From the NCBI GenBank assembly GCA_022571715.1, contig JACZXH010000006.1:1-64000 (forward strand): a stretch of 64,000 nucleotides of DNA. The letters are read 5' to 3'. Both the position numbers and the translations under genes were made by a program. The DNA comes from Bacteroidota bacterium (GTDB lineage Bacteria; Bacteroidota; Bacteroidia; Cytophagales; Cyclobacteriaceae). Positions 1 through 64,000 of this stretch are shown piece after piece; position 1 is the stretch's first letter, and each line of letters starts with the position of its first letter. The notes below the pieces were generated by a model that saw only the letters and a program-made list of their open reading frames with translations, did no database searches and was not told where the DNA came from.

Positions 1-610
1 GCCCGCCCTTGAATACCCATACATCGCCTGTAATATCAGTAGGGTAGGCAAAGTACAGAAATGCCCTTGCTGTAAGCGCCACATTCAGAATATTCATACC
101 GGTACCCCCGAAAACTTCTTTACCTATAACTACCGCAAAGGCGGTAGCCATAGCCACCTGCCACAAAGGAATATCCGGAGGCATCACGAGGGGAATCAAC
201 ATACCCGTAACGAGGAAACCTTCATTGATCGGATGCCTTCTTATGGTTGCTATTGTAAACTCAATCCCGAGGCCAACCACATAGGACACAATAACAATGG
301 GTAAAACCAACTTTGCACCAAGCCACATCTTTGTCCAGAACTCCGCAGTTTCGCCGATAGCGAGAAAATGCTGGTGACCTACATTCCACATGCCGAATAA
401 CAATGCAGGTATCATAGAGATCACTACCGTACTCATCAAGCGTTTCATATCCATCGCATCCCGGATCTGCGTTCCTGATTTAGGGGTAGTTTCGTTGGCT
501 GTAAAAAGGAATGTTTCGTTTGCCTCAAAAATGAAATAAAACCTTTCGTACTTTCCTCCTTTTTCAAAAAGCGGTTTAATCGCGTCTAATTTCTTCCTGA
601 TAAAATTCAT
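1..610 (-). CDS. nqrB: Na+-translocating NADH:quinone reductase subunit B, N-terminal part (truncated by window edge)
   Basis: Reverse-strand translation MNFIRKKLDAIKPLFEKGGKYERFYFIFEANETFLFTANETTPKSGTQIRDAMDMKRLM...RRHPINEGFLVTGMLIPLVMPPDIPLWQVAMATAFAVVIGKEVFGGTGMNILNVALTARAFLYFAYP; directly downstream of nqrA. Absent from the ORF track because it runs off the window. Confidence 0.93.
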   Translation of the reverse strand, partial: MNFIRKKLDAIKPLFEKGGKYERFYFIFEANETFLFTANETTPKSGTQIRDAMDMKRLMSTVVISMIPALLFGMWNVGHQHFLAIGETAEFWTKMWLGAKLVLPIVIVSYVVGLGIEFTIATIRRHPINEGFLVTGMLIPLVMPPDIPLWQVAMATAFAVVIGKEVFGGTGMNILNVALTARAFLYFAYPTDITGDVWVFKGG

Positions 611-623
611 TCAGTACTATTGG

Positions 624-1988
624 TTAACCGTGAATCATTAAATCAATTCCTTCCCTTACAATGGCCTGCACATCATGCTTCGAAACGTCAATAAATTCAC
701 ATAATGCCAGGTCTTCTTCAATTACCTCAAATATGCCTAACGCTTCCATCTCATCATAATCCTGTGCCAGAATGGCTTTAAGCAAATAAGTAGGATAAAT
801 ATCCATTGGGGTAACCTTCTCAAAAGAACCTGTTACAACGAAGGCACGTGGCCCTCCTTGCAGGTTAGTATCAATCGTGTACTCTTTCTTATGATTTAAA
901 AATGAAAATAAACCCAGTCCCCTGTAAAAACTTAGTTTTTTCGTTGAAGGCATAATCCATCCGAACATCTCATAATGATCTCCTTCCGGAATTACTGTTA
1001 TCTGATGATGATAAAATCCGAGATGGCCGTCTTTATCAATCTTTTCGCCCGTAAGCACATTGCCACTAATAATCCGTACATGATCATTACTCAGGGTATC
1101 TCCAACGAATTTTCCAATATTAGCGCCACTGTATGTCTTGTAATACTGTGGATTTTTTACTTCTGAACCAGTGATTGCAATGTATTTGGAGGCATCGTAA
1201 CGACCATTAAGAAACAATTTTCCAATCTGGATAACTCCGTACGGATTAAGCGTCCATACGATTTCACCTTTGTTAATAGGGTTGATATGATGTATTTGCA
1301 CGCCCACATTTCCGGCAGGGTGCGGGCCGGAAATTTTATTTATTTCCAAACCCCTCACCTGTGAAAATACCCGGGGCACTTCACCGCTAGCCTCCAGGGT
1401 AAGATGTATATCACCATCGGTAAATTTTTTCAAAATATCGAGCCCGGCTTGAAAGTACTTTTCCTGGCCATCAAAAATATACGCGTAATCCGGCGCCAGC
1501 GGATGACTGTCAAATCCGGAAATAAATATCGATTTGGGCGTGTCTTCAGGATTGGCCACAATTCCGTAGGGCCGCTGTAATATATTTGGCCAGACACCAC
1601 TTCTGAGCATCATTTCCTGCACTTTATCGCGGGAAACATTCCGGATATCAGAAACGGAAAACCGCTCGTAGGGTTTAAATTCAATCTCTTTATCGGCAAG
1701 AATTATAATTTCAAGCAACTTTCTTTTTTCACCACGCTTTATGGCTACCACCTCTCCGCTTACAGGAGAAGCATACATTATGTTTTCCATTTTTTTATCG
1801 TAAAAAACGGGTGTACCGGCTTTTACATTCTCACCTTCAGCAACCAGCACTTTTCCCCTTTGCACTCCGGGAAAATCAGTAGGTTTTAACGCAAATGTGG
1901 CTGGCTGGATGTCTTCCGACAGGGTTCCTTGGGCTTTCCCCTTCAGGTTGATGTTAAAGCCCTTTTTTAATTTAATATATTTCGACAT
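624..1988 (-). CDS. nqrA: Na+-translocating NADH:quinone reductase subunit A; likely start MSKYIKLKKGFNINLKG (ORF track extends to 2042)
   Basis: NqrA-like sequence (KGFNINLKGKAQGTLSEDIQPATFALKPTDFPGVQRGKVLVAEGENVKAGTPVFYDK); adjacent to nqrB. Confidence 0.93.
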   Translation of the reverse strand: MSKYIKLKKGFNINLKGKAQGTLSEDIQPATFALKPTDFPGVQRGKVLVAEGENVKAGTPVFYDKKMENIMYASPVSGEVVAIKRGEKRKLLEIIILADKEIEFKPYERFSVSDIRNVSRDKVQEMMLRSGVWPNILQRPYGIVANPEDTPKSIFISGFDSHPLAPDYAYIFDGQEKYFQAGLDILKKFTDGDIHLTLEASGEVPRVFSQVRGLEINKISGPHPAGNVGVQIHHINPINKGEIVWTLNPYGVIQIGKLFLNGRYDASKYIAITGSEVKNPQYYKTYSGANIGKFVGDTLSNDHVRIISGNVLTGEKIDKDGHLGFYHHQITVIPEGDHYEMFGWIMPSTKKLSFYRGLGLFSFLNHKKEYTIDTNLQGGPRAFVVTGSFEKVTPMDIYPTYLLKAILAQDYDEMEALGIFEVIEEDLALCEFIDVSKHDVQAIVREGIDLMIHG

Positions 1989-2125
1989 TCTGTTATTTTC
2001 AGAAAAGTTCTGCCCTCCGGAAAATCCAGCCAAAATTAACAAAATTTTGAATAATTAAAATGTACGGAATAATTAATTCACACGCACTTCCAACTAATAA
2101 AAATCCGGTTCTGAATATTTGAAAT

Positions 2126-3028
2126 CTATGTGTTCACCGGTTCATTTATTTCGGTTCCAAGCACTAATATATGGGCGTAAATCTGCTCCATCAGCCACAC
2201 AGGGGTGGAGGTGGCTCCGCAGATACCAATTTTATCTTCAGGTCTAAACCAATTCTTTTCCACATCATCCGGTTTTTCCACAAAATAACTTCTGGGATTA
2301 TTTTCGCTGCAAACAGAAAACAAAGCTTTTCCGTTAGAACTTTTTTTGCCGCTAACAAAAATTATTACATCATGAGCCTGTGAAAAGCGTGTCAGTGGCA
2401 GCTCTCTTCCCGATACTTGGCGGCAAATACTGTCGTTGGCTTTAAAATCGAACACATCCAACCGTCCCGTATCCTTAATTCTTCTTTCTATTTCTTCCTT
2501 GATCGCATAGAAACCTTTGGTGCTCTTGGTTGTCTGGCTGAACAGCACAATCGGCTTTGTAAAATCAACCTGATCCAGATCTTCTTTTGACATCACCACA
2601 ATCGCCTCGTTGCGCGTCTGTCCCGTAAGCCCTATCACTTCTGCATGACCGGGTTTACCATATATCACAATCTGCCCGTTAGCTACCGTCATTTTATCAA
2701 ATGCATTTCTTACACGGTTCTGCAGTTTCAACACCACCGGACAACTGGCATCAATCAATTCAATGTTATTTTCCAGCGCAATCCGGTACGTTTCGGGAGG
2801 CTCCCCGTGTGCCCGTATCAGAACCCTTGCATTTTTTATATTTTTAAAATCCTCCTTTTCAATTACTATCAGTCCTTTTTCTTTCAGCCTGTTCACTTCC
2901 ATTGAATTGTGAACAATATCACCCAGGCAATACAGTGGGCCGGATTCGGCCATCTCATCCTCGGCCATTTTTATGGCAAACTCCACTCCAAAACAATAAC
3001 CTGAATTCTGATCAATATTTACTGTCAT
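2126..3028 (-). CDS. ispH: 4-hydroxy-3-methylbut-2-enyl diphosphate reductase; likely start MTVNIDQNSGYCFGV
   Basis: GYCFGVEFAI, RAHGEPPETY, DASCPVVLKLQ, and a C-terminal GATSTPVWLMEQI motif. Confidence 0.92.
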   Translation of the reverse strand: MTVNIDQNSGYCFGVEFAIKMAEDEMAESGPLYCLGDIVHNSMEVNRLKEKGLIVIEKEDFKNIKNARVLIRAHGEPPETYRIALENNIELIDASCPVVLKLQNRVRNAFDKMTVANGQIVIYGKPGHAEVIGLTGQTRNEAIVVMSKEDLDQVDFTKPIVLFSQTTKSTKGFYAIKEEIERRIKDTGRLDVFDFKANDSICRQVSGRELPLTRFSQAHDVIIFVSGKKSSNGKALFSVCSENNPRSYFVEKPDDVEKNWFRPEDKIGICGATSTPVWLMEQIYAHILVLGTEINEPVNT

Positions 3029-3038
3029 GCTTTTCCGG

Positions 3039-3725
3039 TTAATTTTGTTCCAATATCCTGCTTGTCGCAAGGTTCAGCCCTTCCTCGATTTGCTCGTCGA
3101 GTGTAAGGTAGGTCGTGTCGATGATCAGGGCATCGTCAGCCTGCTTCAGTGGGCTGTCTTCCCGCGTCGAATCTATTGCATCACGCCTTGCAAGGTTTGC
3201 TTTCACTTCCTCAAAATCTACCAACTGGTTCTTTTCGAAAAGCTCTTTCTGCCTCCTCTCGACACGAATATTCATATCGGCAATCATAAATATTTTTAAT
3301 GCTGCATCGGGAAACACTACTGTGCCGATATCTCTTCCATCCATTACCACCCCTTTCTTTTTCCCGAACTTTTGCTGCTGGCTCACCATGGCCTTCCGTA
3401 CAGGCGACAATGCACTTACCTGACTTACGTGTTCTGTGACTCTCATTGTCCTGATTTCTTCTTCCACTCTTAATACGTTAAGAAATGTTTCCGTCTCTCC
3501 CGTTTTCGGATTAACATGAAAGGTAATTTTTATGTTATCCAACGCCTTTTGCACTTCTCTGGGGTTGGTAAGCGTAATATTATGGTCCAGAAAATACAAC
3601 GTCACCGCCCTGTACATCGCACCCGAATCCACATACAAGTATCCTAGTTCTCTGGCCATAGCTTTTGCCGTTGTACTCTTCCCACATGCCGAAAAACCGT
3701 CAATTGCAATATTAACTTTTTTCAT
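3039..3725 (-). CDS. cmk: (d)CMP kinase
   Basis: IAIDGFSACGKSTTAKAMARELGYLYVDSGAMYRAVT; GRDIGTVVFPDA; RRDAIDSTREDSPLKQADDALIIDTT. Confidence 0.95.
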   Translation of the reverse strand: MKKVNIAIDGFSACGKSTTAKAMARELGYLYVDSGAMYRAVTLYFLDHNITLTNPREVQKALDNIKITFHVNPKTGETETFLNVLRVEEEIRTMRVTEHVSQVSALSPVRKAMVSQQQKFGKKKGVVMDGRDIGTVVFPDAALKIFMIADMNIRVERRQKELFEKNQLVDFEEVKANLARRDAIDSTREDSPLKQADDALIIDTTYLTLDEQIEEGLNLATSRILEQN

Positions 3726-3732
3726 TCAGATA

Positions 3733-3861
3733 TCAGCAATCTACTTGAGGACACGGAATGGGTTTGTTTGGCTTAATTGTCCTTGGTTTATTCGTTGATT
3801 TACAGGAACCTGCCAACAGTAATATACCCAGTAATAAACATATGACCTTTCTTGATTTCAC
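3733..3861 (-). CDS. Micro-lipoprotein, 42 aa, GTG start: MKSRKVICLLLGILLLAGSCKSTNKPRTIKPNKPIPCPQVDC
   Basis: Hand translation of the minus strand just upstream of cmk; hydrophobic segment ending in a lipobox (LAGS-C); below the ORF-track length cutoff. Confidence 0.6.
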   Translation of the reverse strand: MKSRKVICLLLGILLLAGSCKSTNKPRTIKPNKPIPCPQVDC

Positions 3862-3952
3862 CTTACCAGAATTTTAATACAAATATAGCTTATTAAATTC
3901 TTTTATGGGATAGATTTGTTTACGGCAATTACTAATCAGATATTCGATTGGC

Positions 3953-5572
3953 ATGGCATCAGTTCAAGGAAACCTCATTGATATTTTAAATAAAAAGATT
4001 TATCCCGCATCAGTCTTTTTTGAAGATGGAATTATCACGGGCATAACTGAAATTTCCGAAGCCACACATTATATTCTCCCGGGGTTCATTGATTCTCACA
4101 TACATATTGAGAGTTCGATGCTTATTCCATCGGAGTTTGCAAGACTAGCTGTCGTGCACGGCACTGTGGCCACGGTTTCCGACCCGCATGAAATCGGCAA
4201 TGTGCTGGGTGTGAAAGGGGTTGACTTCATGATACACAATGGCGCAAAAGTTCCCTTCAAATTTAACTTCGGAGCGCCTTCCTGCGTGCCGGCCACACCG
4301 TTCGAAACGGCGGGAGCGGAAATTACAGCTGCCGATATAAACAGACTACTTTCGCGCGATGAGATAAAATACCTTTCTGAAATGATGAACTGGCCGGGAG
4401 TCATCAGCCGGGATGATGCTGTCATGCAAAAGATCCGCCTTGCGGCAAAGCACAAAAAGCCTGTTGACGGACACGCCCCGGGACTTAAAGGCGATCAGGC
4501 TGATGCCTACATTTCGGCAGGAATCAGCACCGATCACGAATGCTTTACCTATGACGAGGCCCTGCATAAAATAAAATCCGGCATGAAAATATCTATCCGG
4601 GAAGGGAGTGCAGCACGGAACTTTGAGGCACTCTGCAGACTTATAGATGAATATCCTGACATGGTGATGCTATGCTCCGACGACAAACACCCCGATGAAC
4701 TTGCTTCCGGCCATATCAACAAACTGGTAAGTAAAGCAATAGATAAAGGAATTGACCTTTTCAATGTCCTGAAAGCCGCATGCATCAATCCGGTCTTACA
4801 TTACAACCTGAATGTGGGCATGTTACGGGAGGGAAATCCAGCTGATTTTATTATCTTAAAGGATTTAAATGCGTTTGAAGTAATACAAACCCGGATAGAG
4901 GGTATAAAAGTCGCAGAGAATGGCAAATCATTGATATTGCATCAAAACGAAGCACCTATAAATAATTTCAATATCTCACCCATATCGCCGTCGGCGTTTC
5001 GTGTAGAAGCAAAGGGTAATAATATCAGGGTTATTGAAGCATTTGACGGGCAACTTATCACTTATGGAATCAGTTGCGATGCAAAAACCGAAAACGGCGA
5101 AGTGGTAAGTAACACGGACAGCGATGTGCTGAAAATGGTGGTACTGAACAGATATTTCCAAACGACTCCTGCCGTGGCATTCATAAAAAATATTGGATTA
5201 AAGGAAGGAGCCATTGCCTCCTCGGTAGGGCACGATTCGCACAATATCATTGCAGTGGGCGTTGATGACGACTCGTTGGCAAAAGCCATAAACCTGATCA
5301 TAAAAACAAAAGGTGGAGTATCGGCTGTGGGTTATGGCCGGGAGCTTCTGCTTCCGCTCCCGTTTGCGGGTCTGATGTCTGGTGATGATGGGTATAATGT
5401 TGCCAGTAGTTACATCGAAATTGATCGGTTTGCTAAAAAACTGGGTTCCGGCCTGCGGGCTCCCTTTATGACGTTATCTTTTATGGCTCTGCTGGTGATC
5501 CCTGACCTAAAGCTAAGCGATAAAGGCCTGTTTAGCGGAAATAAGTTTGAGTTTGTGGATCTGTTTTGTTAG
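3953..5572 (+). CDS. ade: Adenine deaminase
   Basis: ILPGFIDSHIHIESSMLIPSEFARLAVVHGTVATVSDPHEIGNVLG; DGHAPGL; STDHECFTYDEA; CSDDKHPDEL; SVGHDSHNIIAVGVDDDSL. Confidence 0.95.
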   Translation: MASVQGNLIDILNKKIYPASVFFEDGIITGITEISEATHYILPGFIDSHIHIESSMLIPSEFARLAVVHGTVATVSDPHEIGNVLGVKGVDFMIHNGAKVPFKFNFGAPSCVPATPFETAGAEITAADINRLLSRDEIKYLSEMMNWPGVISRDDAVMQKIRLAAKHKKPVDGHAPGLKGDQADAYISAGISTDHECFTYDEALHKIKSGMKISIREGSAARNFEALCRLIDEYPDMVMLCSDDKHPDELASGHINKLVSKAIDKGIDLFNVLKAACINPVLHYNLNVGMLREGNPADFIILKDLNAFEVIQTRIEGIKVAENGKSLILHQNEAPINNFNISPISPSAFRVEAKGNNIRVIEAFDGQLITYGISCDAKTENGEVVSNTDSDVLKMVVLNRYFQTTPAVAFIKNIGLKEGAIASSVGHDSHNIIAVGVDDDSLAKAINLIIKTKGGVSAVGYGRELLLPLPFAGLMSGDDGYNVASSYIEIDRFAKKLGSGLRAPFMTLSFMALLVIPDLKLSDKGLFSGNKFEFVDLFC

Positions 5573-5703
5573 CAGGAAACATCTTCCTTAGCCAAGATGC
5601 GGAATTTCTTTTTGTCCTTACCTGCGTTACGCTCAGTTCCGGGAAAATGAAAGGGTTAATTCAATTAATACAACAAAAAAACATCCATAAACTTTTCCCG
5701 TAC

Positions 5704-6402
5704 TTACCCCTCAATATCGGCATCGTTTTTCATCTGAAAACCGATCTTTTGCCCGTGACCTATTTCTTTGTTTTTTGCTATTTTCTGCCCCAATGTAATA
5801 TATTGGATCTGCTTGAAGTCCGGGCCGAAAAGATCACTGCCAATCGCTACAGCCATCGTCTTCTTTACCAGCAATGAAAGATTTTCACTTGTGGCTTCGA
5901 TATGCTCGATCCCATTAATCAAATAATTTAAACCCTGAGCACCTTCCACCATAAAATGATTTTCTCCATTTATAAGCAGCCGAGCAAGTAAATAACCCGA
6001 GTCCTCGGTGCGATCGTATTTTATGGAATCCGATAAAAAGTCGTAAATCATAACTTGTGCAAAATAACGCAGTTTCTTTTTTTCCTGCAGATACTTCGTT
6101 TTCATTAATGGGTGTACTGTGTTGAACGTCACAATATTGGTTTGCAGGGCAAAAATAAGTACGTCGCTACCAAATTTGAGATTAAATTCAAGCGCATCGA
6201 TTTCCTTATATTCAATTTCAATATCCGGGAAATCTTTACTTTTCATCAATATTTCATTCACAAGTCCGGAAGTTTCCTTTTTCATATTCGCAAACATATC
6301 CAATGCAAGATTCCAAATGTTTTTCTTTAGTGTGGCAGTGGTTTGAATCTGGCGTTGAAGAAATCCTACCGGATTCTTATTAAAATCATCCATAATATCC
6401 AT
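5704..6402 (-). CDS. Hypothetical protein, 232 aa
   Basis: Long uninterrupted ORF with normal composition on the strand opposite a short antisense ORF; no family recognised. Confidence 0.8.
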   Translation of the reverse strand: MDIMDDFNKNPVGFLQRQIQTTATLKKNIWNLALDMFANMKKETSGLVNEILMKSKDFPDIEIEYKEIDALEFNLKFGSDVLIFALQTNIVTFNTVHPLMKTKYLQEKKKLRYFAQVMIYDFLSDSIKYDRTEDSGYLLARLLINGENHFMVEGAQGLNYLINGIEHIEATSENLSLLVKKTMAVAIGSDLFGPDFKQIQYITLGQKIAKNKEIGHGQKIGFQMKNDADIEG

Positions 6403-6475
6403 TACGATAGTACATTAATTGGAAAAGTTTTAGTATTTTTTTGAAATTAATCAAGAAACTTAAAATACAGGCATT

Positions 6476-6766
6476 ATGGCTGGAAAAGCAGAAAAATTAT
6501 TTAAAGATCTGGGCAGGAAAATCGACAACTTTCTGGAGGAAATGAATGGCGCCACTGATAATCTGCAGGATGAATTTAAGCAACGATTTGAAGAATTGAA
6601 AAAAAACAAAGATTCGCTTGAAAACAATTTTAAGGAATTCAAAAAAAAGAACAAGGGTAAATGGGAGGAAGTGGAATCACAACTTGAAAAGGCCGGAAAA
6701 GAAGTGAAAAAGGCTTTTCGTTCCGCTTTTTCAAACCGGGATAAAAGAAAAGAAAATTCGGATTGA
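6476..6766 (+). CDS. Small highly charged, predicted coiled-coil protein (96 aa)
   Basis: K/E-rich heptad-like sequence (DEFKQRFEELKKNKDSLENNFKEFKKKNKGKWEEVESQLEKAGKEVKKAF). Confidence 0.7.
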   Translation: MAGKAEKLFKDLGRKIDNFLEEMNGATDNLQDEFKQRFEELKKNKDSLENNFKEFKKKNKGKWEEVESQLEKAGKEVKKAFRSAFSNRDKRKENSD

Positions 6767-6925
6767 TTTACGTATGAGCTGGCTTTCCCGACCCTCAAAT
6801 GCTTACCTGGTTAAAGACAAAACCAGTTATCCGTCTGTAGAGCCAATTTTATCTTATTGACTACTGTAAACGGTTATTAATTGGTAAATTTATATTTGCA
6901 TTTATAAACTCAAAAAACAAATATC

Positions 6926-7336
6926 ATGAAATATTTATTTTATTTAGTTCTTATTTTTGGTTCGGCCCTGGGCATAGTCGCATGTTCAACTTCTCAGAAT
7001 ACTTACAAATCTACTCGTTCGGAACCTACTTATAAACTCTATAATAATTTGGCAGATGTTTTACGGAGGCAGAATGGAGTAATGGTGACCGGTATTGGTA
7101 ACGATGTGAGGGTTCAGATCAGGGGTGCAAATTCAATTACCTTAAACAATCAGCCCTATTATGTGATCAACGGCATACCCTTTGGGAGAAATTATGCTGA
7201 GGCAAATAATGCAATAAATCCAGTTGATATTGTTTCGATCAGGGTGCTGAAAAGTTACCATGAATTATCCACCTATGGGGAAATGGGTAAAAATGGTGTG
7301 ATCGAGATAAGAACACGAACTTATAATCCGAGATAA
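6926..7336 (+). CDS. Lipoprotein consisting of a TonB-dependent-receptor plug-like domain without a beta barrel
   Basis: Lipobox GIVAC; plug-like VMVTGIGNDVRVQIRGANSITLNNQPYYVINGIPFG...INPVDIVSIRVLKSYHELSTYGEMGKNGVIEIRT, then stop. Confidence 0.82.
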   Translation: MKYLFYLVLIFGSALGIVACSTSQNTYKSTRSEPTYKLYNNLADVLRRQNGVMVTGIGNDVRVQIRGANSITLNNQPYYVINGIPFGRNYAEANNAINPVDIVSIRVLKSYHELSTYGEMGKNGVIEIRTRTYNPR

Positions 7337-7549
7337 TTCAGGGAATCCTGAATTGCATCTTAGTATTTCACTGATATGTATGTCATTGAATAGGTGGGTT
7401 ATTTTATTTGTTTACTTTAAAATAAGTTTTTGATGCTATTCCAGTCATCTCTCTGACTTAATTTTTCTTCGCAATAATGGTTAAAGTTTCAGATTATTAG
7501 ATTTTTATTGAATTTAATGCACTGCTGTGTTAACTGAAGCTCAAACTAC

Positions 7550-8209
7550 ATGAAAAGTGTTTTTATTTTTTTTGGAGTTATTTTTGAAATAGCTTTTATT
7601 TCACCTGTTCATGCGCAAGACACGGATTTGCGGAAGGAGGTGAAACATCAGTTTGCTGTTAAAGGCGGACAAAATTCAAGCTGGATAAATTTCGTTCCTG
7701 CTGTTCCTCAAAATGCAACAAAAGGATTCATTTTTGGAGTTAGTTATAGTTATATGGCACAGAGTCCTGCAGGAATTTTAATCGAACTTCTTTACACGCA
7801 GTCTGGTTGGGACGAAACTTCAGAAACACCTGACCTTTATTATAGCAGAAGCTTGACTTATCTCGAGATACCGGTACTTTCCAATTTTGTGATTGGTAAA
7901 AAACGAAATCACTTTAAACTACAGTTAGGACCAAAAATTGCATTTCTTCTGGATGAAAACGAGCGTACCAATGTCGATACAGCACAGGCCCGGTACTATT
8001 ATGGCAGGGACGTTGAAGACACAATAGAGCTGGGTCTTGCGTTCGGTGCATCTGTTTCACACCTTTTTTCTTTTGGAGAAATTCAGGTTGATATTCGATA
8101 CAATTCCAGTTTAAGTAATTTATGGCGTGCCACAGATGACTTTGAGATTAAAAATACTCAAACACAAGGACTGGCTCTTACTTTATACTACTGGTTCGAC
8201 GCCAAGTAG
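7550..8209 (+). CDS. Outer-membrane beta-barrel protein (PorT-like fold)
   Basis: Signal peptide ending HAQ, then alternating amphipathic strands (FAVKGGQNSSWINF, LEIPVLSNFVIG, FKLQLGPKIAFLL). Confidence 0.7.
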   Translation: MKSVFIFFGVIFEIAFISPVHAQDTDLRKEVKHQFAVKGGQNSSWINFVPAVPQNATKGFIFGVSYSYMAQSPAGILIELLYTQSGWDETSETPDLYYSRSLTYLEIPVLSNFVIGKKRNHFKLQLGPKIAFLLDENERTNVDTAQARYYYGRDVEDTIELGLAFGASVSHLFSFGEIQVDIRYNSSLSNLWRATDDFEIKNTQTQGLALTLYYWFDAK

Positions 8210-8340
8210 CCCTCCTTTATCTGGCGTAAGGATCTCTTAATCCCTGGCAAATACTGTTCTTTCCCGACCAAAAGGATCCCAAAAACGAACGATAAATTTG
8301 TTTAAGCTTCTGTATATTTGTGATATGATATGATTTAAGC

Positions 8341-8360
8341 ATATATCAAGATATATCAAG
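8341..8360. repeat. Two perfect tandem copies of atatatcaag, followed by related catcaag/gcatcaac copies
   Basis: atatatcaag atatatcaag aattggcatcaag attgcatcaac, read directly. Confidence 0.7.
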
Positions 8361-8404
8361 AATTGGCATCAAGATTGCATCAACATAATGTTAAATAACT
8401 GGAT

Positions 8405-8644
8405 ATGGATACAGTAGAAGTCACTTTTAAACTTTCATTCACCTCAGAACAGATGGGAAGGGCTAAAGCATACGTTGAAGATATGAAAAAGCATCCCAAA
8501 AGGGTATATTGGGTGGGAAAGAAAGATAAAAACGATGATGAACTTATATACTCACAGATTGCACACCGGATTTTATCAGGATTCTATAACAACTATGATC
8601 CTGTATTTGCCAAAAAGCAGATCATGTCCATGGTAAGCCAATAG
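8405..8644 (+). CDS. Hypothetical protein, 79 aa
   Basis: Isolated ORF with ATG start and plausible composition; no recognised family. Confidence 0.55.
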   Translation: MDTVEVTFKLSFTSEQMGRAKAYVEDMKKHPKRVYWVGKKDKNDDELIYSQIAHRILSGFYNNYDPVFAKKQIMSMVSQ

Positions 8645-8710
8645 GATGTATGAGAAAATGAATCATTTTCGAACCTCCTGAGCTAAATCTTTATTGTTTC
8701 AGAAGAATAA

Positions 8711-9568
8711 TCAAATCCTGTCAAGCACCTTTCTTATCAGTGAATCCACAATATTTTGGGGATTATTTGAAATGGTTTTTTTGATCCGGTTAGCAATGAT
8801 TGCATTCACACTCAGCATTTCATGGCCTAATAATTTGGCAAGTGCATAATATCCGGCCGTTTCCATTTCGAAATTCGTAAGCCAAAATTGATCATTGTGA
8901 TAATAATTAAGCTCCCGCACTAATTTCGGATACCGTAGCTCAAGCCTGATATTACGGCCCTGTGGCGCAAAAAAACCGGGACAGGTAATTGTATTCCCTT
9001 CAACCATATCAAATGCGATCTGCTTTTTCAATGATTCGGAACATTTTGCAAGATAGGGAGTAAATGAAAGGCCAACCTTGTCACGGATATCATTGGCTAT
9101 ATTCTGCTCAAATTCAGATTGTGGAAACTTGTAGAATTGCATCAATGCATCAAACCCGACTCCATAATTTGATACCAGGTGTGTACCTATCGGTATATCT
9201 TCCTGCAGGGATCCGGATGTTCCGATCCTGATAATCTTCAGTTTTTTCTTCCGTGTTTTTATTTGCCGTTTTTTTAGATCTATATTAAAGAGCGCATCCA
9301 GTTCCGTCATAAATACCTCGATGTTGTCGGTGCCCATGCCGGTGCTGATCACCGTAATCCGTTTTCCATTATATATACCCGAATGTGTTATAAACTCTCT
9401 CTTATTCATCTCAAAATCAATACTGGTAAAATACTGACTTACAAGATGTACTCTTCCCGGGTCTCCCACAGCAATAATGGTGTCGGAAATGCTTCCGGGA
9501 GTTAAACTCAAATGATAAATACTCCCATCTTTATTTATGATCAGCTCTGATTCGGGGATCTTTGCCAT
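8711..9568 (-). CDS. Nucleoside phosphorylase (uridine phosphorylase-like)
   Basis: IIAVGDPGRVHLVSQYF; VISTGMGTDNIEVFMTELDAL; RIGTSGSLQEDIPIGT; NFEMETAGYYALAKLLGHEMLSVNAIIANR. Confidence 0.88.
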   Translation of the reverse strand: MAKIPESELIINKDGSIYHLSLTPGSISDTIIAVGDPGRVHLVSQYFTSIDFEMNKREFITHSGIYNGKRITVISTGMGTDNIEVFMTELDALFNIDLKKRQIKTRKKKLKIIRIGTSGSLQEDIPIGTHLVSNYGVGFDALMQFYKFPQSEFEQNIANDIRDKVGLSFTPYLAKCSESLKKQIAFDMVEGNTITCPGFFAPQGRNIRLELRYPKLVRELNYYHNDQFWLTNFEMETAGYYALAKLLGHEMLSVNAIIANRIKKTISNNPQNIVDSLIRKVLDRI

Positions 9569-9770
9569 GATTCAAGATATAAAAAATGAAGGAATTTACA
9601 CTATTGATGCATTGTTTTTTCAATATTCTGAATAAACAGCGAATAAATTATTGGCATAAAATCAGCTCACTGACTTTGAAAATAGTTATAACGAAACTAT
9701 ATTGAATTGTTTTACCTTCCTATTAATCTTTGTCAGTGAGGACCACCTGTTGCCTGACTTTTATAACCTG

Positions 9771-10412
9771 CTATTTTTTTCTTATCACTTCAGCAGGATT
9801 ACCAAAAACAGTCGTGTTTTCAGTTACACCTGCAATAACCACCGATCCAGCACCGATTTTAGCACCTTTTCCGATAGTAACCCCTGAAACAATCGTAACC
9901 CCTGATCCAATGAAGGTTTCGTTGCCAATAGATGCTCCTGAGTTAATGACGCTCCCTGTTCCTATCTGAACAAAATTGCCTATTCTCACATCATAGTCAA
10001 TTACAGCATTTGAATGTAGGATACAGTGATTTCCTATTTCGGAAGTAGCACCCAGAATCACCCCTGAATTAATAAAATTGCCGTGTCCGATTATTGCGCT
10101 CTTCGAAATAACGGTATTTGCATGTATGGAGTTTATTGGCATCGTTTTTCTGCTTTCCATGAGCATCCCGATAAGATCTCTCCGGTACCTGTTATCATCC
10201 GAGGCAATAAATGCCTCACATTTCTTCCCAATCAATTTAATAAATTTATCGTTTTCTGTGCTTCCTAAAACTGAAACTTCATTGATCACGGTACCATGTA
10301 ATTTATGATCATCATCAAGAAAGCAATATACCGTAATCTGTACGCTATTGAAAATATCGAGGGCAGCTTTTCCCAGCCCTCCCGCACCAAATATGATAAC
10401 CGGATTATCCAT
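9771..10412 (-). CDS. NeuD/PglD-family sugar O-/N-acetyltransferase (left-handed beta-helix)
   Basis: N-terminal VIIFGAGGLGKAALDIF and hexapeptide repeats (IGNFVQIGTGSVINSGASIGNETFIGSGVTIVSGVTIGKGAKIGAGSVVIAGV). Confidence 0.87.
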   Translation of the reverse strand: MDNPVIIFGAGGLGKAALDIFNSVQITVYCFLDDDHKLHGTVINEVSVLGSTENDKFIKLIGKKCEAFIASDDNRYRRDLIGMLMESRKTMPINSIHANTVISKSAIIGHGNFINSGVILGATSEIGNHCILHSNAVIDYDVRIGNFVQIGTGSVINSGASIGNETFIGSGVTIVSGVTIGKGAKIGAGSVVIAGVTENTTVFGNPAEVIRKK

Positions 10413-10468
10413 ATTTATTCGTTTCTTGCATTAAAATCCACAAAAGTAATCCGAATCAATTAAGGTGT

Positions 10469-11761
10469 TCATTTTCCAGGCTGTTTCCTTTTCATTATAA
10501 GAAAACGTTTAAATACAGGATCAGCCATGACAAGATAAATAAACAAAAATACAAACCCGGATTTGTATCTGGCAAGTGTACCCAGGTTAGGTGTTGAAAA
10601 AGCCAGAAATACGGCCATTAAAAATATATACGTCATCGCTCCAATGACAAGTATCCCGTTATTGGAAACATTTATCCTGGATATGTTCAAGATTGAGAAT
10701 ACTGCAAAGACTAATATTATCAGGTTTTCCAGACTTGCAATCAATTTAATGTATCCCTCTGATCCCCAAGGCAGTGGCTGGAACAATCCTGCCCAGACTG
10801 CAATGTGTATATTCTTTACATATCCCATGAATGTTGGGGTAAAATCTCTAAAACTAATCAGGTTATCAGGATCAGACATTTGTACATAAAGTGCATGGTT
10901 TGTACTTACAACTTCCATTACATTTGTTAGCCTTAAATTCGGGTGAATGAATGAAGCAATAACAACGGACCATACGAGAAATGACACCCAGTAGAGGACT
11001 TGTTTGTTAAAATTCCATGAAATTCCTGCTGACATTCTTTTTAATATGGAAACAATCAGGGTTGGTATCAAAATTGCTATAAGTGCTGCTGCATAATAAT
11101 ATTTTAACAGCCATAGTATAAAGAGTAAAATCAAAGACATTATTACTTTTCGTTTTGCAACCCCTTCACCCCTCGCCAAAGACGGCACATAAATGGATAA
11201 TATCCAGGCTATAAGCCCTGTACTTATCGCTTCTTTTGAGACGCCTGAACTCCAGAAAAGAACTGAGGGGAAAAATATAAAACCAGCAATGGCTGCGTTT
11301 CGTGTCCATGGAAAATACGTAGTTAATTTATCCCCAAGCGACCATAACCCGGTATACGCAAAGAGCGAAAAATAAAACCCAGATATCCAGTAATTTCCAT
11401 TCGTTAAAATATGAAACAAACTTAGAATTTTTGCCATTAAAAGAGCCCGTGGTTCGTCGGTTAGAGTCAGCATGCCCCACAATACTGTAGAATGATCGTT
11501 GTATAACATCACACTCAAATACTCCCCCGGCTTATCAAATACGGATCTTGCCATTCGTGTGGCGTCTTCATAAAACAAAAGGGTGTCACCACCCTGGAAA
11601 AACACAATGTAATACAACCCCAGGGCAATTCCGGCCAATAATTTCAGCGATAGTCCTGGCAAATAAAATTTCCCAAGCGGCCGATAGCGTACGCTCCTGT
11701 ATAACCCGCGCACGAGAATAATTATGATAAAAATATTGATTATTAGTAACGGATCAAGCAT
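10469..11761 (-). CDS. Polytopic membrane protein, uncharacterised (glycosyltransferase/EPS-polymerase-like topology)
   Basis: Many hydrophobic segments; start ATG overlaps the stop of the upstream DUF2851 gene (ATGCTTGA). Confidence 0.7.
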   Translation of the reverse strand: MLDPLLIINIFIIIILVRGLYRSVRYRPLGKFYLPGLSLKLLAGIALGLYYIVFFQGGDTLLFYEDATRMARSVFDKPGEYLSVMLYNDHSTVLWGMLTLTDEPRALLMAKILSLFHILTNGNYWISGFYFSLFAYTGLWSLGDKLTTYFPWTRNAAIAGFIFFPSVLFWSSGVSKEAISTGLIAWILSIYVPSLARGEGVAKRKVIMSLILLFILWLLKYYYAAALIAILIPTLIVSILKRMSAGISWNFNKQVLYWVSFLVWSVVIASFIHPNLRLTNVMEVVSTNHALYVQMSDPDNLISFRDFTPTFMGYVKNIHIAVWAGLFQPLPWGSEGYIKLIASLENLIILVFAVFSILNISRINVSNNGILVIGAMTYIFLMAVFLAFSTPNLGTLARYKSGFVFLFIYLVMADPVFKRFLIMKRKQPGK

Positions 11762-13049
11762 CCCTGAATGCACTTCGATTTAGAATAGATGTTCCAATAT
11801 TACAGGATAAGCAGTTCTTTTTTAAGCAGTATTCATTAAACAATTCAATCATACCCTGGCTGTCGGCCGAAGAAGATGCTGTAACGCCCGCACCCTCCCA
11901 ACCAGCAACAATGCGGTTTGATTCCGGTGCTATCATCTGAAGATGTGATACTGCTTTGTCCATGTACTGCTGATCATCAGTATATTTGGAATAGGCTGCA
12001 AGCAAAGGTACAGCTGTGTTGATGATCAATACGTCCACACTGCTTTTACCTGGTTTCGAAGATTTGTTTTTGGTGATTTCACCAAACCGGTAATGATTGT
12101 TCCAGTAAGCCCGAGGTGTGACTGATAGCATATGACGCAATACCTGTATGGATCCGGCCGAGATCATAGCTGAAAATATATTTTTCATAGAATGAATTAC
12201 TGCAGATAACTGAGCAATCCGGAGGGTAGGAAAATTAGACGGCCGAAGCCTTCCGAATTTCCAGACAGATGACTGAAGAACGTTTTCATCAAGTGCATAT
12301 TTGTGCATAAGAAAACGATATTCATTCTTCAGTTCTGCCATGTAATTATCGGCAGACCTGCCAGAAAGAAAACCTGCCTGACCGAACAGTAGGGCTTCCA
12401 TTTTAAACTGGTTGTCAGCATTTTTCATTAACAGTTTGAGGGGCACAGCTTTACTCAGTTGTAAAAAGGGGCCGGTGTTAACTTTGAATCCAAAATTCAT
12501 CGCCAGGAGGTGGTAAGAGGCTTCTTCCCAGTCTCCCTGGCACTTCTCTACCAGCTCCCGGACTATTTCTGCCTTTTTTGCTAACCTCGAGATCAATGCC
12601 TTTTCAAGCATACCTACCAGCGTTATTTTATCCACATTTTTCAACCATGGTTTACATAAGATATCTTCATGAAAATTAAGGAGATCATGATAGCTATCCA
12701 TGAGTTCTTTATCAATCCGGTCCTGTATCTGAAGTGTTGGAATTTTTGTTCCATCTTCCCTGAAAACGGCTTTATCCTCATTCCAGACAATGTGCAGGAT
12801 AACATTATTATATGCAGGATCGGTGTGGTGACTATGCAACTTCCATTCGGATGCATTACGGTGAATTTCAACATTCCCTGTCCATGTAAGGTCGCCGACT
12901 TTTACTTTTGCTTCTGAGAAATCCGGACCTGATCCAAAATTATGAATTCCCGGTTTGAGAATATTGATGTGCTCACCATCGGAAGTTTGAAGTCCGGCTT
13001 TCTTAAAATATTGATGTTTCCATATAAAATGCAGGAAATCTTCTTGCAT
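11754..13049 (-). CDS. DUF2851 family protein
   Basis: MQEDFLHFIWKHQYFKKAGLQTSDGEHINILKPGIHNFGSGPDFSEAKVKVGDLTWTGNVEIHRNASEWKLHSHHTDPAYNNVILHIVW; C-terminal CLKKNCLSCNIG. Confidence 0.9.
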   Translation of the reverse strand: MQEDFLHFIWKHQYFKKAGLQTSDGEHINILKPGIHNFGSGPDFSEAKVKVGDLTWTGNVEIHRNASEWKLHSHHTDPAYNNVILHIVWNEDKAVFREDGTKIPTLQIQDRIDKELMDSYHDLLNFHEDILCKPWLKNVDKITLVGMLEKALISRLAKKAEIVRELVEKCQGDWEEASYHLLAMNFGFKVNTGPFLQLSKAVPLKLLMKNADNQFKMEALLFGQAGFLSGRSADNYMAELKNEYRFLMHKYALDENVLQSSVWKFGRLRPSNFPTLRIAQLSAVIHSMKNIFSAMISAGSIQVLRHMLSVTPRAYWNNHYRFGEITKNKSSKPGKSSVDVLIINTAVPLLAAYSKYTDDQQYMDKAVSHLQMIAPESNRIVAGWEGAGVTASSSADSQGMIELFNEYCLKKNCLSCNIGTSILNRSAFRDA

Positions 13050-13149
13050 AAATTATCTGTTAACCGGCACATTAAAAACGCGATGCCGGATGTCGTATCA
13101 GCATATAAATATTCACATTTTTTATGGGAAATGAAATCGATTTGTGAAA

Positions 13150-13992
13150 CTATGCGTGTACCTGCAGGAGTGACGCCATTTCTTCCTGCAATTTTTTGGC
13201 TGCGTTCAATGCCGCTACGGCAAAATCATTGCCGTTTGAAGCATAAATAATGCTTCTTGAGGAATTCACAATCAAACCGCACTTATCATTCATCCCGTAT
13301 GCTGCTACTTCTTTCAGATCTCCACCTTGTTCACCCACTCCCGGAACAAGGAAAAAGTGCTCCTTAGCCAGTTTTCGAATTTGAGAAATATATGTTGGTT
13401 TGGTCGCGCCAACTACGAACATCAAATTATCAGGCGTGCCCCATGTTATGCACTTTTTTATTACAATTTCAAACAATTCCATTTCTTCAATATCAAAGAA
13501 ATCTTCATGATCACCAGCTATATCAAGGTGCTGGAAATCGCTACTCCCTGCGTTGGAAGTCAGTGCAAGTACAATTACCCATTTCCCATTATATTCAAAA
13601 AAAGGGAGGATTGAATCATGCCCCATGTAAGGCGATACAGTCACAGCATCAAATTCCATTCTTTCAAAAAAAGCTTTAGCATACATTGCAGAGGTATTAC
13701 CAATATCACCTCTCTTTGCATCTGCAATCACAAACAGGTCATCAGGGATATACTCCACAGTCTTTTCAAGACTCTCCAACCCAGAGGGCCCCATTGCCTC
13801 ATAAAATGCCAGATTTGGTTTATATGCAATGCAATAATCAACCGTAGCATCGATAATACATTTGTTGAATTCAAATATGGGATCATCTGTTTTCAATAGA
13901 TGTGCAGGAATCTTATGTATATCAGTGTCCAATCCTACACAAAGAAATGATTCCTTTATTTTAATCTGGTTGAAAATATCGTCTCTTGTCAC
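13150..13992 (-). CDS. pyrF: Orotidine 5'-phosphate decarboxylase
   Basis: [61 protein letters not shown]. Confidence 0.94.
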
Positions 13993-14159
13993 ATCGTAAA
14001 AATAGCTAAAAAGTCACTAATAAAAAGAAATAAAAACTATTGATTTATCCTTCCAGTTGTGTTAATAGGGGATATTACAGATCTATTTGTTTATGAAATT
14101 TGGACATATCATTCACCGTATATGCCATGCCTCAATTACATGTGATGTACCTTCTTGAA

Positions 14160-14825
14160 TTAATTATCAATGCGCAGGTCGATTACCTCCACGTCTTTAT
14201 GTTTGTTTATATCAAAAACAAAATAGCTGTCAGGTAAATTTGCTTTTGAATTAAACTCAGTAATATCATAAATATAGTGATTGCCTGATTTTGCGAATAA
14301 TGTAAATCTTCTAAGTACTTTATTATTTTTGCTTATTACCAACCTGATACGAAAATAATCGCTTTCTTTATCTTCAGGAGACATATCTACAATATCATAG
14401 TTTTCACCGTCAATCGTTTTTTCTCCAAATAGCATATACTTATAACCGGATTTATACAGATTATAAATGTTTGATGGAGTCACATCGTCTTCTTCCGGAT
14501 CGTAGGTGTCAATATTTACTTCGTTTTCATCAACCAGATAGGTCCATACATTTCCATCATTAATAATGATTTCCTGCTCAATGGCAACAAGTCTGAATTT
14601 TTCACCTTTTATCCCAATTTCTCCTTCAAAGGATTCATAGATATCATCTTCTTTATTCTCAAGTGTATAGGTGATATTAGCCGAAAAAGACGGTATGGAC
14701 TGGTATTTAGTGCTCATGGCATCCAGTATTTTTTTGGCTTTTGCATCATACTGTGCCATTACGCCTTTCCCCTCCGCAAACATCATCATCATCAGCATCA
14801 CTAAAACATACATAAATTTTTTCAT
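14160..14825 (-). CDS. LolA-like outer-membrane lipoprotein carrier family protein (ORF track start 14870; signal peptide suggests start at 14825)
   Basis: Signal peptide MKKFMYVLVMLMMMMFAEGKGVMAQ; LDAMSTKYQSIPSFSANITYTLE...FEGEIGIKGEKFRL; C-terminal FDINKHKDVEVIDLR. Confidence 0.82.
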   Translation of the reverse strand: MKKFMYVLVMLMMMMFAEGKGVMAQYDAKAKKILDAMSTKYQSIPSFSANITYTLENKEDDIYESFEGEIGIKGEKFRLVAIEQEIIINDGNVWTYLVDENEVNIDTYDPEEDDVTPSNIYNLYKSGYKYMLFGEKTIDGENYDIVDMSPEDKESDYFRIRLVISKNNKVLRRFTLFAKSGNHYIYDITEFNSKANLPDSYFVFDINKHKDVEVIDLRIDN

Positions 14826-14862
14826 CATTTTTTTATTAAATAATCGTGTATATTCCTTTTGC

Positions 14863-17307
14863 TCATTCATTAATCCTGTTTAATTCATTCAACAACTGTT
14901 CCAGGGCATACTCATCCTGTACCTGCACTTCTCTCGCTTTGCTTCCCTCAAAAGGTCCTACGATTCCCGCCGCTTCAAGCTGATCAATCAGTCGGCCAGC
15001 CCGGTTGTAACCCAGCTTAAGTTTACGCTGAATCAGTGAGGTACTTCCCTGCTGGTGAAGTACAATCAGCCTGGCAGCTTCTTCAAAAAGAACATCCCGA
15101 TCATCAAGATCAACCATTTTAGTTCCTCCTCCACTTTCATCAATATATTCAGGCAATAAGTATGCCGATTCGTATCCGCGTTGCTCACCAATAAAATCAC
15201 ATATCCTTTCAATTTCATCGGTGTGCACGAAGGGCGACTGCAGTCTTATGATGTTCGACCCTTGGGACAAGAGCATATCGCCCATACCAACCAGCTGATC
15301 GGCGCCTCCCGCATCCATAATGGTTCTTGAATCCACTTTGGATGTCACCCTAAAAGACATTCTTGTAGGGAAATTTGCTTTGATTATGCCTGTAATTACA
15401 TCCACCGACGGCCTTTGTGTCGCCACAACAAGATGAATGCCGATGGCGCGTGCTAACTGGGCAAGCCTTGCAATCGGTGTTTCGATTTCCTTACCTGCGG
15501 TCATCATCAGGTCAGCCAGTTCGTCAACTATCAGTACGATATAAGGAAGATACCTGTGTCCTTTTTCGGGGTTAAGCCGTCTTCTGACAAATTTCTGGTT
15601 ATACTCTTTGAGATTTCTCGCACCTGCATCCTTTAGCAGATTATACCTGTTGTCCATTTCAATACAAAGTGAGTTAAGTGTATTAACCACTTGTTTTGTG
15701 TTGGTTATAATTACTTCATCGGCTCCCGGTAATTCAGCAAGAAAATGGCGTTCAATTTTATTATACAAGGATAATTCTACTTTTTTGGGGTCAACCAATA
15801 TAAATTTGAGTTGGGAAGGATGTTTTTTAAAAAGCAGCGAGGTCAGGATCACATTCAATCCTACCGACTTACCCTGACCTGTTGCACCTGCCATCAACAG
15901 GTGAGGCATTTTTGTAAGATCGGTGATATATACTTCGTTTGAAATAGTCTTGCCTAATACGATCGGTAGTTCCATATCGCTTTTGAGAAACCTCTCTGAA
16001 GATAAAACGGACCTGATTCCCACCATTTCCCGCTTCTTGTTTGGCACTTCAATGCCAATTGTTCCTTTTCCTGGTATAGGGGCAATGATCCGGATTCCGA
16101 GGGCTGCAAGGTTCAGCGCGATGTCATCTTCAAGGTTTTTGATTTTGGAAATCTTAATACCGGCTTCAGGAACAATCTCATAAAGTGTTACAGTAGGACC
16201 TATAGTAGCTTTAATACTTGAAATTCCGATTTTGAAATTAATCAGCGTATCAACAATCTTATCCTTATTCCCCTCAAGTTCCTCTTTTGTTACCTTAATC
16301 TCAGGCTCATCGTATTGGTTGAGCAAGTCCAGTGTCGGGTATTGATAGGTTCCAAGATCAAGAGTAGGGTCGTAATGTTCTACATTGTCGCCAAATTTTT
16401 CCTTGACATTTTCTGTTTCTATTGTAAATTCAGGATTTTTTTTAACATCTGTAATATCATCGTTTTCCTCTTTCGTAATCTTATCAGGATCAACTTCAAT
16501 ATCGAGTGTAATGTTTTTTATTTCTTCCCGTGCCGTAATATTATCCTTTTCATCAGATTTAAAACTCATTATTGTTTCTGACTCCGGATCACCAGATAAA
16601 TCGTCATCGGCAGGCAAAAGGTCTATATCTCCTGTTACAGCAGCTTCTTCTTTATGTTTTGTATCCGAATCCGGATTTTTCCCAATTCCAAATAGCTGAG
16701 TTACGTTAAAAAAATATATAACGAATACGATTAGTAAAAAAGCCAGAAGTAGTAAGGTACCCCAACCGATCATACTATCGGCAAACACCGCCAGTTCAAA
16801 ACCAATACCTCCGCTTAGAAACCCCCATATGGATACACCCTCAGATGAAAGCAGCATATACCCCATAAGGAGGCTTATCCAGAACAGAAAGAAGAAGGTA
16901 AAAACAGCAACAGGACCGATTGGAACGATCACTCTCTTGGTCAGTATACGCAATCCCAATATAATCAGGAATGGCGGCACCAAAAATGATGCAAGGCCAA
17001 ACCAATTAAAAATGAAAGTATGGCTTAGCACGGCACCATATACTCCCAGCCAGTTTTCGGCATCCCGTTCTGATTGAAATAATCCCACTTTGGATATTTC
17101 ATCAACAACACTCTGATCTGCCTTGCCCGTAAACAGGTAGGATACAAATGCAATAAGCATAAATACTGCACTGATAATCAGGAAAAAACCCAATGAAAGA
17201 TTAAATCGCCGGTCTTTAAAAAATCCAATGGATATCCAAGTGCGTTTTTTTATTCCGCCCGCTTTTGAACTTTTAAAGGTGTTGGATTTATAGGTGTTTT
17301 TTGCCAT
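14863..17307 (-). CDS. ftsK: DNA translocase FtsK
   Basis: N-terminal TM segments; PHLLMAGATGQGKSVGLNVILTSLLFKKHPSQLKFILVDPKKVELSLY; IVLIVDELADLMM; ATQRPSVDVITGIIKANFPTR; C-terminal gamma-like domain STSLIQRKLKLGYNRAGRLIDQLEAAGIVGPFEGSKAREV. Confidence 0.96.
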   Translation of the reverse strand: MAKNTYKSNTFKSSKAGGIKKRTWISIGFFKDRRFNLSLGFFLIISAVFMLIAFVSYLFTGKADQSVVDEISKVGLFQSERDAENWLGVYGAVLSHTFIFNWFGLASFLVPPFLIILGLRILTKRVIVPIGPVAVFTFFFLFWISLLMGYMLLSSEGVSIWGFLSGGIGFELAVFADSMIGWGTLLLLAFLLIVFVIYFFNVTQLFGIGKNPDSDTKHKEEAAVTGDIDLLPADDDLSGDPESETIMSFKSDEKDNITAREEIKNITLDIEVDPDKITKEENDDITDVKKNPEFTIETENVKEKFGDNVEHYDPTLDLGTYQYPTLDLLNQYDEPEIKVTKEELEGNKDKIVDTLINFKIGISSIKATIGPTVTLYEIVPEAGIKISKIKNLEDDIALNLAALGIRIIAPIPGKGTIGIEVPNKKREMVGIRSVLSSERFLKSDMELPIVLGKTISNEVYITDLTKMPHLLMAGATGQGKSVGLNVILTSLLFKKHPSQLKFILVDPKKVELSLYNKIERHFLAELPGADEVIITNTKQVVNTLNSLCIEMDNRYNLLKDAGARNLKEYNQKFVRRRLNPEKGHRYLPYIVLIVDELADLMMTAGKEIETPIARLAQLARAIGIHLVVATQRPSVDVITGIIKANFPTRMSFRVTSKVDSRTIMDAGGADQLVGMGDMLLSQGSNIIRLQSPFVHTDEIERICDFIGEQRGYESAYLLPEYIDESGGGTKMVDLDDRDVLFEEAARLIVLHQQGSTSLIQRKLKLGYNRAGRLIDQLEAAGIVGPFEGSKAREVQVQDEYALEQLLNELNRINE

Positions 17308-17386
17308 TCAGAAATGAAACCCTAAAATTAGTTAATAGCAAAGTATAATTTTACAAAAATGAGCATAACTATAAAATGAAACGCGT

Positions 17387-18421
17387 TTATGTTTGCGACA
17401 ATATAGCTTTATTAATCTTTTTTGCTATCGATGGGCCTTCGTAGATAAAACCTGTAAATACCTGAACTAGGTCAGCTCCCGCATTCAGTTTTTGAATAGC
17501 ATCGGCTGGTGTAAAAATCCCCCCTACGCCAATAATACGTATTTTTTCACCTAGTTTTCCTCGCAAATATTTTATCGTCAGCGTAGATGTGTCTTTCAAT
17601 GGCAAGCCACTTAACCCTCCATCACCCATCTTTTTTACCCGGTCTTCGCCGGTTATCAGTTTTTCGCGACTGATTGTTGTGTTTGTAGCAATTATTCCAT
17701 CAATACCTACATCCGTTATAATTTCCACAATGTCATCAAGCTGTTTTTCAGTAAGATCAGGGGCTATTTTCAACAGCAACGGTTTACTTGTTGCTTTCTG
17801 CTTCATCCGGTCCTTCATATGTTTCAACAACTTTTTAAGGGGTTCTTTTTCTTGAAGATTTCTCAGATCTGGAGTGTTGGGTGAGCTTACATTTATCACA
17901 AAAAAATCCACGACATTGAATAATGCCTCAAAGCAGTATTCATAGTCTCGATAGGCATATTGTATAGGTGTATCTTTATTTTTGCTGATATTCCCACCGA
18001 TAATCATATCCGATTTATTTTGTTTCAGACGGTTAACCGCATCAATTACGCCTGCATTATTAAATCCCATTCTGTTAATCAATGCCTTGTCCTTTGGAAG
18101 CCTGAATAAACGGGGGATAGGATTACCCTGTTCGGGTTTAGGCGTGAGTGTACCTATTTCGATAAACCCAAAACCAAATGCAGCAAGCTCATCCAGCATC
18201 TTTGCATCCTTATCAAAACCAGCAGCCAGTCCTACAGGGTTTGGAAATCTGATGCCGAATACTTCTTTTTCGAGGTGGTGATCTGAAACAGTAAAATACC
18301 TTTTAACAACCGCCTTAACACCTGGAATTTTAAACAGCAGTCTTAAGACATTGATTATTAAGTAATGAATACGTTCGGGGTCAAACAGGAAAAGAACAGG
18401 TCTTATGAACGTTTTATACAC
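17387..18421 (-). CDS. pyrD: Dihydroorotate dehydrogenase (quinone)
   Basis: NPVGLAAGFDKDAKMLDEL; GFIEIGTLTPKPEQGNP; RMGFNNAG; VNVSSPNTPDLRNLQ; IIGVGGIFTPADAIQKLNAGADLVQVFTGFIYEGP. Confidence 0.95.
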   Translation of the reverse strand: MYKTFIRPVLFLFDPERIHYLIINVLRLLFKIPGVKAVVKRYFTVSDHHLEKEVFGIRFPNPVGLAAGFDKDAKMLDELAAFGFGFIEIGTLTPKPEQGNPIPRLFRLPKDKALINRMGFNNAGVIDAVNRLKQNKSDMIIGGNISKNKDTPIQYAYRDYEYCFEALFNVVDFFVINVSSPNTPDLRNLQEKEPLKKLLKHMKDRMKQKATSKPLLLKIAPDLTEKQLDDIVEIITDVGIDGIIATNTTISREKLITGEDRVKKMGDGGLSGLPLKDTSTLTIKYLRGKLGEKIRIIGVGGIFTPADAIQKLNAGADLVQVFTGFIYEGPSIAKKINKAILSQT

Positions 18422-18467
18422 CGGTAAAAATTTTTTCGCAAATATTAAAAGGAATCAGGGAAATATC

Positions 18468-19367
18468 TCAACTCCTTGGGTGGTAATCTTTAATAGTCTG
18501 TTTTAAATAGTCTCTGTCAATATGGGTATAAATTTCGGTTGTGGTAATGGATTCGTGTCCCAGCATCTCCTGTACCGCACGTAGATCCGCACCCCCTTCA
18601 ATCAAGTGGGTGGCAAAACTATGCCTTAAGGTATGTGGACTCACATTTTTTTGTATGCCTGCCTGCCCGGCAGCTTGTTTGATTATATTAAACACGCTTA
18701 CCCTACTGATACGTGTTCCCCGCTGATTCAGAAATACATATTTATCGTTTCCTTTTTTTATTGGTAAATGACAACGAATCAGGTCGATATAGATTTTAAG
18801 GTATTTTCGTGCGTCAGTGCCTATTGGCACAAGCCTTTCTTTACTGCCCTTACCCAAAACACGGATAAAACCGATATCAAAATACAGGTTATTCAATAAA
18901 AGGTTAGTCAATTCTGACACGCGTAATCCTGAGCTGTAAAGCACCTCGAGCATGGCTCTGTTTCTGGCTCCTGCCGGTGTGGACAAATCAATGGTATCCA
19001 ATATGGTTACGATTTCGTCATAGCTAAGTGTATCAGGCAGCTTCCGACCAAGCCGTGGGCTTTCTATCAAGGCCGTTGGTTCCAAGGTGATGATCTCTTC
19101 AAACCGTAAATACTTAAAAAAAGACTTCAAACCTGACAGAATACGGGCTTGCGAGTTTGCTGTCATGCCAAGTTCATTAATATATTCAAGGAAATCCTGA
19201 AGATGAATAGTCGTGATGCCCTTTGGAGTTACATTCAGATTTTTCAGTTCAGCAAACTGCCTGAGTTTTTCAACATCTGACAAATATGCCTGAATCGAAT
19301 TTTCTGCAAGTGATTTTTCAAGCTTAAGAAAATTCTTGTATTGCAGCACTAAATGTTGCCAGGACAT
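18468..19367 (-). CDS. xerD: Tyrosine recombinase XerD
   Basis: R-H-R-H/Y motifs: YSSGLRVSELTNL, SPHTLRHSFATHLIEGGADLRAVQEMLGHESITTTEIYTHID. Confidence 0.92.
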   Translation of the reverse strand: MSWQHLVLQYKNFLKLEKSLAENSIQAYLSDVEKLRQFAELKNLNVTPKGITTIHLQDFLEYINELGMTANSQARILSGLKSFFKYLRFEEIITLEPTALIESPRLGRKLPDTLSYDEIVTILDTIDLSTPAGARNRAMLEVLYSSGLRVSELTNLLLNNLYFDIGFIRVLGKGSKERLVPIGTDARKYLKIYIDLIRCHLPIKKGNDKYVFLNQRGTRISRVSVFNIIKQAAGQAGIQKNVSPHTLRHSFATHLIEGGADLRAVQEMLGHESITTTEIYTHIDRDYLKQTIKDYHPRS

Positions 19368-19454
19368 AAACGTGGTAGGAATTTAACATAACCTTTACAA
19401 TATTAGCGAAAGATTATGGAGTATCGAGAAATTTTCAATTGAAACCGTCATTTG

Positions 19455-19883
19455 ATGAAGATTACCATTATAAATGGTCCGAATCTGAACCTGTTAGGTA
19501 AACGTGAACCAGATATTTATGGTACTCGGACTTTTGAGGACTATTTCGAAGAACTGAAAAATAAATTTCCTGCAATCGAACTTGAATATTTTCAGTCAAA
19601 TGTTGAAGGTGACCTGGTAAGTAAAATTCAGGAGGCAGGATTCAACAGTGCAGGTATAATACTCAATGCCGGAGCTTACACACACACATCTGTAGCCATT
19701 GGTGATGCAGTATCTGCAGTACCCTCGCCTGTAATTGAAGTACACATTTCAAATGTATTTGCACGGGAAGAATTCAGGCATAAAAGTTTTATCAGTCCAC
19801 ACTGCAACGGCATTATTGTTGGCCTTGGACTGGACGGTTATAACCTTGCCATCAGTTATCTCCAGATCCAACACAGTTCATAA
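19455..19883 (+). CDS. aroQ: 3-dehydroquinate dehydratase, type II
   Basis: INGPNLNLLGKREPDIYG; FQSNVEGDLVSKIQEA; ILNAGAYTHTSVAIGDAV; EVHISNVFAREEFRHKSFISPHCNGIIVGLGLDGY. Confidence 0.95.
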   Translation: MKITIINGPNLNLLGKREPDIYGTRTFEDYFEELKNKFPAIELEYFQSNVEGDLVSKIQEAGFNSAGIILNAGAYTHTSVAIGDAVSAVPSPVIEVHISNVFAREEFRHKSFISPHCNGIIVGLGLDGYNLAISYLQIQHSS

Positions 19884-19929
19884 TGCAGTTTAAAATAATC
19901 ATAATATCAAGTTAAATTACTGCATTGTT

Positions 19930-20418
19930 ATGACTGATAAAGTACTTATCTATACCGACGGTGCTTCCAAAGGAAATCCGGGACCTGGAGGATACGGTGT
20001 AATTCTTAAATTCGGGAAGTACGTTAAAGAATTAACTGCCGGATACCGCAAAACCACAAACAACCGCATGGAGCTCCTTGCAGTGATTGCAGGACTCGAA
20101 GCATTGAAGGATAGTAAATATTCGGTTATTATTTATTCGGATTCAAAATATGTAGTGGATACGATTGAAAAAGGATGGATATGGAACTGGCAGAAGAAAG
20201 GATTCAAAAACAAAAAAAACATTGATCTTTGGCAACGTTATATCCCTTTGCATAAAAAGTTCAGGCCGAAATTTAAATGGGTGAAAGGACATGCCGGCCA
20301 TCCGCAGAACGAACGTTGTGATGCATTGGCAGTAATGAGTGCCGAAAGTGCTGAATTACTCATTGACAAAGTGTACGAGCAAGAATCTAAACCGGATTCT
20401 CTATTTCCTCCTCAATAA
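19930..20418 (+). CDS. rnhA: Ribonuclease HI
   Basis: IYTDGASKGNPGPGGYGVIL; TNNRMELLAVIAGLEAL; SDSKYVVDTIEKGWIWNW; VKGHAGHPQNERCDALA. Confidence 0.95.
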   Translation: MTDKVLIYTDGASKGNPGPGGYGVILKFGKYVKELTAGYRKTTNNRMELLAVIAGLEALKDSKYSVIIYSDSKYVVDTIEKGWIWNWQKKGFKNKKNIDLWQRYIPLHKKFRPKFKWVKGHAGHPQNERCDALAVMSAESAELLIDKVYEQESKPDSLFPPQ

Positions 20419-21730
20419 ACTCACACCCAAATTTATTTTCTAATTCGTTTAATATTGGATTATAAAACACCTTTTTAATGGGAATATGCACTCCTTTTTC
20501 AGAGATTTTACCTTCAACAATCAATTTAGCAGCAATACCAAGTGGAAGCCCTACCATTTTAGCCATGGCGGTTTTTTCCTGGTTTTCGCCAATGGAAATC
20601 AGCGTGGCGTGAATTTCACACAAAACACTATTTAATTTATATTTGAATTTATGCCACATTACGATCATATCTGCCTCATCTTCAGACATGGTCCACTTTT
20701 TCTTCAATATATGCTCCAGAATCTGCGCCGGAGTACCCTTTTCCAGTCCGACCAGTTCGTTATCAAAGACACCGATCCACTTCAATTTATGCATTTCTTC
20801 CGAATCAATATCCAGGTTTAGATAATGGGCAAGCTTGAGTTCAATCGAGTCGCTACGGTTATAATACAGAAATGAATTGATAAATTGCCTGTGGGTCATA
20901 TTTTTTACACTTTCCATTTCATACGTGTCGTCTGTAGCACCAAGTTGTAAAAATACATCCCACGTTTTACAGAATCCGGGCCTCCTGAGTGTGCCCCTGT
21001 ACATGGTACGGATATTTTTAAGCCCATAAATTTCACGGTATTTTAGTGAATCGCGGTTGGCATATCCTTCAAAATAGCCATAATTAGGGATGTGCACAAT
21101 TTCAGTTCGCCTGAATAATTTGTGATATGGAATATATTTATACCTTCCTTCTTGCAAAAACTTAACACCACCTTGCCCGGCAAGTACTACATTGCGTGGA
21201 TTCCAGGTAAACTTATACTGCCATGGATTTTCGATCATATCCGGCGCCAGCAAGCCTCCTGTAAACGATTCAAATCCTACTATTTTTCCACCTTCATCTC
21301 TGATCCTGTCGATGACCCGCATTGCCGACATATGATCGATGCCGGGATCTAAACCACATTCAGTGAGTATCAAAATACCTCTTTTCTTAGCTTCTTTGTC
21401 CAGGACTTTCATCTCAGGAGTAAGGTAGGAGGCGGTAAGGAGGTTGCAGCCGTTAGACATACATGGTTCTACTACCATATTATGGAATCCTGTTGGCAGC
21501 ATGGAGATAACCAGATCTGATTTAATTACAAGCTTATTTAATTGCTCTTTGTTATGGACATCAAATGAAACCGTTTTACCAAACGCATGCCGCTTGACCT
21601 TTTGTTTTGCAACTTTGATATTGGCATCTGCCACAATAAGCTGCCATCCTTTCTTTTCGCATACATTCAGCAGGTATTCGATAAGTATTGTCGCCGATCT
21701 ACCTGCTCCCAACAAAAGTATTTTCTTCAT
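20387..21730 (-). CDS. Saccharopine dehydrogenase-family oxidoreductase (saccharopine reductase/LYS9-like)
   Basis: KILLLGAGRSATILIEYLL; ADANIKVAKQKV; LLTASYLTPEMKVLDKEAKKRGILILTECGLDPGIDHMSAMRVID; ESFTGGLLAPDMIENPWQYKFTWNPRNVVLAGQGG. Confidence 0.9.
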   Translation of the reverse strand: MKKILLLGAGRSATILIEYLLNVCEKKGWQLIVADANIKVAKQKVKRHAFGKTVSFDVHNKEQLNKLVIKSDLVISMLPTGFHNMVVEPCMSNGCNLLTASYLTPEMKVLDKEAKKRGILILTECGLDPGIDHMSAMRVIDRIRDEGGKIVGFESFTGGLLAPDMIENPWQYKFTWNPRNVVLAGQGGVKFLQEGRYKYIPYHKLFRRTEIVHIPNYGYFEGYANRDSLKYREIYGLKNIRTMYRGTLRRPGFCKTWDVFLQLGATDDTYEMESVKNMTHRQFINSFLYYNRSDSIELKLAHYLNLDIDSEEMHKLKWIGVFDNELVGLEKGTPAQILEHILKKKWTMSEDEADMIVMWHKFKYKLNSVLCEIHATLISIGENQEKTAMAKMVGLPLGIAAKLIVEGKISEKGVHIPIKKVFYNPILNELENKFGCEFIEEEIENPV

Positions 21731-21986
21731 TATCAGCTATATCCGATCACACTTTTTCAAAAGACTAAAAAGATGCAAATCATTCAGGCCGCCAATTTAT
21801 ATCATTAGTTGTATGCATTCAAAGAATATTATTCATTTAATTTTATTTATCATGTGCTTTTTGAAAATAGATTTGTCAAAGAAATTCGCATTTGAATGTA
21901 TGTTTGAAATATTTGATACTATTAACCATTTTGCAGAACAGGATAACTATTGTAAATACTGCAATTGAACAGTGCTCCTAGTAAGA

Positions 21987-22001
21987 GTGCTCCTAGAGCA
22001 C
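21987..22001. repeat. Inverted repeat gtgctc-cta-gagcac; left arm preceded by a direct copy of agtgctcctag at 21971
   Basis: cagtgctcctagtaagagtgctcctagagcac read directly. Confidence 0.7.
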
Positions 22002-22061
22002 ACCTAACTATATAGCCATTTAACATAAGGGCTGTAATTGTAAACAGAATAGGAGACGTCA

Positions 22062-22081
22062 TAACCGGGAACAACCGGTTA
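22062..22081. repeat. Perfect inverted repeat taaccgg-gaacaa-ccggtta
   Basis: Read directly. Confidence 0.75.
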
Positions 22082-22405
22082 AATACCACCTATCCTTCCG
22101 GACTTTGTGCTGAGCGCGCAGTAATTTTCTCTGCATTTTCGAAACGTCCTGATGATCAGAGTACCGCAATTGCAAATACGACAAACTCAAGGTCTGTTTT
22201 TCAGTGCAGTTGCTGCAGGTAAGCCATCCTGGAATATGAAAAAAAGCAGAACCACCCGATATGTGTTGTAATGTCATATCATAAAGGCGCCTATATTGTA
22301 GCAAATAGCGTTAAAGATTTATTACCTTTAGGTTTCACCAGAAACGATTTGTAGTATTATTTTGGTTGAGAAAGTGAAAACAATGGTGATTTAATAGATC
22401 AATGG

Positions 22406-25400
22406 ATGAGTGAAGAGATTCTTAAGGCATTAATCAAACTTTTCGCAATTATAACCAAGCAGGACGGGGGTGTAACCGAAGAAGAGCGTGATTATATACT
22501 CAGCTTTTTCCAAATGGAGTTAGACCGGGATACCGTAAATGAATATATATCTATTTACGATAAAGCAGTAGGGTACGACAAAGAAAACCCCAACTATCTC
22601 AATAAACCAGGATTAACGCGGGCATCGGTACAAGACACCCTGATGACTCTGACTATATCAAAAAAAATAAATAAAACGCTTTCACAAAAGCAAAAAATAA
22701 TCGTTCTTTTAAGATTACTGGAATTGCTTAAAGCCGACAACCAGTTAACACCTCTGGGCGTTGAGATAATTGACACCATATCAACCATTTTCAATGTTCC
22801 GGCGTCGGATTACGATTTATTAAAACAGTACATCAAATTTGACAATTCCACCGACCTTCTGAGCGAAAGTTTTCTCATTGCAACCCGGTCAAATGGACAA
22901 AACCAACAAGCTACCGGATCCAAAGCCCGTTATAACACAGTTGATATTGATGGTGAAATAGTGTACGTAAGGCTCAAAAGTGTAAACATGTACTTTGTAA
23001 AGTACCACGGAGGTGATGATATCATCCTCAACGGATTCAGTATGAAACAGAACCTGGCTTATTTATTCCCTCCTGGAAGCACGATTAAAGGCCCCCGAAG
23101 TCAGGCCTCATATTACAGCGATGTTTCGAAGTTATTTGAAGCCACCTCACGACAAAGTGAAATATCCTTTAATGCCACCGACGTAACTTTCAGTTTTCCT
23201 AACGGAACCCAGGGTCTTCATAATATTAATATATCGGAATACACCGGATCGCTTATTGGAATTATGGGTGCAAGTGGATCAGGTAAAACCACCCTGCTTA
23301 ATGTACTGGCTGGTATATTAAACCCCCAGTCGGGGGCTATAAAGATAAACGGTTATGATCTTCATACTAAAAATCAGGATCTGGATGGAGTTGTTGGATA
23401 TGTTTCCCAGGATGATCTGTTAATCGAAGAGATTACCGTGTATCAAAATCTTTATTACAACGCCAAACTGTGCCTTAATAAACTGACTGAAAAGGAACTT
23501 CATAAACGTGTGATAAGCACTCTTGACAGCCTGGGCTTAGAACTCACAGCCAACCTGAAGGTTGGGTCTGTGCTGGAAAAAACAATTAGTGGCGGGCAAC
23601 GAAAAAGGCTGAATATTGCACTTGAACTCATCCGCGAGCCCTCCGTTCTTTTTGTTGACGAGCCCACTTCCGGCTTGTCATCCCGCGACAGCGAAAACGT
23701 AATGGACTTGCTGAAAGAGCTAACCCAGAAGGGGAAAATAATTTTTGTAGTCATCCACCAACCTTCATCTGACATATACAAAATGTTTGATAAAATGATC
23801 GTGATGGACACGGGTGGTTTCATGATCTATTATGGCAACCCGGTTGAGGCCATTGCCTATTTTAAGGAAGTAACTCGCCAGGTGGACAGGTTGCGAAGTA
23901 TTTGCCACACGTGTGGAAATGTAACTTCTGAACAGATTTTCAATATTGTTGAAGCGAAGGTTGTAAACGAATTCGGACAGTTTACAAGCAAACGTAAAAT
24001 CACCCCTAAACAATGGTTTGAACTGTATCAGGAGAATTTTACGTTAAAAAAAGTAGAAGATGTAAAAGAAAAACCATACCACTCTCTGGAGCGGCCGGGA
24101 ATTTTAAAACAAATCAGGATTTTCACTACACGTGATTTTCTTTCAAAAATAGCTAACAAGCAATACATTCTAATAAATATTCTGGAGGCACCGTTTCTTG
24201 CCCTAATCCTCGCTATTGTGGTTCGATACCGGAATGCGCCTGGCGGCGAAGCTTACATTTTTCGTTTTAATGAAAATATTCCCGGATTTTTGCTTATGAG
24301 CATCGTGGTAGCGCTATTTATTGGACTTTCTGTAAGTGCTGAGGAAATTATAAAGGACCGTAAAATCCTCAAAAGAGAGCAATTTTTGAATTTAAGCTGG
24401 TCAGGGTACCTGGTTTCCAAAATGATCATTCTCTTCAGTTTATCAGCCATACAAACCATTTCTTTTGTATTTATTGCTCATTCAATTCTCGAAATCAGAG
24501 GAATGTCAACGATGTTCTGGATCATCCTTTTTTCTTCATCATGTATGGCCAATATGATGGGTCTTAACGCATCGTCGGCTTTTAAATCAGCCGTTGCGGT
24601 ATATATTCTTATACCTATCATACTGATTCCTCAAATGATATTCAGCGGACTCATGTTCGATTTCGACAAGCTGAATAAAGCCATCAGTACAAAAGGTACG
24701 GTGCCTGTTATTGCTGATTTTATAACATCAAGATGGGCGCTCGAGGCCATGGCTGTACACCAGTTTATCAATAATGATTATCAAAAACCATTTTATGAAT
24801 ATGAGCAGAAAATCCACCAGGCCGATTTTAAATCTTCTTTCTGGATTCCAGCCATGCGAAACAAAATAAACTTTGTGGCGAATAATTTTTATAAATCGGA
24901 GGATTCCCTGCTTCAGATTAAGGTGAGAAAGGAACTGGATTTCGTTAAAAATGAATTGATAAGAGAAATAATAAAGCCCGAATTACAGGATTTTGATCCT
25001 GTGCTGATTATGTATGAGGATTTATCCCCCAGATTATTCTTGAAACTGAATCAATATTTAAACCAGATCAATAAATGGTATATTGATATAGCGAATCTGG
25101 AAACGCGCAAAATGGAAAAATTAATCATGCTATTTGAAACTGACGAACGTTATAACTACCAGATAAATGAATATAAAAACTTGTTTTTTAATGAAAAATT
25201 ATCGGATTTAGCTCGCAATATTAATATTAAAGACCGGATACTTGAAGTTGACGGCCGCTTCATACAGCAAATCGATGCGGTATTTCATATACCCGAAAAA
25301 CCTGACAATCCGTTGAATTATCGTGCACATTTTTATGCTCCAAAAAAACACTTCCTTAACAGTTATTATGACACACCGGTATTTAATATTGCAGTAATCT

Positions 25401-25486
25401 GGTTTATGACACTTTTACTTTATTTATCAGTTTACTTTAAATTGCCTGAGAAAACGCTAGCTTTATTCGGAAGGCAAATATTTTAA
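22406..25486 (+). CDS. TerB-like domain / ABC ATPase / ABC-2 permease fusion (ABCG-like half-transporter, 1026 aa)
   Basis: N-terminal acidic helical LIKLFAIITKQDGGVTEEERDYILSFF; Walker A GIMGASGSGKTTLLNVLAG; signature TISGGQRKRLNIALEL; Walker B VLFVDEPTSGLSSRDSENV; ABC-2 type hydrophobic segments C-terminal; CxxC (CHTCGN) between NBD and TMD. Confidence 0.9.
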   Translation: MSEEILKALIKLFAIITKQDGGVTEEERDYILSFFQMELDRDTVNEYISIYDKAVGYDKENPNYLNKPGLTRASVQDTLMTLTISKKINKTLSQKQKIIVLLRLLELLKADNQLTPLGVEIIDTISTIFNVPASDYDLLKQYIKFDNSTDLLSESFLIATRSNGQNQQATGSKARYNTVDIDGEIVYVRLKSVNMYFVKYHGGDDIILNGFSMKQNLAYLFPPGSTIKGPRSQASYYSDVSKLFEATSRQSEISFNATDVTFSFPNGTQGLHNINISEYTGSLIGIMGASGSGKTTLLNVLAGILNPQSGAIKINGYDLHTKNQDLDGVVGYVSQDDLLIEEITVYQNLYYNAKLCLNKLTEKELHKRVISTLDSLGLELTANLKVGSVLEKTISGGQRKRLNIALELIREPSVLFVDEPTSGLSSRDSENVMDLLKELTQKGKIIFVVIHQPSSDIYKMFDKMIVMDTGGFMIYYGNPVEAIAYFKEVTRQVDRLRSICHTCGNVTSEQIFNIVEAKVVNEFGQFTSKRKITPKQWFELYQENFTLKKVEDVKEKPYHSLERPGILKQIRIFTTRDFLSKIANKQYILINILEAPFLALILAIVVRYRNAPGGEAYIFRFNENIPGFLLMSIVVALFIGLSVSAEEIIKDRKILKREQFLNLSWSGYLVSKMIILFSLSAIQTISFVFIAHSILEIRGMSTMFWIILFSSSCMANMMGLNASSAFKSAVAVYILIPIILIPQMIFSGLMFDFDKLNKAISTKGTVPVIADFITSRWALEAMAVHQFINNDYQKPFYEYEQKIHQADFKSSFWIPAMRNKINFVANNFYKSEDSLLQIKVRKELDFVKNELIREIIKPELQDFDPVLIMYEDLSPRLFLKLNQYLNQINKWYIDIANLETRKMEKLIMLFETDERYNYQINEYKNLFFNEKLSDLARNINIKDRILEVDGRFIQQIDAVFHIPEKPDNPLNYRAHFYAPKKHFLNSYYDTPVFNIAVIWFMTLLLYLSVYFKLPEKTLALFGRQIF

Positions 25487-25504
25487 AAGACTTGGCTAAG
25501 ATAT

Positions 25505-25534
25505 TGGCTTAAGTTGAATGAATTCTTATTTTTG
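25505..25534 (+). promoter_or_regulatory. Bacteroidota-type promoter, -33 TTG (25505-25507), 19 nt, -7 TATTTTTG (25527-25534)
   Basis: TTG-N19-TAnnTTTG, 20 nt upstream of the ATG at 25555. Confidence 0.55.
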
Positions 25535-25554
25535 TTTAATCAAACATTGAAATC

Positions 25555-26454
25555 ATGAAAATTTATTTATTTCTGGCATTTACCTTACTTTTCTGGGCCT
25601 GCGAATCAAAAAAAGGCCCTACAAAGGAGGATTATGAAGAGAATATAGAAAATCTTGCGGCAGGCATTATTGAAATTTCCGATGAAAATATCCGGAACAT
25701 CATTAATAGTATTCCTTCGCCACTTGAAATTTCATTTCTGATTCATGATACAGGAATTCAGTATGATAAATCAAAACTGAGTTCCGGAAACAATGTTTCC
25801 AGGTACAATTCAAATGATAAACGGGCATTGAACCTGGGTATTTATGGCACAGATCTTGGTTATACTGATATTTACAGTCAAAGCCAGGATGGCATTGAAT
25901 ACCTGACAGCGATTAAAAAACTTGCAGACGATCTAGGAATTGGACAATATTTTAGTTTTGACCTCATCCAGAAGCTAACCGAATCGGGTGATAACCTGGA
26001 TTCGTTACTTTTAGTGACAAGTGATAATTTCAATCGCATAAATGACCATTTCCAGGAACAAAACAGGTCCGCACTCAGCGTGTTACTCCTGCTGGGTGGC
26101 TGGATTGAATCTTTGCATCTTACATGCCAGGTAACATTGCAGCAAATGGATAATAAGAATCTCAGGGAACGAATAGGCGAGCAGAAAATTATACTGGAAA
26201 ATATGACGATATTGCTTGAAGTATATTCAAAAGAAGATCATTATTTTGAAAGTTTAATGAAACAGATGAGTGAACTGGAAGCTGCCTTTGAAGAGGTTGA
26301 AATTGTTTATACCTATGCAGAATCTACTTCTGAAGTAATTGATGGTGTATTGGTAATAAAAGATAACAGTACCAGCGAGGTAAAAATAAGTGACGAAAAC
26401 GTTATTGAAATTGCCAGGGTCACTGAAAATTTTAGAAATAGTGTTACAGAATAA
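25555..26454 (+). CDS. Uncharacterised lipoprotein, 299 aa
   Basis: Signal peptide MKIYLFLAFTLLFWAC with lipobox, then an alpha-helical acidic domain. Confidence 0.85.
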   Translation: MKIYLFLAFTLLFWACESKKGPTKEDYEENIENLAAGIIEISDENIRNIINSIPSPLEISFLIHDTGIQYDKSKLSSGNNVSRYNSNDKRALNLGIYGTDLGYTDIYSQSQDGIEYLTAIKKLADDLGIGQYFSFDLIQKLTESGDNLDSLLLVTSDNFNRINDHFQEQNRSALSVLLLLGGWIESLHLTCQVTLQQMDNKNLRERIGEQKIILENMTILLEVYSKEDHYFESLMKQMSELEAAFEEVEIVYTYAESTSEVIDGVLVIKDNSTSEVKISDENVIEIARVTENFRNSVTE

Positions 26455-26474
26455 TATTTTTTAATTATAGAAAC

Positions 26475-26894
26475 ATGAAAAGATTTTTATTATTTTTTAC
26501 GATTTTACTAATTTCATGGAAGAGTGAAGCCTATTCGCAATGCAATCCGGATACTTATACCACTGAATGTATACCGAAATTAGCAGCAGGATTTAACTTT
26601 CTAAAAGGATATAAAATTGACGGCAAAGGAGGTGAGAAAGCGAAAGTTGAGTATTCCTATGTTTTTACAAAAGGTACGCAGTATATGATAAATATATGCA
26701 GCGGTGAAAGTGAAGGTATCACTATTAATTTGTTCGATTCACGACGAAATCGTGTAGCATCAAGCTATGTAGAAGGGCAGTACTTAAGTGCCATTGCTTT
26801 TCCATGCAATACTACAGGTATATATTATATTAGCTATACATTCGATGAATCATCACAATACTGCGGCGGCAGTGCCCTGGGATTCAGGAAGTGA
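26475..26894 (+). CDS. Uncharacterised secreted Cys-containing protein, 139 aa
   Basis: Signal peptide MKRFLLFFTILLISWKSEAYSQ, mature domain with five Cys and a beta-sandwich-like pattern. Confidence 0.8.
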   Translation: MKRFLLFFTILLISWKSEAYSQCNPDTYTTECIPKLAAGFNFLKGYKIDGKGGEKAKVEYSYVFTKGTQYMINICSGESEGITINLFDSRRNRVASSYVEGQYLSAIAFPCNTTGIYYISYTFDESSQYCGGSALGFRK

Positions 26895-26923
26895 AGTGAA
26901 TTGAATAGCACTGAAGAAAAGTT

Positions 26924-26945
26924 AAGCAGGTTTTCCTGCTTTTTT
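26924..26945 (+). terminator. Intrinsic terminator aagcagg-tttt-cctgctt followed by T-run
   Basis: 7-bp perfect stem, 4-nt loop, T-run (tttttt); downstream of the 26894 stop. Confidence 0.7.
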
Positions 26946-26951
26946 CATTAT

Positions 26952-27599
26952 ATGAAAATAGTTAAAGGAATTATTCAATTCAGCTATAATGCCAGGTATT
27001 TTAAATTTGGCCGGATTGATGATACAACCGTTGAGATTTGGTTTGTGTTTCATGGTTACGGTCAAATGGCAAATTATTTTCTGAGAAAATTCGACTGCAT
27101 TTCTGGCGATTCGATATGTGTGATTGCACCAGAAGGCTTGTCTCGCTTTTATTTGGAAGGTTTTTATGGAAAAACTGGTGCCACATGGATGACCAAAGAA
27201 GAGCGGGAAACAGATATAGAAAATTATTTACACTATTTAAATGCCGTTTACTATAAAGAACTGTCAGGTATCGATAACAAAAATATCCACATTACATTTC
27301 TTGGCTTTTCACAAGGTGCAGCCACTGCCTCCAGATGGGCCGTCAGTAATAGCGAGGGCTTAAACCGACTGATTTTATGGGCTGGCATTTTTCCTCCTGA
27401 CTTGAATGTCGAAGCAGATTCTGATACGTTGAAAAATATTGAAGTGTTAAATATTTATGGTCGCAACGATGCGTATTTGAATAATGATGTCATTATGGAA
27501 CAGAAAGAAATTATCAGGAAATTGAATGTTTATGTTAAGACTATCATTTTTGATGGAGGGCATGAAATGGACTCTGATACGCTCGAATCACTTCGATAG
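26952..27599 (+). CDS. Alpha/beta hydrolase (phospholipase/carboxylesterase-like); ORF track start 26901 considered less likely
   Basis: VWFVFHGYGQMANYF; ITFLGFSQGAATASRWAV (GxSxG); GRNDAYLNND; C-terminal FDGGHEMD. Confidence 0.82.
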   Translation: MKIVKGIIQFSYNARYFKFGRIDDTTVEIWFVFHGYGQMANYFLRKFDCISGDSICVIAPEGLSRFYLEGFYGKTGATWMTKEERETDIENYLHYLNAVYYKELSGIDNKNIHITFLGFSQGAATASRWAVSNSEGLNRLILWAGIFPPDLNVEADSDTLKNIEVLNIYGRNDAYLNNDVIMEQKEIIRKLNVYVKTIIFDGGHEMDSDTLESLR

Positions 27600-27619
27600 C
27601 TTTTAACTACTCCCAGTTG

Positions 27620-28381
27620 CTATTGTGTGTCTTTCTTTACAATGGTTGCATTTGCCTGAGCCAAAGGAAGCACAACCATATCGCTGATGTTTACATGTGC
27701 TGGCTGGGTAATAATAAAGTGGATTAGATTTGCAATATCGGCTGCTACGAGAGGCTGAAACCCCTTATACACTGCTCCGGAACGTTTTTTGTCTCCCTTG
27801 AATCGGACCAGGGAGAATTCTGTTTCTACCAGCCCCGGGTTTATTTGGCTGACCTTAATTCCATACTCATTCAGATCGATACGCATCCCGTTATTAATTG
27901 CGTCAACAGCATGTTTGGAAGCGCAATACACATTTCCGTTCGGATATACTTCCTTACCAGCAATAGAGCCAATATTTATAATATGCCCTGCAGATTTTTC
28001 GACCATACGCGGTAGCACCACCTTGGTTACATAGAGCAGGCCTTTCACATTTATATCGATCATGGCATCCCAATCGTCCAGACTTCCGGTTTGGATGGGT
28101 GCAAATCCATGTGCATTACCTGCGTTGTTTATAAGTATATCAATATCGCTCCAGTCACCAGACAGGGAACTGATGGAAGAAAATATCTCTTCCTTATTAC
28201 GCACATCAAATGATAATGAAATAGTATCTGTTTCTTGCCCTAATTGTACTACAAGTCGTTTTAGTCGTTCTTTTCTTCTACCGCAAACGATGAGTCTGAA
28301 TTTATGTTTTGCCAGCAATTTTGCCGTTGCTTCCCCAATTCCTGAAGTAGCACCTGTAATCAAAACAATTTTATTCCTCAT
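27620..28381 (-). CDS. Short-chain dehydrogenase/reductase (YdfG-like)
   Basis: VLITGATSGIGEATAKLLA; NNAGNAHGFAPIQ; INIGSIAGKEVYPNGNVYCASKHAVDA. Confidence 0.9.
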   Translation of the reverse strand: MRNKIVLITGATSGIGEATAKLLAKHKFRLIVCGRRKERLKRLVVQLGQETDTISLSFDVRNKEEIFSSISSLSGDWSDIDILINNAGNAHGFAPIQTGSLDDWDAMIDINVKGLLYVTKVVLPRMVEKSAGHIINIGSIAGKEVYPNGNVYCASKHAVDAINNGMRIDLNEYGIKVSQINPGLVETEFSLVRFKGDKKRSGAVYKGFQPLVAADIANLIHFIITQPAHVNISDMVVLPLAQANATIVKKDTQ

Positions 28382-28392
28382 TTCGACTTAAT

Positions 28393-29130
28393 CTACTGAA
28401 AGTGAAAATATATGGCAATGACGTTGGAATTTAGACGATCAATTCCTTCACTCAGGTCATTCTTTCTTGTTGAAAGCAGATTTACAAGTCCTTTTGAAAA
28501 ACGTATTTCAGGCGAAAACTTGAATAATGGATAATATTTATCCAATCCGAAGCCTATCTCAAGTATTAAATTGAATCGCTCGATTTGAAGCAGATCTGCA
28601 TTTTCCTGAAGATCGCTAGTTCCGGAGGCCTCAAACCCCGGCGTTAGCCCTCCTATAAAATACATCCGAGTATTCCTTCTCCTGGCTGATTTGTATTTGA
28701 CAAGTAATGGTAATTCTACCACAGTAGATTCTTCTACTTCTACTCTCTGTGAGGCGTTTAAAAAATTATATTCCAGTTTATATTCATAAAAACTCACCCT
28801 GGGCGTCAGCCTGAAGTCGAGGTATTCCGACAAATTTGCATTTATGATAAAGCCCAGTGAAAATCCGATTGACCACTTTGGTAAAATTGAATGAACCGAG
28901 TCAAGCATATCAACAAATGCCTGAGAGTATTTCATCTGAAATGAGGAAGCATGCAAACCTATGCTGAAACCATACGTAATAACTTTACGGCTATCGTAAT
29001 TGGGGTTATAAATTACGTCACCTCCCTGCCCAAACACTATCATCGAACTTAACAGTATTAGAAGAAAGGTTACAAATATTATTTTTGCCCGGTATAGATC
29101 GCACTTATACCAAATGTCAACCGGTTGCAT
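28393..29130 (-). CDS. porT: Type IX secretion system protein PorT
   Basis: Signal segment ending VFGQ, beta-barrel pattern; immediately downstream of ubiE, an arrangement I recall for porT in Bacteroidota. Confidence 0.78.
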   Translation of the reverse strand: MQPVDIWYKCDLYRAKIIFVTFLLILLSSMIVFGQGGDVIYNPNYDSRKVITYGFSIGLHASSFQMKYSQAFVDMLDSVHSILPKWSIGFSLGFIINANLSEYLDFRLTPRVSFYEYKLEYNFLNASQRVEVEESTVVELPLLVKYKSARRRNTRMYFIGGLTPGFEASGTSDLQENADLLQIERFNLILEIGFGLDKYYPLFKFSPEIRFSKGLVNLLSTRKNDLSEGIDRLNSNVIAIYFHFQ

Positions 29131-29801
29131 GATACTTTTTTAAATCCAACATTTTTTAGTAAATACACAAAGTCCTCTCCATTCGGAAATTCTTTAACCG
29201 ACTCAGGCAGATATGAATACGCTGCGTTGTCTTTTGATATAAACCGTCCTATCTGAGGCAAGACTGTGTTAAAATAAAAGTTAAACAATTGTTTTAATGG
29301 GAAAACTTCTGGTACCGAAAACTCAAGAATTACCGCTTTCCCTCCTTGCGTCATTACACGGTATATCTCCTTTAAGCCTGAATCAAGATTTTCAAAATTC
29401 CTCACACCAAAAGCAACGATCACCGCATCAAATTTATTATCTTCAAAAGGAAGATTTTCCGAATCCCCGTATCGTAATTCAATCCTGTCCTGAAGATTAA
29501 GCTTATTGATTTTATTTCTTCCTACTTCCAACATCCCCTTTGAAATATCAATCCCAATGATTTTTTCGGGATTGAGTTTAAGTGCTTCAATGGCAAAATC
29601 TCCCGTTCCGGTTGCTACGTCAAGAATATACTCCGGCCGGTTTTTATTTAGCATCTTAATTGCTTTTTTACGCCAAAGAATATCAATCCCAAAACTGAGA
29701 AAATGATTCAGAAAGTCATACTTCCCACTAATGTTATCGAACATCACAGCAACCTGTTCTTTTTTACCAGTACTATTATCTTTATATGGAACTACTTCCA
29801 T
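29079..29801 (-). CDS. ubiE: Demethylmenaquinone methyltransferase
   Basis: VAVMFDNISGKYDFLNHFLSFGIDILWRKKAI; DVATGTGDFAIEAL; VAFGVRNFENLDSGLKEIYRVMTQGGKAVILEFSVP. Confidence 0.93.
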   Translation of the reverse strand: MEVVPYKDNSTGKKEQVAVMFDNISGKYDFLNHFLSFGIDILWRKKAIKMLNKNRPEYILDVATGTGDFAIEALKLNPEKIIGIDISKGMLEVGRNKINKLNLQDRIELRYGDSENLPFEDNKFDAVIVAFGVRNFENLDSGLKEIYRVMTQGGKAVILEFSVPEVFPLKQLFNFYFNTVLPQIGRFISKDNAAYSYLPESVKEFPNGEDFVYLLKNVGFKKVSCNRLTFGISAIYTGQK

Positions 29802-29891
29802 TAGTTTAAATTCGTAAAATTGAATAGAGGTGCAAATATCCTGATTAGTAAATTGAAATAATATAAAGTGCCGCTTTCTTACTTTTTGAAA

Positions 29892-31877
29892 TTACTTGCT
29901 CAATATAACCATTTCTACGCGGCGGTTTAGTTCTCTTCCTTCTTTTTCGTCATCATTGCTGGCAAGCGGAAATCGTGACCCCAGGCCCCCTGTTTTAATA
30001 CGACGGGTATCAATATTTTTACTTATCAGAAAATTCTTAACGGCAAGCGCTCTTTGTAATGATAATTCAATATTGTACTTTTCCGTACCCACCTTGTCCG
30101 TATAACCCACTATTCCGATTTGCATACCCGAATTTTCCGACATCATTTTCTCAAGTTTGTTCAGCTCGGTATATGACTCGTCCTTTAGAATGGTTTTATC
30201 AAAATCAAAATATAAATTATGTAAGACTTTACTATAACCTTTTACGAGTTTACTTAAGCGTATCACTCGTTCCACCGTAACGGCTTCACTGCCTGCGCCC
30301 GGTAAAGTCACATTATCATTGTAATATGCAAATCCTTTCATTTCTGCACTCAACTCATATTCCAGTTGTTTTTCATCAGTAATTGAAAACTCATATATCC
30401 CGTTATTTCCTGAATATGGTATCAGTATGTTGCGGCCTGCTACCTTCAAGCTAACCTTTGCGTCAAGAATCTCTTCCGATTCCGCATCAATCACTTTTAT
30501 TAAAACGGTTACCGGTAACGCGTCAGGTTGTTTAATTTTTTCAATTTTCTCTTTATCGTCAATAAATGTAATTTCATAAATATCAGTAAATCCAAAACCA
30601 TCTTCTCGAGTAGTTGCGTAGTATGCTCTGTAACCATCCACAGAAGGTGAGAAATGCACATCTTCGTCGGGTGTATTTATCGGATATCCTAGATTTTGTG
30701 GTAATCCCCAGGTATCAGAGGCTGTACTATAATCGGATTTATATATATCGAAGCCTCCCATTCCACGTCCACCAAGGCTTGAAAAATATAGTGTTTTGTT
30801 TTCACAACATATAAAAGGTCCCTCTTCGTCATATTCCGTATTGATAACCGGTCCCAGGTTTCTTGGCTTTTTCCAGCCACCAGAGTTATTCCGCTCGCTT
30901 ACATAAATATCAAAACCTCCGTTGCCTCCAGGTCGGTTTGACGAAAAGTAAAGCCACTGTCCGTCTTCCGACAAAGTAACTCCGTTTTCGTTATATTCAG
31001 AATTAACCGGTTCGGGAAGTCTTTCAGCTTTCGACCATCTACCGTCAGATTGCAAAACCGACTTGAAGATATCACCACTGTTTACATCAGAATTATATAT
31101 GTACAGTGCAGTTCCATCCTTAGAGAGTGCAAGGTTTGAATCGTGCGAGGGTGTATTTATTTGAGTGCCAATATTTTCAGCTTCACTCCAGGTGCCATCA
31201 TTTTTTCTTACAGTAAAAAATATATCCTCAAATGGAAAATTATCGGTATGTACATCTTCCGAAATATTTCCATCACGTCTTCTGCTGGTAAAGATCAGTA
31301 GTGTTTCCTCCTTATTAAGTACTGGGGCATAATCATCGAATTCAGAATTTACACTGCTCCCAAGATTTACAATCGAAACCTTTCGTGGCGAGGCAACAAG
31401 CTCTTTACCTATCCCACATTCGCTGATTTTCCTTTTTACTGTTTTTAGTGTAACAAAATTTTCACCCGAATATTTAGGATGTTCGTTTATATGCTGAATA
31501 TATTTGTTGTAGTAGGAAATCGCATCGTCAAATAAAAGTTCATAATGAAAGGAAACACCAATTTTGTAAAGCAAATCAAATGAATAATCCGGATCAAGTT
31601 CAAAGGTCTTAAGAAAATACTGTCTCGCCCTTCCCTTGTGAACTGATACAAGATACAACCGACCTGCCATAAAATTAGCCTTAATATTATCAGGGTCGGC
31701 ATCAAGCGCCGCAAGATATTGTTCACGCGCCTGTTCGTAGGCCTGTGTAGCATTTAGAATTTCATCCCCGATTTCTACAAGTTGTTCAGCTAATTCTTTA
31801 TTATTCTGGGCAAAAATGATGCAGGGAAATGCCAAAAAATACAATATAATAATGGAAAAACTGATTTTATGATTCAT
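29892..31877 (-). CDS. PorE-like protein: TPR - PD40/WD40-like propeller - Cna/CRD-like domain - OmpA-like C-terminus
   Basis: TPR-like N-terminus; repeated LNKEETLLIFTSRR, LSKDGTALYIYNSD, LSEDGQWLYFSSNRPGGNGGFDIYVSER, FSSLGGRGMGGFDIYKSD; OmpA NLYFDFDKTILKDESYTELNKLEKMM...RIKTGGLGSRFPLASNDDEKEGRELNRRVEMVI. Confidence 0.85.
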   Translation of the reverse strand: MNHKISFSIIILYFLAFPCIIFAQNNKELAEQLVEIGDEILNATQAYEQAREQYLAALDADPDNIKANFMAGRLYLVSVHKGRARQYFLKTFELDPDYSFDLLYKIGVSFHYELLFDDAISYYNKYIQHINEHPKYSGENFVTLKTVKRKISECGIGKELVASPRKVSIVNLGSSVNSEFDDYAPVLNKEETLLIFTSRRRDGNISEDVHTDNFPFEDIFFTVRKNDGTWSEAENIGTQINTPSHDSNLALSKDGTALYIYNSDVNSGDIFKSVLQSDGRWSKAERLPEPVNSEYNENGVTLSEDGQWLYFSSNRPGGNGGFDIYVSERNNSGGWKKPRNLGPVINTEYDEEGPFICCENKTLYFSSLGGRGMGGFDIYKSDYSTASDTWGLPQNLGYPINTPDEDVHFSPSVDGYRAYYATTREDGFGFTDIYEITFIDDKEKIEKIKQPDALPVTVLIKVIDAESEEILDAKVSLKVAGRNILIPYSGNNGIYEFSITDEKQLEYELSAEMKGFAYYNDNVTLPGAGSEAVTVERVIRLSKLVKGYSKVLHNLYFDFDKTILKDESYTELNKLEKMMSENSGMQIGIVGYTDKVGTEKYNIELSLQRALAVKNFLISKNIDTRRIKTGGLGSRFPLASNDDEKEGRELNRRVEMVILSK

Positions 31878-32025
31878 CCAGCTATAATATTGAATGGTTC
31901 ATTATATAAAATTGAATTTTTTTGTAAAATAATTTAGTTTATGGTCAATTCAAATTGATTTAATCTAGAATTTGATTCGATATCGCTTTAAATGGTGCAA
32001 TTTAGTTAATTCTTTTTGTTGAACA

Positions 32026-32628
32026 ATGCATATAAAATCAGTACATTTTGTAAAAAGTAGTACTTCTTTTGATCAATGCCCATCACCGGAAAGAACCGAA
32101 TTTGCTTTTATCGGACGATCAAATGTAGGTAAATCATCGCTTATTAACTTGGTTACAACCCGCAAAAGTATGGCTAAAATCTCATCCACACCTGGCAAAA
32201 CACAACTCATAAACCATTTTTTGATTAATGATAAATGGTACCTGGTTGATCTTCCAGGGTACGGTTGGGCAAAAACAAGTAAGGAAAACAAAGCAAAATG
32301 GAAAATAATGATCCGCGAATACCTGGAAAAACGTGAAAACCTGGCTTTGACATTTGTATTAGTGGACATAAGGCTTGATCCACAACGAATTGATTCGGAA
32401 TTCATCAACTGGATGGGCACTAAACAAATACCTTTTGTTATCGTGTTCACCAAAGTCGATAAAATTTCGAAAACCAAGGTTCAGCCAGCTATTATTAAAT
32501 ACAAAAAAACATTAATGAATACCTGGGATGCATTGCCTCACATAATTATTTCCTCTGCAAAAACAAAAACAGGAAAAGAGGAAATATTAAATTTTATTGA
32601 TCAAACCCTCAAAGTGACCCCCTTTTAA
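32026..32628 (+). CDS. engB: Ribosome biogenesis GTP-binding protein YsxC/EngB
   Basis: EFAFIGRSNVGKSSLINLVT; KISSTPGKTQLINHF; LVDLPGYGWA; VFTKVDKIS. Confidence 0.95.
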   Translation: MHIKSVHFVKSSTSFDQCPSPERTEFAFIGRSNVGKSSLINLVTTRKSMAKISSTPGKTQLINHFLINDKWYLVDLPGYGWAKTSKENKAKWKIMIREYLEKRENLALTFVLVDIRLDPQRIDSEFINWMGTKQIPFVIVFTKVDKISKTKVQPAIIKYKKTLMNTWDALPHIIISSAKTKTGKEEILNFIDQTLKVTPF

Positions 32629-32686
32629 TCCAAAAGAAATAACTTTACCAATATTGATAATAAAAGCCAACGAATAGTAATACAAA

Positions 32687-33112
32687 ATGAAATACAAAGA
32701 TATAGCTTCTGTATCAGGCAAAAGCGGACTTTTTAGGGTGTTATCTCCGGCGAGATCCGGCGTGATATTGGAGTCGCTCAATGACGAAAAAATAAGAATT
32801 GTTGCCGGAATTCATCAAAAAGTATCGGTATTGGATGAAATCTCTGTATTTGTACATAATAAAGATGGATCGGTCCCTTTAAAAGAAGTTTTACATAAAA
32901 TATATATTGAGTTTGAAGGCGATCCGGGTGTTGACAGCGCTGCTTCGTCAGAAGAATTTAAAGCATTTTTTAAACATATATTGCCTGAATATGATGAAAA
33001 CAAGGTATATGTATCAGACATGAAAAAAATTGTTGGCTGGTATAACATCCTTTATAAACAACTCCCTGATCTGGTGAAAAAAGACCAAATAAGTACAGAA
33101 AAAGAAAAATAA
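32687..33112 (+). CDS. DUF5606 family protein
   Basis: MKYKDIASVSGKSGLFRVLSPARSGVILESLNDEKIRIVAGIHQKVSVLDEISVF...LPEYDENKVYVSDMKKIVGWYNIL. Confidence 0.88.
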   Translation: MKYKDIASVSGKSGLFRVLSPARSGVILESLNDEKIRIVAGIHQKVSVLDEISVFVHNKDGSVPLKEVLHKIYIEFEGDPGVDSAASSEEFKAFFKHILPEYDENKVYVSDMKKIVGWYNILYKQLPDLVKKDQISTEKEK

Positions 33113-33123
33113 CCGGCAATGAA

Positions 33124-33447
33124 ATGGGAATTCATGACCTGACCACAGCTTTGAGCTTTATTCAAAAAGACCTTTCGCTTCCTGAATCAGAAATTAACCT
33201 TTCTGAAAAACCTGAACTGGAAGAACTTCATCAATACCTGACAGCAGCCATCCGGAAGTTACTTAACAAAGATTTTAACCGGTTGATAAACATACTGTAC
33301 CGGATTGACATTACGGAAAGTCGCGTAGCAAAAGTGCTTCATACCGATGATCCGATGCAAATCGCATCTGAACTTGCCAGCCTGGTTATAGAAAGAGAAC
33401 TTCAAAAAGTGGCTACCCGCAAAATATATGCTAACCGCGACCTTTGA
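33124..33447 (+). CDS. Hypothetical protein, 107 aa, likely co-transcribed with the DUF5606 gene
   Basis: ORF 12 bp downstream of DUF5606 gene; helical composition. Confidence 0.75.
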
Positions 33448-34435
33448 AATCCGCTACTTTTTCCACCATACTTGTTGAACCTACAAAAAACGGCACTTGC
33501 TGGTGAATATCTGTAGGTGCGATGTCAAGAATTCTTTTTTCCCCGTCCGTAGCTGCGCCTCCTGCCTGCTCGATAATAAATGCAAGAGCATTACATTCAT
33601 ACATAAGTCTGAGTTTACCGTTTGGGTTTTTAGCTGTAGATGGATACATATAAATACCACCTTTCAGCAAGTTTCGGTGAAAATCAGCTACAAGCGAGCC
33701 AATATACCTTCCGGAACAATTATTATTCCGGCAATCTTCAATAAACTGTTTTACATAATCGGGGAAACTATGGTATGATCCCTCATTTACTGAATAAATT
33801 CTGCCCTCAACCGGTATTTTCATCCGTGTATGCGACAAAAAGTATTCGCCAAGTGAAGGATCGTATGTAAATCCAAACACTCCATAACCCATTGTAATAA
33901 CAAGCATTGTGGATGATCCGTAAAGCAAATACCCAGCAAGCACCTGGGTATTGCCGGGTTGCAAATAATCTTCACGGGTAATGACAGCGCCTACTGAAGA
34001 TCTTCTTTTATAAATGGAAAAAATAGTACCGATCGACACATTTACATCGATGTTTGATGATCCATCAAGTGGATCAATTGCCACCACATACTTTGAATTT
34101 TTATTTACTTCTATCACATGTTCTTCTTCTTCTGAAATTATTGCGCAAACTTCTCCTCCTTTTTCGAGCGCACGTGAAAAACGGATATTTGCAAGAACAT
34201 CCAGCTTTTGCTGATCATCGCCAGCTATATTTTTTGTCCCGATGCTCCCGGCAAGATTCATTAGGCCTGCTTTGTTGATCTCCCGGTTCACTACCTTGCC
34301 CGAAAGGGCAATATCCCTGAGGAGTTGCGAAAATTCACCGGTAGCGGTTGGAAAACGATCCTGGTTGCTTTTAATAAAACGATCCAGTGGTATCCCGATA
34401 GGTGCAGCAATTCTTGATTCTTCCATATTATCCAT
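33431..34435 (-). CDS. fbp: Fructose-1,6-bisphosphatase class I
   Basis: [78 protein letters not shown]. Confidence 0.95.
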
Positions 34436-34462
34436 AGTTATACTTTATTCATCTGGAATCCC

Positions 34463-34480
34463 TATTTTCGCGCGAAAATA
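34463..34480. promoter_or_regulatory. 18-bp perfect palindrome TATTTTCGCGCGAAAATA between divergent fbp and aspartate kinase
   Basis: Read directly; each half resembles a TAnnTTTG -7 element (TATTTTCG). Confidence 0.6.
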
Positions 34481-34503
34481 ATTGTTAACAGCGTAATAAA
34501 TAA

Positions 34504-35781
34504 ATGCAGGTATTCAAATTTGGAGGTGCTTCTATAAATACTGCAAATGCAGTCAGAAAGCTCTTTGAAATCGTTTGCACTCGAAACAGTAGCCCACTAA
34601 TTGTAATAATATCAGCAATGGGCAAATCAACCAATGTCCTTGAAGAAATACTAGACATAAAAATCCGAAATAACTCATTTAAAACTACTCTAAAAAAATT
34701 TAAAAAATACCATTTAGAAATATGTAAAATTCTATTTGATGATTCAGATAACAGAATTTTTTACGAACTCAACCAGATTTTTCTTAAACTTGAACATACA
34801 TTAAATCGTGTGAATGCTGGCAAACATGATTGGTCATACGACCAGGTCATATCCTTTGGCGAAAAAATCTCTTCTCTAATCGTCTCTACATATCTGAATG
34901 TATCCGGATTAAAATGCAAATTACTTCCTGCAACAGATGTTATCAAAACCACAGGTGAATTTAGAGAAGCCAGGATTATCTGGGATTCAACGTCAGAAAA
35001 AATCAGGGATGCAGTTTCATTATATGGCAATTATGATATTATTCTATCGCAAGGTTTTATTGGTGCTGATAGTTCGGGCAATACCACTACCCTCGGTCGC
35101 GAAGGATCTGACTTTACCGCTGCCATATTTGCCAATTGTCTCAATGCAACCTCCCTAACGGTATGGAAAGATGTACCAGGGATTATGAATGCAGATCCGA
35201 GAATTACTGATGACCCCGTAATGTTTAATGCACTATCATATTACGAGGCTTCTGAAATGTCTTATTATGGTGCCAAAGTTATTCACCCTAAAACCATCAG
35301 ACCACTTGCGAACAAAAACATACCGTTGTTTGTAAGAGGATTTTATGATTATGAGAAACCCGGTACACGTATTCACAATTGTAAGTCTGATCCAGAAATT
35401 TATGCGGTTATTTACAAAGGAGATCAGTGCCTTTTTTCTTTTCGGTTTGCTGATTTCAATTTTATAAGCGAAAAAAGTCTTGTTCGAATATATAGTGTGT
35501 TGAATGCCCTGAATATCCGAATAAATATGATGCAAAACTCCGCTATATCGTTTTCTATCTGCATTGATCAACATGAAAAGAAAATCCAGAAGCTTATCGA
35601 AATGCTACAGCATAAATTTGTATTGCACTATAACACCGGACTTAGGCTGGTTACGATTAAAAACTATGATCAGCATGCACTTGAGCAATATCGACCAAAA
35701 GTGGGATTACTGCTTGAGCAAAAGAGCAGATCCGATTATCAGGCGGTTTTCAAGCCTGCATATGCAAAACCTAATCTATGA
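34504..35781 (+). CDS. Aspartate kinase
   Basis: MQVFKFGGASINTANAVRKL; ISFGEKISSLIVSTYL; SQGFIGADSSGNTTTLGREGSDFTAAIFANCLNA; WKDVPGIMNADPRI; YGAKVIHPKTIRPL. Confidence 0.9.
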   Translation: MQVFKFGGASINTANAVRKLFEIVCTRNSSPLIVIISAMGKSTNVLEEILDIKIRNNSFKTTLKKFKKYHLEICKILFDDSDNRIFYELNQIFLKLEHTLNRVNAGKHDWSYDQVISFGEKISSLIVSTYLNVSGLKCKLLPATDVIKTTGEFREARIIWDSTSEKIRDAVSLYGNYDIILSQGFIGADSSGNTTTLGREGSDFTAAIFANCLNATSLTVWKDVPGIMNADPRITDDPVMFNALSYYEASEMSYYGAKVIHPKTIRPLANKNIPLFVRGFYDYEKPGTRIHNCKSDPEIYAVIYKGDQCLFSFRFADFNFISEKSLVRIYSVLNALNIRINMMQNSAISFSICIDQHEKKIQKLIEMLQHKFVLHYNTGLRLVTIKNYDQHALEQYRPKVGLLLEQKSRSDYQAVFKPAYAKPNL

Positions 35782-35796
35782 GATATATTTCTTTAT

Positions 35797-36285
35797 TTAA
35801 GCCGGACTAGTCATATTCCTTTTTAAAAAGGCATCTATCGAACGGTCAAGAATATTAAATACCTGCTGAAATCCATCTTCACCACCATAATACGGATCAG
35901 GTACTTCACCATCGCCCGGTTCTGGATCAAAATCACGCATCAATCTGACTTCAGCTTTTGAATTTTCTGGCTTCAACGCCAGCGTATCATACAAATTAGA
36001 TTTATCCATCACAATGATATAGTCATAGTTACGAAAGTTATCCCCGGAAAGTTGACGCCCCAAATGATCGATTTGAACATTATTTCTATGGGCAACTTCA
36101 ATGGTTCGATGGTCGGGAACCTGACCGATATGGTAATTCGCGGTTCCGCATGAATCAGCTGAAATATCCTGGCTGTGGCCTGTGTCTAATACTTTTTGAT
36201 TGAAAATGGCTTCAGCCAATGGCGACCTGCAAATATTCCCCAGGCAAACAAATAAAACTTTCATACAATTCTCATTAACCAGCAT
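35797..36285 (-). CDS. Low-molecular-weight protein tyrosine phosphatase
   Basis: VLFVCLGNICRSPLAEAIF (CX5RS); DYIIVMDKSN; VPDPYYGG. Confidence 0.94.
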   Translation of the reverse strand: MLVNENCMKVLFVCLGNICRSPLAEAIFNQKVLDTGHSQDISADSCGTANYHIGQVPDHRTIEVAHRNNVQIDHLGRQLSGDNFRNYDYIIVMDKSNLYDTLALKPENSKAEVRLMRDFDPEPGDGEVPDPYYGGEDGFQQVFNILDRSIDAFLKRNMTSPA

Positions 36286-36364
36286 AACATCAAAAACAAT
36301 TTGTTGTTTTTCAATGTGAAATTACATTTCTAACTTAACAGCCTGAAATTTTAATACTCTTAAT

Positions 36365-37138
36365 ATGGAATTCATTAATGTCAACAGTGCCATTGACACC
36401 CGGATCGCCCTCATACAACTTAACAGGCCCAATGAACTGAACGCACTTAACCTTCAACTGATGAGTGAGCTCAGGGATGCGTTGAAAGAACTGGATAAAG
36501 ATGATAATGTACACGTGATAATCATTACAGGTAATGAGAAAGCATTTGCGGCCGGTGCAGACATAAAACAGATGGCAGGCAAAACTACGATTGACATGTG
36601 GAAGATGGATCAGTTCAGTACCTGGGAACAGATCCGAAAAACCAAAAAACCTTTAATTGCAGCCGTATCTGGTTTTGCCCTGGGCGGCGGTTGCGAGCTG
36701 GCTATGACCTGTGATCTGGTTGTGGCGTCGGAGACAGCAAAATTTGGCCAGCCCGAAATTAATATCGGCGTGATGCCCGGTGCCGGAGGTACCCAACGGC
36801 TCACAAAAGCCATCGGGAAAGTCCGCGCTATGGAGATGGTACTTACAGGCAAATTCATTTCCGCACAGGAAGCCCTTGATTACGGCCTGATCAACAAAGT
36901 TGTTCCCGTAGAACTGTATCTCGAAGCTGCCGTCTCGCTCGCAAAAAAAATCTCGAGCATGTCGCCTATTGCAGTACAGTTAGCAAAAGAAGCAGTAAAC
37001 CGGTCCTTTGAAACACATCTGGACCAAGGATTAATACTGGAGCGTAAGAATTTCTACCTGGCATTCGCATCCGAAGATCAGAAAGAAGGTATGCAGGCAT
37101 TTATTGAAAAAAGAAAAGCTGTGTTTAAGGGAAAATAG
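36365..37138 (+). CDS. Enoyl-CoA hydratase/isomerase
   Basis: RPNELNALNLQLM; AFAAGADIKQM; AAVSGFALGGGCELAMTCDLVVAS; FGQPEINIGVMPGAGGTQRL. Confidence 0.93.
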   Translation: MEFINVNSAIDTRIALIQLNRPNELNALNLQLMSELRDALKELDKDDNVHVIIITGNEKAFAAGADIKQMAGKTTIDMWKMDQFSTWEQIRKTKKPLIAAVSGFALGGGCELAMTCDLVVASETAKFGQPEINIGVMPGAGGTQRLTKAIGKVRAMEMVLTGKFISAQEALDYGLINKVVPVELYLEAAVSLAKKISSMSPIAVQLAKEAVNRSFETHLDQGLILERKNFYLAFASEDQKEGMQAFIEKRKAVFKGK

Positions 37139-37239
37139 GATGAATCAAGAAGCTTTTTTTAATTTCATTTTTTTAGTTAAAATCCATATAGTTAAGTGGA
37201 TATAGTTTCCTGAATTTTTTATATTTAGCAAAACCTTAT

Positions 37240-37665
37240 TCAGGGATGTGCAGATACCCATTCTTCACCATCTTCAAAAATCTCTTTCTTCCAGATAGGA
37301 ACAGATTTTTTTAATGCATCAATAATATACCGGCAGGCTTCAAATGAATCGTGCCTGTGTGGTGTTGAAACGGCAATAATCACCGTGGCTTCTCCAACCC
37401 TGAGTTTCCCCACACGATGATGAATAATAATTTTTTCGATCGGCCATTTTGTGGTTGCTTCTTCCGCGATCTTACGCATCTCTTTAATAGCCATTCCTTC
37501 ATAGGCTTCATACTCCAGGTTTACTACGTTCCTTGAATCCGTTTTATTCCTCACAGTGCCCACAAAAATATTGACAGCACCAGTATTTCCAGCCTGTACA
37601 TTTACATACGCCTTTTCCACCTCCAACGCATTTTCAGTGACATGTATTTCCTGATAAATTTCCAT
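37240..37665 (-). CDS. moaE: Molybdopterin synthase catalytic subunit MoaE
   Basis: GAVNIFVGTVRNKTDSRNVVNLEYEAYEGMAIKEM; IIIHHRVGKLRVGEATVIIAVSTPHRHDSFEACRYIIDALKKSVPIWKKEIF. Confidence 0.94.
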   Translation of the reverse strand: MEIYQEIHVTENALEVEKAYVNVQAGNTGAVNIFVGTVRNKTDSRNVVNLEYEAYEGMAIKEMRKIAEEATTKWPIEKIIIHHRVGKLRVGEATVIIAVSTPHRHDSFEACRYIIDALKKSVPIWKKEIFEDGEEWVSAHP

Positions 37666-37676
37666 AATTTAATGAA

Positions 37677-37919
37677 TTAACCACCGCTCACTGGGGGTAT
37701 AAGAGCTATTTCATCATCCTCATGCAACACTTGTTCACTTTTTGCATAGGTATCGTTAACAGCTACAAAAAGGCTTTGCAGGTCGTTAAACGATGGATAT
37801 TTATTTCTCAGGTAATTCAGCAATCCAGCCACATTTTCATTTTCTGGCAAATCAACTGAAATATTTCGATCTCCCACAATGTCACGGGCAATTCCAAACA
37901 ATAATACGGAAAGCTTCAT
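37677..37919 (-). CDS. moaD: Molybdopterin synthase sulfur carrier MoaD (start MKLSVLLFG)
   Basis: Ubiquitin-like, ends IALIPPVSGG; adjacent to moaE. Confidence 0.9.
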   Translation of the reverse strand: MKLSVLLFGIARDIVGDRNISVDLPENENVAGLLNYLRNKYPSFNDLQSLFVAVNDTYAKSEQVLHEDDEIALIPPVSGG

Positions 37920-38014
37920 ATACAATATATTCGAAACGAAATTAACGTAATATACCCAAAAATTTGGCCATAAGTTCGTTAAATTTGCTTCGGTCACTCG
38001 TTGAAAAAGGTATT

Positions 38015-39025
38015 ATGTCAGAAATAAAAGTTCGGCAAATTTATGATAATTACAATCGACCCATACAATACATGCGGCTGGCTGTTACAGATCGCTGCAA
38101 CCTACGGTGTTTTTATTGTATGCCTGAGGAAGGGATACATTTTGTTCCTAAAAAAGAACTATTACGTTACGAGGAAATGGAGCGGCTGGTGAGCCTGCTT
38201 GCTCCAGTCGGCGTTTCTAAAATCAGAATTACAGGTGGAGAACCCTTTGTAAGGAGAGACTTGATGCCGTTCCTGAGCAGACTTACGAGGATTCCGGGAG
38301 TGAAACAGGTGAATATCACTACAAACGGTGTGTTTACCTGGAAGTATATGGAACAACTGAAAGCCATCGGCATTTCTTCTATAAACCTGAGCCTGGATAC
38401 ACTGGATCCGAGCCGTTTCTTTGAGATCACCCGGCGCGACAATCTGAAAGAAGTAATGAAAACTATGGATGCCGCTATTAAACATGATATTCCATTAAAA
38501 GTTAATTGTGTGGTTATCAACGGGATGAATGATGAAGACATACTACCCATGACTGAACTTGCAAAAGATAAACCTGTAAACGTACGTTTTATTGAAGAAA
38601 TGCCTTTCAATGGCGACGGGAGGAAGTATGCAAGTTTAAAATGGAATCACAACAAGATAATCGGGTTGATCAAAACGCATTATCCCGGTATCATTAGAAT
38701 TTCTGACCCGATCCATTCCACTTCTGCCAATTATCAGATACCCGGTTTTAAAGGTAAAGTAGGAGTAATTGCTGCTTACAGCCGGACTTTTTGCGACTCC
38801 TGTAATAGGGTAAGAGTGACCGCCATAGGCATGCTGAAAACCTGCCTGTATGATGATGGCGTTTTTGACCTTAAAAACCTGCTCCGAACCGAACCGGATG
38901 ACCAAAAAGTTCTCGACCAACTTATCCGGATTTTTCAAAAACGTTCAAAAAATGGCTTTGAGGCTGAAAAACTCAGAGATAAAACCAATCCCATTGGTGA
39001 GTCTATGGCTACCATTGGCGGATAG
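38015..39025 (+). CDS. moaA: GTP 3',8-cyclase MoaA (start MSEIKVRQIYD)
   Basis: VTDRCNLRCFYCMPEEGI; RITGGEPFVRRDL; ITTNGV; FCDSCNRVRVTAIGMLKTCLYDDG; C-terminal GG. Confidence 0.95.
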   Translation: MSEIKVRQIYDNYNRPIQYMRLAVTDRCNLRCFYCMPEEGIHFVPKKELLRYEEMERLVSLLAPVGVSKIRITGGEPFVRRDLMPFLSRLTRIPGVKQVNITTNGVFTWKYMEQLKAIGISSINLSLDTLDPSRFFEITRRDNLKEVMKTMDAAIKHDIPLKVNCVVINGMNDEDILPMTELAKDKPVNVRFIEEMPFNGDGRKYASLKWNHNKIIGLIKTHYPGIIRISDPIHSTSANYQIPGFKGKVGVIAAYSRTFCDSCNRVRVTAIGMLKTCLYDDGVFDLKNLLRTEPDDQKVLDQLIRIFQKRSKNGFEAEKLRDKTNPIGESMATIGG

Positions 39026-39121
39026 GTTATCAAAAAATAAAAATATTCGAGCGAGTCAGTACAAAGTAAAGTAGCTATTCCTCAAATAAAGCAAAGTTAT
39101 TCGCACTACATAACTTGAAAA

Positions 39122-40333
39122 TTATAGTCTCTGACCCATTTTAGCTTCTATTTGTTCGTATAAGGAAACCAAATCCTTACTGGTTTCCTCCCAATTCCAT
39201 TTTTGTAAAACCGCCATTTCCGCCTTCCTCCCATATTGGATTCTCTCTACTTCATGGCTATACATCCAGTCAATTTTATCAGCAAGATCTTCTGGGTTAC
39301 CTGCCTCGAAAATCAATCCGCTTCCGGTATTTCTGACAACTTCAGCCTGAGCCGGACAATCACTGACAATGAGCGGCTTACCTATTGCCATATACTGGAA
39401 AATCTTATTGGGATAGGTAGTATCATGATGTGGATTTTTTTTTAGTGGAGAGATACAGACGCCAGCCATATGTATATAAGACGGAAAAAAAGAAACATCC
39501 TGCCATCCCTCAAAGGATACATGCTCCTTCAAATCCAGCTCATTTACCATTTCTCTTAACCGGATATCTTCATTATTCTCTCCCACCAATACAAGTAATA
39601 TATCGGGTATTTTTTCTCTGAGTAAATTAACAGATTCGATCGCATCATCAGTGCCTCTTCGCAAACCAGTATCGCCCAGATAAAGAACTACGAATCTGCC
39701 CCTGAATTTCTTGCTTATTTCCGAAATGATTGGATATTTTAAAAAAATATCCTTACGGATTGTATTCGGTACTACAATTATTTTATCAGCACTTTTCATT
39801 CCCGCAGCTACAACTTCCTTTTTTGCTAATTTAGTTACCAACACAAGAAAATCCGATTCACGTATATATTTATCCTGATATTTTTTCCAACGTTCAGGAT
39901 CAATCAGCAATCTTCCCTTAAGAGTATTAACATGCCGGTAGTATTTCATGATTTCAGGTCGGTTTTCATGAAGATCCAAAACAACAGGCAGTCCGGTGTT
40001 ATTGACATAAGAGACGGCCCTGGCTACTTGCATATCATGAATATGAATTACATTTATGGAATACCGGTGCAAGAAGTCCTTAATTTTTGTCTTTAAAATC
40101 CAATGATAGAATGGTATAGAATATGCCAGGGCTGAAAGTTTGAATGTGAATATCCCCGCAGAATACCGGACAACGTTTATACCATTAATTAATTCCTTTT
40201 TTTCTCTATTCTGATATGACAGAGAAAACAGATAAACGCTAAATCCTGCCTTGATTAAACTTATCGCTTCATTTTCCACTCTTGAATCGGGTGGAAATTC
40301 ATTATCAAGTATCATACCTATCCGCAGTGTCAT
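39122..40333 (-). CDS. Glycosyltransferase family 4
   Basis: GT-B motifs: VLYLGDTGLRRGTDDAIESV, VCISPLKKNPHHDTTYPNKIFQYMAIGKPLIVSDCPAQAEVV. Confidence 0.88.
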   Translation of the reverse strand: MTLRIGMILDNEFPPDSRVENEAISLIKAGFSVYLFSLSYQNREKKELINGINVVRYSAGIFTFKLSALAYSIPFYHWILKTKIKDFLHRYSINVIHIHDMQVARAVSYVNNTGLPVVLDLHENRPEIMKYYRHVNTLKGRLLIDPERWKKYQDKYIRESDFLVLVTKLAKKEVVAAGMKSADKIIVVPNTIRKDIFLKYPIISEISKKFRGRFVVLYLGDTGLRRGTDDAIESVNLLREKIPDILLVLVGENNEDIRLREMVNELDLKEHVSFEGWQDVSFFPSYIHMAGVCISPLKKNPHHDTTYPNKIFQYMAIGKPLIVSDCPAQAEVVRNTGSGLIFEAGNPEDLADKIDWMYSHEVERIQYGRKAEMAVLQKWNWEETSKDLVSLYEQIEAKMGQRL

Positions 40334-40431
40334 CGGCTACAATTTGATGTTTTAAACATGACAAGATTAATCAAATCCTTTTAAATCATTTATAATTGCA
40401 TATAAACTATTGTCATTAAAAAAGATAATCT

Positions 40432-41136
40432 GTGGGATCAACGTATTATGAGACAGTCGTACGTGTTGCCGGCCAACCACATTTTATAAAAAAAAACATA
40501 GTTGTCCCTAAGTCTCTGTCATTAAAATATTTGAAATACCGGATTCTAAGGCCACTACTAAAAGTTTATAATAAAATACTCAAAGCTGGATTTCGGGCAA
40601 AAACGCCGTGGATTTCTCCAGCTTGTATTAGTATTTTTAATTCGATTTTAACAAAAAGTATGAAGGGGCTCGAATATGGTTCAGGTATAAGCACCATTTA
40701 CTTTGCACATAAAACAGGATTTCTTATAAGCATTGAGGATAATAAAATTTGGTATGAAAATATCCGTACACTTCTTAAGAAATCAAATTTCAGTAATGTG
40801 GAATACATACTTATCCATCCGGACCATCCGGAAACAAAAAAAAAGATCGAAAATAGGTATAAAGCTAAATTTGATTCTGAAAATCTGAATTATAAAAATT
40901 ATTTTGAATATATGTCCCGTTTTCCCGACAATCATTTCGATTTTATTCTTATCGACGGTCGTGCAAGGGTAGAATGCAGCAGCCGTGCAGTTAACAAATT
41001 AAAAAGCGGTGGTATATTTATCCTTGATAATTCGGAAAGGACCAGGTATAAACCGATTCATGATATGCTTAAAGACTGGCAAAAAGTACGAACAACCACT
41101 GGACTGACGGACACTACCCTCTGGTTTAAACCCTGA
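40432..41136 (+). CDS. Class I SAM-dependent methyltransferase-like protein (GTG start)
   Basis: MKGLEYGSGISTIYFAHKTGFLISIEDN; HFDFILIDGRARVECSSRAVNKLKSGGIFILDN. Confidence 0.78.
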   Translation: MGSTYYETVVRVAGQPHFIKKNIVVPKSLSLKYLKYRILRPLLKVYNKILKAGFRAKTPWISPACISIFNSILTKSMKGLEYGSGISTIYFAHKTGFLISIEDNKIWYENIRTLLKKSNFSNVEYILIHPDHPETKKKIENRYKAKFDSENLNYKNYFEYMSRFPDNHFDFILIDGRARVECSSRAVNKLKSGGIFILDNSERTRYKPIHDMLKDWQKVRTTTGLTDTTLWFKP

Positions 41137-41141
41137 TAGCA

Positions 41142-42635
41142 GTGGGAATTATAATACGTCAAAGCGCCTGGTCAACGCTGCTGTCAATCGCAGGGATCAT
41201 TCTTGGTTACCTGAATGTACTTTATTTTTTTCCGCAATACCTTACTCCTGGTCAGATTGGGCTTACCCGGGTAATTCAGGATTTCGCAATGCTAATGGTA
41301 CCATTTGCACAGCTGGGAACAAGCCAGGCAACCATCCGGTTTTTCCCAGCGATTGTAAAAGATGCCCGGAAAAGTGAAGGTTTTTTTACGCTAATGCTTT
41401 TTCTGGCTACAATGGGTTTTATAGCATTTTTACTTATATTTTCTCTTTTAAAATCACCTGTTATTGCCATCTTTTCATCAAAAGCACCTGAAGTTACTAC
41501 CTATCTATGGCTTGTTATCGTTTTGGTTTATATCCTTGTATTATTCAATATTATTACTGATTTCACACGTTCGCATCTCAATATAACGGTACCAAATTTT
41601 TTAAAGGAAATACTACTTCGCCTGCTTACTACCCTTTCTATTGCATTGTATGTATTTAGTGTGGTTGATTTCAATGAATTCCTGTTATGTATTGTTGGAA
41701 TTTACTTTATAAATCTTCTGTTATTATCGGTTTATCTAATGTACAAAGGAGTCATCAAAGTAAATTTCAGTTTTTTTTTAACTTTCACGTTCAGCGACGT
41801 AAAACCAATTGTTAAGTATGGAATGTTTGCCTTATTAGGTGCCGGTGGAACAATCATCATCTCGAAAGTTGACAGCATCATGGTAACATCTATGCTTGGT
41901 ACTCACTTCAATGGCATCTATACAACCGCATTTTATATGGCGGTTGTCATTGATGTTCCAAGAAGAATGATCACACAGATCAGCACCCCGCTAATAGCCC
42001 GGTCACTTGAAAACAACAGGATGAATGAAATAGCAGACATTTACTCCAAAAGCGCCCTTAATCAACTGATCATTGGATTACTTCTATTTATCGGCTTGTA
42101 TGTCAATCTTGATAATATTTATCAGCTGATACCGAAAAGCGAGATCTATGTACTTGGAAAATGGGTAGTAATATTCATTGGAATCGGCAAGTTGTTCGAT
42201 ATGGGTGCTGGTTTAAATGGAGAGATTATTATTCTTTCTAAATACTATAAAGTGAATATTATCTTAACTGCAATTCTTGCATTGATCACCATAAGTGCCA
42301 ACCTGTTATTTATCCCAATTTATGGTATCGTGGGTGCTGCATTAGGCACAGCGCTTTCACTTATCATTTTCAATGTGATTAAGTTTTTATTTGTGTATTA
42401 TAAATTAAAACTCCAACCTTTTACATATAATAATCTTAAAGTATTGATCATTGGTGGGCTAACATTATTGGTTGGCAGGTACATTCCCCAAATTGAAAAC
42501 ATCCTTGTGGATATTGCCGTGCGTTCTGCTGTGATTTTAATGGTTTATACTGGTTCAATTGTGATTACAAGGTCCTCGGAAGAAGTAACTCAGCTTCTGC
42601 AAACTGCTATTCGTTTCATCCGTAAAAAGCAATAG
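41142..42635 (+). CDS. Polysaccharide flippase (Wzx/MATE-like oligosaccharide transporter)
   Basis: Polytopic; VLYFFPQYLTPGQIGLTRVIQDFAML; VDSIMVTSMLGTHFNGIYTTAFYMAVVIDVPRR; IPIYGIVGAALGTALSL. Confidence 0.88.
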   Translation: MGIIIRQSAWSTLLSIAGIILGYLNVLYFFPQYLTPGQIGLTRVIQDFAMLMVPFAQLGTSQATIRFFPAIVKDARKSEGFFTLMLFLATMGFIAFLLIFSLLKSPVIAIFSSKAPEVTTYLWLVIVLVYILVLFNIITDFTRSHLNITVPNFLKEILLRLLTTLSIALYVFSVVDFNEFLLCIVGIYFINLLLLSVYLMYKGVIKVNFSFFLTFTFSDVKPIVKYGMFALLGAGGTIIISKVDSIMVTSMLGTHFNGIYTTAFYMAVVIDVPRRMITQISTPLIARSLENNRMNEIADIYSKSALNQLIIGLLLFIGLYVNLDNIYQLIPKSEIYVLGKWVVIFIGIGKLFDMGAGLNGEIIILSKYYKVNIILTAILALITISANLLFIPIYGIVGAALGTALSLIIFNVIKFLFVYYKLKLQPFTYNNLKVLIIGGLTLLVGRYIPQIENILVDIAVRSAVILMVYTGSIVITRSSEEVTQLLQTAIRFIRKKQ

Positions 42636-43725
42636 CCTCTTTCAGAGTCTCACTCACGTAATCAATTTGTAGATCTGATATTCCCGGATAGATCGGAAGT
42701 GAAAGTATTCTGTTGGCCATATTTTTGGCCATGGGAAAATCGCAACTTCGCAGATTTAAGTGTTCAAACGGTTCAAGTTCAGTCAGAGGTAACGGATAAT
42801 GCATAAACGTCTGAATACCTCTTTGTTCCAAAAATCCCTGGACTTGATAATGATTTTCAATCTGGATCACAAACAAATGATATACATGCCTGGTGTATTT
42901 CGGGGTTACCGGAAGCTTGACAAGATTGCCGGTTAACTGCATGCAATATCTCGCTGCTGCTCTTACCCGTCTTATATTCCAATCGTCCAGATATTTTAGC
43001 TTGGTAATAAGAATTTTTGACTGTAATGCATCTAAACGACTGTTTCTGCCAATGATTTTATGTTTGTTTTTCCCGTTCTGACCATGATTTGCCAGTATTC
43101 TTATTTTGTCAGCAAGTTTATTGTCGTTAGTGGTCACACAACCTCCATCTCCAAGGGCGCCAAGGTTTTTTGTCGGGTAAAAGCTAAAGGCACCTGCCCA
43201 TCCTATGCTTCCTGTTTTCCTTTTATTATACGCCGCACCTACCGACTGTGCACAGTCTTCTATAATCCGGATGCCATATTTTTCAGCAATAATGCCGATC
43301 TCCTTCATTTCAGCAGGGAGGCCATAAAAATGCACCACAATAAGTGCTTTTGTATTTGGTGTAATCTGCGCCTCCATAATGGAAGGATCAAGGGTGTAAT
43401 AATCCGTATGCACGTCAACAAATACTGGTTTGGCACCTGTTCGGATCACGCTTGAGGCCGAAGATATCCAGCTGTAGGCAGGAACAATCACTTCATCACC
43501 CTCCCCTATCCCACCTGCTTCAAGAATAAGTTCAAGCGCGTCAGTACAATTTCCAGTGCCGATGCAATTCTTTACTCCTATGTATTCAGCAAATGCATTT
43601 TCGAACTCTTCCACACATTCTCCGCCGATGTAAACAGACTCAGACAAGAAAGTTGTGATGCTTTCCGCTATCTCATTTTTAATCAAATTGTTCTGCCAGG
43701 TGAGATCGTTGAATAGAATGTTCAT
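42616..43725 (-). CDS. DegT/DnrJ/EryC1/StrS sugar aminotransferase
   Basis: NCIGTGNCTDALELILEAGGIGEGDEVIVPAYSWISSASSVIRTGAKPVFVDV; EDCAQSVGA; AGAFSFYPTKNLGALGDGGCVTTND. Confidence 0.95.
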   Translation of the reverse strand: MNILFNDLTWQNNLIKNEIAESITTFLSESVYIGGECVEEFENAFAEYIGVKNCIGTGNCTDALELILEAGGIGEGDEVIVPAYSWISSASSVIRTGAKPVFVDVHTDYYTLDPSIMEAQITPNTKALIVVHFYGLPAEMKEIGIIAEKYGIRIIEDCAQSVGAAYNKRKTGSIGWAGAFSFYPTKNLGALGDGGCVTTNDNKLADKIRILANHGQNGKNKHKIIGRNSRLDALQSKILITKLKYLDDWNIRRVRAAARYCMQLTGNLVKLPVTPKYTRHVYHLFVIQIENHYQVQGFLEQRGIQTFMHYPLPLTELEPFEHLNLRSCDFPMAKNMANRILSLPIYPGISDLQIDYVSETLKEAIAFYG

Positions 43726-45077
43726 AGCCTGTCCAAAATGGTTGCCAGTTGTCCAGTAAGTGCCTTGCGCGTATATTTTTCTAATCCTTCTGTATTTGGA
43801 AAGTTACTGTTTTTGTAATGGTTGAAAAAGTCGTTTAATGTATTTTTTATGGATTTTTTATCATTGGAAGAGCACATTTTTCCCGCTCCTGCTGAATCAA
43901 TGATCTTAGCAGCATCCGAGTCAACAGGCCCCAGCCCCAGAATGTATTTCCGTGATGCAAGATACTCAAACAATTTAGCCGGGATGTGGCCTTTTGCACT
44001 CGGCGATTCGTTAAGAAGCAGCAAATTTACAGCGCAGCGGCTATAATGTTCTATTATGGTGTCATGTGGCAGATAACCGAGAAATTCAAATTTATTTCTA
44101 AAAAGCACACTGTTATGGAGGTAGTTTAAAACAGCACGCGATACCATCCCGCTGAATCGGAATTTGAAACTATTTTTGAAAGCATCATTTTCATTACATA
44201 GTTCGGTGACAGCGTCCCATAAACCTACCGGGTTTCTGAAATCATTGATCAAACCAGAATGGTTAATAATAAATTCATTATGATTACCGGAATATGTTGT
44301 TGCGAAATCCTGCTTATCAAAGCCATTTGTGATTACATCAACTTCACAATTATGATCATTCCGAATATCAGATGCCCATGATGGGCTTACTGTGAGCACC
44401 AAGTCGGTATGTTCGACTACCTTTTTTTCCAATCTATTATGCGCATTTTTTGCAAGTTTTGTCAAATTAAAGTGCGTTAGCATATCCCACCTGCTCCAAG
44501 GATCGCGAAAGTCTGCAATCCATTTGACACCCGTTTGCTTTTTTAGCTTCAGACCGATCAAGTGCATGGAATGCGGAGGGCCAGTCGTAACCAAACAGTC
44601 GATTTTGTTGGTTTTTAAATATTGAGTCAGAAACCGAACCGACGGTCGTATCCAGGCAATTTTTGGATCAGGTATGAATATATTGCCCCTTATCCATAAT
44701 GCTGTTTTTTGAAATAAACCTGAATTTTTTTCCGTTGTCAAAATGCCCTGCAACCTACTTTTCTTACCTGTAAATGCATCAAAAACAGCGTAAGGCTCCC
44801 AAATCGGGTACCGGATCACCTCTACACCATCCGGCACATCGGAAGCCAGAGTAGGATCTTTAATACTGAAATTTGGGTTTTCAGGTGTGAATATAATGGG
44901 ATTCCAACCATACTCAGGAAGGTATTTAGCAAATTTAAGCCATCGTTGCACGCCCCCTCCACCTAAAGGAGGCCAGTAATAGGTAACGATAAGAATTTTC
45001 TTCATCAACGCAAATATACGCCGAGCATGAAAAAGAAATATTTTGTAATTACTTTTGCCGCTTATTAAATAATTCAC
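43722..45077 (-). CDS. Glycosyltransferase (GT4-like)
   Basis: ILIVTYYWPPLGGGGVQRWLKFAKYLPEYGWNPIIFTPENP; WIADFRDPWSRW; GHIPAKLFEYLASRKYILGLGPVDSDAAKII. Confidence 0.88.
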   Translation of the reverse strand: MNYLISGKSNYKIFLFHARRIFALMKKILIVTYYWPPLGGGGVQRWLKFAKYLPEYGWNPIIFTPENPNFSIKDPTLASDVPDGVEVIRYPIWEPYAVFDAFTGKKSRLQGILTTEKNSGLFQKTALWIRGNIFIPDPKIAWIRPSVRFLTQYLKTNKIDCLVTTGPPHSMHLIGLKLKKQTGVKWIADFRDPWSRWDMLTHFNLTKLAKNAHNRLEKKVVEHTDLVLTVSPSWASDIRNDHNCEVDVITNGFDKQDFATTYSGNHNEFIINHSGLINDFRNPVGLWDAVTELCNENDAFKNSFKFRFSGMVSRAVLNYLHNSVLFRNKFEFLGYLPHDTIIEHYSRCAVNLLLLNESPSAKGHIPAKLFEYLASRKYILGLGPVDSDAAKIIDSAGAGKMCSSNDKKSIKNTLNDFFNHYKNSNFPNTEGLEKYTRKALTGQLATILDRL

Positions 45078-45079
45078 GT

Positions 45080-46051
45080 ATGAAAAGAATTGCAGTTTTT
45101 ACCTCAGGAGGGGACGCTCCTGGAATGAATGCCTGCATACGCGCCGTTGTAAGAGGTGCTGTATACTATAACCTCGAAATTTATGGTGTAAATCACGGGT
45201 ACAAGGGATTGATTGATGATGATATACATCGGTTGCACTCTAATTCCGTAAGTAATATTCTTCAGAAAGGAGGAACCATGCTTAAATCAGCAAGATGTGA
45301 CGAGTTTAAAACCAAAGAAGGTAGAAAAAAAGCCTATCAAAACTTGAAGAAAAGAAAGATTGACGGAATTATTGGAATTGGTGGCGACGGAACTTTTAAG
45401 GGTCTTTCAAGTTTTTTTGAAGAGTTTAAAATACCTGTAATGGGCATTCCGGGCACCATTGATAACGATATTTTTGGCACCGATTTTACCATTGGGTACG
45501 ATTCTGCCGTAAACACCGCTCTTGACGCTATTGATAAGATTAGGGATACGGCAGATTCGCACGGACGGATTTTTTTTGTGGAAGTTATGGGAAAAGACTC
45601 AGGACATATTGCACTAAGATCTGCTATCGGTGGCGGAGCTGAAGCAGTTATTTTGCCCGAAAAAAATACCAATGCTACAGATATTATTAATTATATCCGG
45701 GAAGATATGCGCAGAGAAAAGACATTTTCTATCATCATTGTTGCAGAAAAAGATTCACCCGGAATTTCCATAGGCGTGGCTGAAGTTGTACGCAAAACAC
45801 TCCCTGATAAAGATATCAGAGTTACTATTCTGGGTCATATACAACGAGGCGGGAAGCCTTCGGGTATGGACCGGATACTTGCCAGCACGCTCGGACTTGC
45901 AGCAGTTGAAGCATTGATGGATGGTCATAAGGATAACATGGTAGGCCTTATCAATAATGAACTGGTTTTTACAACACTGAAAGAAAGTTTTTCAAAAGTA
46001 AAGCCACTCAATACGGATTTGCTTAGGTTGGTGAAAATACTAAGTATTTAA
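45080..46051 (+). CDS. pfkA: 6-phosphofructokinase
   Basis: IAVFTSGGDAPGMNACIRAVVRGAVYYNLEIYGV; IGIGGDGTFKGL; GIPGTIDNDIFGTDFTIGYDSAVNTALDAIDKIRDTADSHGRIFFVEVMGKDSGHIAL; GHIQRGG. Confidence 0.96.
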   Translation: MKRIAVFTSGGDAPGMNACIRAVVRGAVYYNLEIYGVNHGYKGLIDDDIHRLHSNSVSNILQKGGTMLKSARCDEFKTKEGRKKAYQNLKKRKIDGIIGIGGDGTFKGLSSFFEEFKIPVMGIPGTIDNDIFGTDFTIGYDSAVNTALDAIDKIRDTADSHGRIFFVEVMGKDSGHIALRSAIGGGAEAVILPEKNTNATDIINYIREDMRREKTFSIIIVAEKDSPGISIGVAEVVRKTLPDKDIRVTILGHIQRGGKPSGMDRILASTLGLAAVEALMDGHKDNMVGLINNELVFTTLKESFSKVKPLNTDLLRLVKILSI

Positions 46052-46064
46052 CTGTTCAGGGCTA

Positions 46065-46979
46065 TTACTGAACCTTTGACTTAATAAATGCAACAATTTC
46101 CTCAAACCGGTCAGGATGAAACCACCTGTATTCAAGATCTCTTTTAAACCAGGTGATTTGCCTTTTTGCATAACGCCTTGAATTTCGTTTCATCAAGCTG
46201 ACAGCTTCGTTATAATCATATTTCCCGTCAAGATGACAAAAGACTTCCTGGTAACCGACCGTTTTAAGGGCATTATGATTCCGGAATGAAATCAACGATT
46301 TTGCTTCTGCAAAGAGCCCTTCTTCAATCATCCGGTCCACCCGTTGGTTGATCCGGTCGTACAAATCGGACCTGTCCCGATTAAGACCCAATTTGACAAT
46401 ACCAAACGGTCTCTCACTTACTACCCTTTTCCTAAATAGCGAATATGGTTTTCCTGAAGCACGGATTACTTCCAGGGCACGAATTACCCTTTGTGGGTTT
46501 TGCATATCAACAATATTATAATACTCCGGATCATTAACACGCAGTTCTTCCAATAATTGTTCTAGTCCTGAGGCTTCATATTCTTCGTTTAAATTATTCC
46601 GGATATCTGAATTCACCACCGGAAATTTGTCCAGCCCTTCGCACAATGCATTTATATACAAGCCTGATCCACCACTGAGGATTAATAGATTTTTTTTGCT
46701 GAAAACTTTATCACAAATTGCCAACGCCTCTTTCTCAAAAATACCTGCATTAAAAAAATCATTCAACGTCTTTGATCCGATAAAATAATGATTCACACCT
46801 GCCATTTCGCCGATGGAAGGCTTTGCCGTACCAATGCTCATTTCACGGTAAACCTGCCTAGAATCTGCATTGATAACTGAAGTGTCAAAATATCTTGCTA
46901 ATTTTATAGTTATTGTTGTTTTACCAACTGCAGTGGGACCCGCAATGACAATCAGATATTTTTTTAATTTACCCGTCAT
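46065..46979 (-). CDS. miaA: tRNA dimethylallyltransferase
   Basis: LIVIAGPTAVGKTTITIKLA; VINADSRQVYREMSIGTAKPS; GGSGLYINALCEGLD; KTVGYQEV; RRYAKRQITWFKRD. Confidence 0.95.
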   Translation of the reverse strand: MTGKLKKYLIVIAGPTAVGKTTITIKLARYFDTSVINADSRQVYREMSIGTAKPSIGEMAGVNHYFIGSKTLNDFFNAGIFEKEALAICDKVFSKKNLLILSGGSGLYINALCEGLDKFPVVNSDIRNNLNEEYEASGLEQLLEELRVNDPEYYNIVDMQNPQRVIRALEVIRASGKPYSLFRKRVVSERPFGIVKLGLNRDRSDLYDRINQRVDRMIEEGLFAEAKSLISFRNHNALKTVGYQEVFCHLDGKYDYNEAVSLMKRNSRRYAKRQITWFKRDLEYRWFHPDRFEEIVAFIKSKVQ

Positions 46980-47107
46980 TAAAAGTCCCTTTAGTTGAAA
47001 ATATGTTATTGATCAAAACCCTAATATTAAGAAATAAACTGATTTAAACCGTAAGGTTAAAATAATCATATTTAGTAAATTTACAGTACAATTGTTTTCT
47101 TACTAAG

Positions 47108-50100
47108 TTGTTACAAAGATCCATTATATCGTCCGACCACGAACAAACAGATAATAACGGCAAACAAAGTGCTGTCTCTATCACCAATAGTTTGTTTGAT
47201 CAAATTACGGCATGCATTTTTATTCTTGATGATGAATTACGCATAAAATACTGCAATCCGGTAATAAAAACCGACCTTGGATACGACCAGCGACATCTCC
47301 TGAAGTTAAGGTTCGTTGATAACCTCATCCCGGAAATCAGACGAAGCAAAATATCCAATACTTTAAATCAGTACCTAGCCGGAAAGGTACCTAAATACTT
47401 CAATTGTGAAATACTTACAAAAACAGGAAAAGTCCGTATTTATAAGTTTCAACCCATTTTGACCCAGCATGTTACACCACCAGAACTAATACTGATCGGA
47501 AATGACAATACATTGGAAATAAAAAAAATCAAGTCAATTAAAAAGTCGAATGACCGGCTATGGGATATTTTTGATAACGCATACGACCTGATTCAAATTA
47601 TAAAAACGGATGGTTCCATTTTGCTTGTTAACAATACATGGAAAGAACGGCTTGGTTATACCAGCCAACAATCCGGAAATATGAACATACGCGATCTTAT
47701 TTTTCCGCCATTTCTTGAAAAAACAATACAAACCATTCAGGAAGTTGGTAAAAGGGGGAAAACTGAAAAATTTGAAACGATATTTCTTGATACAAACAAA
47801 CATAAAGTATTTCTAACAGGCACCATCCATCCTAAAATCGTACGAAATAAAGTTATTGAGTTCAGATGTGTGTTACGTGATGTTACTGAAAATATAAAAG
47901 CTGAAAAAGCTAAAGATCTCTACTACCGCATTGCCAATCATACCATTCAAAGTGCCGATTTACCTACACTGTTCGGTAAAATTCATTCCGAACTGATGAA
48001 GGTTATCGATGCGGATAATTTCTACATAGCGCTTTACGACAAAGACAAGGATCAGGATAAGATTAAATTTCCATATTTTATAGACGAAAGTCACGACAAT
48101 GAAGAAAAATATGCAGACCGAAAAATTAGTAAGGGGCTGACCGAATATGCCATATTTCTTGCCAAGCCTCTCTTGCTTTACAAAAAAGATATTGAAAAAC
48201 TGATTGCAGAAGGAAAAATTTCACCAATAGGCACTATGCCACAGGTGTGGTTAGGAACGCCGTTAAAAGTAGATGAACATATAATCGGAATAATTGCAGT
48301 GCAATCTTACAGTGATAAATCAAAATACTCACTTAAAGACCTTGAATTGCTTGATTTTATCTCCGGACAAATTGCTCTGTCGATTGATATCAAGGAAACC
48401 GAAGAAAAACTGAATAGTCAGACAGCTCGTTTAAATGCAATTTTTGAAAGTAGTCCACATCTTATCTGGTCGGTTAACCGGAAACAGGAGCTAACATCTT
48501 TTAATCAGAATTACTTTGATGCGATACTTAAGGAATTCAATTTAAAACCTGATGTATCCTACGAAAAAGACGGAACGCTTATAATTGAAAAATATGACGA
48601 TTTCTGGAACAGAAAATATGAAGAAGCCTTCCAGGAAAATCAACTCCATTTCGAAATAAAACTTAAGAAAGACAATGGCGATGAAGTCTGGAAAGATATT
48701 TTCTTGAACCCGATCTATCAGCCGGACCATACCATTGACGAAGTATCAGGCATTGCTACGGATGTTACTGAAAAAAAACTTTCAGAGATAGCTGTCCTTG
48801 ACAGTGAAGAAAAATTCCGGACCATTTTTGAGTCTATTCAGGATCTCTATTTTAGGTGCGATTTTGATGGATCACTGAAAATGATCAGCCCTTCGGTGCA
48901 TGAAATATTGGGATATACAACGGAGGAGGTACTAAACACTACAGTAACAAAATACTACCTGTTTAAAGCGGTTAATAAAAACCTGGTTAACAATATTAAA
49001 AAAAATAAACGTATCAAAAACCTTGAAATTTCATTAATTCATAAAAATAAGAAAATACTGCAATGCATTTGCAATGTCAGACTTGTTTATGACAAATCCG
49101 GAAATCCCTATCAAATTGAAGGAATTATAAGAGATATTACGCAGTTAAAACTTGCAAATATTGAACTGATCAAGGCGAAAGAACTGGCCTTGAAATCGCT
49201 GAAAGTAAAAGAGCAATTCCTTGCTAACATGAGCCATGAGATCCGCACACCTATGAATGGAATTATCGGGATGATAGACCTGATAGCTGACACTCCTTTA
49301 AACAAGGAACAAACGAAATACATAAAAACCATGAAAAAGTCATCAGAAACTCTTTTACACATTCTGAATGACATCCTTGACCTTTCAAAAATAGAGGCAG
49401 GAAAAATGGAATTACGTGAAACACCCATTAGAATAACCGAAGTAATGGAAAAGCTGACTGCATTATTCAGCCAGCTGGCACTTTCAAAAGATATCAGTCT
49501 GAATTATCACATAAGCAAACAGATACCCAAAGTCATTATTTGTGATGAAACAAGAATTTTGCAGGTGCTTGCAAATCTTACCTCTAATGCATTAAAATTT
49601 ACACCCAATGAAGGTTCGATAGATATAGGCGTAAAGGCAGAACGCCTGGAAGATAAAATGCTGATGATGCGGATCGAAGTACATGATTCTGGAATTGGCG
49701 TTGCAGATGAATATCTTGATAAACTTTTTACAAGCTTCACTCAGGTAGATAATTCTCCTTCAAAATTATATGGTGGTACAGGACTCGGACTTGCTATTTC
49801 CAAAGAGCTATGTACTTTGATGAGTGGAGACATCGGGGTACATTCAAAACCAGGTCTTGGAAGTACATTCTGGTTTACTTTTGCCGCTAGAATACCTGGA
49901 GCAACAGAGCTTAAACAAAAACAGTTTGAAGCGTCGTTGCATAACGAAAGTTACGATTCGCTTTCCGGCATGACCCCTGATGTGTTGATAGTGGATGATA
50001 ACAGCATAAACCGGCATGTAGCATCCGAAATTCTGCGGAAAGCAGGCTGCAAGGTTAAAGTTGTTGACAGTGGATTCAGTGCCATTGAGAATGTAAAAGA

Positions 50101-50749
50101 AAAAGATTTTGATATTATTTTCATGGATATTCAGATGCCAGAAATGGACGGTATTCAAGCGACTAAGATCATAAAATCACTTCATTTGAAAAAAACCCCA
50201 CCCATCATTGCAATGACAGCCTATTCACTTGAAGGAGATAAAAACAAATACCTTCTTGAAGGTCTTGATGACTATGTGTCCAAACCGCTGCGAGCCAGTA
50301 AACTCATCAACAAAATAAAAATATGGCTTTTAAAAACCGGAAAATCTAATATTTCGGGAATAAATCATAATGCTGAAATTGACTTAAACTCCGGGAATAG
50401 AGAAAATTTAAAGGTTGTTAATTCTGAAGTAGTTGACAAGCTCCGCAAATACGGTAATGAAGATTTTATTAAATCCGTATTCAGGGATTTTATGGATGAA
50501 GCACAGGCCCAAATAAAACTATGTGTGGATTCAGTAAAAAATGATGACTACAAGAAAATTTTAGATAACTTACATACCTTAAAAGGCAATGCAGGTACGT
50601 TAGGAATTGAGAAGGTAGCACATATGGCTTCTTTTATCGAAGCAAAATTGAGAAATCAGGATCACACCAATCTTGATAAAGATTTGAAAATTTTAGGTGC
50701 AACAATCCTGGAATTTGAAAACCAATTTACTGATATCATTAATAACTAA
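47108..50749 (+). CDS. Soluble hybrid histidine kinase: PAS repeats, GAF, HisKA, HATPase, REC, Hpt
   Basis: NMSHEIRTPMNGIIGMIDL; NLTSNALKFTPNEG; GGTGLGLAISKEL; VLIVDDNSINRHVASEIL...IIFMDIQMPEMDG; HTLKGNAGTLGIEKVAH; no obvious TM segment; TTG start. Confidence 0.93.
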   Translation: MLQRSIISSDHEQTDNNGKQSAVSITNSLFDQITACIFILDDELRIKYCNPVIKTDLGYDQRHLLKLRFVDNLIPEIRRSKISNTLNQYLAGKVPKYFNCEILTKTGKVRIYKFQPILTQHVTPPELILIGNDNTLEIKKIKSIKKSNDRLWDIFDNAYDLIQIIKTDGSILLVNNTWKERLGYTSQQSGNMNIRDLIFPPFLEKTIQTIQEVGKRGKTEKFETIFLDTNKHKVFLTGTIHPKIVRNKVIEFRCVLRDVTENIKAEKAKDLYYRIANHTIQSADLPTLFGKIHSELMKVIDADNFYIALYDKDKDQDKIKFPYFIDESHDNEEKYADRKISKGLTEYAIFLAKPLLLYKKDIEKLIAEGKISPIGTMPQVWLGTPLKVDEHIIGIIAVQSYSDKSKYSLKDLELLDFISGQIALSIDIKETEEKLNSQTARLNAIFESSPHLIWSVNRKQELTSFNQNYFDAILKEFNLKPDVSYEKDGTLIIEKYDDFWNRKYEEAFQENQLHFEIKLKKDNGDEVWKDIFLNPIYQPDHTIDEVSGIATDVTEKKLSEIAVLDSEEKFRTIFESIQDLYFRCDFDGSLKMISPSVHEILGYTTEEVLNTTVTKYYLFKAVNKNLVNNIKKNKRIKNLEISLIHKNKKILQCICNVRLVYDKSGNPYQIEGIIRDITQLKLANIELIKAKELALKSLKVKEQFLANMSHEIRTPMNGIIGMIDLIADTPLNKEQTKYIKTMKKSSETLLHILNDILDLSKIEAGKMELRETPIRITEVMEKLTALFSQLALSKDISLNYHISKQIPKVIICDETRILQVLANLTSNALKFTPNEGSIDIGVKAERLEDKMLMMRIEVHDSGIGVADEYLDKLFTSFTQVDNSPSKLYGGTGLGLAISKELCTLMSGDIGVHSKPGLGSTFWFTFAARIPGATELKQKQFEASLHNESYDSLSGMTPDVLIVDDNSINRHVASEILRKAGCKVKVVDSGFSAIENVKEKDFDIIFMDIQMPEMDGIQATKIIKSLHLKKTPPIIAMTAYSLEGDKNKYLLEGLDDYVSKPLRASKLINKIKIWLLKTGKSNISGINHNAEIDLNSGNRENLKVVNSEVVDKLRKYGNEDFIKSVFRDFMDEAQAQIKLCVDSVKNDDYKKILDNLHTLKGNAGTLGIEKVAHMASFIEAKLRNQDHTNLDKDLKILGATILEFENQFTDIINN

Positions 50750-50756
50750 TTATTAA

Positions 50757-51128
50757 ATGGGAAAAAAAGTTCTTATTGCAGAAGACAGCTCGGTTATTCA
50801 AAATTTTACAAGAAAAATACTGGAACAACAGCGTTTTGAAATAGCTCTGGTTAAAAATGGGCAACAGGTCATTGATAAAATTAAGACTGAGGATTTTGAC
50901 TTGATTCTCATGGACATTAATATGCCTGTTCTAGACGGTATGGAGTGTACACGGCAAATCAGAGCTATGAATGATCAGAAAAAATCAAGGGTTCCGATAC
51001 TGGCTATTACAGGTAATGCAAAAAATTATAGCCTGGAAGAATTTAAAGAAGCTGGAATAAATGAATTCCTTCCCAAGCCACTTGATTTTGATAACCTTGT
51101 AAAAATGGTAATCCAATATACTTCCTGA
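50757..51128 (+). CDS. Single-domain response regulator (REC only)
   Basis: KKVLIAEDSSVIQNFTRKIL; LILMDINMPVLDGMECTRQIR; PILAITGNA; FLPKPLDF. Confidence 0.93.
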   Translation: MGKKVLIAEDSSVIQNFTRKILEQQRFEIALVKNGQQVIDKIKTEDFDLILMDINMPVLDGMECTRQIRAMNDQKKSRVPILAITGNAKNYSLEEFKEAGINEFLPKPLDFDNLVKMVIQYTS

Positions 51129-51131
51129 TTA

Positions 51132-51407
51132 ATGACCATAAAATACTCCAGACATTATTTACATAAGCTGGAAGATTTGATGGCCGAAACTGATTATTTA
51201 CTACGATACGAAAAAGGCAATTTCAAATCGGGATATTGCATTTTATTGAAAACCCGGACTGCGGTGATAAATAAATATTACTCCATTGAAGGTAAGGTTT
51301 ATTGTCTGATCGATATTATTAAATCAATTGAATTTGATCGCACAAAACTCAGTGAAAAGAACCAAAAGCTTTTTACAGAGTTATCTCAAACCAAATTAAT
51401 ACTTTGA
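51132..51407 (+). CDS. Small conserved-type hypothetical protein, 91 aa
   Basis: In operon, 4 bp after the REC gene, overlaps the next gene's TTG start. Confidence 0.8.
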   Translation: MTIKYSRHYLHKLEDLMAETDYLLRYEKGNFKSGYCILLKTRTAVINKYYSIEGKVYCLIDIIKSIEFDRTKLSEKNQKLFTELSQTKLIL

Positions 51408-52165
51408 CTATAACATTTTTAGGAACCGGCACGTCACAGGGTGTGCCAGTTATAGCCTGTGACTGTGAAGTGTGTAACTCCCTCGACTTCAGGGATAAGC
51501 GTACACGAACTTCAATTCATATAGAGGTGGATGGACAAAGTATTGTAATTGACACCGGACCAGATTTTCGACAGCAAATTCTCAGGGAGCGTATCCATAA
51601 ACTGGATGCGATAATCTTCACACATCAACACCGTGACCACACGGGCGGACTGGATGACGTACGTTCATTTAATTTTAAGCAAAAATCAGACATGCCGATT
51701 TATGGCAGCCGGGCTGTTATCGAGCAATTAAAAAAAGATTATGAATACATTTTTAACCCAAGCGATTATCCGGGAGTTCCAAGGGTTATTGAATTTTTAA
51801 TTGACAATAACACCTTCCGGATCAACAATACAAACATAATTCCTATCTATCTGTTGCATCATAAACTTCCGGTACTCGGATTCAGGATATACGATTTCAC
51901 CTACATTACTGATGCAAATTATATTGATCAAGACGAAAAGGAAAAGATAATGGGAAGCAAGATTTTGGTAATCAATGCATTACAAAAAAAACATCATATT
52001 TCTCATTTTAATCTGCAGGAGGCGCTTGACATTATTTCCGAGTTAAAACCAGAGAAAGCATATCTTACACATATCAGTCACTATCTTGGCCAAAGCAGGC
52101 AGATAGAGAAAGAATTACCTGATAATGTAATGCTTGCCTATGACGGCCTTAAGATTGATCTTTAA
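51404..52165 (+). CDS. MBL-fold metallohydrolase (PhnP-like)
   Basis: FLGTGTSQGVPVIACDCEVCNS; FTHQHRDHTGGLDDVRSF; YLTHISHYLG. Confidence 0.9.
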   Translation: MTITFLGTGTSQGVPVIACDCEVCNSLDFRDKRTRTSIHIEVDGQSIVIDTGPDFRQQILRERIHKLDAIIFTHQHRDHTGGLDDVRSFNFKQKSDMPIYGSRAVIEQLKKDYEYIFNPSDYPGVPRVIEFLIDNNTFRINNTNIIPIYLLHHKLPVLGFRIYDFTYITDANYIDQDEKEKIMGSKILVINALQKKHHISHFNLQEALDIISELKPEKAYLTHISHYLGQSRQIEKELPDNVMLAYDGLKIDL

Positions 52166-52167
52166 CC

Positions 52168-53736
52168 GTGCATCTGAGCTACTATTTTATCCGGCAGATA
52201 GCATTCCGGTTACACGAAGTTTTGCAGGGAAAATCGTTATCAGAGGCCTATACACAGAGTAAAGATGAAATCATATTCCGGTTTAATGATTTTAGTAAAC
52301 AACCGGACGATAGAGGTATAACTTTTTTTATTAATGCATACCTGACTTCCGTATTTTGCTGTCTTACTTTCCCCAAACAGCATCAGAGAAAACGGAAAAA
52401 CAGTATGAATCTGTTCCGGGATATAGTAGGTCTCAAAATCCTGGAAATAAAGCCATTTGAAAATGAACGGGCATTCACAATCCGGTTCAAAGATGCATTT
52501 CAACTGATATTCAAGCTGTTCGGTAACCGATCTAACATCCTTTTGTTCCATGATGAAACGTGTATTGAAATGTTTCACGACAAAATGTCAGGTGACTCAC
52601 AGCTGAATCCATCTGCATTTGACATACCCAACAATGCTGATTATACATCCTTCGTTCAAAATCCAGATTTAAAAACAACTTTTCCTATGTTAGGGAAACT
52701 CCCTGAATTATACCTTAATACGCTGGGGTATAAGAATGCTAATGCCCGGGAAAAATGGGATTTGATACATAAAACTATTGCACTGCTAATGCATCCTGAA
52801 TCATACTTTTTAACAAGAATAGATGACAAATGGCATCTTTCTCTTTTGTCAATCGGCCAGGTACAAACTGAAATAGATAACCCATTTGAGTGCGTCAGTT
52901 TATTTTTCAAGTTATTTATCAGACAAGATAAGTTCAACCATGAAAAACAAAAAATACTGACTCAGCTAATGCGGAAGAAAACAAAAGCCAAAAACTATAT
53001 TTCCAAAACAAAAGCTAAACTTTTTGAATTAAAAAAAGGAAGCAGTTATCGTCAGATGGCAGATATACTAATGTCAAATTTGCATGAGATCAAACCTAAT
53101 GCCAAAAGCGTGATTCTTCATAATTTCTATACCGGCAAAAACGTTGAAATAAAACTAAAACCTGATCTGACAACTCAAAAAAATGCTGAAATTTATTACA
53201 GAAAATCGAAAAATATATCAATTGAAATTGAAATATTGTCGGAAACCATCAAGCGTAAAACAACCTCTCTGAATAAGACTGAAAGCACTATTATCTCCAT
53301 TCACGAAATTTATGATTTAAAAAAATTAAGCGCATTTACAGTCCAAACTGGCTTGAAAAGGGATACAATGCGTAAAATAGAATCTGTCCCTTACATAGAG
53401 CGGGAATTTATGGGATGGAGGATTCTCATTGGTAAAAACGCAAAACGCAATGATCTATTAATACAAAAATTTACGTGGAAAGAGGACTTATGGCTGCATG
53501 TAAAAGATGGACCGGGTTCACATGTGATCGTTAAATACAAGTCGGGGAAAAAATTCAACGACGCGATCATTCAGAAGGCAGCCGGGCTGGCTGCATACTA
53601 CTCAAAAAGAAAAAATGAATCGCTGTGTCCCGTTATTTACACACCTAGAAAATTTGTCCGGAAAAGAAAAGGAGATCCTCCGGGAGTGGTAGCAGTAGAT
53701 AAAGAAAAAGTAGTATTGGTTGAACCAAAAAATTAA
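52168..53736 (+). CDS. NFACT-family RNA-binding protein (RqcH-like), GTG start
   Basis: C-terminal NFACT-R: FMGWRILIGKNAKRNDLLIQKFTWKEDLWLHVKDGPGSHVIVKYKSGKKFNDAIIQKAAGLAAYYSKRKNESLCPVIYTPRKFVRKRKGDPPGVV. Confidence 0.9.
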   Translation: MHLSYYFIRQIAFRLHEVLQGKSLSEAYTQSKDEIIFRFNDFSKQPDDRGITFFINAYLTSVFCCLTFPKQHQRKRKNSMNLFRDIVGLKILEIKPFENERAFTIRFKDAFQLIFKLFGNRSNILLFHDETCIEMFHDKMSGDSQLNPSAFDIPNNADYTSFVQNPDLKTTFPMLGKLPELYLNTLGYKNANAREKWDLIHKTIALLMHPESYFLTRIDDKWHLSLLSIGQVQTEIDNPFECVSLFFKLFIRQDKFNHEKQKILTQLMRKKTKAKNYISKTKAKLFELKKGSSYRQMADILMSNLHEIKPNAKSVILHNFYTGKNVEIKLKPDLTTQKNAEIYYRKSKNISIEIEILSETIKRKTTSLNKTESTIISIHEIYDLKKLSAFTVQTGLKRDTMRKIESVPYIEREFMGWRILIGKNAKRNDLLIQKFTWKEDLWLHVKDGPGSHVIVKYKSGKKFNDAIIQKAAGLAAYYSKRKNESLCPVIYTPRKFVRKRKGDPPGVVAVDKEKVVLVEPKN

Positions 53737-53762
53737 GTTTCGCCGCCTATATTTTTTTGGTG

Positions 53763-55190
53763 TTATGTAACCTTATTCACTTGCAATGTATTTACTCTCC
53801 CTGGCTTATTGATCGGCATTGCCGCAAGGTTGATAATTATATCTCCCTTTTTTACAAAATCATTTTTCTTCAACAATTCATAAATGTCCGAAATGGTTGT
53901 ATCAGTTGATTCAGAACGGTTGTAATAGATGCCTCTTATCCCCCAAACCAGATTCATGGTATTGATAAATGGTTTGTTATTCGTAAATATGAATATGGAT
54001 GCCCGCGGCCGGTAAGAGGAAATCTTAAATGCTGTATATCCTCTTTGTGTTAAACCGATCATAGCTTTTGCATTCGTATAATTTGCCAGGCTTGCCGACA
54101 TGTGAACCACGCTGTCATTCATAAAATAATCCGACTCCTCATCAAGTGGATAAAGTTTATAATAGATGTCTCCTTTTTCTTCAACATTCCGAATTGTATT
54201 TACCATGCTCTTTATCACTTCTAACGGATAAGCTCCCACGGCTGTTTCACCTGAAAGCATCAGCGTATCAGCGCCGTCCAGCACTGCATTAGCTACATCA
54301 TTGGTTTCGGCTCTTGTCGGTCTTGGATTTTCTATCATGCTTTCCATCATTTGGGTAGCTATAATTACCGGCTTGGCCACTTTTCGACATTTTTCAACAA
54401 TTATTTTCTGGAGCATTGGCACCTCTTCGCTTCTGATTTCAACTCCTAAATCGCCACGAGCTACCATAATACCATCACTTACATTGATGATTTCATCAAT
54501 ATTCTGGATTGCTTCGGGTTTTTCGATTTTAGCAATTATCAGTATTTCTTTCCCCGCTTTTACTATTTTTTTCCTCAATCGGACAATATCTGAGGCCTTT
54601 CTTACAAATGACAAGGCAACCCATTCAATGTCGTGTTCAATTGCAAATTTCAGATCGTTTGCATCCTTAGCTGTGAGAGATGGTGCAGATATTTTTGTGT
54701 TAGGCAGGTTTATCCCCTTTCTTGACTTTAGTTTTCCTCCATATATCACACGTGTATATACATCCTGTCCCTTCACTTTTTCAACACAAAGTTCAATTTT
54801 ACCGTCATCTATCAGGATGATATCATCAACTGAAACATCTTTGGGTAGTCTCCGGTAGGATGTTGAAACTTTTTTTGCATTACCCAATACAGATTTGGTA
54901 GTGATGATAAGCTGATCACCTTCCTTGATATGTGTTTTTTTCTCTACTTCCTCTATTCGTATTTTAGGTCCTTGTAGGTCCTGAAGAAGGCAAATAGTTG
55001 TACCGAGCTGATGGTTAATTTCTCTGACATACTTTACTATTTTGGCATGATCATCCCAGGTGCCATGAGAAAAATTCAATCTGAAAACATCTGTACCTGC
55101 ATTTATAAGTTCTTTGAGTTTTCTCTTTGTGTTGCATGCGGGTCCAACAGTTGCTATTATTTTGGTTTTATTAAATTCAATTAAATTCAT
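53763..55190 (-). CDS. pyk: Pyruvate kinase
   Basis: KIIATVGPACNTKRKLKELINAGTDVFRLNFSHG; ILIIAKIEKPEAIQNIDEI; GIMVARGDLGVEI; ATQMMESMIENPRPTRAETNDVANAVLDGADTLMLSGETAVGAYP. Confidence 0.96.
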   Translation of the reverse strand: MNLIEFNKTKIIATVGPACNTKRKLKELINAGTDVFRLNFSHGTWDDHAKIVKYVREINHQLGTTICLLQDLQGPKIRIEEVEKKTHIKEGDQLIITTKSVLGNAKKVSTSYRRLPKDVSVDDIILIDDGKIELCVEKVKGQDVYTRVIYGGKLKSRKGINLPNTKISAPSLTAKDANDLKFAIEHDIEWVALSFVRKASDIVRLRKKIVKAGKEILIIAKIEKPEAIQNIDEIINVSDGIMVARGDLGVEIRSEEVPMLQKIIVEKCRKVAKPVIIATQMMESMIENPRPTRAETNDVANAVLDGADTLMLSGETAVGAYPLEVIKSMVNTIRNVEEKGDIYYKLYPLDEESDYFMNDSVVHMSASLANYTNAKAMIGLTQRGYTAFKISSYRPRASIFIFTNNKPFINTMNLVWGIRGIYYNRSESTDTTISDIYELLKKNDFVKKGDIIINLAAMPINKPGRVNTLQVNKVT

Positions 55191-55622
55191 TTAAAATAAA
55201 AAGTTTTCTTTTGATTTAATTTTTTCGATTTCAACTTTTATCGCATAATCCACTCCGTTAACCTTCCGGAGAATATCAAAAAAGGAAGCTGAATTCGGAT
55301 TCAGATATCCTGTGTCCCCGGTTACTGTAATAAAAAAGTCCATTGTTATCATCTCAGGTACCAGAAATAAATTTTCTCCATAATGGGATTCATTACTTCT
55401 GTTCTTTAAAAGTCGAATGAGCGAATTTTCGGTATTGAATTTGAAATTAGTGATTATAAGGGTGTGATCAACAAATTTTATAAGCAAATCTTTCTCACGT
55501 ACAAGTGATATTCCAAGACTCTTATTAAGATTCCAGGCTAACTTATAGTCTTTAAACGCGGAAACAACTCCAAATACTACAAAATCAAATTCGTAATCAA
55601 CGAAAAGCCTCTGCTTCTTCAT
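55191..55622 (-). CDS. IPExxxVDY family protein
   Basis: DYEFDFVVFGVVSAFKDYKLAWNLNKSLGISLVREKDL and VPEMITMDFFI; directly upstream of pyk. Confidence 0.85.
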   Translation of the reverse strand: MKKQRLFVDYEFDFVVFGVVSAFKDYKLAWNLNKSLGISLVREKDLLIKFVDHTLIITNFKFNTENSLIRLLKNRSNESHYGENLFLVPEMITMDFFITVTGDTGYLNPNSASFFDILRKVNGVDYAIKVEIEKIKSKENFLF

Positions 55623-55787
55623 TTTGAACGCACTAAATAAACACGAATAACTGATAATAACAATTGTATCTGTATTTGACCCGCCTAATTATGAATCTTA
55701 AATAACACACAACTATCTTTGACATTATTGTTTTAAATCTATTTCTTTGCAGTTGAATTTTTTATTGACCATTAAATTTTGTAGGAA

Positions 55788-56024
55788 ATGTCAGAAATTG
55801 CACAAAAAGTAAAAAGCATCATTATTGACAAACTGGGGGTAGAAGAATCAGAAGTCACACCTGAAGCAAGCTTCACCAACGATCTGGGTGCAGATTCCCT
55901 CGATACAGTTGAACTTATTATGGAATTCGAAAAGGAATTCAACATCTCTATTCCAGATGACCAGGCAGAAAATATATCTACTGTAGGTCAAGCCATCTCT
56001 TATCTTGAAGAAAACGTCAAGTAA
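55788..56024 (+). CDS. acpP: Acyl carrier protein
   Basis: [42 protein letters not shown] (DSL attachment site). Confidence 0.97.
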
Positions 56025-56056
56025 TTCGTTTATAAACAAACACCTAAAATTCATTT

Positions 56057-57310
56057 ATGGATTTACGCAGAGTAGTTGTTACAGGTATGGGAGCACTTAC
56101 TCCCATTGGTAACACTGCCGCTGATTATTGGGCAGGTCTTATCAATGGCGTCAGTGGAGCTGGCCCTATTACCCGTTTCGATGCCGAAAAATTTAGAACA
56201 CGATTTGCCTGTGAGGTAAAGAATTTTAATCCTGATGACTTCCTGGAAAAAAAAGAAGCCAGAAGGATGGATTTATTTACGCAGTTTGCACTGGTGGCAA
56301 GTGAAGAAGCCCTGAATAATGCAGGTATTGATCCGGAAAAAATTGATGTTCACCGTGCGGGTGTGATCTGGGGCTCTGGAATTGGCGGCATCAAAACCTT
56401 TGTAGATGAAATTCTAAATTTTGCCCAGGGTGATGGGACACCTCGATTTAACCCCTTTTTTATCCCAAAAATGATTATCGATATGAGCTCAGGATTAATA
56501 TCCATTCGTTTTGGGTTCAGAGGGCCTAACTTTGCAACTGTTTCTGCATGTGCTTCAAGCACCAATGCAATAATCGATGCGCATAACTATATCAAGTTGG
56601 GCTACATGGATGTTGCCATTACAGGTGGCTCGGAAGCGGCTATAACCATTGCTGGTATTGGTGGTTTTAACGCCATGAAGGCCTTGTCAGAAAGAAATGA
56701 TGCTCCTCAAACTGCTTCGCGTCCGTTTGATAAAGACCGCAATGGCTTCGTGTTGGGCGAAGGTGCCGGCGCATTGATATTGGAGGAGTATGAACACGCC
56801 CGGGCAAGAGGGGCAACTATTTATGCCGAGTTGATTGGAGCCGGTATGTCTGCTGATGCTTACCATATCACTGCACCGCATCCCGAAGGGCTTGGAGCTA
56901 CCAATGTGATGATCAACGCACTGAAAGATGCAGACATCGCACCATCAGAGATTGATTATATAAATGTACATGGTACCTCCACACCACTTGGCGACATCAG
57001 TGAAATTACTGCTATTCAAAAAGTGTTTGGTACGCATGCCTACAAGCTCAACATCAGCTCAACCAAATCAATGACCGGTCATTTGCTTGGTGCTGCAGGA
57101 GCCGTTGAAGCCATTGCTTGTATAATGGCTATAAATGACAATATTATACCGCCAACTATTAACCATTTTACAGACGACGAAAACTTTGATCCTAAACTTA
57201 ATTTTACTTTTAACATTGCTCAGAAGCGGGAAGTAAATATTGCGATGAGCAATACATTTGGATTTGGCGGACACAATAGTTCCGCCATATTTGCAAAAGT
57301 TGACCGTTAG
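56057..57310 (+). CDS. fabF: Beta-ketoacyl-ACP synthase II
   Basis: RRVVVTGMGALTPIGNTAADYWAGLINGVSGAGPITRFDA; FATVSACASSTNAI; NVHGTSTPLGD; STKSMTGHLLGAAGAVEA; NTFGFGGHNSS. Confidence 0.97.
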   Translation: MDLRRVVVTGMGALTPIGNTAADYWAGLINGVSGAGPITRFDAEKFRTRFACEVKNFNPDDFLEKKEARRMDLFTQFALVASEEALNNAGIDPEKIDVHRAGVIWGSGIGGIKTFVDEILNFAQGDGTPRFNPFFIPKMIIDMSSGLISIRFGFRGPNFATVSACASSTNAIIDAHNYIKLGYMDVAITGGSEAAITIAGIGGFNAMKALSERNDAPQTASRPFDKDRNGFVLGEGAGALILEEYEHARARGATIYAELIGAGMSADAYHITAPHPEGLGATNVMINALKDADIAPSEIDYINVHGTSTPLGDISEITAIQKVFGTHAYKLNISSTKSMTGHLLGAAGAVEAIACIMAINDNIIPPTINHFTDDENFDPKLNFTFNIAQKREVNIAMSNTFGFGGHNSSAIFAKVDR

Positions 57311-58050
57311 TGCCATCATTAAGAAATTTTAAATTTCAATTTAAGAAATCAAGCGATCAGGACCTTCAGGTCCGCGAATACCTGAAAGGAATAATAGGCT
57401 ATTCGCCTCGAAACTTTCAGCTATTCAAGCTTGCCATGCTGCATAGTTCGGTCGCAAAAAAAAATATAAAGGGGCAAACAGAATCGAATGAAAGACTTGA
57501 ATATCTTGGCGATGCCATTCTGGGTGCAGTTATAGCCGAATATCTATTCAAAATATACCCCTATAAAGACGAAGGGTTTCTTACGGAGATACGTTCTCGG
57601 ATTGTAAGTCGTGAATCGCTGAACCAGCTGGGCAAAAAACTTGGACTTCAACACATCATTGAAGCAGATTTGAAGTTCAAATCATCTCGCAAGTCCGTTT
57701 ATGGAGATACCCTTGAAGCGCTTGTAGGTGCTGTTTATCTAGACAGGGGTTATGTTTATTGCAGAAAATTTATTCTTTTCAGGCTTCTTGAGCCCTTCTT
57801 CAACCTGAAAGAAATAATAAAAAACAATACGAACTTCAAAAGCAGGATCATTGAATGGTCCCAAAAAGAATCAAGGGAATTGAGTTTTGAAACCAGTGAT
57901 GTTAAAGACCTTAAAAACAGAAAAGAGTTCACGGCTGAGGTGTTGATTGATAATAAGCCCATTGCAGTCGGGTACGGTAGTACAAAAAAGAAAGCTGAAC
58001 AGGATGCAGCGCAGAAAGCAATTGAACAGTTAAATTTGGACACCTTATAA
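57310..58050 (+). CDS. rnc: Ribonuclease III
   Basis: NERLEYLGDAILGAVIAEYLF; YGDTLEALVGAVYLDRGY; C-terminal dsRBD AVGYGSTKKKAEQDAAQKAIEQL. Confidence 0.95.
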   Translation: MPSLRNFKFQFKKSSDQDLQVREYLKGIIGYSPRNFQLFKLAMLHSSVAKKNIKGQTESNERLEYLGDAILGAVIAEYLFKIYPYKDEGFLTEIRSRIVSRESLNQLGKKLGLQHIIEADLKFKSSRKSVYGDTLEALVGAVYLDRGYVYCRKFILFRLLEPFFNLKEIIKNNTNFKSRIIEWSQKESRELSFETSDVKDLKNRKEFTAEVLIDNKPIAVGYGSTKKKAEQDAAQKAIEQLNLDTL

Positions 58051-58061
58051 CGTTCAATAAT

Positions 58062-59927
58062 ATGAAGATAGGAGGCGCATCATTAAATCAAACCCCGCTT
58101 AACTGGCAAGGCAACACACAACGAATAATAACAGCAATAAAGGAAGGTATTTCACAAAATACTGAAATACTATGTTTTCCTGAGCTAGTACTTACTGGTT
58201 ATGGCTGCGAAGACCTCTTTCTTGCCGGTTGGTTGCTAGAAAAATCAGAACGGATGCTTGCTGATATCATACAAGTTTGTGAAAATATTACCGTTATCAT
58301 TGGTATCCCACTGAAATATTCTGGGCACGTATTCAATTGTGCCTGCGTTATCCGTAATCAAAAAATACTGGGCATCGTCGCCAAACAAAATTTAGCTGTT
58401 GATGGTGTTCATTATGAGACTCGCTGGTTTACAACCTGGATATCAGGCAAAGTAGTAAATATTGATTATTGTCATGATTCCGTCCCTCTTGGTGATATGG
58501 TATTCGACATTGACGATCAGGTTATCGGTTTTGAATTATGCGAAGACGCATGGCGCAAAAATCGACCCGCGTACAGCCTCCGGGACCGCAATGTTGACAT
58601 TATATTCAATTTATCTGCAAGCCATTTTGCTCTTGAAAAAACCACAGAACGGCAGGAGCTGGTTGTTTCAAGTTCAAAAATATTTAATTGTACCTATGTA
58701 TATGTAAACCTGCTTGGTAACGAAGCAGGTAGAATGATTTACGACGGAGAAATCATAATTGCTAATAAAGGAGAGTTGCTGGCTATAAATGAGCGGTTGT
58801 CCTTTAAAGAGTTAAATATCCTTTCATTCGACCTGAATACTGATAAGACTGATATCTATGTAATTCAGAACAATCATCATGCGTTTACACGCGAAAAGGA
58901 GTTCATTCAGGCCACATCACTTGCACTATTTGATTATTTCAGAAAAACAAATGTCAACGGGTTCGTTTTGTCACTGAGCGGAGGGGCTGATTCTGCCATG
59001 TGCGCCGTACTGGTATTCGAGATGGTAAAAAGAGCAGCATCTGAATTGGGCTGGAATGAATTTCTGAGAAAAATAAACAATGAAGAACTGATCGATCGTG
59101 TCCTGCAAATGGATACAGGTCAGGCAAATAAATTTGTAACAGGTCATATACTTTCATGTGCCTATCAGGCTACCGAAAATTCTTCGGAAGATACTTATCT
59201 TGCTGCACAGATCCTTGCCAACTCGATAGGAGCAGATTTTTTCCGATGGAATGTTGATGCAGCGATAGCCAGTTATACCACCTCGATCGAAAAAGCCATA
59301 GGCCGCAAACTGAAGTGGGAAAAAGACGATATTGCCTTACAAAACATTCAGGCACGAGCAAGATCACCCGTAATCTGGCTGCTGGCGAATGTAAAAAATG
59401 CCATCCTGTTAACAACTTCAAACCGGAGTGAAGGAGATGCAGGTTATGCAACCATGGACGGTGATACCAGTGGCAGCCTTGCACCCATTGCCGGTATCGA
59501 CAAAGCTTTTATACGCCACTGGTTAAAGTGGGCAGAAATACACCTAGGACTAGAGGGGCTGAAAAAAGTAAACGTTATGATACCAACAGCGGAATTGAGG
59601 CCTCCGGAATACAATCAAACAGACGAAGCTGACCTTATGCCCTATGATGTGATGGTGGAAATTGAAAGACTGGCAATTCGAGATCATCATGCTCCGGTTG
59701 AAGTTTACGAGATACTCAAACAAAGAAAAATTTCAGAAGCAACGTCTCTAAAAAATTATATTGCAAAGTTTTTTACACTCTGGGCACGAAATCAATGGAA
59801 ACGGGAGCGGTTGGCACCTTCTTTTCACATCGATGATTTCAATATTGATCCAAGATCCTGGTGCAGATTTCCCATTATTTCAGGCAATTTCCAGGATGAA
59901 TTAAAGGAGTTGGAAGCGACAGACTGA
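58062..59927 (+). CDS. nadE: Glutamine-dependent NAD+ synthetase
   Basis: Nitrilase-like N-terminus (ILCFPELVLTGYGCEDLF; FELCEDAW); LSLSGGADSAMCAVL; TTSNRSEGDAGYATMDGDTSGSLAPIAGIDKAFIRHWL; PTAELRPPEYNQTDEADLMPYDV. Confidence 0.95.
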   Translation: MKIGGASLNQTPLNWQGNTQRIITAIKEGISQNTEILCFPELVLTGYGCEDLFLAGWLLEKSERMLADIIQVCENITVIIGIPLKYSGHVFNCACVIRNQKILGIVAKQNLAVDGVHYETRWFTTWISGKVVNIDYCHDSVPLGDMVFDIDDQVIGFELCEDAWRKNRPAYSLRDRNVDIIFNLSASHFALEKTTERQELVVSSSKIFNCTYVYVNLLGNEAGRMIYDGEIIIANKGELLAINERLSFKELNILSFDLNTDKTDIYVIQNNHHAFTREKEFIQATSLALFDYFRKTNVNGFVLSLSGGADSAMCAVLVFEMVKRAASELGWNEFLRKINNEELIDRVLQMDTGQANKFVTGHILSCAYQATENSSEDTYLAAQILANSIGADFFRWNVDAAIASYTTSIEKAIGRKLKWEKDDIALQNIQARARSPVIWLLANVKNAILLTTSNRSEGDAGYATMDGDTSGSLAPIAGIDKAFIRHWLKWAEIHLGLEGLKKVNVMIPTAELRPPEYNQTDEADLMPYDVMVEIERLAIRDHHAPVEVYEILKQRKISEATSLKNYIAKFFTLWARNQWKRERLAPSFHIDDFNIDPRSWCRFPIISGNFQDELKELEATD

Positions 59928-59975
59928 ACTATTGGGTTATTCATTTATCTTTAACGAAATTTTTTTAAAATAAGA

Positions 59976-61091
59976 ATGACAAATTTTCTATACCTCATTT
60001 GGAATGCCGATCCGGATATTATCACCCTGTTTTCCCGCCCAATCAGATGGTACGGTATTCTTTTTGCTCTCGGTTTCCTGATAGGTCAATGGATAATATT
60101 ATGGATGCTGAAAAAGGAAGCGCCTGAAGGTGACTCTTTTAAAAAAAGGGCAGAAAAGGATGTAGAAACGCTAACCATTTATCTGGTGCTGGCCACAATT
60201 ATTGGCGCACGGCTGGGCCACGTTCTATTTTATGAGCCTGATAAATACCTTAAGAATCCATTGGATATCCTAAAAATATGGGAAGGCGGGCTTGCCAGTC
60301 ATGGTGCAGCTATTGCTCTTCTTTTTATCCTCTGGATTTTTGCCCGAAAAAGAGCAAACTGGACATGGCTAAAGATTGTTGACAGAATAGTAATTGTAGT
60401 TGCACTTGTGGGTGGACTTATCCGGTTTGGGAATTTTATGAATTCCGAAATTTACGGGCTACCGACAGGTTCTGAATATGGAATAGTTTTTACAAGAAAT
60501 GCTTCAGAGGCCATTGTAAGGAATTCCGGACTTGTAAACGATGTTTCGTATTCTAAAATGACGAAATCAAACGAAGGGAATTATGTGCCGATAGTCATAA
60601 ATCTTACTTTCAAAAGAGGAGTTGACGAAAACCAAATGAAGACCTATATCGAAAACAATCTGCCCACCATACTTGGAGGCCGGTATACCTATATTTCCGA
60701 TCACTTATTGATCGATCCGGAAATGCCTGTTGCATATACTATCAACGGCAGGGAAGCCCATGTAAACGCCCTGGGTATTCCACGACATCCTACGCAACTA
60801 TATGAATCTATTACCACATTTCTCCTTTTTCTGTTCTTGCTTTCAATGTGGTATAGATACAAAGCAAACACACCCCCTGGACGCCTTATTGGTTTATTTC
60901 TGGTAATTTTATTCGGATTAAGGTTCGTTCATGAGTTTTTTAAAGAAAATCAGGTTTCGTTTGAAGATAACATTCCTTTAAATATGGGCCAATGGCTGAG
61001 TATTCCGATGGTCGTATTTGGATTAATTATACTGATCCATTCGTTCAGAAATCAGGGTACAGGATCGAAACCACTGCCACCCCATGGGTGA
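59976..61091 (+). CDS. lgt: Phosphatidylglycerol-prolipoprotein diacylglyceryl transferase, enlarged (371 aa)
   Basis: [82 protein letters not shown]. Confidence 0.93.
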
Positions 61092-61291
61092 CAACGTGAT
61101 ATTCTCTTAATGCCCAAAACCGTGCCTTTCAATACCCCATGTTTCATGATAGCGTCTTTTACATAATGCGAGCACGAGGGTGTAAAACGGCAGGAACCAA
61201 CGAAAAATGGCGAAAAAATATATTGATATAATAATATCGGTATGGTAAATATCTTCCTGATAATCCTGTCCATCGTCATCTTTTCAAACAA
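61052..61291 (-). CDS. yidD: Membrane protein insertion efficiency factor YidD
   Basis: [63 protein letters not shown]. Confidence 0.94.
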
Positions 61292-61374
61292 AATTTTTTA
61301 GTTGAATAAAGAACGACCTCGGATTATATTACCTATTTTTGAAAGTTTATTAGCAATAATCAATAGAATTACCA

Positions 61375-62880
61375 TTGTATAAATCCATGTTAATGAAGCT
61401 AAAGTCGGGCTTAGTACGATCTGATATGCATATCATAAGGACAAAAATAGCGTATTTTTCAGCAATGTGTATAGCTGTTATGCTATCATTTACTGGCTAT
61501 GTGCAGTCTCAGATTGCGAATGATATGGATTTACTGACTGAGACAGATACAACATCAAGAATTGTTGAAATAGATAAAATTATAATCACAGGAAATAAAA
61601 AGACAAAGGACCACATTATAATGCGGGAGCTGGATATTAAGCCAGGAGAAAGATACGATTTACAAGACCTTCGGGTTATAATTAATGATGATCGTAACAA
61701 GGTTTATAATACCAGCTTATTCAACACTGTCGAAATACACATTTATGAATTAACATTTAACAGGGTCTTGATTCAGGTGGACGTGGATGAACGGTGGTAT
61801 TTTTATCCTATCCCAAAAATTGCTTTCGTGGACCGGAATTTTAACGACTGGGTAATAAACCATGACGCAGATCTGAATCGTCTTAATTACGGGGTAAAAT
61901 TAACTCAATTCAACTTCAGGGGAAGAAAAGAACGACTGCATGTATTGTTTCAGGGTGGATATACAAAAGCTGCCGGATTGCAATATGATATACCCTACAT
62001 TGATAAAAGCCAGCGAACTGGTCTTTCTTATAAAATAGGTTATGGAGAAAATACCAACATTAGATATTCAACTTTTGACAATATTCAGCAATTTATTGAC
62101 TCAGATCTGATAATAAAAACATCTTTTAATACCCAATTGTCTATAATACGCCGGAATTCCTTTTACATACGACATCATTTTGGCCTTGAATACGATAATC
62201 AGTGGATTGCCGATACAGTTATCAATCTGAATCCTGAATATTTCAACAATTCAACTACAAGACAGCAGTATTTTACAATAGGTTATTTATTCAGTTTCGA
62301 CCATCGCGATATTATTGCTTATCCGTTAAGAGGCGATTTATTCCGTTTCTCGGTTATGAAAAGAGGCCTGGGGATATTTGATGACCTAAATATGTTTAAT
62401 ATTCTTACCTCCTATTCAAAATTCTGGGAGTTAAATAATAAGTTTTTTCTTTCTAATTACACAAGTGTTTACCTGAGTTTTCCTGCCCAACAACCATATG
62501 CCAATATTTCAGGACTTGGTTATAATAAAAACACGATACGGGGTTACGAATTGCTTGTTATTGACGGTAAAAGTTATATAATAAACAAAACCACCTTTAA
62601 AAAAGAATTATTTGCTTTTAACAAGAAAATTAATGCCATTCCAATCAAGCAATTTCAGTCCTTTCCGCTGGCCGTTTATTTAAAAACCTACTTCGATTTC
62701 GGATATGTAAGCAACCTGGAAAACCCGGAACTCACTACAAGTCTTACCAACACCTTCATTTATGGTTACGGATTAGGGCTTGATATGTTCACAACATACG
62801 ACCTCGTTATTCGAATAGAATATTCCATCAATTCTCAGAATGATACCGGGTTCTTTCTGCACTTCAGAAAAGATTTTTAA
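61375..62880 (+). CDS. Omp85-superfamily outer-membrane protein with a single POTRA-like domain
   Basis: POTRA-like IDKIIITGNKKTKDHIIMRELDIKPGERYDLQDLRVIINDDRNKVYNTSLFNTVEIHIYE; surface-antigen barrel YLFSFDHRDIIAYPLRGDLFRF; C-terminal LGLDMFTTYDLVIRIEYSINSQNDTGFFLHFRKDF. Confidence 0.82.
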   Translation: MYKSMLMKLKSGLVRSDMHIIRTKIAYFSAMCIAVMLSFTGYVQSQIANDMDLLTETDTTSRIVEIDKIIITGNKKTKDHIIMRELDIKPGERYDLQDLRVIINDDRNKVYNTSLFNTVEIHIYELTFNRVLIQVDVDERWYFYPIPKIAFVDRNFNDWVINHDADLNRLNYGVKLTQFNFRGRKERLHVLFQGGYTKAAGLQYDIPYIDKSQRTGLSYKIGYGENTNIRYSTFDNIQQFIDSDLIIKTSFNTQLSIIRRNSFYIRHHFGLEYDNQWIADTVINLNPEYFNNSTTRQQYFTIGYLFSFDHRDIIAYPLRGDLFRFSVMKRGLGIFDDLNMFNILTSYSKFWELNNKFFLSNYTSVYLSFPAQQPYANISGLGYNKNTIRGYELLVIDGKSYIINKTTFKKELFAFNKKINAIPIKQFQSFPLAVYLKTYFDFGYVSNLENPELTTSLTNTFIYGYGLGLDMFTTYDLVIRIEYSINSQNDTGFFLHFRKDF

Positions 62881-63008
62881 TTACAGCCTTCATGTATTTG
62901 CGATTTTTGCAAAACTCCCCTCACAAACACCCGACATTCAACGATAATCCTTAAAAAGAGGCTCATTGGTTTCAAGATATATGATCAGGCTTAGATTACA
63001 TTTACGAT

Positions 63009-63815
63009 GTGTTTACAAGATTACTTGCCATATCGTTTCTAAGCATTCCATATTTCTCTGATGCACAGGTTATCAGCTTTCAGGGAGCCCATTCTGCCGG
63101 AATAGCACATACGTCGGTAACTTACGCAGATGGCCTGTCAATATATAATAATGCAGGTTCATTGGGATTTTTAGAAAAATCCTCTATTGCAACCGGTTAT
63201 CAAAACCATTATGAAGTAGAAGGACTCAATACCGTTTTTGCAGTAATAAATAATAGGATAAAAACGGGTGCAATATCCATCGGTGTTTCAGCATTTGGTG
63301 ATGAACTTTTCAGTATATCACGTGTAAGTACCGGACTTGGAAACAGGTTTGGAATTGCAGCACTTGGGGTAACACTGCATTACATCCAATATCGTATCGA
63401 AGGATTTGGTTCACATGGATTTATCAGTGTTGATGTTGGCGGACTAGCGGAATTGAGCCCCCTGTTATTTATTGGAGGACGAATTAAAAATATTAATCAG
63501 GCGAAAGTATCCAAATTTCCGGATGAGTATTATCCGACGATCCTCACAGCAGGTATATCATACAGGCCCACTGACCAATTACGATTTAATACCCAGATTG
63601 ATAAAGACCTTGAATTTCCTGCAAAATTAAAATTTGGCCTGGAATACAAGATCAACGCACTTAGTTTACGAACAGGCCTCAATACACAGCCTCTCTGGTT
63701 TAGTTTCGGATTTGGGTTCATACATAAGAAATTTATACTCGATTACGCCCTGCAGAATAACTATCTGCTTGGTCGTACACATAGCATTTCCATCTTCTAT
63801 CAGATTAAAAATTGA
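63009..63815 (+). CDS. PorQ/PorV-like outer-membrane protein (candidate T9SS PorQ)
   Basis: Signal peptide; GAHSAGIAHTSVTYADGLSIYNNAGSLGFLEKSSIATGYQNHY (PorV/PorQ-like N-terminus); beta-rich; GTG start. Confidence 0.7.
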   Translation: MFTRLLAISFLSIPYFSDAQVISFQGAHSAGIAHTSVTYADGLSIYNNAGSLGFLEKSSIATGYQNHYEVEGLNTVFAVINNRIKTGAISIGVSAFGDELFSISRVSTGLGNRFGIAALGVTLHYIQYRIEGFGSHGFISVDVGGLAELSPLLFIGGRIKNINQAKVSKFPDEYYPTILTAGISYRPTDQLRFNTQIDKDLEFPAKLKFGLEYKINALSLRTGLNTQPLWFSFGFGFIHKKFILDYALQNNYLLGRTHSISIFYQIKN

Positions 63816-64000
63816 AATACTATTTCAAAATATTATCACTATGTCAGCTTCTCTCTTTGGAAATATCTGCACAGTACAATACGCAGTGGATAACGGGAAT
63901 TTTAGATCTGGAATTCAATGGCGAACAAAATATAGAAGCCTATGAACAAATGATATTACGCTACAGAACTCCGCTGGATATTAACAATGCATCGTCTAAA
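63812..64000 (+). CDS. N-terminus of a secreted helix-hairpin-helix-type protein (truncated by window edge), TTG start
   Basis: MKYYFKILSLCQLLSLEISAQYNTQWITGILDLEFNGEQNIEAYEQMILRYRTPLDINNASSK; reading frame open to the end of the window; PLDINNAS is typical of HHH/ComEA-like starts. Confidence 0.65.
   Translation, partial: MKYYFKILSLCQLLSLEISAQYNTQWITGILDLEFNGEQNIEAYEQMILRYRTPLDINNASSK

Follow-up and report, generated by a model that had tools for sequence, protein, structure and literature searches.

In Pseudomonas aeruginosa, SiaC binds and activates its adjacent effector, the diguanylate cyclase SiaD, and phosphorylation at T68 prevents this (PMC8457831); SiaA and SiaD of the same species act in the aggregation induced by SDS and by tellurite (PMC7647112). 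A small STAS-fold protein can also act on an ABC ATPase: MlaB of the MlaFEDB complex binds MlaF, a T52E phosphomimic weakens this binding, and the interface threonine could be a phospho-switch (PMC7367683). In Mycobacterium tuberculosis, Rv1747 carries signalling domains, an ATPase domain (NBD) and a membrane domain (TMD) on one chain and is controlled by phosphorylation on threonine; its kinase, PknF, is genetically linked (PMC5549992, PMC3908365). Finally, members of the ABCG family, including the structurally described ABCG1 and ABCG2, place the NBD before the TMD on one chain.

Here we describe a three-gene unit in a 64,000-nucleotide stretch of DNA from a Bacteroidota bacterium (the window). 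It encodes an ABC exporter with an N-terminal TerB domain, a lipoprotein (LP) and a secreted protein (SP), and all three ORFs were found, with the sizes and within the span given in an initial annotation made from the DNA alone (Table 1). The gaps between the genes are short, 68 bp from the ABC gene to LP and 20 bp from LP to SP. The unit is followed by a terminator-like hairpin, a class of element that is no more frequent in this region than expected by chance. The bacterial group that carries the unit is poorly known.

Table 1. Features of the three-gene unit and their positions in the window
Feature	Position	Strand	Basis
TerB-ABC exporter, 1026-aa half-transporter (type A)	22406..25486	+	ORF; Pfam; orthologues in 37/59 genomes of the order
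TerB domain, residues 8-140	22427..22825	+	PF05099, 30.1 bits vs cut-off 24.4
Beta-rich linker domain, residues ~150-256	22853..23173	+	without Pfam match
ABC ATPase (NBD), residues ~256-480	23171..23845	+	PF00005, E 7e-31
Cytosolic CxxC (CHTC), residues 500-503, NBD-TMD connector	23903..23914	+	alignment to ABCG1
ABC-2/ABCG-like permease, TM helices before the insert	24161..24676	+	PF01061, E 2e-19
~220-aa insert, residues ~770-990, before the last TM helix	24713..25375	+	TM prediction
LP lipoprotein, 299 aa	25555..26454	+	ORF; in the same 37 genomes as type A ABC
SP secreted protein, 139 aa	26475..26894	+	ORF; in all 37 type A genomes
Terminator-like hairpin and T tail, 3' of the unit	26924..26946	+	AAGCAGG-TTTT-CCTGCTT, then TTTT

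The fusion layout claimed for the ABC protein, in which a TerB domain, a beta linker, an ABC ATPase and an ABCG-like permease precede a large insert and the last TM helix, was confirmed. Its N-terminal domain is indeed TerB, as judged by a sequence profile rather than a structure model, and the same profile matches all 51 family members scanned (E <= 0.1). The NBD retains every catalytic motif, namely Walker A (288), signature (394), Walker B/DEP (414) and H-switch (450), and is followed on the same chain by an ABC-2 TMD (ABC2_membrane match at residues 569-758). The protein is therefore an ABCG-type (type V) half-transporter, and it probably works as a homodimer. Residues 243-757 are co-linear with residues 65-590 of ABCG1. 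Unlike ABCG proteins, however, it has the N-terminal TerB domain and linker, the insert before the last helix, and a CxxC in place of the NPADF connector; each of the two cysteines is ~100% conserved among relatives. This cytosolic position between NBD and TMD rules out the CxxC as a separate envelope redox motif. The insert lies between predicted TM helices at 729-747 and 992-1010, the latter being the last, and by analogy with ABCG proteins it is predicted to be periplasmic, an enlarged EL3 loop; a search for a solved relative of it found none. The linker resembles an FHA domain weakly and non-significantly (Mek1 chain 5yyx, E 0.14), and we rejected this assignment, as we did the PADLOC defence matches, which were confined to the ATPase core.

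We then asked how the three genes are distributed across the order, in a set of 59 genomes. The type A ABC is present in 37 of them, and these are precisely the genomes that have LP; SP is found in the 37 and in two more, which lack the type A ABC (G006 and G045). LP and SP usually adjoin the ABC gene, and the co-occurrence extends to genomes in which the three are dispersed (G037, G044, G054 and G055). A second ABC type (type B) has LP paralogues too, directly upstream and so in reversed order; the window genome itself has such a pair, on C135. The shared genome sets, together with the LP paralogues of the second ABC type, lead us to conclude that ABC, LP and SP form a conserved three-part unit, bearing out the initial annotation's view of a three-component system. 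Because LP paralogues follow ABC paralogues, LP and SP behave as dedicated partners, one of the two roles (partners or substrates) in that earlier proposal.

In relatives, a further set of genes precedes the unit. Of the 38 type A loci, about 30 have a SiaC gene directly upstream of the ABC gene; none of 36 type B or type C loci has one there. Before SiaC come a SiaB kinase, a SiaA-like PP2C phosphatase with intact PP2C motifs, a GAF protein and a CheB-domain protein. In the typical cluster the ABC gene lies directly 3' of SiaC, with no cyclase between them. The family profiles score above their cut-offs, both for SiaB (187 bits versus a cut-off of 85) and for SiaC (PF09345, 132.6 versus 24.5 bits). 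The equivalogs of the P. aeruginosa type, by contrast, all match but score below their cut-offs (SiaA NF038263, 215 versus 700; SiaB NF038264, 86 versus 225; SiaC NF038265, 81 versus 150 bits), implying that the relatives' proteins are family members and not Pseudomonas orthologues. The NT[A/S]S phospho-threonine motif is kept in all 28 ABC-linked SiaC sequences compared, most of which cluster together, apart from most unlinked SiaC. We conclude that the module is a Sia partner switch in which the ABC exporter takes the place of SiaD. It lies outside the window, beyond the view of the initial annotation.

The likeness to SiaABCD thus comprises a PP2C phosphatase, a SiaB-family kinase, the phospho-threonine motif of SiaC and a position directly before the effector gene; what differs is that the effector is a TerB-ABC exporter and not a diguanylate cyclase, that SiaA is larger, with added GAF and PAS domains, and that CheB-domain and GAF proteins are present in addition. 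Rv1747/PknF also joins signalling domains to an NBD and a membrane domain, and its phosphorylation by a linked kinase can be likened to the putative control of the Sia-ABC set. There, however, the parts are FHA and a Hanks kinase, whereas here they are TerB and, in relatives, the Sia switch; Rv1747/PknF has no LP or SP, and no large periplasmic insert is described for it. MlaFEDB belongs to another ABC type, in which the subunits are separate and include an MCE protein, and its phosphoregulation is putative, whereas in the relatives studied here kinase and phosphatase genes lie alongside and it is the binding of SiaC to the ABC protein that is putative.

From these observations we infer a model in which the ABCG-type exporter would carry a lipid, or another component of the envelope, across the inner membrane, to be received or placed by LP, SP and the enlarged periplasmic loop. 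SP would act as a soluble beta-sandwich binding protein and LP as a membrane-anchored periplasmic partner, while the cytosolic TerB-linker region would be the control input. In most relatives this input would come from the neighboring Sia switch: the SiaA-like protein, a Cache/GAF/PAS sensor joined to a PP2C phosphatase, would dephosphorylate SiaC, the SiaB kinase would put the phosphate back, and unphosphorylated SiaC would bind the exporter and set its activity, like SiaC with SiaD and MlaB with MlaF. We hold the chances to be about even that the unit is such a lipid or envelope exporter, that LP and SP are its partners in the periplasm, and that unphosphorylated SiaC was its ancestral gate. 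More tentatively, and at somewhat less than even chances, the exporter, with its two new families, may be the direct effector of the SiaA-SiaB-SiaC switch, unphosphorylated SiaC docking on the TerB-linker region and gating ATP hydrolysis.

A different explanation, which we consider rather unlikely, accepts ABC, LP and SP as one unit but assigns the Sia module to another target, for example transcription or c-di-GMP, so that proximity reflects co-regulation of one response. Unlinked SiaB and SiaC copies are common in the surveyed genomes, and the LP-SP pair can lie apart from Sia-ABC (loci L115-L117), as this explanation would allow. It fits less well with the adjacency of the two genes across many families, SiaC directly preceding ABC at most type A loci, and with two loci (L066 and L071) in which SiaC stays with the ABC gene despite LP and SP being elsewhere. 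The direct succession of SiaC and ABC genes, with no intervening cyclase, also argues against it; the scan for GGDEF domains took in part of the more distant neighbors.

The window lineage, too, bears on this alternative, and in its favor: it has lost the Sia module, which is absent from the window genus, and has kept the exporter, LP and SP. The window genome has no SiaB and a single divergent SiaC elsewhere, and no SiaA-SiaB-SiaC set lies beside the effector at the window locus. A supposed SiaC remnant upstream of the window ABC gene was dismissed, since the matches were weak (19-26%) and ran along the opposite strand. The three-gene unit persists in genomes without detected SiaB (G000, G001, G002 and G008), which implies that the Sia switch is not needed for its core function and, like the retention of SP without the type A ABC in two genomes, counts against the SiaC-gated model.

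Returning to direct gating by SiaC, we looked at sequence change in the proposed partners. SiaC and TerB showed no excess co-variation, and that between SiaC and the linker was weak; type C ABC proteins, which have no Sia neighbors, conserve TerB as well. TerB change is in the upper range for six of the seven type A sequences that lack Sia or are not linked to it, which is suggestive, but we do not use faster TerB change after Sia loss as evidence, two linked sequences being equally high and type C keeping TerB without Sia. Co-variation of LP and SP with the periplasmic loop was set aside as well, because two unrelated neighboring genes co-vary with the loop too and the signal is therefore not specific.

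It is improbable that LP, SP or both are instead cargo that the ABC protein exports or places at the cell surface. The close linkage of the genes and the export of both proteins speak for this, but each protein has its own Sec-type signal, and LP paralogues accompany ABC paralogues whether encoded upstream or downstream, as a subunit would. Moreover, the typical cargo of ABCG-type (type V) transporters is lipids and amphiphiles. Least probable is the envelope-stress or tellurite/metal resistance system suggested initially, an unsupported role whose sole basis was the TerB name: the domain is real, and SiaA and SiaD do act in SDS- and tellurite-induced aggregation, but TerB domains are found in many proteins outside resistance and no TerC, TerD, TerZ or TerY-type genes were noticed in the clustered, partly profiled neighborhoods.

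A search of the open-access literature, with subscription papers outside it, found no report of a TerB-ABC or Sia-ABC combination. If the SiaC-gated exporter model is true, an ABC exporter is naturally paired with a STAS-like phosphoprotein whose kinase and phosphatase are encoded beside it, and it becomes possible to test whether a small STAS protein switches ABC transporters through its phosphorylation, as has been asked for MlaB. It would also suggest that SiaC outside Pseudomonas acts on effectors other than diguanylate cyclases.

Two uncharacterised, strictly co-inherited families also gain a context. LP is a membrane-anchored, mostly helical lipoprotein of an uncharacterised family without a known fold: all 56 sequences compared share the lipobox Cys16, it is alpha-helical with four C-terminal strands, and a fold search against the PDB and viral models gave no match. 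SP, described initially as a Cys-rich secreted protein, has a cleavable signal peptide, as expected of such a protein; "Cys-rich" slightly overstates its five cysteines, three of them invariant (C23, C111 and C130). A relationship to C1q was discounted, the match being short, local and not collinear with the domain, and a generic GOLD/PPC sandwich was preferred. SP is a predicted eight-stranded beta-sandwich that resembles this class (best E 4e-5, with a TM-score of just 0.45 by query), and it has an LGFKR-like C-terminal end.

The plus strand of the window encodes, in this order, a 1026-residue TerB-ABC exporter (the ABC protein), a 299-residue lipoprotein (LP) and a 139-residue secreted protein (SP), with intergenic gaps of 68 and then 20 bp. 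The ABC protein has at least one copy in 45 of 59 genomes of the order and three full-length copies in the window genome; Flammeovirgaceae bacterium SZUA-230 (of a family that NCBI places within Cytophagales) and Bacteroidetes bacterium B34T3L8 are the closest named genomes, and in a phylum-wide sample only 4 of 148 genomes have a copy (E <= 1e-80). A tree of 72 proteins sets the window's protein and its orthologues (type A) apart from the paralogues, types B and C. Type A occurs in 37 of the 59 genomes, a type-A-like LP in the identical 37, and SP in all of these plus G006 and G045, a co-occurrence assessed with a Fisher test, which ignores genome relatedness. It extends to genomes in which the three genes lie separately (G037, G044, G054 and G055). 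Most type B genes have their own LP paralogue directly upstream, reversing the type A order, including the pair on C135 of the window genome; type C loci have no adjoining LP. Because LP is co-inherited with type A and has its own paralogue beside type B, it acts as a component that tracks the transporter. The initial annotation had grouped the three proteins, and their shared genomes, their linkage and the type B pairing bear this out: they form a real, conserved three-part exporter unit.

The architecture of the ABC protein also largely agrees with that first reading. The TerB-like N-terminal domain was confirmed, with matches in 51/51 relatives scanned, and is followed by a linker rich in beta structure, then an ABC ATPase in which every motif is present, and an ABC-2 permease; residues 243-757 align co-linearly with human ABCG1. 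The CxxC motif noted earlier is present as an almost invariant CHTC, and its site proves to be the cytosolic ATPase-permease connector, where ABCG proteins instead have NPADF. An insert of about 220 residues separates the last two predicted transmembrane helices.

Features of the window and of the ABC protein
Feature	Position	Strand	Remark
TerB domain	residues 8-140 of 1026		
Decayed cytidine deaminase gene	~22040-22354	+	directly upstream of ABC gene
Abhydrolase_2 alpha/beta hydrolase gene	26901-27599		3' of SP; likely start ATG 26952, past the hairpin
Terminator-like hairpin	26924-26946		3' of SP, the third gene; such hairpins are about as frequent in shuffled sequence

Unexpectedly, the exporter is paired in relatives' genomes with a Sia phospho-switch, a pairing of which we found no description in the open-access literature. 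The usual type A order is CheB-domain protein, GAF membrane protein, PP2C protein, SiaB, SiaC, ABC, LP and SP. The PP2C protein (about 1145 residues, Cache-HAMP-GAF-PAS-PP2C) ends in a SiaA-like phosphatase by family model, SiaB scores 187 bits against a cut-off of 85, and SiaC was identified by PF09345; the stricter Pseudomonas-orthologue models also match, with scores below their cut-offs. SiaC adjoins the ABC gene on its upstream side at roughly 30 of the 38 type A loci, versus 0 of 36 type B and C loci. In the SiaC tree, ABC-linked sequences mostly form one group, apart from most unlinked copies of the same genomes; the exceptions are L074 and L098, which branch lower, with the unlinked L141 and L147 near them. 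The switch residues are preserved: NT[A/S]S, the T68 site of P. aeruginosa SiaC, is kept in 28/28 ABC-linked SiaC proteins, and 26/26 SiaA-like proteins have undamaged PP2C metal motifs. SiaB was not detectable in the window genus or in genome G008. Because both are nested within the Sia-linked part of the ABC tree, this absence is most simply read as loss.

How might the switch act on the exporter? In P. aeruginosa, unphosphorylated SiaC binds and activates the neighbouring effector SiaD; phosphorylation of T68 by SiaB blocks this and SiaA reverses it, and a general role in modulating adjacent proteins has been proposed for DUF1987 (SiaC) proteins (PMC8457831, PMC7647112). Elsewhere, the STAS-fold protein MlaB binds the ABC ATPase MlaF, and a phosphomimic of an interface threonine weakens binding (PMC7367683); Rv1747, an ABC exporter with signalling domains, is tied to a threonine kinase (PMC5549992, PMC3908365). 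The most likely role of SiaC, by analogy with these cases, is to control how active the TerB-ABC exporter is, with the exporter's N-terminal region as the probable point of action. Co-variation between SiaC and TerB was looked for and not found. The linker co-varies weakly with SiaA (0.53), SiaB (0.30) and SiaC (0.27), with values near zero for LP, SP and four control neighbours, which is only a hint. TerB evolves somewhat faster in lineages without Sia; in type C it is conserved even without Sia.

On the periplasmic side, the insert is without a solved relative. LP is predicted with good confidence (pLDDT 83) to combine helices with four C-terminal strands, a fold with no match in the PDB or viral models, and SP to form a sandwich of eight strands in the GOLD/PPC class (pLDDT 88), which occurs in extracellular and periplasmic binding domains. 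The insert co-varies with LP and SP, and also with two unrelated neighbouring genes, so we do not count this as evidence. Most plausibly, the enlarged periplasmic loop of the exporter would cooperate with LP and SP, and likeness to type V exporters makes a lipid or envelope component the most plausible putative cargo. A role in envelope stress or tellurite resistance was not supported.

Several neighbourhoods deserve mention. An Abhydrolase_2 gene lies 3' of SP in about half of type A loci. SP occurs without type A ABC or LP at L121 (G006) and L119 (G045), in G006 at a syntenic site, as if the surrounding ABC and LP had been lost; just ahead of SP in L121 is an intact 162-residue cytidine deaminase (7643-8131), and L045 has a truncated 108-residue form. 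Unlinked SiaC genes repeatedly adjoin ORFs of 92 and about 545 residues (L131, L132, L134, L136, L137, L139, L144), the sole SiaC of the window genome among them. At L079, L081, L084, L089, L092, L096 and others, the gene after the type B ABC and its LP paralogue encodes an ElyC/DUF218 protein resembling envelope biogenesis factors; at L043 of the window genome an S9 peptidase takes this place. Several type C genes (L095, L097, L110) lie directly 3' of a gene for a tail-specific, Prc-like S41 protease, and some of these are followed by a small lipoprotein-like gene.
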